DNA of 34,145 bases from Rhodospirillales bacterium. Its GTDB lineage: Bacteria; Pseudomonadota; Alphaproteobacteria; CACIAM-22H2. Below the pieces are notes generated by a model that was not told the DNA's origin, made no database searches, and saw only the letters and a list, made by a program, of their open reading frames with translations. Below are positions 1-34,145 of the stretch, in pieces (position 1 is the first letter of the stretch; each line of letters starts with the position of its first letter). The position numbers were made by a program, and so were the translations under genes. The DNA is taken from positions 1 to 34,145 of the forward strand of contig JAEUKY010000153.1 in assembly GCA_016794005.1 (NCBI GenBank). The letters are read 5' to 3'.

Positions 1-59
1 GCATGGGCGGCGAACTGCATGCACTCGCCGTGCAGACCGAGATTCCGGCGGACGCCTGA
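1..59 (+). CDS. bolA: BolA family protein, C-terminal end (partial)
   Basis: An open frame enters from the left edge and stops with TGA at 57-59. The last residues read [17 protein letters not shown]. The ELHALAVQT core matches the conserved end of BolA proteins, where the final strand carries a His-Ala-Leu motif. BolA proteins bind a [2Fe-2S] cluster together with a CGFS-type monothiol glutaredoxin, and such a glutaredoxin gene starts 38 bases downstream on the same strand, which strongly supports the call. The two are probably co-transcribed. Only about 18 residues are visible, so subfamily and start cannot be judged. Confidence 0.75.
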
Positions 60-97
60 GGCGCCGCCCACCCCCGACAATCACCGGAGTATCCGAC

Positions 98-430
98 ATG
101 GACAGCGTCAAGGACCGGATCGAAAGCGACCTCAAGGCGAACGACGTCGTGCTCTACATGAAGGGCACGCCCGTCTTCCCGCAATGCGGCTTCTCGGCCG
201 CGGTCGTGCAGGTGCTCACGCATCTCGGCGTCAAGTTCAAGGGCATCAACGTGCTCGAGGACCCCGAGATCCGCAACGGCATCAAGGAATTCGCGAACTG
301 GCCGACGATCCCGCAGCTCTACGTGAAGGGTGAATTCGTCGGCGGCTGCGATATCGTGCGCGAGATGTACCAGACCGGCGAACTCGCCGAACTGCTGCAG
401 ACCAAGGGTATCGGCACGAAGGCCGCGTAA
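98..430 (+). CDS. grxD: Grx4-family monothiol glutaredoxin
   Basis: This 110-residue protein is a single-domain monothiol glutaredoxin, the usual length for the Grx4/GrxD family. The CGFS active site is at about residues 31-34, preceded by the KGTPVFPQ segment. The glutathione-binding [19 protein letters not shown] segment follows at about residues 68-86. In this family the protein binds a glutathione-coordinated [2Fe-2S] cluster, passes clusters to apo-proteins, and works with BolA in iron sensing. The start is the ATG at 98, with a GGAG at 86-89 as ribosome binding site. The end of bolA lies just upstream, so the two probably form an operon. A strong hairpin terminator follows the stop codon. 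Confidence 0.97.
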
Positions 431-455
431 GCGCCTTCGTCCGCGCGACCATCGG

Positions 456-480
456 ACGGCGGCCTTCGGGCCGCCGTTTT
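456..480. terminator. Bidirectional intrinsic terminator between grxD and the dioxygenase gene
   Basis: A perfect 9-bp stem, ACGGCGGCC paired with GGCCGCCGT, closes a TTCG tetraloop and is followed by a short run of T. The hairpin lies between the convergent grxD and dioxygenase genes and could end transcripts from both sides, although the T run is clear only on the plus strand. Confidence 0.88.
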
Positions 481-484
481 CGTT

Positions 485-1258
485 TCAGCCGAAAGAGAAC
501 GCCGCCAGCGACAGGGCCCCGTGCGTGAAGCTCGCGTGGATGCGTTTGCCTTTCGCACCCTTGCCGCCCGCCCCGTAGGCGACGAAGACCGGGATCAGGT
601 GCTCGTCGCGCGGATGGGCCTTCTCGGCGTTGGGTGCGCGAGCGCGATAGTCGACGAGGGCCGCCTCGTCGCCGGCTTCGAGATTCGCGGCCAGCCAGTC
701 GTCGAAAGACTTGGCCCATTCGGGCGGCGGGCCCGAGCGTTCGAGGCGGCGCAGGTTGTGGACCGCCCCGCCCGAGCCGAGGATCAGAACGCCTTCCTTG
801 CGCAACGGGGCGAGCGCGCGCCCGATCGCCACGTGGTGTGCGGGCCCGAGATGCGGCTGGATCGCGACCTGCGCGACAGGGATCTCCGCGTCGGGCCAGG
901 CAAGCAGCAGCGGGACCCAGGCCCCGTGATCGAGCCCCTGCCCCGGATCGCCGGCAGCCGCGAGGCCGGCCGCGTCGAGCAGCGCCTTTGCCTTCGCCGC
1001 GACTTCCGGCGCGCCCGGTGCCGGATAGCTCATCGCGTAGAGTTCGCGCGGGAAGCCGTAGAAATCGTGGACCGTCTCGGGCTTCGTCGCCAGCGACACC
1101 GCGGGTGCCGGCGTTTCCCAGTGCGCCGAGGCGACGAGGATCGCCTTGGGTGCGGGAAACAGCTTTGACAGCCCGCGCAGGAAGTCGCGCGCCGGAACGT
1201 CGTCGAGCGGCAGCGTGGGCGCGCCGTGCGAGACGAAGATTGCGGGCAGATCGCTCAT
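485..1258 (-). CDS. LigB/YgiD-type extradiol dioxygenase (4,5-DOPA dioxygenase-like)
   Basis: This 257-residue protein belongs to the LigB-type extradiol ring-cleavage dioxygenases, closest in layout to bacterial YgiD and plant DOPA 4,5-dioxygenases. Family metal ligands are visible as H11 (FVSHGAPTL) and H46 (ASAHWE), with further conserved His residues in the GSGGAVHNL segment and the HPRDEHLIPVFVAYGA segment near the C-terminus. The family opens catechol-type rings; the physiological substrate is usually unknown. The start is the ATG at 1258, which overlaps the stop of the upstream GST gene as ATGA and implies translational coupling. A longer open frame continues upstream but lies inside the GST gene in another frame. 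Together with the GST and the flavodoxin it looks like an aromatic or quinone stress operon (inference). Confidence 0.9.
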   Translation of the reverse strand: MSDLPAIFVSHGAPTLPLDDVPARDFLRGLSKLFPAPKAILVASAHWETPAPAVSLATKPETVHDFYGFPRELYAMSYPAPGAPEVAAKAKALLDAAGLAAAGDPGQGLDHGAWVPLLLAWPDAEIPVAQVAIQPHLGPAHHVAIGRALAPLRKEGVLILGSGGAVHNLRRLERSGPPPEWAKSFDDWLAANLEAGDEAALVDYRARAPNAEKAHPRDEHLIPVFVAYGAGGKGAKGKRIHASFTHGALSLAAFSFG

Positions 1259-1866
1259 GGCACTTTCATACCACGCGCGACGGCCGGGCGCGCGGCGATC
1301 GCCTCGCGCCAGCGCGCGAAGTTCGGCAGCTTCGCGGGATCGGCGCCGAACCAGTCGCCCGCGACCCACGGATAGACCGCCATGTCGGCGATCGAATAGT
1401 CGCCGGCAAGGTAGGGCGCCTCGCCCAGCCGCCTGTCGAGGACGCCGACGAGCCGGTCGACCTCCTTCTGGTAGCGGTCGATCGCGTAGGGCACCTTCTC
1501 GGGCGCAGACTTGGCGAAGTGCCAGAGCTGGCCGAACATCGGACCGATGCCGCCCATCTGCCACATCAGCCATTGATGCGTGATTGCGCGCGCCGCCGGA
1601 TCGGCCGGCAGGAACTTCCCGGTCTTCTCGGCGAGATAGAACAGGATCGCGCCCGATTCGAACAGCGGCAGGGGCCTGCCCCCGGGGCCGTCGGTGTCGA
1701 CGATCGCGGGGATCTTGTTGTTGGGCGAGATCTTCAGGAAGTCGGGCGCGAACTGCCCGTTCGTCGAGAAGTCGATCCGGTGCACCCTGTAGGGCAGCCC
1801 GGTCTCCTCGAGGAAGATCGCGACCTTGCGGCCGTTCGGCGTGCCGGCGGTGTGGAACTCGATCAT
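1255..1866 (-). CDS. Glutathione S-transferase, YfcG/nu-class-like
   Basis: This 203-residue protein has an N-terminal thioredoxin-like fold (about residues 1-85) followed by an all-helical domain. The N-terminus reads TAGTPNGRKVAIFLEE, placing Thr9 and Asn11 where E. coli YfcG has the residues that handle glutathione in place of a catalytic Ser or Tyr. The SPNNKIPAIVD segment with its cis-Pro, and the ESGAILFYLAEK glutathione-contact segment, are also present. YfcG-type enzymes reduce disulfides and bind GSSG, so oxidoreductase activity is more likely than classical conjugation. The ATG at 1866 starts 5 bases after the upstream flavodoxin stop, and the stop overlaps the dioxygenase start by four bases. 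It is the middle gene of a three-gene operon probably controlled by the divergent HxlR regulator. Confidence 0.92.
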   Translation of the reverse strand: MIEFHTAGTPNGRKVAIFLEETGLPYRVHRIDFSTNGQFAPDFLKISPNNKIPAIVDTDGPGGRPLPLFESGAILFYLAEKTGKFLPADPAARAITHQWLMWQMGGIGPMFGQLWHFAKSAPEKVPYAIDRYQKEVDRLVGVLDRRLGEAPYLAGDYSIADMAVYPWVAGDWFGADPAKLPNFARWREAIAARPAVARGMKVP

Positions 1867-1871
1867 CGCGC

Positions 1872-2429
1872 TCAACCCTTCAGCTTCTTGGCGAACTCGG
1901 CGACGCGCCTGCCGAGGGCCGCACCGGAAGCCTGGTCGTCCTTCGACGGGTTGTTCTCGCCGGGGGCGGCGTTCTCCGACGTCGCCATCGTGCCGCCGTA
2001 GGCCGACAGGCGGTTGAGCGTCAGGTCGCCTTCCTTGGAGCCGACCATCAGGCCCTGGCTCACCCAGATCATCGAGTGCTGCATGGCGAGCGTCCACATC
2101 GTCACGAGCGTGTTGAACTTGTCGCCCGACGGGCCCGAGCTGTTGGTGAACCCGGCTGCGAGCTTGTCCTTCCAGCCCTGCCCGAACCACGTCTTCGCGG
2201 TCGTGTCGGCCCACGTCTTGAAGGGGCCGGAGACGTTGCCCATGTAGGTGGGCGAACCGAAGATGATCGCGTCGGCCGCGTCGAGCGTGGCGGCCTTCGC
2301 CGCGGCGTCCTCGACGGGAACCAGATCGACCTGCGTGCCGGCGACCGACGCCGCACCCTTGGCGACGGCTTCCGCCAGGACCTTCGTGTGCCCGAAACCG
2401 CTGTGATAGACGATCGCGACCTTGGCCAT
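1872..2429 (-). CDS. WrbA-like flavodoxin / NAD(P)H:quinone oxidoreductase family protein
   Basis: The 185-residue protein starts with a flavodoxin FMN-binding loop (IVYHSGFGHTKVLAEAV, about residues 6-22). It continues with the GSPTYMGNVSGPFKTWAD segment, which in WrbA-type proteins lies by the flavin, and with SGPSGDKFNTL and YGG motifs. Members are cytoplasmic FMN enzymes that reduce quinones by two electrons and so avoid semiquinone radicals. It could instead be a general flavodoxin-fold NADPH reductase, since the sequence is shorter and less typical than WrbA itself. A GAGGAG ribosome binding site (reverse complement of 2437-2442) supports the ATG at 2429. It is the first gene of the flavodoxin-GST-dioxygenase operon and is divergent from an HxlR regulator across a palindrome-bearing promoter region. 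Confidence 0.85.
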   Translation of the reverse strand: MAKVAIVYHSGFGHTKVLAEAVAKGAASVAGTQVDLVPVEDAAAKAATLDAADAIIFGSPTYMGNVSGPFKTWADTTAKTWFGQGWKDKLAAGFTNSSGPSGDKFNTLVTMWTLAMQHSMIWVSQGLMVGSKEGDLTLNRLSAYGGTMATSENAAPGENNPSKDDQASGAALGRRVAEFAKKLKG

Positions 2430-2468
2430 TGTTCGACTCCTCGAAGTAGGTTACATTTCTATACCGAC

Positions 2469-2499
2469 ACCATATCGCGTCTTCGATATGGTTTGTAAA
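2469..2499 (-). promoter_or_regulatory. Candidate promoter and HxlR operator for the flavodoxin operon
   Basis: On the minus strand a TTTACA -35-like box (2494-2499) and a GATATG -10-like box (2471-2476) are separated by 17 bp. A perfect 9-bp inverted repeat, ACCATATCG with CGATATGGT and a 6-bp spacer (2469-2492), covers the spacer and the -10 box, so a bound dimer would block transcription. Related elements flank it: GTAGGTTAC at 2446-2454, GTAGGTACC at 2500-2508 and an inverted GGTAACTACC at 2513-2522. Binding by the adjacent HxlR protein is inferred from the divergent arrangement, which is typical of self-regulated HxlR pairs. Confidence 0.55.
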
Positions 2500-2543
2500 G
2501 TAGGTACCGTTTGGTAACTACCCGCCGGCGGAAAGGAGCCGAC

Positions 2544-2894
2544 ATGCCGTTGCCCAAGAGCCCGATGGGCTGCCCGATGGACGCGCTGCTGCGCCTGCTG
2601 ATGGGCCCGTGGACGACCTATATCCTCTGGGTCCTCAAGAACCGCGGCCCGACGCGCTTCGGCGCGCTGAAGCGCCACGTCGCCGGCATCTCGGCCAAGA
2701 TGCTGACGGAGCGGCTGCGCCTGCTGGAAGGGGCGGACGTCGTCGCGCGCGCCTACGAACCCACGATCCCGCCGCAGGTCACCTATTCCCTCACCGCGCG
2801 CGGCGAGGAGCTGTCGGACGTGTTCAGGAAGCTCGACACGATCGCGCGACGCTGGCGCGACGAGGACACCAAGCGCGGCAGAAAGGCCGCCTGA
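2544..2894 (+). CDS. HxlR-family winged-helix transcriptional regulator
   Basis: The 116-residue protein has the HxlR winged-helix architecture: a CPMDALLRLLMGPWTTYILWVL segment from residue 10, then the recognition region RFGALKRHVAGISAKMLTERLRLLE, then the wing with PPQVTYSLTARGEEL. Cys10 sits at the position used for thiol sensing in several relatives (QorR, YodB, HypR), so oxidant or quinone sensing is plausible. The start is the ATG at 2544, preceded by GGAAAGGAG at about 2530-2538; a TTG 33 bases upstream is in frame but lacks this site. It is divergent from the flavodoxin operon and probably represses it and itself. A terminator follows the stop. Confidence 0.93.
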   Translation: MPLPKSPMGCPMDALLRLLMGPWTTYILWVLKNRGPTRFGALKRHVAGISAKMLTERLRLLEGADVVARAYEPTIPPQVTYSLTARGEELSDVFRKLDTIARRWRDEDTKRGRKAA

Positions 2895-2900
2895 AACGAA

Positions 2901-2928
2901 AAAGGCCGATCCCGAGGGACCGGCCTTT
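2901..2928. terminator. Bidirectional terminator between hxlR and rpsD
   Basis: GGCCG pairs with CGGCC, and after a one-base mismatch TCC pairs with GGA around a small loop. The stem is preceded by a run of A and followed by TTT, so it can terminate in both directions. It lies between the convergent regulator gene and rpsD. Confidence 0.85.
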
Positions 2929-2952
2929 CCGCGTTCGATATTTCCCGAACCG

Positions 2953-3570
2953 TCAGCGCGAATAGAATTCGATGACGAGGTTCGGTTCCATCTGGACCGG
3001 GTACGGCACGTCCGACAGCTTCGGCGTGCGCACGAACTTGCCCTTGAACGCCTTCTGGTCGACGACTTCGAGATAGTCGGGGACCTGGCGCTCCTGCGAG
3101 GACACGGCCTCGAGGACCTGGACGTTCTCGCGCATCTTCGGATTGAGCTCGACGACGTCGCCTTCCTTGACGAACATCGACGCGATGTCGGCGCGCTTGC
3201 CGTTGATCAGCACGTGGCCGTGGCTGACGATCTGGCGCGCGGCGAACACGGTCGGTGCGAACTTCAGGCGGTAGACCACCGCATCGAGGCGGCGCTCGAG
3301 CAGGCCGATCAGGTTCTCGGACGTGTCGCCCTTCTTGCGGATCGCCTCGGTGTAGATCTTGCGGAACTGGCGCTCGGTGATGTTGCCGTAATAGCCCTTC
3401 AGCTTCTGCTTGGCGCGCAGCTGGGTGCCGAAATCGGTCGGCTTCTTGCGGCGCTGCCCGTGCTGGCCGGGACCGTATTCGCGCTTGTTGACCGGGCTCT
3501 TCTCGCGGCCCCAGAGATTTTCCCCGAGGCGGCGGTTGATCTTGTATTTGGACTCTTGACGCTTCGACAT
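2953..3570 (-). CDS. rpsD: 30S ribosomal protein S4
   Basis: The 205-residue sequence is ribosomal protein S4 over its full usual length. It begins [21 protein letters not shown]. It has the [18 protein letters not shown]-terminal segment, the S4 RNA-binding domain at about residues 93-155 ([35 protein letters not shown]), and ends in FYSR. S4 nucleates assembly of the 30S body by binding 16S rRNA, and in some bacteria it represses its own mRNA. The N-terminus lacks the Cys residues of zinc-binding S4 forms. The gene stands alone rather than in an rpsM-rpsK-rpoA cluster. It has a strong promoter and a leader of about 145 nt, and a shared terminator downstream. Confidence 0.98.
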
Positions 3571-3721
3571 GGTTTCATCGTCTCCTCGGCAGCCTCGTGG
3601 AGCCTGGCGCAACCCCGTGACGCGCCGCCGAAAAAAGTGAACGAGCGATCCCTCGGTAATGGCCCGTCGTAAAACGGGGCAAAGCCTTGCCAGGCAGGGG
3701 AACCTCGTCCGAAGGCGGCGG

Positions 3722-3749
3722 AGTATAGTGATCGCCGGGGTTCTGTCAA
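3722..3749 (-). promoter_or_regulatory. Sigma70-type promoter for rpsD
   Basis: Read on the minus strand, a perfect TTGACA (3744-3749) is followed after 16 bp by TATACT (3722-3727), which is five of six matches to the -10 consensus. Transcription would start near 3714-3716, leaving a leader of about 145 nt before the rpsD ATG at 3570. Within the leader CCCGT/ACGGG (about 3663-3678) can form a short hairpin. Only 13 bases separate the -35 box from the start codon of the divergent cyclase gene. Confidence 0.85.
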
Positions 3750-3762
3750 ACGTGGGATTCGC

Positions 3763-5571
3763 ATGCAGGATGAAGGGGTTGAAGGGGGTTCCGGGCGCTG
3801 GTCGATGGCCGGCGTGCTCGGCGTGTCGATCGCGGGACTCGTCGGGCTGGCGCTGGCGGTGGTGCTGGCCATCCAGATTTCGGTCGGCCGCCATGCCACG
3901 AACGACCTGTTCCAGGCCAAGGGGGCGCTGACGATCGACCTGATCGCCAGCCGCGTGCGCGCCCAGCTCGATCCGGCCTCGGCCCAACTCTCGTTCATCG
4001 CCGAAGTGCTCGCCCAGCCCGGCGTCGATTACGGCCGCAGCCGGATCGCCGACCTGATGACCGGGGCGCTGGCCGGCGCCCCGCAGATCCAGCGCCTCGT
4101 CTTCCTCTATCCCGACGCGAAGGCCGTGATCGTCGAACGCGGGATCGACGCGGCCAACGTGTCGTTCCCCGACCTCGCCGCCCTGCCGGTCGTGCAGGAG
4201 GGCCTTCGCCAGGCCAACGCGCAGACCGGCGGACACTGGGGCGAGTTCATCTTCGCCGACATGGATTCCGGGCCGGCGGTGAACCGGCGGCACGCGGTCT
4301 GGCGCGACGGGAAGTTCGTCGGCGCGCTTGCCGCACTCGTGCCGCTGCGCGAACTGTCGGTCATCGTCGAGCAGTCGATCGCGGCCGAGTATGGCGGCGT
4401 CCCCTTCATCCTCTACGGCGAGGATTCCGTGCTGGCGCACCGGCGGCTGATGTCGCCCTTCCCCGGCCTGTCGCCCGAACATCCGCTGCCCTCGCTCGCC
4501 GAGCTCGGCGATCCGGTTCTGGAGCGCATCTGGTCGGGCCGGCGCGCCGCCCCGCTGATCGCGCAGGCCAGCGGCATCCGCGCGGTCGATGTCGGCGGCC
4601 AGACCTACATCTTCCTTCGAAAGCAGCTGCCCGAGTTCGGCGCCGTGCCGTGGAACGTCGGCGCCTATTTCCGCGTCGGCGATTTCGCCGACGACGTCCG
4701 CTCGATGGCGCTGGCGGGTCTTGCGGGCCTGATCGTGCTCGCCTTCGCGCTCGTCTGCGCGGTGATCCTCGCGCGCCGGCTCGCGCGGCCCACGCGGCGC
4801 TTCGCGCGCGCGGCCGCCCAGCTCGCCGACTTCGATTTCGCCAGCGCCGACGCGCTGCAGCGCAGCCGCATCCGCGAGATCGACGAGCAGGCCATCGCCT
4901 TCAACCGCCTGATCGCGGCCCTGCGCTGGTTCGAGGCCTACGTGCCGCGCAAGCTGGTGCGCCAGCTCGCGCACAGCCCCGACCGCGGCGGCGTCGTCTC
5001 CACGACGCGCGACGTGACGATCATGTTCACCGACCTGGTCGGCTTCACGGCGCTGTCGCAGGCGATGACGCCCGAAGCGACGGCCGACATGCTCAACCGC
5101 CATTTCGCGCAGGTGATCGCGGCGGTCGAGGCGACCGGCGGAACCGTCGACAAGTTCATGGGCGACGGCGTGATGGCGTTCTGGGGGGCCCCCGAGCATC
5201 ACGACGCGCACGCGCGCGGCGCCCTCGACGCCGCGCGCAGCATCGCGGCGACCGCATCGGAAGGCGCCTTGCGCATGCGCATCGGCGTGCATACCGGCCC
5301 GGTCGTCGCCGGCAACGTGGGCAGCCGCGAACGGCTCAACTACACGATCCTGGGCGACGCCGTGAACGTCACGCAGCGCATCGAACAGCTCGGTCACGCG
5401 CTGATGGAACCCGGTGCCCGGACGTGCGTGCTGGCGAGCCGGGCGACCTACGAGGCGGCGGGTGCCCCCGCCGACTTCGTGCCGGCCGGCGAGTTCAGCC
5501 TTCGCGGCCGCGAGGCCCCGGTCGAGGTTTTCCGGCTTTCGCCAGATGGGGCCGCTCGACCAGGCCCGTGA
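3763..5571 (+). CDS. Membrane-bound class III adenylate cyclase with extracytoplasmic sensor and HAMP linker
   Basis: The 602-residue protein has a transmembrane helix at about 16-38, a periplasmic domain of roughly 270 residues that looks Cache-like, a second helix at about 315-337, a HAMP-type linker, and a cyclase domain from about 415. Catalytic residues of a class IIIb adenylate cyclase are all visible: metal Asp424 (MFTDLVGFT) and Asp468 (KFMGDG), base-selecting Lys464 and Thr528 ([10 protein letters not shown]), and transition-state Asn535 and Arg539. It should make cAMP in response to an external ligand, which cannot be named. The ATG at 3763 is preceded by GGGA; an ATG at 3805 is possible but would shorten the cytoplasmic tail before helix 1. 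Its last 77 bases overlap the convergent trmJ-like gene. Confidence 0.93.
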
Positions 5572-6280
5572 GCATGCCGTGCGCGGTGCGGATTTCCTGC
5601 GCGTTGGGACGCGCGCGCAGGAAAAAGGCACGCAGGTTGCGCACCGCCGCCGGCCGCATGGCCGGGTTCCGCAGGAAGCCGCACGCGTCGAGTTCTGCCT
5701 CCAGCCGCTTGAGGAAGCCGTCGATCTCTTCCTTCGTCGCCGCCTCGCCCTTTCCCGTCCGCACGCGGCGTGCCGGCGTTTCGTCGTGGGCGCGCGCCCA
5801 TTCCCAGCCCACCAGCAGGACCGCCTGCGCGAGGTTCAGCGAGTCGAATTCCGGATTGACCGGGAACGGCACCATCGCGTCGGCGAGCGTGACCTCGTCG
5901 TTCTCCAGCCCCGTGCGCTCGGCACCGAACAGGAAGCCGACGCGCTCGCCCGCCCCCAGGGCCGCGCGCGTCGCCGCGATCGCCGCCTGCGGCGTCAGGA
6001 CCGGCTTCACCATATCGCGGTCGCGCGGACACGTGGCGTAGACGCGCGTCAGGCCGGCGATGGCGCTTTCGACGTCGTCGAACAGGCGCGCCGAAGCGAG
6101 CACCGCATCGGCGCCCGACGCGGCGCGGTTCGCGCGCTCGTCCGGGAACGGGCAACGCGGCTTCACGAGGCGCAGGTCGGTCAAACCGCAATTGAGCATC
6201 GCGCGCGCCGCCGTGCCGATATTCTCGGCAAGCTGCGGCCGGACGAGGACGATCGCGGGGGCGGCCGCCGGCAGCGCCAT
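5495..6280 (-). CDS. SPOUT-family tRNA/rRNA 2'-O-methyltransferase, TrmJ-like
   Basis: The 261-residue protein is a SpoU/TrmH-superfamily methyltransferase closest to TrmJ, which methylates the 2'-OH of tRNA position 32. Motif 1 is [17 protein letters not shown] (about residues 14-30). Motif 2 is the [15 protein letters not shown] segment. Motif 3 is the [21 protein letters not shown] segment; these build the knotted SAM site. A C-terminal extension includes a conserved [19 protein letters not shown] segment. The ATG at 6280 begins one base after the cimA stop, so it is read from that operon. The last 25 or so residues are read antisense to the adenylate cyclase 3' end and look low in complexity, so the true conserved protein may end near residue 237. 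The exact RNA target is inferred. Confidence 0.88.
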
Positions 6281-6281
6281 G

Positions 6282-7892
6282 TCAGGCCCCCGGGGCCGGC
6301 GTGCCGTCGCGATAGAGCTTCCAGGTGATCGAATCGTTGAGTGCCGTATACGACGCGTCGATGACGTTCTCCGACACGCCGACCGTCCCCCAGGCGCGGA
6401 TCTCACCATGCGCGTGGCCGTCCGCACTCTCGATCATCACGCGCGTGACGGCGGCCGTCGCGCGCTCGGGTGCCAGGATGCGCACCTTGTAGTCGACGAG
6501 CTTCAGTTCCGCGAGCGACGGGTAGAACGGCAGCAGGGCGGCGCGAAGCGCCCGGTCCAGCGCTTCGACCGGGCCCTTGCCCTCGCCCACCGTCAGCCGG
6601 CGTTCGGTGCCGACATCGAGCTTCACGGTCGCTTCCGACATCGTGATCAGGTCGCCGCGCGCGTTGAATCGCCGCTCGGAGATGACGCGGAAGGACTGGA
6701 GCCTGAAATAGTCCGGCACGCCGTGCATCAGCCGGCGGGCGAGAAGTTCGAACGAGCCGTCGGCGCCGTCGTAGGTGTAGCCCTCGTGCTCGCGCGCCTT
6801 GATCTCGTCCAGCAGCTTGCCGATGAACGGGCTCTTCGCGTCGATCTCGAGGCCGATGTCCTTGAAGCGCGCCAGCAGGTTCGAGCGGCCCGACTGGTCG
6901 GACACGACGACGTGCCGGCGGTTGCCGACCGTCTCGGGCGGGATGTGCTCGTAGGTCCGCGGGTCCTTCTCGACGGCCGACACGTGCAGCCCGCCCTTGT
7001 GCGCGAACGCGCTCTCGCCGACATACGCGGCATTGCGCGCGGGCGGCCGGTTGAGCCGTTCGTCGAGCAGGCGCGAGATCGACGTCAGATGCGTCATCCG
7101 TTCGGCGTCGATGCCGACGTCGTAGCCCATCTTGATCACGAGATTCGGGATCACCGACACGAGATTGGCGTTGCCGCAGCGCTCGCCCAGCCCGTTGAGC
7201 GTGCCCTGCACCTGGCGCACGCCCGCGCGCACGGCGGCGAGCGAGTTCGCCACCGCGTTCTCGGTGTCGTTGTGGCAGTGGATGCCGAGCAGGTCGCCCG
7301 GCACGGTCTTCGCGACCTCGCCGACGATGCGCTCGATCTCGTGCGGCAGCGTGCCGCCGTTGGTGTCGCACAGGATGATCCAGCGCGCCCCGGCCGCGTG
7401 CGCGGCCTTCAGGCAGTCCAGCGCGAAGCCCGGGTTCGCCTTGTAGCCGTCGAAGAAATGCTCGGCGTCGAACATCGCCTCCTTGCCGCGTGCCTTCGTC
7501 TCGGCGACGCTCTCGGCGATCATGTCGATGTTCTCGGCCTTCGTGATGCCGAGCGCCAGGTCGACATGGAAATCCCACGTCTTGCCCACGAGACAGGCGG
7601 CCGGCGCCGGCGTGCCGAGGACCGCAGCAAGGCCCGGGTCGTTGTGCACCGAACGTCCGCTGCGCCGCGTCATGCCGAAGGCCGACACGCGCGCATGGTT
7701 GAGCTTCGGCAACTGCGCGAAGAACGCGTCGTCGGTGGGGTTCGCCCCGGGCCAGCCGCCCTCGACATAGTCGACGCCGATCCGGTCGAGTGCCCGCGTG
7801 ATCGCGACCTTGTCGGCCACGCCGAAATCCACGCCCTGCGTCTGCGCCCCGTCGCGCAGCGTCGAATCGTATATGTAAACCCGCTCGCCCAT
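6282..7892 (-). CDS. cimA: (R)-citramalate synthase
   Basis: The 536-residue protein is a citramalate synthase of the isopropylmalate/homocitrate synthase superfamily. It condenses pyruvate with acetyl-CoA to citramalate, feeding a threonine-independent route to 2-oxobutyrate and isoleucine. The N-terminal TIM barrel starts with YDSTLRDGAQ, and metal-binding HCHND and GLGERCGNANL segments follow. Residues from about 400 form the LeuA-type regulatory dimer domain (VKLDVGTERRLTVGEGKGPVEALDRAL), which usually gives isoleucine feedback inhibition. The length and the HKGGLHVSAVEKDPRTYEHI segment favour the long citramalate synthase form over 2-isopropylmalate synthase. It starts one base after the cysS stop and ends one base before trmJ, inside a tightly packed operon. 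Confidence 0.93.
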   Translation of the reverse strand: MGERVYIYDSTLRDGAQTQGVDFGVADKVAITRALDRIGVDYVEGGWPGANPTDDAFFAQLPKLNHARVSAFGMTRRSGRSVHNDPGLAAVLGTPAPAACLVGKTWDFHVDLALGITKAENIDMIAESVAETKARGKEAMFDAEHFFDGYKANPGFALDCLKAAHAAGARWIILCDTNGGTLPHEIERIVGEVAKTVPGDLLGIHCHNDTENAVANSLAAVRAGVRQVQGTLNGLGERCGNANLVSVIPNLVIKMGYDVGIDAERMTHLTSISRLLDERLNRPPARNAAYVGESAFAHKGGLHVSAVEKDPRTYEHIPPETVGNRRHVVVSDQSGRSNLLARFKDIGLEIDAKSPFIGKLLDEIKAREHEGYTYDGADGSFELLARRLMHGVPDYFRLQSFRVISERRFNARGDLITMSEATVKLDVGTERRLTVGEGKGPVEALDRALRAALLPFYPSLAELKLVDYKVRILAPERATAAVTRVMIESADGHAHGEIRAWGTVGVSENVIDASYTALNDSITWKLYRDGTPAPGA

Positions 7893-7893
7893 C

Positions 7894-9257
<1,364 letters not shown>

Positions 9258-9258
<1 letters not shown>

Positions 9259-10592
9259 CACGCGACCCTGCCTTCGAGGCGCGCGAGGGTACGCGATCTG
9301 CCCAGCATCGGCAGCAGGGATTTCATCTCCGGCCCGTGTTCGCGCGCGGTCAGCGCCAGCCGCAGCGGCAGGAAAAGCTCCTTGCCCTTGCGACCCGTCG
9401 CCGCCCCCAGCGCCTTGGTCCATGCGCCCCATGTCTCCGGGCCCCACGGCTCGACGGGAAGCAACCCGGCTGCCTGGGCCAGAAACGCCGGGTCGCCGGC
9501 GACGGGGGCGACCGGCTCGCGGCACAACGCCCACCAGTCGGCCGCCTCGCCGATCTTGGCCAGGTTCGGGCGCACCGTTTCCCAGAAGGCCGCGTCGGCG
9601 CCGGCCGGCAGGCGGGACGCCACCGCATCGAACGGCAGCTGGTGGACGATCTTGGCGTTGAGGCGGACGATCTCCTCCGGGTCGAGCTTCGGCGAGGAGC
9701 GGCCGAAGCGCGCGAAGCCGAAACCGGAAACCAGATCGGCAAGCTTCGTCTTCGGCTCGACCGGATCGGCCGTGCCCAGCCGCGCGATCAGCGAGGAGAT
9801 CGCCATCGGCTCGATCCCGTCGGCGCGCAGGTTCGCGATCGACAGCGAACCGATGCGCTTGGACAGGCTGTGCCCGCCCGCATCCGCGATCAGCGGGAAA
9901 TGCGCGAAGGCCGGCAGCTCGGTCTCGCGCGCCAGTGCCGCGAAGATCTGGATCTGGACGGCCGTGTTGGTGACGTGGTCCTCGCCGCGCACGACATGGC
10001 TCACGCCCAGTTCGATGTCGTCGACGACCGACGCAAGCGTATAGGTCGGCGAACCGTCGGCGCGCACCAACACGGGATCGGAAACCTTGCTGGCGTGGTA
10101 GCCGCAATGCCCGCGGATGCGGTCGTCCCAGCCGGTCTCGACATAGTCGAGCAGAAACCGCCAGTGCGGCTTGCGGCCTTCCGCCTCGAAGGCCTTCTTC
10201 TGGGCGGCCGACAGGCGCAGGGCCGCGCGGTCGTAGACCTGCACGCCGCCATCCGAAATCTGGCCGAACCGGCGCATCTTCAGTTCTTCGGGCGTCTCGT
10301 AGCAGGGATAGAGGCGGCCCATCTCCTTCAGCGCTTCGGCCGCGGCCGCATAGCGGTCGAGCCGGTCGGACTGGCGGGCGAACTCGTCCCAGTCGAGGCC
10401 GAGCCAGCGCAGGTCCTCTTCGATCGCGGCGGCGAACTCGGGCGTCGAACGCTCGCGGTCGGTATCGTCCAGGCGCAGCAGGAACACGCCGCCGTTCTTG
10501 CGCGCGAACAGCCAGTTCAGCAGGGCCGCGCGGACGTTGCCCAGATGCAGGCGCCCGGTCGGCGACGGGGCGAAGCGCACGCGCACCGACAT
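9258..10592 (-). CDS. gltX: Glutamyl-tRNA synthetase
   Basis: The 444-residue enzyme attaches glutamate to tRNA. The N-terminus [25 protein letters not shown] carries the HIGH-type motif as HLGN, followed by [12 protein letters not shown]. The tRNA and amino acid pocket includes [16 protein letters not shown], and the KMSKS-type loop is [11 protein letters not shown], where the usual first Lys of KLSKR is Ser. That loop and the short length fit one of the two GluRS paralogue types that many alphaproteobacteria carry, so a second gltX may exist elsewhere; this is inference. The ATG at 10592 follows the nadE stop by one base and the stop overlaps cysS by one base, so the synthetases are translationally coupled. 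Confidence 0.95.
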
Positions 10593-10593
10593 G

Positions 10594-12252
10594 TCAGCCC
10601 CGGAAGCCGTTCGTGATCGGATAGCGCCGCTCGCGCCCGAAAGACCGGCTGGTGATCTTGACGCCGGGCGGCGCCTGCCGGCGCTTGTATTCCGACAGGT
10701 CGAGCATGCGCCAGATGCGGCGCACCTCGGCCTCCGCGAAGCCCTTCGCGACGATCTCCTCGACCGTGCGCTCCTGTTCGACCAGTTCGCGCAGGATCGC
10801 GTCGAGCTGCGCATAGGGACCGAGCGAGGCTTCGTCGGTCTGCCCTTCGCGCAGCTCCGCCGTCGGCGGCTTGGTGATGACCCGCTCGGGCATGACGGGC
10901 GTGCGCGGATCGAGCGAGCTTGCCGGGACGTGCGCGTTGCGCCAGCGGCACAGCTCGAACACCGTCGTCTTCCAGACGTCCTTCAGCACGGCGAACCCGC
11001 CGCACATGTCGCCATAGAGCGTGGCGTAGCCGGCACTCATCTCGCTCTTGTTGCCGGTCGAGACGACCATGTGGCCGAACTTGTTCGACAGCGCCATCAG
11101 CGTCAGGCCGCGGCAGCGCGACTGGATGTTCTCTTCGGTGATGTCGGGTTTGGTGCCCTCGAACTGCGGGGCGAGCATCCCGCCGAACGCGGCGACCGCC
11201 GGCTCGATGTCGATCCGGTCGAGCCGGATGCCCAGCAGGTGCGCGCATTCGGCCGCGTCGTCGAGGCTGTCGCGGCTGGTGAAGCGCGAGGGCATCATCA
11301 CCGAATGGACGCGCGCGGGTCCGAGCGCGTCGGCCGCGAGTGCGGCCGTCAGCGCGGAGTCGATGCCGCCGGAAAGACCGAGAATCACGCCCTTGAAGCG
11401 GTTCTTGTCGACATAGTCCCGCAGGCCCAGCATCAGGGCCGAATAGGTTTCCGCCAGCGCCTCCAGCGGGGTCGCGACGCGACCTCCGGCGCAGACGAGC
11501 CCGCCCTTGGCGTCGCGCGTCCACTGCGAGACGGCCATGTCGTTCGCGAACGGTTCGAGCTGGACGGCCAGCGATCGGTCGACATTGATCGCGAACGACG
11601 AGCCGTCGAACACGAGCTCGTCCTGTCCGCCGACCTGATTGACGTAGACCAGCGGCAGGCCGGTCTCCGCCATGCGCGCGAGGGCGAGCTGCAGGCGCTG
11701 GTCGCGCTTGTCGGTCTCGAACGGGCTGCCGTTGGGAACGACGAGGATTTCGGCGCCGCTTTCGACGAGGCACTCGGCCACATCGGCGAACCACATGTCC
11801 TCGCAGATCATCAGGCCCAGCCGCACGCCGCGGAACGCGACGGGGCCGGGCAGCGGGCCGGCGACGAAGACGCGCTTCTCGTCGAACACGCCGTAGTTCG
11901 GCAGGTGGTGCTTGTAGCGGACGGTCTGGACGCGCCCGCCGTCGAGCACGCAGGCGGCATTGTAGACGTTGCCGTTCTCGACCCAAGGCGTGCCGACGAT
12001 CAGGCCGGGGCCGCCGTCGGCCGTGTCCGCCGCGAGCGCTTCGACCGCCCCACGGCATGCCGCCTGGAAGGCGGGCTTGAGGACGAGGTCTTCGGGCGGA
12101 TAGCCGGAGACGACGAGTTCGGGCAGCAGGACGAGCGTGGCCCCCGCCGCCGCGGCCTGCGTGCGGGCCGCGCGGATCTTCGCCAGATTGCCCGCGACGT
12201 CGCCGACGGTCGGATTGATCTGGGCGAGTGCGAGGGCGAGCGTCGCCGTCAA
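10594..12252 (-). CDS. nadE: Glutamine-dependent NAD+ synthetase
   Basis: The 552-residue enzyme makes NAD+ from nicotinate adenine dinucleotide, ATP and glutamine. The N-terminal nitrilase-type glutaminase has its Glu-Lys-Cys triad as E45 ([11 protein letters not shown]), K114 ([16 protein letters not shown]) and C150 (LMICEDMW). The C-terminal synthetase has the ATP pyrophosphatase loop [14 protein letters not shown] and the [18 protein letters not shown] segment. The conserved sequence extends to the TTG at 12252, which overlaps the UPF0114 stop as TTGA, and no ATG or GTG lies nearby in frame, so I take TTG as the start. pncB upstream in the same run supplies the first step of the nicotinate route, which supports co-expression for NAD salvage. 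Confidence 0.95.
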
Positions 12253-12770
12253 TGCTTTTCCCCGGAATCGGCCTTGTGGCCGACCATCTTGTCGAGATAG
12301 GCGAGCAGCAGCGCCGAAGCGATGAACGTCACGTGGATCGCGATCAGCATGACCAGCTTGTCGTTCGCGATCTCGTTGACGTCGAGGAACGCCTTCAGCA
12401 GGTGGATCGAAGAGATCGCGACGATCGACGAGGCAAGCTTGATCTTGAGCGAGCCCGCGTCGAGCTTGCCGAACCAGGAGAGCTTGTCCTCCGCCTCGCC
12501 GAGATCGAGCCGGCTGACGAAATTCTCGTAGCCCGAGATCACGACCATGACGATCAGGTTGGCGACCATGACGACGTCGACGAGCGTCAGGACCGCGAGC
12601 ACGACCTTGGACTCGCCCATCGTCCAGATATCCGCCGAAAGATGGACGAGCTCCAGGACGAACTTCACCGAAAGCATGGCCAGCACCGCGACCAGCCCCA
12701 GATAGAGGGGCACCTGGAGCCAGCGGCTGGAGAAAATGATCTTCTCGACGGCACGTTCGACGAAATTCAT
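12249..12770 (-). CDS. UPF0114 (YqhA-like) membrane protein
   Basis: The 173-residue protein matches UPF0114/YqhA in length and sequence style, with an N-terminal ERAVEKIIFSSRWLQVPLYLGL segment and a central SGYENFVSRLD segment. Four transmembrane helices can be seen at about 19-41, 56-80, 111-128 and 138-158, so it sits in the inner membrane. The function of the family is not established. The ATG at 12770 overlaps the end of the nitronate monooxygenase gene (ATGA), and its stop overlaps the TTG start of nadE. The membrane protein is therefore embedded in the coupled NAD-related run, but position alone does not show a role in NAD metabolism. Confidence 0.87.
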   Translation of the reverse strand: MNFVERAVEKIIFSSRWLQVPLYLGLVAVLAMLSVKFVLELVHLSADIWTMGESKVVLAVLTLVDVVMVANLIVMVVISGYENFVSRLDLGEAEDKLSWFGKLDAGSLKIKLASSIVAISSIHLLKAFLDVNEIANDKLVMLIAIHVTFIASALLLAYLDKMVGHKADSGEKH

Positions 12771-13849
12771 CGTGTTCCTCGCAATGCGCCGAGAACCGCC
12801 TCGGCCTGTTCAACCGTCTCGGCCACGATCTGGGCCGCGGGCCGCGTCGTGGCCATGCGCGCGCCCTGCCCGGCCCACATGACCATCAGGTCGGTCTTTC
12901 CCTGCTTGGCCGCTTCGGCGCGAAGCTGCGTGGTCAGCGCGTTCGTCACCGGATAGGCAGGCAGTTCCGCCGCATGCGGCGCCATCTCGTCGAAATAGCG
13001 AGTGCGCACGCCGCGCGCGTGACGGCCGGAAACCGCGCGCGTGACGCCGGTTCCCGTGTCGTCGATCTTGCCGAGCGCTTCCTTGTGCAGGGCGTGCGTA
13101 CCGGCCTCGGGGGCCGCGAGGAATGCCGTCCCCATCGCGGCGGCCGAAGCGCCCAGCGACAGGGCGGCGGCAAGGCCGCGCCCGTCCATGATGCCGCCGG
13201 CCGCGATGACCGGGACCTTCACCGCATCGACGATCTGCGGAACCAGCACCATCGTGCCGATCAGCGAATCTTCGAATTTGCCCACGAACGTGCCGCGATG
13301 ACCGCCGGCTTCCGCACCCTGCGCCAGGATCGCGTCGACGCCCTGGGATTCCAGCGTCTTCGCCTCGGCCACGTTCGTCGCCGTGCCGATGACGAACACG
13401 CCGCGCGCCTTCAGCGCCGCCGTCTTGCGCGCACCGATGGCGCCGAACGTGCTGCTGAAGACCGGCGGGGCGAGGTCAAGCACCGTCTCGAACTGCGCTT
13501 CGAAATCCTCGGCCCACTTGGCCGGCGGGGCGGCATTCGTTTCCATGCCGAGCTCGAGCCGGTACTTGGCGAGCAGCGCGTTGGCGAAGGCGACTTCGGA
13601 CGGTTTCGCCTCGGTCGGCGCCAGCACGAAGAGATTGACCGCGAACGGACGGTCGGTCGCCGCGCGGATCGCCGCGACCTGGCTGCGGATCGCGGCCGGT
13701 GCGGTCGTCGCGGCGGCGAACGAACCGAGCGCGCCGGCATTCGAGACGGCGGCGACGAGCTCGGGCGTCGTCATGCCGCCGGCCATCGGGGCCTGGACGA
13801 CGGGGTGTGCGATGCCCAGAAGCTGCGTAAGCCGTGTGGCCAGTGCCAT
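12767..13849 (-). CDS. Nitronate monooxygenase family FMN enzyme
   Basis: The 360-residue protein is a 2-nitropropane dioxygenase/nitronate monooxygenase-type TIM barrel. Visible family features are the N-terminal PVVQAPMAGGMTTPELVAAVSNAGALG, the VDAILAQGAEAGGHRG segment bearing the likely catalytic His, and the FMN phosphate loop VPVIAAGGIMDGRGLAAALSLGASAAAMGTAFL. These enzymes use FMN and oxygen to detoxify alkyl nitronates such as propionate-3-nitronate; some relatives are quinone or enoyl reductases instead. The ATG at 13849 lies 5 bases after the pncB stop, and the stop overlaps the UPF0114 start. The extended open frame upstream belongs to other genes. Confidence 0.92.
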   Translation of the reverse strand: MALATRLTQLLGIAHPVVQAPMAGGMTTPELVAAVSNAGALGSFAAATTAPAAIRSQVAAIRAATDRPFAVNLFVLAPTEAKPSEVAFANALLAKYRLELGMETNAAPPAKWAEDFEAQFETVLDLAPPVFSSTFGAIGARKTAALKARGVFVIGTATNVAEAKTLESQGVDAILAQGAEAGGHRGTFVGKFEDSLIGTMVLVPQIVDAVKVPVIAAGGIMDGRGLAAALSLGASAAAMGTAFLAAPEAGTHALHKEALGKIDDTGTGVTRAVSGRHARGVRTRYFDEMAPHAAELPAYPVTNALTTQLRAEAAKQGKTDLMVMWAGQGARMATTRPAAQIVAETVEQAEAVLGALRGTR

Positions 13850-13854
13850 CGCGC

Positions 13855-15024
13855 TCAACCCGGCTTGCGCAGCAGGAACTCGCGGCCGACCTTGACCGAC
13901 GGACGGCCGTCGTACTCGACGATATCGGCCGTGGCGTAGGTTTCCGTCCAGACCTCGGGAAGGTACGAGCCCGTCCCGACGGTATCGATCGGCGCGTTCG
14001 CGACGGCCATCGTCTTGCACTTGGCCGGCGTGAAGCCCGACGAGGCGACGATACGCACCTTCGCGAAGCCCGCCTTGTCGAGCGCTTCGCGCATGTGCCA
14101 GATCGCGGCGGCCGAGACGCCGGTACCCGTCAGATAGCGCAGCTCCTGCTCGGTCCGGTAGCCGCGAAGCGACAGCGGCGCGTTGCGTTCGAGCACGTCG
14201 TAGGATTTCGCGAGATCGAGACCTTCGATGTAGCGGCCGCCATGCGTGTCGAGGCGCACGGCAAGCCGGCCGGACTGCGCCACTTCGGGAAAGCGGCGGC
14301 AGACTTCGAGCGAGTCCGTCACTTCGCGGCCGAAATAGTCGACCAGCACCGTGACGTTCTCGGTCGCGAAGACCTCGAGCAGCATCTCGGCCGCGCGCAG
14401 CGTCGAGCCCGCGTAGCCGATCAGCGCGTGCGGCATCGTGCCGTAGCCCGCCTTCTGGCCGAAATAGTGCGCGGTCGCGTCGGTCGCGTTGCCAACGAAT
14501 CCCTTCGCGCCCACTTCGCGGCGGGCCGCCTCCGACCCGACCGACGCGGCGTAGGCCATCATCTCGGCCATCTCGGAGCCGGCGCAGTGGCGCGCATCCA
14601 TCGCGAGGAACGCCGTGCGCGGCAGGTCGACGCACATCGTATAGGCGTTGTAGGCCGCCACGCAGGCGGGGCCGAGCTTCTGCAGGTAGAGCGTTTCGAG
14701 ATCGACGAGATGGAACAGCGAGCCCGAGATGTACATCAGCGGATCGCCCGCACCCGTCCACTCGCCTTCCTTGTGGCGCAGGTCGATGTCGAACTTCGTG
14801 CCGCGCGCGGCGGCGATGCGCTCGAGCCACTCGACCGCCAGACGCGGGGCCGACACGACCGGGCGGCGCATGAACACCGCATAGGTCACGCGCTTGTCGC
14901 CGAAGCGGGCGACGGCCGCCTTCGTCTTGTTGAAATAGTGGTCGGTCAGGCCCGCGACGGCGCTTTCGTCCGGGGTGCGGCCGAGCTGGCTTGGTTCGGA
15001 ATCGGGTGCGCGTCCGTCGGCCAT
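13855..15024 (-). CDS. pncB: Nicotinate phosphoribosyltransferase
   Basis: The 389-residue protein resembles the nicotinate/nicotinamide phosphoribosyltransferase family, which joins nicotinate and PRPP to give nicotinate mononucleotide. Recognisable parts are the N-terminal LTDHYFNKTKAAV, the central segment with GFVGNATDATAHYFGQKAGYGTMPHALIGY, where NAPRTases carry their TSN and GT-x-H motifs, the VDYFGREVTDSLE segment, and the C-terminal VRIVASSGFTPAKCK with VGTGSYLP, which binds the phosphoribosyl group. The ATG at 15024 has AAGGG upstream. It is 39 bases downstream of the DAHP synthase gene and 5 bases before the nitronate monooxygenase gene. With nadE in the same run it brackets the salvage pathway; the middle enzyme NadD is not here. 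Confidence 0.88.
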   Translation of the reverse strand: MADGRAPDSEPSQLGRTPDESAVAGLTDHYFNKTKAAVARFGDKRVTYAVFMRRPVVSAPRLAVEWLERIAAARGTKFDIDLRHKEGEWTGAGDPLMYISGSLFHLVDLETLYLQKLGPACVAAYNAYTMCVDLPRTAFLAMDARHCAGSEMAEMMAYAASVGSEAARREVGAKGFVGNATDATAHYFGQKAGYGTMPHALIGYAGSTLRAAEMLLEVFATENVTVLVDYFGREVTDSLEVCRRFPEVAQSGRLAVRLDTHGGRYIEGLDLAKSYDVLERNAPLSLRGYRTEQELRYLTGTGVSAAAIWHMREALDKAGFAKVRIVASSGFTPAKCKTMAVANAPIDTVGTGSYLPEVWTETYATADIVEYDGRPSVKVGREFLLRKPG

Positions 15025-15063
15025 TCTCGGGCCCTTTCCTTGACGCCGGCGACCGGCGGCGTG

Positions 15064-16452
15064 TCAGTCGTCGTCGCCGACCGCGCGCAGGCGGGTGTCG
15101 TCCGCGCGCTGGGCGCGGAGCTTCTCCGCGATCAGGAAGGCCAGCTCCAGGGCCTGCGTGCCGTTGAGGCGCGGGTCGCAGTGCGTGTGGTAGCGATCGC
15201 CGAGTGCGGCGTCCTGGATCGCCTCGGCCCCGCCGATGCATTCCGTCACGTTCTGGCCCGTCATCTCGAAATGCACGCCGCCCGCGTAGACGTTCTCGGC
15301 GCGGCAGACGTCGAAGAAGCCGCGCATCTCGGCGAGGATGCGGTCGAAGGGCCGCGTCTTGTAGCCCGAGGCCGACTTGATCGTGTTGCCGTGCATCGGA
15401 TCGCAGCTCCACACGACCTTGCGCCCCTCGCGCGCGACCTTTCGCACCAGCGGCGGCAGCTTGGCGGCGACCTTGTCGTCGCCCATGCGCGCGATCAGCG
15501 TCAGGCGGCCCGGCTCGTTGTCGGGATTGAGCGCGTCGATCAGGCGGATCAGTTCGTCCGGATCGCTGGTCGGCCCGCACTTGAGGCCGATCGGATTCCT
15601 GATGCCGCGGCAGAATTCCACGTGCGCCCCGTCGAGCTGGCGCGTGCGGTCGCCGATCCAGACCATGTGCGCCGAGCAGTCGTACCAGTCGCCCGACGTG
15701 GAATCGACGCGGGTCAGCGATTCCTCGTAGGGCAGCAGCAGAGCCTCGTGGCTGGTGAAGAACGAGGCTTCGTGGATCTGCGGCACGGCTTCCGGCGTGA
15801 TGCCGCAGGCCGACATGAACTGGAGCGAGTCGGAGATGCGGTCGGCGAGCTCGCGGAACTTCTCGCCCGCCGGGCTGCGGTCGACGAAGCCGAGCGTCCA
15901 GCCGTGGACGCGATGCAGGTCGGCGTAGCCGCCGCGCGCGAAGGCGCGCAGCAGGTTGAGCGTGGCCGCCGACTGCGAATAGACGTTCAGCATGCGCTCG
16001 GCGTCGGGCACGCGCGCCTTGGCGTCGAACTCGATGCCGTTGATGATGTCGCCGCGATATGTCGGAAGCGTCACGCCGCCGACCGTCTCGTCGTCGGACG
16101 AGCGCGGCTTGGCGAACTGGCCGGCCATGCGCCCGACCTTCACGACCGGCAGGCCGCCGGCATACATGAGGACGACGGTCATCTGCAGGATGACCTTGAA
16201 CGTGTCGCGGATGTTGTTGGCCGAGAATTCGGCGAAGCTTTCGGCGCAGTCGCCGCCCTGCAGCAGAACGGCCTTACCTTCGGCAACGCGGGCGAGCTGG
16301 GCCTTGAGCTCGCGCGCCTCGCCCGCAAAAACGAGCGGCGGGTAGGACGCGAGCTTCTTCTCGACCGAAGCCAGCGCCGCGGCATCGGGATAAGCGGGCA
16401 TCTGGCGCGCAGGACGGTTGCGCCAGCTGTCGGGCGTCCATTTGGCAGGCAT
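15064..16452 (-). CDS. aroG: Class II 3-deoxy-D-arabino-heptulosonate 7-phosphate synthase
   Basis: The 462-residue protein is a plant-type (class II) DAHP synthase, which condenses phosphoenolpyruvate and erythrose-4-phosphate at the start of the shikimate pathway. Diagnostic parts are the N-terminal [19 protein letters not shown], the [10 protein letters not shown] segment with the metal-binding Cys, [32 protein letters not shown], the SCDPMHGNT segment, and [15 protein letters not shown]. The length suits the class. I place the start at the ATG at 16452, with GGGGA five bases upstream; a TTG four codons earlier is in frame but lies in that hairpin. It is the first gene of the minus-strand run that continues into pncB. 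Confidence 0.95.
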
Positions 16453-16457
16453 GTTTG

Positions 16458-16477
16458 TCCCCAAGTTCGGTTGGGGA
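16458..16477 (-). promoter_or_regulatory. Hairpin masking the ribosome binding site of the DAHP synthase gene
   Basis: In the mRNA, UCCCCAA pairs perfectly with UUGGGGA around a 6-nt loop. The downstream arm contains the GGGGA that serves as ribosome binding site, five bases before the ATG at 16452. The structure could limit translation unless opened. Whether this is regulated is unknown. Confidence 0.5.
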
Positions 16478-16569
16478 TAAACTACAGAGCCGCTTTCGCA
16501 TCTGCAACCGATGAGAATTCTATCGACAAATCAGCCGGTTGGGCTGCACTCTTCAGGCGCGCATAACGG

Positions 16570-17385
16570 ATGTCGGCCATGTTGCAGGACCTGCTCTTCG
16601 TCGTCTCGAAACTGCTCGGACCGCTGGTCAACCCGCAGGTCGGGCTCTACTACGCGCTCGTCGTGGCGGTGGCGCTGCTGTTCACGCCGTGGGCGCGCGC
16701 CGGGCGGCGGCTAGCACTCGCGACCCTGCTGACGGCGGGGATCCTCGGCGGCTCGCCCCTCGGCGACTGGGCCCTGCACACGCTCGAGGAACGCTTCCCG
16801 CCGCCGCCCACCCTGCCCGAGCGCGTCGACGGCATCGTCGTGCTCGGCGGCGACGCCGACAACGCGATGCTGCGCGTACGGCCCTACTCGCCCGGCCAGA
16901 TCCCGCCGCGCCAGCTGGCCTTCGCCGACCTCGCGCGGCGCTGGCCGGACGCGAAGCTCGTCTACTCCGGCGGTTCCGGCAAACTCGGCGCGCCGGAGGA
17001 AACGGACGCGGGCGGCGCGAAAGTGCTGCTGCCGATGCTCGGCCTCGACCCGGCGCGCGTTCTGTTCGAGGACCGGTCGCGCAACACGCACGAGAACGCG
17101 GTCTTCTCGTTTGCGCTCGCGATGCCGAAGGACGGCGAGACATGGCTGCTCGTCACCTCGGCCCGCCACATGCCGCGCGCGATGGGCAGCTTCCGGAAGG
17201 CAGGCTGGCGCATGACCGCCTTTCCGACCGGCTACGCCACGCCGCCGGCGATGGCGTACGAATGGAGCTGGCCTTCGACCTTCTCGAACGACATCGGATG
17301 GCTGTCGATGGCGATCTCGGAGTTCGCCGGCCTCGCCTACTACTACCTGCTCGGCCGCACCGACGCGCTGTTTCCCGCTCCCTAG
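16570..17385 (+). CDS. YdcF-like (DUF218) membrane-anchored protein
   Basis: The 271-residue protein has two hydrophobic segments near the N-terminus (about 24-40 and 46-64) followed by a DUF218/YdcF domain at about 85-250. The domain opens with VDGIVVLGGDADNAML, continues with LVYSGGSGKLG, and has the FEDRSRNTHENAVFS and LLVTSARHMPRAMGSFRKAGW motifs that mark the ElyC/SanA/YdcF group. Relatives act in envelope maintenance, and ElyC affects undecaprenyl-phosphate-linked carrier use; the exact reaction is unknown. Either the ATG at 16570 or the one at 16579 could be the start, as the ribosome binding site is weak for both. Its TAG stop overlaps the convergent LysR stop by three bases. It is divergent from the DAHP synthase gene. 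Confidence 0.88.
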   Translation: MSAMLQDLLFVVSKLLGPLVNPQVGLYYALVVAVALLFTPWARAGRRLALATLLTAGILGGSPLGDWALHTLEERFPPPPTLPERVDGIVVLGGDADNAMLRVRPYSPGQIPPRQLAFADLARRWPDAKLVYSGGSGKLGAPEETDAGGAKVLLPMLGLDPARVLFEDRSRNTHENAVFSFALAMPKDGETWLLVTSARHMPRAMGSFRKAGWRMTAFPTGYATPPAMAYEWSWPSTFSNDIGWLSMAISEFAGLAYYYLLGRTDALFPAP

Positions 17386-18293
17386 CGCGCGGGCCCTGCG
17401 AGCAATGCGCGGGCCTTGCGCGCCTCGACCGCGACGAAATCCGCGAATACACGCAAGCGCGCGAGTTCGCGCACGTCTCGGTGATAGACGAGCCACAGGT
17501 CGGCCCGCTGCACGCGTGCAGGGGGTAGAAGACAGACGAGCCGCCGGTCGGGCTCAGCCAGATAGCTCGGCAGCACGCCGGCACCAATACCGGCCGCCAC
17601 GGCGGCATACTGGCTGGCAAGCGAATTGCTGACCAGGACGGGGCGCGCACCCACCGGCGCGCATGCCGCCGCAAGCCAGCGTGCCAGACGCATGTCGGCG
17701 TAGCTCTCGTCGAAGCCGACGACGGGATAGACGTCAGGCTCGAAGGTTCCCGGCGTGGCCGAATGCTTCCGGCAAAAGGCCCGCTCGGCATAAACACCGT
17801 AGCCGATCTCGCCGACCGACCGCGCCACGAGCGAACCGCCCGTCGGGCGCGCGAGCCGAAGCGCCACATCCGCTTCGCGCCGCGCGAGGCTCAGCGTCGA
17901 GTTGTCGGCGACGACTTCGATCCGCAGGTCGGGATGGCGCGCCATCAGCTGCGGAAGGCGCGGGATCAGGAAATGCGACGACAGCGTCTCGGTCGCGGTC
18001 ACGCGCAGCGTTCCGCCGACGCGCGTGTCGCCGCCCTCGGCGCGGCGCGTCAACGCGTCGGCGGCCGTCTCCATGTCCTCGGCCAGCGCGCGGATTTCGG
18101 CGCCGCGCGCGGTCGGCACGTAGCCGTCGCGCGACCGGTCGAACAGGCGGCTTCCAAGTGCCTTCTCGAGAGCGGCAATGCGCCGGCCGACCGTCGTGTG
18201 CTCCACGCCCAGCGTGCGCGACGCCGCCGACAGGCTGCCCGCCCGGCAGACCGCGAGGAAAAAGGCGATGTCGTTCCAGTCGATGCGGGCCAT
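17382..18293 (-). CDS. LysR-family transcriptional regulator
   Basis: The 303-residue protein has a LysR N-terminal winged helix (about residues 4-63: WNDIAFFLAVCRAGSLSAASRTLGV and TTVGRRIAALEKALGSRLFDRS), a linker helix, and a periplasmic-binding-type effector domain from about 90. The GVEHTTVGRRI segment and overall style match the subgroup of LysR proteins related to GcvA and CrgA. The effector cannot be told from sequence. It starts at the ATG at 18293 and is divergent from an EamA transporter gene across 104 bp holding two GTGCA/TGCAC palindromes, so control of the exporter is likely. Its TAG stop interlocks with the convergent YdcF stop. Confidence 0.95.
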   Translation of the reverse strand: MARIDWNDIAFFLAVCRAGSLSAASRTLGVEHTTVGRRIAALEKALGSRLFDRSRDGYVPTARGAEIRALAEDMETAADALTRRAEGGDTRVGGTLRVTATETLSSHFLIPRLPQLMARHPDLRIEVVADNSTLSLARREADVALRLARPTGGSLVARSVGEIGYGVYAERAFCRKHSATPGTFEPDVYPVVGFDESYADMRLARWLAAACAPVGARPVLVSNSLASQYAAVAAGIGAGVLPSYLAEPDRRLVCLLPPARVQRADLWLVYHRDVRELARLRVFADFVAVEARKARALLAGPAR

Positions 18294-18301
18294 CCGCTAA
18301 T

Positions 18302-18348
18302 GTGCATTTTTGCACGACAATTTTGCAATACATATCATTTAAGTGCAC
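18302..18348. promoter_or_regulatory. Candidate LysR operator pair and EamA promoter
   Basis: GTGCA-TTTT-TGCAC (18302-18315) is a perfect 5-bp inverted repeat, and a second palindrome GTGCAC is at 18343-18348, 41 bp or about four helical turns away. A TATCAT at 18333-18338 is five of six matches to a -10 box for the plus strand, with TTGCAC 17 bp upstream as a poor -35. The second palindrome would then fall at the transcription start. The AT-rich stretch is unlike the surrounding coding DNA. The 16-bp TGTGC-N6-GCACG also resembles a degenerate CRP/FNR site. Confidence 0.5.
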
Positions 18349-18397
18349 ATCATCCGGGCCTAGCTTCGGGACATGCCTTGACCCGAGGAGTCCTTCC

Positions 18398-19366
18398 ATG
18401 GCCGTCGTCCACAGCTTCCCGCGATTTCTCGTTCCCCCTCCCGTCCCGGCCGCAATGCCCGAGCCGCGCGACCGCTCGCTGCTTTACGGCACGCTCGGCG
18501 GCATTGCCGCCGCCACGCTCTATGCCGGCTGGGCCGTCGTCTCGCGGATGGGCACGCTGCAGAACGTCGACACGTTCGACCTCACGGCGCTGCGCTATTT
18601 CGTCGCCGCGATCGTGCTGCTGCCGGTCTTCGTTGGCCTGAAGTTCGATGCGAAGGGCATAGCAGGCGTGACCTGGCCGCGCGTCGCGGCGCTTACGGCC
18701 GTCGCCGGCCTTCCCTACGGACTCGCGGTCTATTCCGGTTACCAGTTCGCCCCCGCCGGCCACGGCGCGGTGCTGATCCCCGGCACCATCGTCGTGTTCT
18801 CGACAATCCTCGGCATCGCCTTCCTTGGCGAGAAGCTCGCCGGCTGGCGCATCGTCGGCCTTGCGGCAATCGTCGCGGGGATACTCGCGCTCGGCGGGGC
18901 CAGCTTCGCCGACGGCGTGCCGGGCCAGTGGCGCGGCCATGTCCTGTTCGTGGCCGCGGGTGCCGCGTGGGCCGCATATACGGTCGCCGCGCGCGCGTGG
19001 AAGGTGCCACCGGTCGCCACGACTGCCGTCGTGACCGTGATCTCCGCCGCCGCCTACCTACCCTTCTATCTCGCGGGGGCCGGCGCACGCCTACTCGAAC
19101 TGCCGGCGGCTACCCTGCTGTTGCAGGCGGGCTATCAGGGCGTCGCCGTCGGCGTCGTCGCGGTGATCCTCTATACGCGCGTCGTCGGCTGGCTGGGTGC
19201 GGCGCGTACGTCGGCCTTCACAGCACTGGTCCCGGCGATCGCGACGCTCATGGCCGTCGCGCTGCTCGACGAACCGCTGCACGCGGCTGGCATCGCCGGC
19301 CTGGCACTGGTCTCGCTCGGAATGGTCGCGTCGGTCGCAGGCGGCCTTGGCGGCGCGAGGCGCTGA
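18398..19366 (+). CDS. EamA/DMT-superfamily drug/metabolite exporter
   Basis: The 322-residue protein is an inner-membrane transporter of the drug/metabolite superfamily. It has about ten hydrophobic helices arranged as two EamA repeats (about residues 30-160 and 172-310), each beginning with a glycine/alanine-rich helix such as GTLGGIAAATLYAGWAVVSRM and GHVLFVAAGAAWAAYTVAARA and closing with an LGEKL- or LDEPL-type motif. Relatives export amino acids or small metabolites; the substrate here is unknown. The ATG at 18398 is preceded by GAGGAG at 18385-18390. About 30 residues precede the first helix, with FPRFLVPPPVPAAMPEP; an inner ATG at 18454 would give a shorter form. Its TGA abuts the convergent gor stop with no spacing. 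Confidence 0.9.
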   Translation: MAVVHSFPRFLVPPPVPAAMPEPRDRSLLYGTLGGIAAATLYAGWAVVSRMGTLQNVDTFDLTALRYFVAAIVLLPVFVGLKFDAKGIAGVTWPRVAALTAVAGLPYGLAVYSGYQFAPAGHGAVLIPGTIVVFSTILGIAFLGEKLAGWRIVGLAAIVAGILALGGASFADGVPGQWRGHVLFVAAGAAWAAYTVAARAWKVPPVATTAVVTVISAAAYLPFYLAGAGARLLELPAATLLLQAGYQGVAVGVVAVILYTRVVGWLGAARTSAFTALVPAIATLMAVALLDEPLHAAGIAGLALVSLGMVASVAGGLGGARR

Positions 19367-20728
19367 TCAGCGCTTCACCTTCTCGCGCATCAGGACGAAC
19401 TCTTCGGCCGCAGTCGGGTGGATCGCCACCGTGCGGTCGAAGTCCTTCTTGGTGAGGCCGGCCTTCACGGCGATGGCCACGCCCTGGACGATCTCCGGCG
19501 CGTCGGCGCCGACCATGTGCACGCCGCGCACGCGGCCCGTCGCCGCCTCGACGACGAGCTTCATCATCGTCCTTTCCTCGCGGCCCGAGATCGTGTGCTT
19601 CATCGGACGGAACGTCGCGCGGTAGATGTCCACGCCTTCGACGCCGTAAAGGCGTTCGGCTTCGGCCTGCGTGATCCCGACGGTGCCGACCGGCGGCTGG
19701 CTGAAAACGGCCGACGGCACGTCGGTGTGGTCCATCGACATCGGATTGTCGTTGAACAGCGTCTCGGCAAGCCCCCGCCCCTCGGCGATGGCGACGGGCG
19801 TCAGGTTCAGCCGGTTCGTCACGTCGCCGATCGCGTAGATGCCGGGCACGGTCGTGCGCTGCCATTCGTCGACGGCGACGGCACCGCGCTTGTCGAGATG
19901 GACGCCGACGTCTTCCAGACCCATGTCGCGCGTGTTGGGGACGCGGCCGGTCGCGTACATGATCCGGTCGGCCTCGATCGTGCCGCCGCTCGCCAGCGTC
20001 GCGCGGTCGCCCGCCGCCGTCCGGTCGATGCGCGCGATGTTCTCGCCCGTCCGGATCGCGATCCCCTGCTTCTTCAGTTCCGCCGTCAGATGGTCGCGCA
20101 CGTCCTCGTCGAAGCCGCGCAGGATCTTGTCGCCGCGGATGACGATGGTCACCTCAGCGCCCGCGGCCCGGAAAATGCCGGCGAACTCGACCGCGATGAA
20201 GCCGCCGCCGGCGATGACCACGCGGCGCGGCAATGCGGTCAGGTCGAGCGCCTCGTCCGACGTGATCGTGTGCTCGATGCCCGGGATCGCCGGGCGCTCG
20301 GGCCGGCCGCCGCTGGCGATCAGGATGTACTTGGACGTGAAGGTCTTGCCGCCGATCTCGACCGTGTGCGCGTCCTTCAGGCGCGCATGGCCCAACATCG
20401 CCTCGACCTTGGCGCCGGACAGCAGGTTCTTGTAGATGCCTTCGAGCCGGTCGGTTTCGCGGTTCTTCGCGGCGACGAGTTTGCCCCAGTCGAGCGAGCC
20501 TTCGACCGTCCAGCCATAGCCGCGCGCGTCCGCCATCTCGTGCGCGAAATGCGTTCCGTAGATCAGCAGCTTCTTCGGCACGCAGCCGCGTAGCACGCAG
20601 GTGCCGCCGATTCGCCAGTTCTCGGCGATGGCGACGCGTGCGCCATAGCTTGCCGCCCGCCGCGACCCGGCAACGCCGCCGGACCCCGCACCGATCGTGA
20701 AAAGGTCGTAGTCGTAACCGCCCGCCAT
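19367..20728 (-). CDS. gor: Glutathione-disulfide reductase
   Basis: The 453-residue protein is a flavoprotein disulfide reductase that reduces GSSG with NADPH. The FAD-binding loop is TIGAGSGGVAGSRRAA (about 11-26). The redox disulfide is C44/C49 in GGTCVLRGCVPKK. The second dinucleotide fold, GGGFIAVEFAGIF, is followed by VTIVIRGDKILRGFD with the Arg pattern that favours NADPH. The active-site motif HPTAAEEFVLM is near the C-terminus. The RAASYGARVAIAE and LRGCVPKKLLIYG segments fit glutathione reductase rather than dihydrolipoamide dehydrogenase or mercuric reductase. The ATG at 20728 overlaps the gabD stop as ATGA, so the two are coupled. It is probably the last gene of the glmU-glmS-gabD-gor run. 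Confidence 0.94.
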   Translation of the reverse strand: MAGGYDYDLFTIGAGSGGVAGSRRAASYGARVAIAENWRIGGTCVLRGCVPKKLLIYGTHFAHEMADARGYGWTVEGSLDWGKLVAAKNRETDRLEGIYKNLLSGAKVEAMLGHARLKDAHTVEIGGKTFTSKYILIASGGRPERPAIPGIEHTITSDEALDLTALPRRVVIAGGGFIAVEFAGIFRAAGAEVTIVIRGDKILRGFDEDVRDHLTAELKKQGIAIRTGENIARIDRTAAGDRATLASGGTIEADRIMYATGRVPNTRDMGLEDVGVHLDKRGAVAVDEWQRTTVPGIYAIGDVTNRLNLTPVAIAEGRGLAETLFNDNPMSMDHTDVPSAVFSQPPVGTVGITQAEAERLYGVEGVDIYRATFRPMKHTISGREERTMMKLVVEAATGRVRGVHMVGADAPEIVQGVAIAVKAGLTKKDFDRTVAIHPTAAEEFVLMREKVKR

Positions 20729-22215
20729 CAGATCCCGCCCATGCAGAGGTATTTGACCTCCATGAACTCGTCGAGGCCGTATTTCGAGCCTTCGCGGCCG
20801 ATGCCCGACTCCTTGACGCCGCCGAACGGCGCCACCTCGGTCGTGATCAGACCCGTATTGATCCCGACCATGCCGTATTCGAGCGCCTCGGACACGCGCC
20901 ACACGCGGCCGATGTCGCGGCCGTAGAAATACGCCGCAAGACCGAACTCGGTGTCGTTGGCGAGCCGGATCGCCTCTTCCTCCGTCTTGAAACGGAACAG
21001 TGGCGACAGGGGCCCGAACGTTTCCTCGCGCGCGACGGCCATGTCGGTCGTCACGTCGCGCAGCACCGAAAGCTCGAAGAAGTTGCCGCCCAGTGCGTGG
21101 CGCTTGCCTCCGACGACGACTTTCGCGCCCTTCGCGACGGCGTCCTGCACGTGGCGTTCGACCTTCTCGACCGCTTTGGCGTTGATCAGCGGGCCGTTGG
21201 TCATGCCTGCTTCGGTGCCCGGCCCGACCTTGAGCCTGCCGACGGCGGCGGCCAGCTTCTCGGCGAACCGGTCGTAGACCGCGTCCTGCACGTAGAAGCG
21301 GTTGGCGCACACGCAGGTCTGGCCGCTGTTGCGGTACTTGGAAATGATCGCCCCTTCGACCGCCGCATCGAGGTCGGCGTCGTCGAACACGATGAACGGC
21401 GCGTTGCCGCCCAGCTCCAGCGACACCTTCTTCACGGTCGGCGCACTCTGCGCCATCAGCAGCTTGCCGACGGCCGTCGAACCCGTGAAACCGATCTTGC
21501 GCACGACCGGATTGCCGGTCAGCTCCCTGCCGATGGCAGGGGCGTCGCCCGCGACGATGTTGAACACGCCCTTTGGCACGCCGGCGCGCTCGGCCAGCAC
21601 CGCCAGCGCGTAGGCCGAATAGGGCGTGAACTCGGACGGCTTCAGCACGACCGTGCAGCCCGCCGCGATGGCAGGACCCGCCTTGCGCGTGATCATGCTG
21701 CAGGGAAAGTTCCACGGCGTGATGGCGCCCACGACGCCGATGGGCTCCTTGACCACGACGAGGCGCTTGTCGGGGAACGTCGTCGGAATCGTATCGCCGT
21801 AGGCGCGCTTGGCTTCCTCGCCGAACCATTCGAGATAGGCGGCGCCGATGGTGATCTCGCCCTTCGCCTCGGCCAGCACCTTGCCCTGCTCGCTGGTCAT
21901 GATCAGCGCCAGATCATCGACATTGGCCATCATCAGGTCGGCCCATTTGCGCATGATGCCGGCACGTTCCTTGCCGGTCTTCTTGCGCCAGGTCACAAGC
22001 GCCTTGGCCGCCGCGTCGATCGCGCGCTTCGTCTCGGCCGCCCCCATCAGCGGTGTGGTGCCGAGCGTGGCGCCCGTCGCAGGGTTGTCGACCGCGATGG
22101 ACTTCTTCGAGTCCGCGTCGACCCACGCGCCGTCCACATAGCATTGCTGGCGGAACAGCGACGGGTCCTTGAGGGCAATGCCGGTCGATCCGGCGGTGCG
22201 GGCGGGTTCGGCCAT
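20728..22215 (-). CDS. gabD: NAD(P)+-dependent succinate-semialdehyde dehydrogenase
   Basis: The 495-residue enzyme belongs to the aldehyde dehydrogenase superfamily and most resembles GabD, which oxidises succinate semialdehyde to succinate in the GABA route. Visible motifs are the PWNFPCSMITRKAGPAIAAGC cofactor-binding segment, the FTGSTAVGK loop, catalytic Glu in LELGGNAPFIVF, catalytic Cys in the NSGQTCVCANRFYVQ segment, and the C-terminal PFGGVKESGIGREGSKYGLDEF. The CVCANR variant is typical of GabD. Other semialdehydes such as glutarate semialdehyde are possible substrates. The ATG at 22215 has a GGAG seven bases upstream. It follows glmS after 41 bases and overlaps gor by one base. Confidence 0.92.
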   Translation of the reverse strand: MAEPARTAGSTGIALKDPSLFRQQCYVDGAWVDADSKKSIAVDNPATGATLGTTPLMGAAETKRAIDAAAKALVTWRKKTGKERAGIMRKWADLMMANVDDLALIMTSEQGKVLAEAKGEITIGAAYLEWFGEEAKRAYGDTIPTTFPDKRLVVVKEPIGVVGAITPWNFPCSMITRKAGPAIAAGCTVVLKPSEFTPYSAYALAVLAERAGVPKGVFNIVAGDAPAIGRELTGNPVVRKIGFTGSTAVGKLLMAQSAPTVKKVSLELGGNAPFIVFDDADLDAAVEGAIISKYRNSGQTCVCANRFYVQDAVYDRFAEKLAAAVGRLKVGPGTEAGMTNGPLINAKAVEKVERHVQDAVAKGAKVVVGGKRHALGGNFFELSVLRDVTTDMAVAREETFGPLSPLFRFKTEEEAIRLANDTEFGLAAYFYGRDIGRVWRVSEALEYGMVGINTGLITTEVAPFGGVKESGIGREGSKYGLDEFMEVKYLCMGGI

Positions 22216-22256
22216 CGGAATTCTCCAGTCGTCGGCGAAAATAAGCGAGGCCGAGA

Positions 22257-24080
22257 CTACTCGACCGTGACGCTCTTGGCGAGGTTGCGCGGCTTGTCGA
22301 CGTCGGTCCCCCTCAACAGGGCGACGTAGTAGGCGAGCAGTTGGACCGGTATCGAGTAGAGGATCGGCGTCACGAACGGATCGCTCTCGGGCAGTTCGAT
22401 GGCCGCGACGGCGAGCGAGCCGAGCTTGTCGATTCCCTTCCTGTCGGCGAACAAGATCACCTGCCCGCCGCGTGCGCGCACTTCCTGAACGTTCGAAGCG
22501 GTCTTCTCGAACCATTCGTCGGTCGGCGCCACGATGATGACGGGCACGTCGGACGCGATCAGCGCGATGGGACCGTGCTTCATCTCGCCCGAGGCGTAGC
22601 CTTCGGCATGGATGTAGCTGATCTCCTTCAGCTTCAGCGCCCCTTCCATCGCGATGGGATAGGACGTGCCGCGGCCGAGATAGAGCACGTCGCGCGCGCG
22701 CGCGACGATCTCGGCGGCCGCCCGGATCTTGTCGTCGGTCGCGAGCACCGCCGACACCTTCTCCGGCACTTCGTAGATCGCATTGGCGAGCTTGCGCAGA
22801 TGTACCGCGTCCAGCGTCTTGCGTTCGCGCGCGGCGGCGAAGGCGAAGCTCGCAAGTACAGCAAGCTGCGTCGTGAACGCCTTGGTCGACGCGACGCCGA
22901 TCTCGGGCCCCGCCTTCGTCGCAAGCACGACGTCCGATTCCCGCGCCATCGAGCTTTCCGGCACGTTGACGATGGACGCGATCTTCTGCCCGTTCGCTTT
23001 GGCGTGGCGCAGCGCCGAAAGCGTGTCGATCGTCTCGCCCGACTGCGAGACGAACATCGACATGCCGCCCTTCTCGAAGATCGGGTCGCGGTAGCGGAAC
23101 TCCGACGCGATGTCGATGTCGCATGGCAGCCGCGCCAGCCGCTCGATCCAGTAGCGGCCGACCGACGCGGCGTAATAGGACGTGCCGCACGCGACGATCT
23201 GCATGCGCGGCAGCGTCGCGAGATCGACAGGCATCGCGGGCAGCGAGACATAGCGCGTCGCCGGATTGACGTAGCTGCGCAGCGTGTCGCCGATCACCGC
23301 CGGCTGCTCGAAGATTTCCTTCTGCATGAAATGCTGGAAGTTGCCCTTGCCGATCAGGGCGCCGGACATCGCGGTTTCCTTGACCGCACGCTCGACCTTG
23401 CGGTCGCCGCTGTCGTAGACCTGCGCGCCCGAAGCCGTGACGACGACCCAGTCGCCGTCGTCGAGATAGCTGATCCGCTTGGTGAGCGGGGCGAGTGCGA
23501 GCGCGTCGGACCCGACGAACATCTCGCCATCGCCATAGCCCACGGCCAGCGGCGAACCGCGCCGGGCGGCCATCAGCAGTTCCGGATGGCCCGCGACGAC
23601 GACCGCGAGCGCGAACGCGCCGTGGAAACGGTGGAGCGAAGCCGCCATCGCCTGCTCGGGCGTCTTGCCTTCGGCGAGCAGCACGGTCAGCAGATGTGCC
23701 ACGACCTCCGTGTCCGTCTCGGTCTCGAACTTGCGGCCCTTGGCCTCGAGTTCCGCCTTCAGTTCGGCGAAATTCTCGATGATGCCGTTATGGACGACGG
23801 CGACGCTCTCGGTGGCGTGCGGATGGGCGTTGGTCTCGTTCGGCGCGCCGTGCGTGGCCCAGCGCGTGTGACCGATTCCGGTCGATCCGGGAAGCGGCTC
23901 GCGCGCGAGCAGCGCTTCGAGATTGGCGATGCGTCCTTCCGCACGCCGACGGTCGATCCTGTCGCCGACCAGCGTCGCGATGCCTGCGGAATCGTATCCG
24001 CGATACTCGAGGCGCGTGAGCCCGTCCACAAGCCGCGGAGCGGCCTTCCCCTTGCCGACGATACCGACGATGCCGCACAT
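22257..24080 (-). CDS. glmS: Glutamine--fructose-6-phosphate aminotransferase (isomerizing)
   Basis: The 607-residue enzyme makes glucosamine-6-phosphate from fructose-6-phosphate and glutamine, the entry to peptidoglycan and LPS amino sugars. The N-terminal glutaminase starts MCGIVGIVG with nucleophile Cys2, and has GHTRWATHG and HNGIIENF. Two SIS sugar-isomerase domains follow, with CGTSYYAA, SQSGETIDT, LGRGTSYPIAMEGALKLKEISYIHAE and the C-terminal DKPRNLAKSVTVE tail. Length is the family norm. It starts two bases after glmU, so supply of glucosamine-6-phosphate and its activation are co-expressed. I see no glmS ribozyme upstream; the gap is too short for one. Confidence 0.98.
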   Translation of the reverse strand: MCGIVGIVGKGKAAPRLVDGLTRLEYRGYDSAGIATLVGDRIDRRRAEGRIANLEALLAREPLPGSTGIGHTRWATHGAPNETNAHPHATESVAVVHNGIIENFAELKAELEAKGRKFETETDTEVVAHLLTVLLAEGKTPEQAMAASLHRFHGAFALAVVVAGHPELLMAARRGSPLAVGYGDGEMFVGSDALALAPLTKRISYLDDGDWVVVTASGAQVYDSGDRKVERAVKETAMSGALIGKGNFQHFMQKEIFEQPAVIGDTLRSYVNPATRYVSLPAMPVDLATLPRMQIVACGTSYYAASVGRYWIERLARLPCDIDIASEFRYRDPIFEKGGMSMFVSQSGETIDTLSALRHAKANGQKIASIVNVPESSMARESDVVLATKAGPEIGVASTKAFTTQLAVLASFAFAAARERKTLDAVHLRKLANAIYEVPEKVSAVLATDDKIRAAAEIVARARDVLYLGRGTSYPIAMEGALKLKEISYIHAEGYASGEMKHGPIALIASDVPVIIVAPTDEWFEKTASNVQEVRARGGQVILFADRKGIDKLGSLAVAAIELPESDPFVTPILYSIPVQLLAYYVALLRGTDVDKPRNLAKSVTVE

Positions 24081-24082
24081 GC

Positions 24083-25468
24083 CTACTTACCCTTCTTCTT
24101 CGCCGCTTTTTCCGCCGCGCGACGGTCGCGGAACTTCTTCGCCCAACCCGGCGACGTCGCCGGCAGTCCGCGCGCCACGACCAGCGCGTCCGCCGGAACA
24201 TCCTGCGTGACCACGGATCCGGCTCCGACGAGCGCGCCGTCGCCGACTTTCACGGGTGCTACGAGCGCGCTGTTCGATCCGACGAAGGCGCCGGCACCGA
24301 TATCGGTATGGAACTTCTCGAAGCCGTCGTAGTTGCACGTGATGACGCCGGCACCGATATTGGCATTGGCGCCCACGCGCGCGTCTCCGATGTAGCTGAG
24401 GTGGTTCACCTTGGCGCCGGCTTCGACCTTGGCGTTCTTGATCTCGACGAAATTGCCGACATGCGCACCCGAACCGACGTTCGCACCGGGTCGCAACCGC
24501 GCGAACGGGCCGACGGTTGCGCCGTCCGCCACGCGCGTGCCTTCGAAATGGCAGAAGCCCTTGATCGTCACGTCGCGGCCGATCGTGGTTCCCGGCCCGA
24601 AATGGACCGAAGGGTGGACGACCGTATCTGCCCCTATGACGGTGTCGTAGCTGAACCAGACGGACGCGGGATCGACGAGCGTGACGCCCGCCAGCATCGC
24701 CGCCTTTCGGGCGCGATCCTGGAACACGGCTTCCAACGCCGCCAGTTCGACGCGGTCATTGGCGGCGAGCCAGTCTTCGGAAGTGCCTTCGACCGCGCGC
24801 GCGTTGCGGCCAGCCTTGCGCGCCAGCGCCACCGCGTCGGTCAGATAGAATTCGCGCTGCGCGTTCGTCGGCTCGATGCGCGACAGAAGGTCGAAGAAGC
24901 CCGCTCCCTCGAACGCCATGACTCCGGTATTGACCAGGTCGATCTTCCGCTCGGCCGGGCTCGCGTCCTTCGCCTCGACGATGCGCTCGAGCGCGCCTTC
25001 GCCCGTCGTGACCATGCGCCCGTAGGGGCCGGGATCGGCGACGCGCACCCCGAGCACGCAGACCGCCGGGCGATCGGCGCCGCGAAGCCCGTCGCGAAGG
25101 CGGCTGAATGTCGCCGCCGAAACGAACGGCGCGTCGCCGAGTGCCACGACGACGTCGCCCTTGAAGCCTTCGAGCGCGGACTTCGCCTGCATCGCGGCGT
25201 GGCCGGTGCCGAGCCTGTCGCGCTGGACGACCGCGTCGATCCTCAATCCCGGCGCCGCCGCACGCGCGGATTCCAGCACCGCATCCATGTCGGGGCCGAC
25301 GACCAGCACGACCCGCGATGCGCCGAGAAGCGCCAGTTCCGCCGCGATGTGCCCGATCAGCGAACGGCCGCCCACTTCGTGGAGCACCTTCGGATGCTTC
25401 GATTTCATCCGCGTGCCCTGGCCGGCGGCCAGGACGATGACGGCAAGATCGTTGTCGGGCGAAGCCAT
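24083..25468 (-). CDS. glmU: Bifunctional UDP-GlcNAc pyrophosphorylase / GlcN-1-P acetyltransferase
   Basis: The 461-residue protein makes UDP-N-acetylglucosamine. The N-terminal uridyltransferase opens with VIVLAAGQGTRMKSKHPKVLHEVGG (about 9-33), with GTGHAAMQA and LGDAPFVS downstream. The C-terminal left-handed beta-helix, from about residue 245, is built from hexapeptide repeats and contains the acetyltransferase residues in LRPGANVGSGAHVGNFVEIKN, NHLSYIGDARVG and NYDGFEKFHTDIG. The tail ends in a Lys/Ala-rich stretch. The ATG at 25468 has a somewhat distant GAAGGG upstream. It is the first gene of the glm run and is divergent from the gph-like gene; the 91-bp gap shows no convincing promoter boxes to me. 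Confidence 0.97.
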   Translation of the reverse strand: MASPDNDLAVIVLAAGQGTRMKSKHPKVLHEVGGRSLIGHIAAELALLGASRVVLVVGPDMDAVLESARAAAPGLRIDAVVQRDRLGTGHAAMQAKSALEGFKGDVVVALGDAPFVSAATFSRLRDGLRGADRPAVCVLGVRVADPGPYGRMVTTGEGALERIVEAKDASPAERKIDLVNTGVMAFEGAGFFDLLSRIEPTNAQREFYLTDAVALARKAGRNARAVEGTSEDWLAANDRVELAALEAVFQDRARKAAMLAGVTLVDPASVWFSYDTVIGADTVVHPSVHFGPGTTIGRDVTIKGFCHFEGTRVADGATVGPFARLRPGANVGSGAHVGNFVEIKNAKVEAGAKVNHLSYIGDARVGANANIGAGVITCNYDGFEKFHTDIGAGAFVGSNSALVAPVKVGDGALVGAGSVVTQDVPADALVVARGLPATSPGWAKKFRDRRAAEKAAKKKGK

Positions 25469-25559
25469 GCGTGCGATATCCCTTCCGAATCGGGGGGCAC
25501 CTTTCCATACAGCGCCCGTCGGGCAAAATCACGAAATGTTGCGAGCCGTTACGATCCGC

Positions 25560-26219
25560 ATGACCAGGAAATTCAAGGCCAAGGCCATCGTTTTCGACCT
25601 CGACGGAACGCTCGTCGATTCCGCGCGCGATATCGTCGCCGCCCTCGACCGGCTGCTGGTCGAACGCGGCCGCCCGGCCGTCGGCTTCGAAGCGGGGCGC
25701 GCGATGATCGGCGACGGCGCGCGCGTGCTGATCGAACGCGGCTTCGCGGCGACCGGCGGCCCGGTCGGCGACATCGACGGCGCGCTGAAGCGCTGGTTCC
25801 AGCTCTACGCCGCCGACATCGCCGGCCATTCGCAGCCCTATCCCGACGTGCGCGAAACCCTGGCCGCGCTCAAGGCGAGCGGCATCGCCCTTGCCGTCTG
25901 CACGAACAAGGCCGACGCCCCTTCGCGCCAGCTTCTCGCCGAACTCGATCTCGCCGCGCCGTTCGCGGCGGTGGTCGGCGGCGACGTGGCGCACCGCAAA
26001 CCCGATCCGCGCCACATCCTCGACACGCTCGCGGCGCTGGGTACGGCGCCCGGGGACGCATTGATGGTCGGCGACTCCCCGAACGACGCGAAAGCCGCAC
26101 AGGCCGCCGGCGTTCCGGTCGTGCTCGTCGATTACGGCTATAGCCACATTCCGGTGCGCGAGCTGGGCGCGGACGCGGTAATATCGCGGTTCGGACAACT
26201 GCTGGAGCTGGTCGGATGA
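25560..26219 (+). CDS. gph: HAD-family phosphoglycolate phosphatase-like hydrolase
   Basis: The 219-residue protein is a HAD hydrolase of the Gph type, which removes phosphate from 2-phosphoglycolate formed in DNA repair or oxygenase reactions. Motif I is IVFDLDGTLVDS (about residues 10-21) with nucleophile and acid Asp residues; motif II is VCTNK; the motif III Lys is in HRKPDPRH; motif IV is MVGDSPNDAKAAQAAG. A helical cap domain lies between motifs I and II. Other small phosphate esters are possible, as HAD specificity is hard to read. The ATG at 25560 puts motif I at the usual distance; an ATG at 25536 adds eight residues. The stop overlaps the DUF2721 start as ATGA. Confidence 0.88.
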   Translation: MTRKFKAKAIVFDLDGTLVDSARDIVAALDRLLVERGRPAVGFEAGRAMIGDGARVLIERGFAATGGPVGDIDGALKRWFQLYAADIAGHSQPYPDVRETLAALKASGIALAVCTNKADAPSRQLLAELDLAAPFAAVVGGDVAHRKPDPRHILDTLAALGTAPGDALMVGDSPNDAKAAQAAGVPVVLVDYGYSHIPVRELGADAVISRFGQLLELVG

Positions 26220-26674
26220 TACCGGGCCTCACGGACAGCGAGTCGATCGCCCACCTGATCCAGGTCGCCATCGCGCCCGTCTTCCTTCTCAACGGCCTCG
26301 GCATCCTCCTCAACGTCTTCACCGGCCGGCTCGCGCGCGTCGTCGACCGGATGCGCATCGCGGCGAACCATCTGCGATCGAACACCGACGTCGCCCGCCG
26401 TCCGCAGCTCGAGCGCGAACTCGCCTACCAGCGCAGCCGGCTCAAGATCGTGAACGGCGCCATAGCACTCGTCGCGATGTCAGCTTTCCTGACCTGCTGC
26501 GCAATTCTGGCGCTGTTCGTCGGCGGCGTGACGCGCGACACCGCTTCGTCGCTGCCGCTCGGCCTGTTCGCGGCAGCCGTGACCGCGGTCATCGTCGCTC
26601 TGGGCCTGTTCCTCGCCGAAGTACGCGTCTCGGGGAAGGCGCTGGTCGCCGAAACGGACGACCTCAAGGCCTGA
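26216..26674 (+). CDS. DUF2721 family membrane protein
   Basis: The 152-residue protein fits DUF2721: an N-terminal IAHLIQVAIAPVFLLNGLGILLNVF helix (about 11-35), a conserved basic segment RLARVVDRMRIAANHLR, and two further helices at about 81-103 and 113-134. It is an inner-membrane protein with no established function. The ATG at 26216 overlaps the gph-like stop, so the two are translationally coupled. Ten bases separate its stop from the convergent DUF3108 gene. Confidence 0.88.
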   Translation: MIPGLTDSESIAHLIQVAIAPVFLLNGLGILLNVFTGRLARVVDRMRIAANHLRSNTDVARRPQLERELAYQRSRLKIVNGAIALVAMSAFLTCCAILALFVGGVTRDTASSLPLGLFAAAVTAVIVALGLFLAEVRVSGKALVAETDDLKA

Positions 26675-26684
26675 TCGACCGGCG

Positions 26685-27515
26685 TCAGTCGACCGAAGCG
26701 GCCTGCTCGAGCTTGCGCACTTCGCGCAGATGGCCGACGACGGTGCCGAACCACGCTTCGAATTCGATGCGAACCGGCGCCTGCGCGGAGCCTGCGCCGA
26801 ATTCGGCCATGAAGGCGCGGCCCCCGCGACGGTCGCTGTCGGCCCGTACCGGCATGCCGGGCCGTCGCAGGCGTCCGGCGATCGGCACCCAGTGGAACTC
26901 GCAGATCCGCGCCGCACCTTCGAAGATCGACGATGCGTTGGAATCGACCGTCCCCAAGCCCTTGTCGGCGAACACGATGTCGTAGCGCTGGCGTCCGTCG
27001 AAAACGGGCGTGCGCGCGTCGCATCCCTTCCCTTCGTTGATCTGGCGGATCACCGACATGATCGCCGAAGCCGGATCGATCGCGCCTCGGCGCAGTTCCT
27101 CCGGCACTTCGTCGCGGTCGTCGGCATGGTTGGGCGGCACGGCGTCCACGCGGACCAGTTCGCCGTCGCGATAATCCATCTCGACGCTGCGAGTCTTGCC
27201 GCGGGACTGGCCGTTCACCCGGAAGACCTCCGGGCGGGTGGCGGGGCCGACGAACCTGCCGCGGACATCCGAAATCGACTGCCAGGGCCAGAACCAGCGC
27301 AGCACGCCGGCCGAGGCCTGCCGCGTCGAAATCCGGTAGCGGTCGCCTGCCACGCCGAATTCCAAGGTCATCTCCGCGATCCGCCCGCCGGCGAACACGT
27401 CGTAGACAAGCTCGACGCGTTCACCCGGCACCCAGGCGCGCAGCTCCCCGCCGACGGCCGGTCCGGCCATCGCCAAAGCCATCGCAAGTCCCAGTGCCGA
27501 ACGCAGATTCGCCAT
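26685..27515 (-). CDS. DUF3108 exported protein
   Basis: The 276-residue protein begins with a short basic N-terminus and a hydrophobic stretch (LGLAMALAMAGPAVGGEL, about residues 8-25) that looks like a signal peptide with cleavage after AVGG or nearby. The mature part is beta-rich and matches the DUF3108 pattern: LVYDVFAGGRIAEMTLEFGV, then RYRISTRQASAGVLRWFWPWQS, and a DGRQRYDIVFAD segment. It is probably periplasmic or outer-membrane associated; the function of the family is unsettled. The ATG at 27515 has GGAGG five bases upstream. It is divergent from the tRNA-Val gene and convergent with the DUF2721 gene. Confidence 0.88.
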   Translation of the reverse strand: MANLRSALGLAMALAMAGPAVGGELRAWVPGERVELVYDVFAGGRIAEMTLEFGVAGDRYRISTRQASAGVLRWFWPWQSISDVRGRFVGPATRPEVFRVNGQSRGKTRSVEMDYRDGELVRVDAVPPNHADDRDEVPEELRRGAIDPASAIMSVIRQINEGKGCDARTPVFDGRQRYDIVFADKGLGTVDSNASSIFEGAARICEFHWVPIAGRLRRPGMPVRADSDRRGGRAFMAEFGAGSAQAPVRIEFEAWFGTVVGHLREVRKLEQAASVD

Positions 27516-27589
27516 CGGACCTCCGAAAAAAAACTAGCACATGAAAGGAGATATGTCGTCCCGACGGAATTGGAAGCCCGGACGGTTCC

Positions 27590-27618
27590 TTGACACCCGG
27601 GAATCGCCCCCTTATACC
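27590..27618 (+). promoter_or_regulatory. Promoter of tRNA-Val
   Basis: A perfect TTGACA (27590-27595) is followed after 17 bp by TATACC (27613-27618). The spacing places the transcription start about 14 bases before the tRNA. No other gene uses this strand here. Confidence 0.85.
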
Positions 27619-27638
27619 CCGCTCCGACGAACCGGGAC

Positions 27639-27713
27639 GGGCGCTTAGCTCAGCGGCAGAGCACGGCTTTCACACGGCCGGGGTCGTAGGTTCAATCCCT
27701 ACAGCGCCCACCA
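27639..27713 (+). tRNA. tRNA-Val (anticodon CAC)
   Basis: The 75-nt gene folds into a full cloverleaf. The acceptor stem is GGGCGCT with AGCGCCC, the D stem GCTC/GAGC, the anticodon stem CGGCT/GGCCG, and the T stem GTAGG/CCTAC with loop TTCAATC. The anticodon loop reads TTCACAC, giving anticodon CAC, which reads the GUG valine codon. The terminal CCA is encoded. The TTAGCTCAG stretch after the acceptor stem matches bacterial valine tRNAs. Confidence 0.95.
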
Positions 27714-27842
27714 GTTCTTCTACTTGAAACTCAACGGTGAGCACCGCGCGGGCGACTTCCGCGGGCGGCCGGTTAACGCTTGATTCACTCCTTGGCGTCA
27801 AGATGCCGGGACGGTTCAACGCCTCCCGGATTCGCACAAAGA

Positions 27843-28178
27843 ATGTCCGAAACGCTCATCAACGACCGCATCTACATCGGCTCGAATTCGGTCGCCCAAT
27901 GGTTCGTCACGCTGGGCGACAACGAGAACAAGCCTTGTCTGGTCGCCCATCAGGTCTTCATCGACGCGCCCAAGCAGATGAATGCCGTCGCGCGCCAGCT
28001 CGCCGGCGGCCGGCTGTTCTTCTCGCTCAAGCAGCTCGAAACGCTCATGCACATCCGTCACGGCGTCGAGGTCACGCTGGCCGACAGCGACCGTATGCGG
28101 ATCGACCGTCATATGCGCGGGCTGACCCCGACGATGGCCGCACCGGCGCCTCAGGATCCCACGCCCTCGGCGGCTTGA
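27843..28178 (+). CDS. Uncharacterised 111-residue protein
   Basis: I do not recognise a family. From the ATG at 27843 the protein begins [22 protein letters not shown] and looks soluble, with alternating charged and hydrophobic stretches, a middle segment [20 protein letters not shown], a helical [19 protein letters not shown] segment, and a low-complexity [15 protein letters not shown] tail. Codon use and third-position GC look like those of neighbouring genes, and no competing frame covers the region, so it is probably real. The ribosome binding site is weak, and a TTG 63 bases upstream in frame is an alternative start. The preceding 129 bp after tRNA-Val show no clear terminator or promoter to me. 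msrA follows after 52 bases. Confidence 0.65.
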
Positions 28179-28230
28179 CGCGCAACCTTTCGCACCCCAA
28201 TTTCGAACCGGGTGCAGACAGGAGGCCGCC

Positions 28231-28890
28231 ATGTTCGCCTTTACCCGCAAGAAAGCCGCGATGCCCCGTCCCGAGGACGCGCCCAAAGGGCGCGCCGGCC
28301 GGATGCCGGTGCCCGAAAAACATTTCGTCAACGGACGGCCCCTGCTGCCGCCGTATCCGGCCGGCACGATTCCAGCCATGTTCGGTCTGGGCTGCTTCTG
28401 GGGAGCCGAACGCAAGTTCTGGCAGTTGCCCGGCGTCCATGTGACCGCGGTGGGCTATGCCGGCGGATTCACGCCGAACGCGACTTACGAGGAGGTCTGC
28501 AGCGGGCTGACCGGCCACAACGAGGTGGTCCACGTGGTCTTCGATCCGTCGAAAATCGCCTACGACGCCCTGCTCAAGGCTTTCTGGGAGTCGCACGACC
28601 CCACCCAAGGCATGCGGCAAGGGAACGACGTCGGGACCCAGTACAGGTCTGGGATCTACACGTACTCGGCGGCACAGCACGCCGCAGCCCTCGCCTCGAA
28701 GACCGCCTATGGCGCGCAACTCGCGAAAGCGGGCTACGAGCCGATCACGACCGAGATTCTCGAAGCGCCTGAATTCTACTACGCCGAGGCGTATCACCAG
28801 CAGTATCTGGCGAAGAACCCGAACGGCTATTGCGGCCTCGGTGGAACGGGAGTCGTTTGCCCGATCGGGACCGGCGTTGCGTCCGGCTAG
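28231..28890 (+). CDS. msrA: Peptide-methionine (S)-S-oxide reductase
   Basis: The 219-residue enzyme reduces the S epimer of methionine sulfoxide in proteins. The catalytic motif [13 protein letters not shown] places nucleophile C55, followed by [29 protein letters not shown] and [25 protein letters not shown], all core MsrA features. Resolving Cys candidates are in [14 protein letters not shown] near the end. The region before the motif (about 50 residues) includes [18 protein letters not shown], as in the long MsrA form. The ATG at 28231 has an AGGAGG-like site a few bases upstream. No gene overlaps it; the last bases run into an AT-richer region holding the promoter of the next gene. Confidence 0.96.
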
Positions 28891-28963
28891 CGCCGCGCGG
28901 CCGTTCGCGAAATGCAAAATCCACGGAAAACTTTATGAAATAACGGAGACTAATCGCTTCTTG

Positions 28964-29006
28964 TGTGACGGCAGTCACCGCAATTCACGTGACTTCGGGC
29001 TATAAA
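28964..29006 (+). promoter_or_regulatory. CRP-type class II promoter upstream of the pentapeptide-repeat gene
   Basis: TGTGA-CGGCAG-TCACC at 28964-28979 matches the CRP consensus TGTGA-N6-TCACA at nine of ten half-site positions. A -10 box TATAAA lies at 29001-29006, giving a start near 29013 and placing the centre of the site at -41.5, the class II position. The sequence at the -35 position (CCGCAA) is poor, as expected when an activator is required. A second palindrome TCACGTGA is at 28985-28992, between the site and the -10 box. Confidence 0.65.
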
Positions 29007-29068
29007 ATCCGCAAATCTTGCACTGCACACTGCCGACTCCGTCGTCGACAGGCGATGCCCGTCGAGCC

Positions 29069-30262
29069 ATGTCCGATACCGAACTCGAAGACGTAAAAAA
29101 GTACCTTGCAGCAACCAAGGCGGCCCTCGCCGGCGCGCCTCAGAAGCCGCACGACCTGTCGCATAAGAATCTCGCGAAGGCGAATTTCGAAGGCCGGTCG
29201 ATGATCCGCGCTCGGCTGATGGGTTCGAATCTCCGCGAAGCGCGCCTGGCGCGTGCGGAACTGACCGAAGCGGACCTGTTCGGCGCCAACCTCACCTTCG
29301 CCGACATGAACGGCGCCAACCTCAGCGGCGCCGTGCTGCGCGGTGCGGCACTCAAGGGCGCCAACATGAACGGCGCCAATCTCTCGGGTGCCGACTTCCG
29401 CGGCGGCGTGATGATGGGCGCCTCCGGCGCCGGGCGCATCGGGCTCGACGTGACGGACCTGACGGACTGCCTTGCCGAGTACGCGACGGCATCGCGTGCG
29501 CAGATGGCCGGGGTCGACCTGTCGGGCGCCAGTTTCCAAGGCGCCAATCTCGAGGGCGCCATCCTGTTCGGCGCCAATCTCGCGAACACCAACCTCGCCT
29601 ATGCCAACCTGCGCGGTGCCGACCTTTCGGACGCGCGGATGGGCAAGACGTCGCTGATCGGCGCCGACCTTTCCGGCGCCAAGCTCGCGAACGTCAAGGC
29701 AGACGGGGCGAATTTCTCCGGCGCCAAGCTCGCGAATGTTGAGACCAAGAATCTCGATCTTTCGAAATGCATCGTCGAGTCCAGCCCGCCGCTCGTCGGG
29801 CGCGACAAGCTGCCGGCACAGTTGCGCACCGCACTCGATGGACACGCGGAATGGCTTGCCTCCGTCGGAAAGAAGGGCGCGCCCGCCCACCTCGAAGGGG
29901 CGGATTTCAGCTTCTTCGACCTCTCCGGGATCGATCTCAGCGGGGCGATCCTGCGTAACGCCAAGTTCGTCGGGACGCGGCTTGCCGGCGCCATCCTTCT
30001 CCTGACGAATCTTCGCGGCGCCGACCTGTTCCATGCCGACCTGTCCGGCGCCAAGCTCCACGGAACGATGTTCGATGGCGCCAAGCTTCGCGAGACGGAT
30101 CTGGGCGATGCGATCGCCGGAACGCTGCCGATCGCCAACAGCGACGGTTCGCAGTCCAACCGCGCGCAACCGACCAGCTTCATGCATGCCGACCTGACGG
30201 GCGCGCGCGTCAAGGGCTTCAACATCGGGCACGCCAATACCGAAGGCGCGCGACTTCCCTGA
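29069..30262 (+). CDS. Pentapeptide-repeat protein
   Basis: The 397-residue protein consists largely of A(D/N)LxG-type pentapeptide repeats, which fold into a right-handed quadrilateral beta-helix. Repeats fill about residues 30-118, 146-236 and 274-350, with shorter traces at 371-394. Breaks lie at about 119-145 and 237-273; the second holds LDGHAEWLASVGKKGAPAHLEGADF, a His-x-x-Trp-Leu motif seen in front of repeats in other alphaproteobacterial members. No signal peptide or membrane helix is seen, so it is probably cytoplasmic. Relatives include DNA-mimic gyrase protectors, but the fold alone does not give a function. I take the ATG at 29069; a TTG at 29018 is in frame. A CRP-type promoter lies upstream and the convergent cyclase-like gene ends 3 bases away. 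Confidence 0.88.
   Translation: MSDTELEDVKKYLAATKAALAGAPQKPHDLSHKNLAKANFEGRSMIRARLMGSNLREARLARAELTEADLFGANLTFADMNGANLSGAVLRGAALKGANMNGANLSGADFRGGVMMGASGAGRIGLDVTDLTDCLAEYATASRAQMAGVDLSGASFQGANLEGAILFGANLANTNLAYANLRGADLSDARMGKTSLIGADLSGAKLANVKADGANFSGAKLANVETKNLDLSKCIVESSPPLVGRDKLPAQLRTALDGHAEWLASVGKKGAPAHLEGADFSFFDLSGIDLSGAILRNAKFVGTRLAGAILLLTNLRGADLFHADLSGAKLHGTMFDGAKLRETDLGDAIAGTLPIANSDGSQSNRAQPTSFMHADLTGARVKGFNIGHANTEGARLP
29282..30082 (+). repeat. GGCGCC hexamers at multiples of 15 bp within the pentapeptide gene
   Basis: I count about 18 GGCGCC hexamers in the repeat-coding part, many at exact 15- or 30-bp steps (29525, 29540, 29555 and 29570 in one block; 29312, 29327, 29357 and 29372 in another). 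They encode the Gly-Ala of the repeats, but alternative codons are rarely used, so the DNA is repetitive as well as the protein. Confidence 0.8.
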
Positions 30263-30265
30263 AAT

Positions 30266-31384
30266 TCAGCTTGCCGGGCGCACCAGCGTCAATTCGGCGT
30301 GCTGCAGGCCGCAATAGTACGGATCGACGCCGTCGAGAAATGCGTTGAGCTTCATGTTGAAGCAGAAATGCTCGATGCCGTGCTTGTCGACGACGCGGAT
30401 CTTCTGGCGCTGGAAGCGCCCCTCCGGCATCCGGCGCCCCGTCAGGTAGAGCGACGTGCGCTCGATCCTGGACCCCATGACCGGAAGGTCGATAAGGCGC
30501 GCGAGGCCGCCCGCGACGCGTTCGACGAACTGCTCCTCGTCGATCCACACGCCATTGACGTCGTCCCAGCGATGGAAGGCGCCGACAAGAATCTGATCCG
30601 CCCGGCAATTGGCGATGAGACGCGCGACCTGGATCGTCACGTCGCCGACGATGAACTCGTTCCGGCTGGTACCCGTCCGGTCCGGCTGGTGATAGTTGTA
30701 GTGACTGCCGATGCCGAGAGCGGTGCGGAGCGCGGGCACGGCCTCCGGGACGGCGACCGAGCGGCGCAGCGCGGCATGGAAGATCGCGAACAGGATATAT
30801 CCGAGAAAGAGATCGATGTCCGCTTCGAGACCCTTGCGCTCGTTCCAGATGTAGAAGCCGTCGCCGGTCGTCGAACGGCACATCCGGAAGCCGATCTCGT
30901 GGGCCAGCGCCGTCTCCGCGGCGATGTTCAGGGCGAACTCGAGCGTGGCGAGCTGGCTGGCCTGCTGTTCGGGCTGCAACTTGGAAAAGCCGACGATATC
31001 GACGAGCAGGACCGCGCGCTGGTCGGTCTTCGTCACTGCGAAGGGGGCGAAAACCTCCTCGACGACCGAAGCCGGCGTCTGTCCGGGTCCGTCGCCCACC
31101 GCCTGTGTCAGGCGGATGTCGAGGGCGCGCGACTGCAGCACCTCGGAAACTTCCTCGAACGTCTTGTCGCCCATCTGGCGCGCGCCGACGAAGATCCGGC
31201 GCGGCGCGTCCTTAAGCGCGAACAGGCGGATCTTGGGTGCGGTGATGATCTCGATGCCGGTGGAGGTCGGCCGCCAGCCGACGAGCGCATTCGACCCGAA
31301 GCGCCACACCGCATAGAGCGTGCGATGCAACTCGGCCCGGATCTCCGGCGCGGCTTCTGCGGAAGGGGCAATATCTGTCGGCAT
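30266..31384 (-). CDS. Class III nucleotidyl cyclase-like protein with altered substrate residues
   Basis: The 372-residue protein has an unrecognised N-terminal part (about 1-120) and a class III cyclase-like domain (about 122-275). It keeps metal-binding Asp129 (LLVDIVGFSKL) and Asp175 (TTGDGFYIW), and the Arg255 that stabilises the transition state. The base-selecting Lys of adenylate cyclases is Ser171, the Thr/Asp position is Phe244 (RNEFIVGDVTIQVARL), and the usual Asn is Ile251. It may therefore use another nucleotide, be inactive, or act as a binding domain. A C-terminal stretch of about 95 residues, with FCFNMKLNAFLDGVDPYYCGL, is of unknown type. No signal peptide or membrane helix is clear. 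The ATG at 31384 has a GGTG upstream; a GTG at 31405 is possible. It is tail to tail with the pentapeptide gene. Confidence 0.75.
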   Translation of the reverse strand: MPTDIAPSAEAAPEIRAELHRTLYAVWRFGSNALVGWRPTSTGIEIITAPKIRLFALKDAPRRIFVGARQMGDKTFEEVSEVLQSRALDIRLTQAVGDGPGQTPASVVEEVFAPFAVTKTDQRAVLLVDIVGFSKLQPEQQASQLATLEFALNIAAETALAHEIGFRMCRSTTGDGFYIWNERKGLEADIDLFLGYILFAIFHAALRRSVAVPEAVPALRTALGIGSHYNYHQPDRTGTSRNEFIVGDVTIQVARLIANCRADQILVGAFHRWDDVNGVWIDEEQFVERVAGGLARLIDLPVMGSRIERTSLYLTGRRMPEGRFQRQKIRVVDKHGIEHFCFNMKLNAFLDGVDPYYCGLQHAELTLVRPAS

Positions 31385-31501
31385 CGGAATTACACCAGAA
31401 TACACCGAATCTCGGGAACTAGAACCGGTTCGTCTTGGCGATTACCGATACGGACAACCCTTTGTAGTCTGATATGAGGACTTTTATATCCTATCTGAAG
31501 C

Positions 31502-31819
31502 TCATCCGGTCCCGAGTTCGACGAAGAATCCGCCACCCGGCGGGTCGGCCAGCGGCGCGAACTGCACCACCCGCTCGCGGCGCCGGGCATCGAGGAGGAA
31601 GCGCCCGACCGGATGGAACAGCGTTTCCCCGCCGCCCGGTACGGGCGGATCGATCCGGACGGCGTAGCGCACGGGTCCCGGGCGAACCGGCTGGTCGACC
31701 AGACGCTTCAGGCGCGCCAACGCCTCTGCCTGCGGCAGGCCGCGCAGGTCGAGTTCCGCCTCGGCCACCCCGCCGCCACGCAGCAGATGCCGGGCCTGAT
31801 CGGGATCGAGGTGCGGCAT
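31502..31819 (-). CDS. Small Smr-like domain protein
   Basis: The 105-residue protein appears to be a divergent Smr domain (inference from pattern). Residues 22-41, ELDLRGLPQAEALARLKRL, resemble the opening LDLHGL-x-EAL segment of Smr domains, and residues 71-102, with VGRFLLDARRRERVVQFAPLADPPGGGFFVEL, resemble the closing segment that ends in GG-GAL-V-L. The middle, where Smr nucleases have a conserved HGKG or TGxG motif, reads RYAVRIDPPVPGGG and lacks it, so nuclease activity is doubtful. The ATG at 31819 overlaps the glycosyltransferase stop as ATGA, so it is translated with that run. It is the last gene of the run; about 117 bp without an obvious terminator separate it from the cyclase-like gene start. 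Confidence 0.6.
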   Translation of the reverse strand: MPHLDPDQARHLLRGGGVAEAELDLRGLPQAEALARLKRLVDQPVRPGPVRYAVRIDPPVPGGGETLFHPVGRFLLDARRRERVVQFAPLADPPGGGFFVELGTG

Positions 31820-33090
31820 CAGAGCCCTGCCCGGACGGAGTCCAGCACGCGCCCGAACCCCTCGACCCAGGGGCCGATGGCATGGTTGCGCTCGACATGG
31901 TCGCGCCCGGCGCGCGACAGGGCCAGTCGCCGCGCGCGATCGCGCGCGAGTTCTTCCATCGCAGCGCCCAGATTGGCGGCGAACTCCGCGTCGTAGGATC
32001 TCATCATCGGCTCGAAGGTCTGGTTCAGGAATCCCCACGCGTCGTACCACGAAGTGCGCCCTAGGCGTCCCTTGACGGCGATCCCGGTCTCGCCGTCGGC
32101 GATGAACTCGTCGACGGCCGGCGCGTCCGACGCGATGGTCGCCGCGCCGCAGGCCATCGCCTGCAGGAGCGAAACCGTGTGGAGGCCGCAGGACGGGATG
32201 AGGAACACGTCAGCGCGCAGGAAAAGATCGACGAAATCCCCGAAGGCAAGCTTCGTATCGACGATCTCGACATTCGGGATCGAGCGCACGAACTTCTCGA
32301 AATCCGGCCCGAACAGCTTGGGCACCTGCGTGCGCAGGATAAGCCGGCAATCCGGTCGCCTCGCGACGAGAGCTCCGAACGCCGCCAGCGTTTCCATCCC
32401 GCCCCGCAGAACGAAGCTTTCGTCGTGCTGGCCCCATGAATTCGTGAACAGGAACGTGCACCCAGAACGTTCCGCGCGCGCTTGTTGGGCGGCCTCGATG
32501 CGCGCGCGGACATCCGGCGGGAAATCGATGCCGAAGGGGATGTAGTGGGACTTCGCCCGGATCTTGGGGCTGTCGAAAAGCTTTCCGATGAACTCGTGGC
32601 TGTGCCGGAGGTGCGAGGAGATGGCGCGGCACCGGTCGCTTTCGAGCATTGCGCGCACGAGCGCCCAGACCGGCATCGAGCGGACGTCCGCATTGGCCGT
32701 CTTCCCGTGCCAAAGGAACGGAGCGAACAGCGTCATGAGCTCCTCGATATGCGCGAGCCACGGCCGCTGGCCGAAAACGAACGGCATCGAATGCGGCAAC
32801 GCCAGATCGGCTTCGGCGGCCGCAAGTTGGGCCTGGCTCTCCAGATCGCGGCTTTCGGCGAATTTGACGATCGCCTCGCGCGGCACCCCGGGTGCCGCTG
32901 CGGCAAGCTCGGCGACCAGCGCGTCGCGCTCGGCCGCGGCCTGGGCGCGATGCGCATCCGTCGGCTCCGGCATGTCGAGCAGGAACTCGTAGCCTGCGCG
33001 CGGCGCCAGTAGGCTCGTCATCATCGGATGGTCACCGCCGAGCCACTGGAAGATCGGCGTCCGCCACGGTGCGGCGACGCGGCAGGTCAC
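31819..33090 (-). CDS. GT4-like glycosyltransferase
   Basis: The 423-residue protein has the two-Rossmann layout of GT-B enzymes. The N-terminal half includes LPHSMPFVFGQRPWLAHIEELMTLFAPF and SHYIPFGIDFPPDV, and the C-terminal half contains FLFTNSWGQHDESFVLRGGMETLAAFGALVARRPDCRLILR and IPSCGLHTVSLLQAMACGAATIASDAPAVDEFIADGETGI (about 298-337), the donor-binding region of GT4 enzymes. The E-x7-E motif of the family is replaced by Gly302 and Gln310. The donor and acceptor are unknown; a cell-surface or protein glycan is likely from the neighbours. The GTG at 33090 overlaps the methyltransferase stop as GTGA. Two Met codons near residue 23 are alternative starts. Confidence 0.85.
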   Translation of the reverse strand: MTCRVAAPWRTPIFQWLGGDHPMMTSLLAPRAGYEFLLDMPEPTDAHRAQAAAERDALVAELAAAAPGVPREAIVKFAESRDLESQAQLAAAEADLALPHSMPFVFGQRPWLAHIEELMTLFAPFLWHGKTANADVRSMPVWALVRAMLESDRCRAISSHLRHSHEFIGKLFDSPKIRAKSHYIPFGIDFPPDVRARIEAAQQARAERSGCTFLFTNSWGQHDESFVLRGGMETLAAFGALVARRPDCRLILRTQVPKLFGPDFEKFVRSIPNVEIVDTKLAFGDFVDLFLRADVFLIPSCGLHTVSLLQAMACGAATIASDAPAVDEFIADGETGIAVKGRLGRTSWYDAWGFLNQTFEPMMRSYDAEFAANLGAAMEELARDRARRLALSRAGRDHVERNHAIGPWVEGFGRVLDSVRAGL

Positions 33091-34079
33091 GCGCGGTCAC
33101 CGAGCCGCAGTTCGACCTGCGCAGGCGCCGGAACCATAGGTGGGCGCGCGCGCATCGTCGCGTGCAGGTCGCAGGTTCCTACGCCCGGCCGATAGACGGG
33201 CTTGGGCGATGCGGTCGCATAGGGAACCGGTGCGGTGTCGCCGCCGCGGGCGAAATCGTCGCGCAGCAGCGTCGCGTATTCGAGGTTCCAGGTCGCCTGC
33301 TCCATCAGCGTTTCCTGCGGCAGCGTCGGCCGGTGGCCGGTGGCGCGCGCCACGCAGGCGAAACGGACAAGATGGTCCCCCGCCGGCAGCCAGCACGCGT
33401 CGAGCGGCATCAGCTTCAGGAAGCGCAGGAAATGATCGAGCAGCGGAACCGTCGGAAACCACGTGTCCGATGGGCCGAGCACGTAGCCCGTCCCGGCGAA
33501 GTTGTACTGCATCATGTACGCGTCGAGCGGCAGTGCGGCCGTCTCGATCACCATCAGGCCACCCTGCCGCAGCGCGCTGCGTGCCGAAGCGAGCACATGG
33601 AACGGCGAGAAAACGTGGTAGAGGACACCCGAGCAGACCACGACATCGAAGCCCTGACGGGGCTCCGGTGCGCCCGTGTAGCGATGGCGCGTGATCTCGC
33701 CCGCATGCCGTTCTTCGAGGGCCCGAAGCAGCGATCCCGACATGACGTTGGGCAGATAGGCGAAATCGGTCCCGTAGGCCGCCTTCACGCAGGCGATCTT
33801 GTCGGAAAAGTCGAGCCCGTCGACGGCGACGACGTCGGCGGCCCCGCGCCGTTTCAACAGAACCGGAACGAGCCCCTCCATCGTGCCGATATCGAGGCAG
33901 CGCGTGCCAGAAAGGTCGATGCGCGAGATCAGGTCCCGCGTCAGCGCGACGTTCGGAAAGCGCTGCCCTGGCGTGACGATTCCGTCGCCGAGTTCCATCG
34001 CGTAGTACCAGTATTGTCCGAGGAACGCGCGCTGGCGCTCTTCCGTCGCAAGCCAGGGAAGTCCGGTCACGTCGATCAC
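33087..34079 (-). CDS. Class I SAM-dependent methyltransferase
   Basis: The 330-residue protein has a Rossmann-type methyltransferase domain. Motif I is CLDIGTMEGLVPVL (residues 61-74), an acidic VDG follows the second strand, and motif IV is the FDVVVCSGVLYHVFSPFHVL segment, then the GGLMVIETAALPLDAYMMQYN segment. The later GYVLGPSDTWFPTVPLLDHFLRFL segment resembles part of CmoB/DUF1698 relatives, but the context of a glycosyltransferase suggests a glycan or other small-molecule acceptor (inference). The GTG at 34079 overlaps the stop of an upstream gene as GTGA, and the stop overlaps the glycosyltransferase GTG. A Pro-rich C-terminal tail has no clear domain. Confidence 0.82.
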   Translation of the reverse strand: MIDVTGLPWLATEERQRAFLGQYWYYAMELGDGIVTPGQRFPNVALTRDLISRIDLSGTRCLDIGTMEGLVPVLLKRRGAADVVAVDGLDFSDKIACVKAAYGTDFAYLPNVMSGSLLRALEERHAGEITRHRYTGAPEPRQGFDVVVCSGVLYHVFSPFHVLASARSALRQGGLMVIETAALPLDAYMMQYNFAGTGYVLGPSDTWFPTVPLLDHFLRFLKLMPLDACWLPAGDHLVRFACVARATGHRPTLPQETLMEQATWNLEYATLLRDDFARGGDTAPVPYATASPKPVYRPGVGTCDLHATMRARPPMVPAPAQVELRLGDRA

Positions 34080-34145
34080 TCCGCCTTGATGCGTGGCCAG
34101 CGCCGGATGGCGCCGGGATTTTCGGCAAGCATCCGTCTGTACCAG
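34076..34145 (-). CDS. Unidentified gene, C-terminal end (partial)
   Basis: An open frame enters from the right edge and stops with TGA at 34076-34078, overlapping the GTG of the methyltransferase gene. The last residues read WYRRMLAENPGAIRRWPRIKAE. The segment is basic and amphipathic but too short to place in a family. The GTGA overlap shows it is translated with the methyltransferase and glycosyltransferase genes. Confidence 0.6.
   Translation of the reverse strand, partial: WYRRMLAENPGAIRRWPRIKAE

Follow-up and report, generated by a model that had tools for sequence, protein, structure and literature searches.

A family of likely class III-type nucleotidyl cyclases lacking the usual base-selecting pair, often encoded beside a pentapeptide-repeat protein

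INTRODUCTION

Few signalling enzymes are understood as well as the class III cyclases. In this class, an arginine at the position discussed here as Arg255 binds phosphate or the transition state, and the residue pair that selects the base varies in non-canonical members. To our knowledge, the roles of pentapeptide-repeat proteins are mostly unknown.

Two described groups come closest to the protein studied here. The DUF2652 proteins (PF10851) are predicted cyclases whose base position holds Lys or Glu and in whose mycobacterial members Ile replaces Asn; they and Rv1900c, both without this Asn, have been discussed as cyclases (PMC4886424). The PycC enzymes of Pycsar systems have specificity residues F100, R142 and Q144 in EaPycC and Y50, D94 and R97 in BcPycC, and their structures show how a class III pocket can be remodelled to accept pyrimidines (PMC11224242). 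Here we analyse a cyclase-like gene in a 34,145-nucleotide stretch of Rhodospirillales DNA (the window), together with its relatives and the repeat-protein gene next to it.

RESULTS

A divergent class III-type core

The gene and the layout of its product are as follows.

30266..31384, minus strand: cyclase-like gene, 372 aa, ATG start
Protein layout: about 115 N-terminal residues, a class III-type core at about 118-273, and a C-terminal part with DKHGxxH

The ATG lies at position 31384, where the orthologs also begin, and an in-frame GTG at 31405 marks only the mechanical maximum of the reading frame. Against the two nearest relatives compared, dN/dS is 0.07 and 0.21; judged from these sequences, the gene is under purifying selection. 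The reading frame and coordinates given in the preliminary description are borne out by the ATG, the ortholog starts and dN/dS. It had left the N-terminal 120 and C-terminal 95 residues unassigned; the ortholog alignment does not support treating them as separate domains, and presents them instead as conserved segments of a single family architecture. A Pfam scan of the window neighbours identified the repeat protein, a glycosyltransferase and a methyltransferase. Neither the viral contigs nor the plasmids scanned held any relative of the cyclase-like protein, and nothing therefore points to a mobile or phage element.

HMMER searches of the query against Pfam, NCBIfam and PADLOC returned nothing relevant (no Pfam or PADLOC family at E<=1), as did those of 21 family members against Pfam and PADLOC, and neither the query nor the family profile had a relevant match among PDB sequences. 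The class III core homology rests on hhalign rather than HMMER. A first hhalign comparison with few full-length cyclases was weak (4.7%); with a trimmed, deeper set, the 47 non-degenerate members aligned to class III catalytic domains at 90.5% probability over 146 columns. The score was 45.3; none of 60 column shuffles exceeded 19.1, and the reversed profile gave 14.0. Other families scored lower, at 17.3 for GGDEF (0.4-0.8% probability, two-sequence GGDEF profile), a weak 26.0 for DUF2652, whose own shuffles reach 20.7, and 15.9 for PycC (one PycC sequence). The core is therefore class III and outside the named families tested, in agreement with the relationship first proposed for it. A GGDEF diguanylate cyclase was rejected on the same hhalign probability and on the absence of a GG(D/E)EF motif from the family alignment. 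Taken on its sequence, the protein most likely belongs to an unnamed family whose members are nucleotidyl cyclase-type enzymes of the class III fold. An AlphaFold2 model built from three sequences (the window, L029 from a MAG labelled Alphaproteobacteria and L030 from a MAG labelled Rhodospirillaceae) had a pLDDT of 33 and was unusable.

The metal site is kept and the substrate-reading residues are replaced

The cyclase at 3763-5571 of the window served as reference. It had been called canonical, and its PF00211 match (E 8.8e-24) and full catalytic set (Asp424, Lys464, Asp468, Thr528, Asn535, Arg539) agree with this. Profile-profile alignment pairs D129 with D424, D175 with D468, I251 with N535 and R255 with R539, upholding the motif register of the preliminary description. 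The corresponding features of the query are listed below.

30998..31000, minus strand: Asp129, first metal ligand, kept in 45/47 non-degenerate relatives
30860..30877, minus strand: RSTTGD, residues 170-175, with Ser171 replacing the adenine-selecting Lys and Asp175 as second metal ligand (47/47)
30620..30655, minus strand: FIVGDVTIQVAR, residues 244-255, with aromatic F244 for Thr, I251 for Asn and R255 kept
30368..30388, minus strand: DKHGIEH, residues 333-339, a C-terminal motif that degenerate paralogs have lost along with their catalytic residues

Numbering from the ATG confirmed the claimed retention of Asp129, Asp175 and Arg255, and the changes of Lys, Thr and Asn to Ser171, Phe244 and Ile251; both the retained and the replaced residues are consistent in the 47 relatives. 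D175, R255, I251, H228, Y178 and K334 are invariant (47/47), so that the Arg of the class III transition-state pair is always present and its Asn is always Ile. The Lys position is occupied by Ser in 40 members, Thr in six and Met in one, and the Thr position by Tyr in 36 and Phe in 11. The usual pair of Lys with Asp or Thr (or of Glu with Cys) is thus missing throughout the 47. Because this pair is known to vary, its absence excludes a canonical adenylate or guanylate cyclase, not class III. The DKHG..H set is nearly invariant. The active-site residue set as a whole is nearly invariant in these relatives. The statement that every base-selecting residue is changed stands for the Lys and Thr positions; the Asn is usually assigned to the transition state and not to base selection (PMC4886424).

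Asp129 is replaced in two of the 47, by Glu in L034 and by Gly in L085. Both loci are linked to a repeat protein, and L177, the larger version of the L085 locus, is flanked by repeat proteins on both sides.

Compared with PF00211 class III cyclases, the query shares the core order, the metal Asp pair (46 residues apart, against 44 in the window's canonical cyclase) and the Arg at the transition-state position. It differs in having no PF00211 match and in its changes of Lys to Ser or Thr, Thr/Asp to Tyr or Phe, and Asn to Ile, and its family has an invariant His228 and distinct N- and C-terminal segments that include DKHG..H. With DUF2652 it shares both metal Asp residues, the Arg and, as in the mycobacterial members, a conserved Ile for Asn. 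Membership of DUF2652 was nevertheless rejected, as there was no PF10851 match for the query at E<=1 nor for 21 members, and the profile score was weak. With PycC it has in common a class III metal site and a non-canonical base pocket, but when matched by distance from the metal Asp, EaPycC F100, R142 and Q144 correspond to Leu127, Ser171 and Thr173, and the query carries neither the DUF2652 nor the PycC residue set. The PADLOC PycC models matched neither the query nor any of 21 members, and no PycTM or PycTIR gene was found by Pfam among the window neighbours adjacent to the query; the recurrent neighbour of its relatives is the repeat protein. Pycsar membership is therefore not supported, since PADLOC gave no match, the pocket differs and no receptor or effector gene was found adjacent.

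We consider it plausible that the protein is a cyclase using a base other than adenine. The same residues bear on whether it could instead be a regulator that binds nucleotide or metal on a class III scaffold, taking up NTP with Mg without cyclisation and signalling nucleotide state to the repeat protein. Lys and Asn are missing in every member and the loss of Asp129 is tolerated in two repeat-protein-linked ones, as such a regulator would allow; against it stand the invariant Arg255 and Asp175, the nearly invariant DKHG..H set, and the treatment of DUF2652 and Rv1900c as cyclases without the Asn (PMC4886424). On balance we regard a regulator as somewhat unlikely.

Distribution and degenerate paralogs

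Whole-genome search recovered genus orthologs at 74-84%, together with two more distant paralog groups, one at about 38% and the other at about 29%. Further members occur across Alphaproteobacteria (27 of 385 genomes searched) and in another class of the phylum (3/78). The genomes used for loci are partly draft, and neighbour genes were called by simple prediction.

Two lineages are degenerate: clade C, found within the genus beside polA, and L099-L101. Both have lost L127, D129, T172, Y178, R220, H228, V246, T250, I251, A254 and R255, as well as D333, K334, H335 and H339 of the C-terminal motif; D175 is lost in clade C only. Both keep G30, W37, W180, G247, Q264, T315, G316, N343 and G359. The two may reflect either one loss or two (tree support of 53, long branches). 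As the DKHG..H residues disappear together with the class III catalytic positions, the motif would be expected to work with the active site, and the pattern of sequence loss suggests that it belongs to it.

These paralogs also bear on the proposal that the query is itself a degenerate, dead cyclase domain retained solely as a dimer partner. Such proteins do persist, clade C being a paralog of this kind that purifying selection has maintained in the same genomes. The loss of catalytic residues is, however, confined to clade C and L099-L101, and the query and its clade hold the full set that clade C lost. Because these residues are conserved in the family while the true dead paralogs lose them, the query should not be a dead domain. 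This option of the preliminary description is contradicted by the near-invariant active-site set of the 47 relatives, and we rejected a class III pseudocyclase as highly improbable.

The clade C paralog (L051:6101-7261 and L035-L044) lies beside polA and is under purifying selection throughout the genus. Its neighbours, polA and a response regulator, were considered as a functional clue and set aside, since they look like a case of stable synteny. The L099-L101 relatives are longer (ORFs of 478-481 aa), have Glu at the first metal position, belong to one family-level group and have no repeat protein nearby.

A pentapeptide-repeat protein as recurrent partner

The neighbouring gene is the following.

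29018..30262, plus strand: pentapeptide-repeat partner, 414 aa, PF00805 E 1.2e-60

The partner consists of two repeat blocks joined by the linker HAEWLASVGKKG (HxxWxxSxGxxG). It is a clear PF00805 member that differs in this two-block architecture, the linker and its linkage to a cyclase-like gene. The two genes are convergent, and the partner ends 3 bp from the stop codon of the cyclase-like gene.

A homologous repeat protein of about 400 aa lies at most 700 bp away in 34/50 non-degenerate loci, 3.5 kb away in one more (L048), and near none of 14 degenerate ones. No repeat protein was present in the DNA read of 15 of the 50 loci; the flank is short on one side in seven of these, and three are the members from another class. 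These linkage counts rest on phmmer, a regular-expression detector having missed six clade B partners; in a scan by that detector, subject to the same misses, unlinked repeat-protein ORFs were practically absent from 792 kb of loci. The pair occurs in eight family-level genome groups. It is mostly convergent, and in L172-L174, L189 and L192-L194 it is instead tandem and operon-like, with the repeat protein upstream and gaps of 3 to 83 bp. Given this variable arrangement, the linkage has outlived rearrangement.

Partner distances correlate (mirror-tree r = 0.96, reached in 0/2000 permutations), with shared ancestry explaining part of the correlation. In the genomes with two pairs (G300, G301, G302, G304, G503 and G589), each repeat protein tracks the clade of its own cyclase, and the pairs have therefore duplicated and diverged together. 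The cyclase-like gene and the repeat-protein gene probably form a working two-gene module. A text search of the open-access literature found no description of a cyclase and pentapeptide-repeat pair.

Two loci depart from the usual organisation. At L048:7357-10851, 3.5 kb separates the partners, which are otherwise 10-30 bp apart, possibly through an insertion. The partner gene at L180:7540-8735 is seemingly split into two reading-frame pieces.

Other repeat-protein copies and a cyclic-nucleotide lead

The repeat-protein family is multi-copy. The HxxW linker occurs in eight proteins, the window's own included, in the first set read of the genome, and the whole genome has about 11 repeat-protein genes. 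One paralog of the partner (L224:3523-6014, G000:C361) is encoded immediately upstream of a cNMP-binding protein (PF00027, E 3.3e-18) whose cassette, FGELALIDGMPRAASA, is canonical where read. The same gene order is found in all six genus genomes that have that protein (L239-L243 included). Other copies adjoin unrelated genes, and the cNMP-binding neighbour is therefore a lead, not proof.

This neighbourhood is relevant to another reading, in which a class III-like enzyme would catalyse a reaction other than 3',5'-cyclisation of one NTP, such as nucleotidyl transfer to another acceptor or formation of a linear or cyclic oligonucleotide. The rebuilt substrate-contacting positions and the additional conserved His228, Lys334, His335 and His339 would suit such an enzyme, but the core aligns with cyclases and not with GGDEF, and other chemistry has no positive support. 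Since the same repeat-protein family stands beside a cNMP-binding protein, a cyclic-nucleotide role is likelier than another chemistry, which we judge quite improbable.

Further copies have other neighbours. At L223:1627-4853 and at L218, two repeat-protein genes from this genome lie near PII-like signal protein and aminotransferase-like genes, and one of them is also near a glnA-like gene (all names by eye). At L222:1423-7575, a DUF748 protein is flanked by two repeat-protein genes.

DISCUSSION

Our preferred reading, to which we assign a probability of roughly 0.55, is that the protein works as a metal-dependent enzyme of class III type, that its substrate site has been rebuilt and that the repeat protein is its dedicated partner. 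Catalysis would be dimeric, with two metal ions held at Asp129 and Asp175 and Arg255 placed on the phosphates. The substrate would be a nucleoside triphosphate, and its base would be recognised other than through the usual Lys-Thr pair. The Lys and His residues of DKHG..H may reach the active site and replace the contacts made by Lys and Asn in ordinary cyclases. The repeat protein, in turn, may bind the cyclase-like enzyme or relay its activity.

A more speculative extension, which we think unlikely in its entirety, would make the pair a new second-messenger module. Here the aromatic/Ile pocket and DKHG..H would serve to produce a cyclic nucleotide distinct from cAMP and cGMP, which the dedicated repeat protein would sense or transmit. 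In the same cell, a sister repeat protein would be coupled to a receptor for cyclic nucleotides.

The family keeps a catalytic metal site without the usual substrate-reading residues, and none of the family libraries used contains it. Should it prove active, it would add to the rules that govern base choice in class III cyclases, and it would tie pentapeptide-repeat proteins to cyclic-nucleotide-type signalling.
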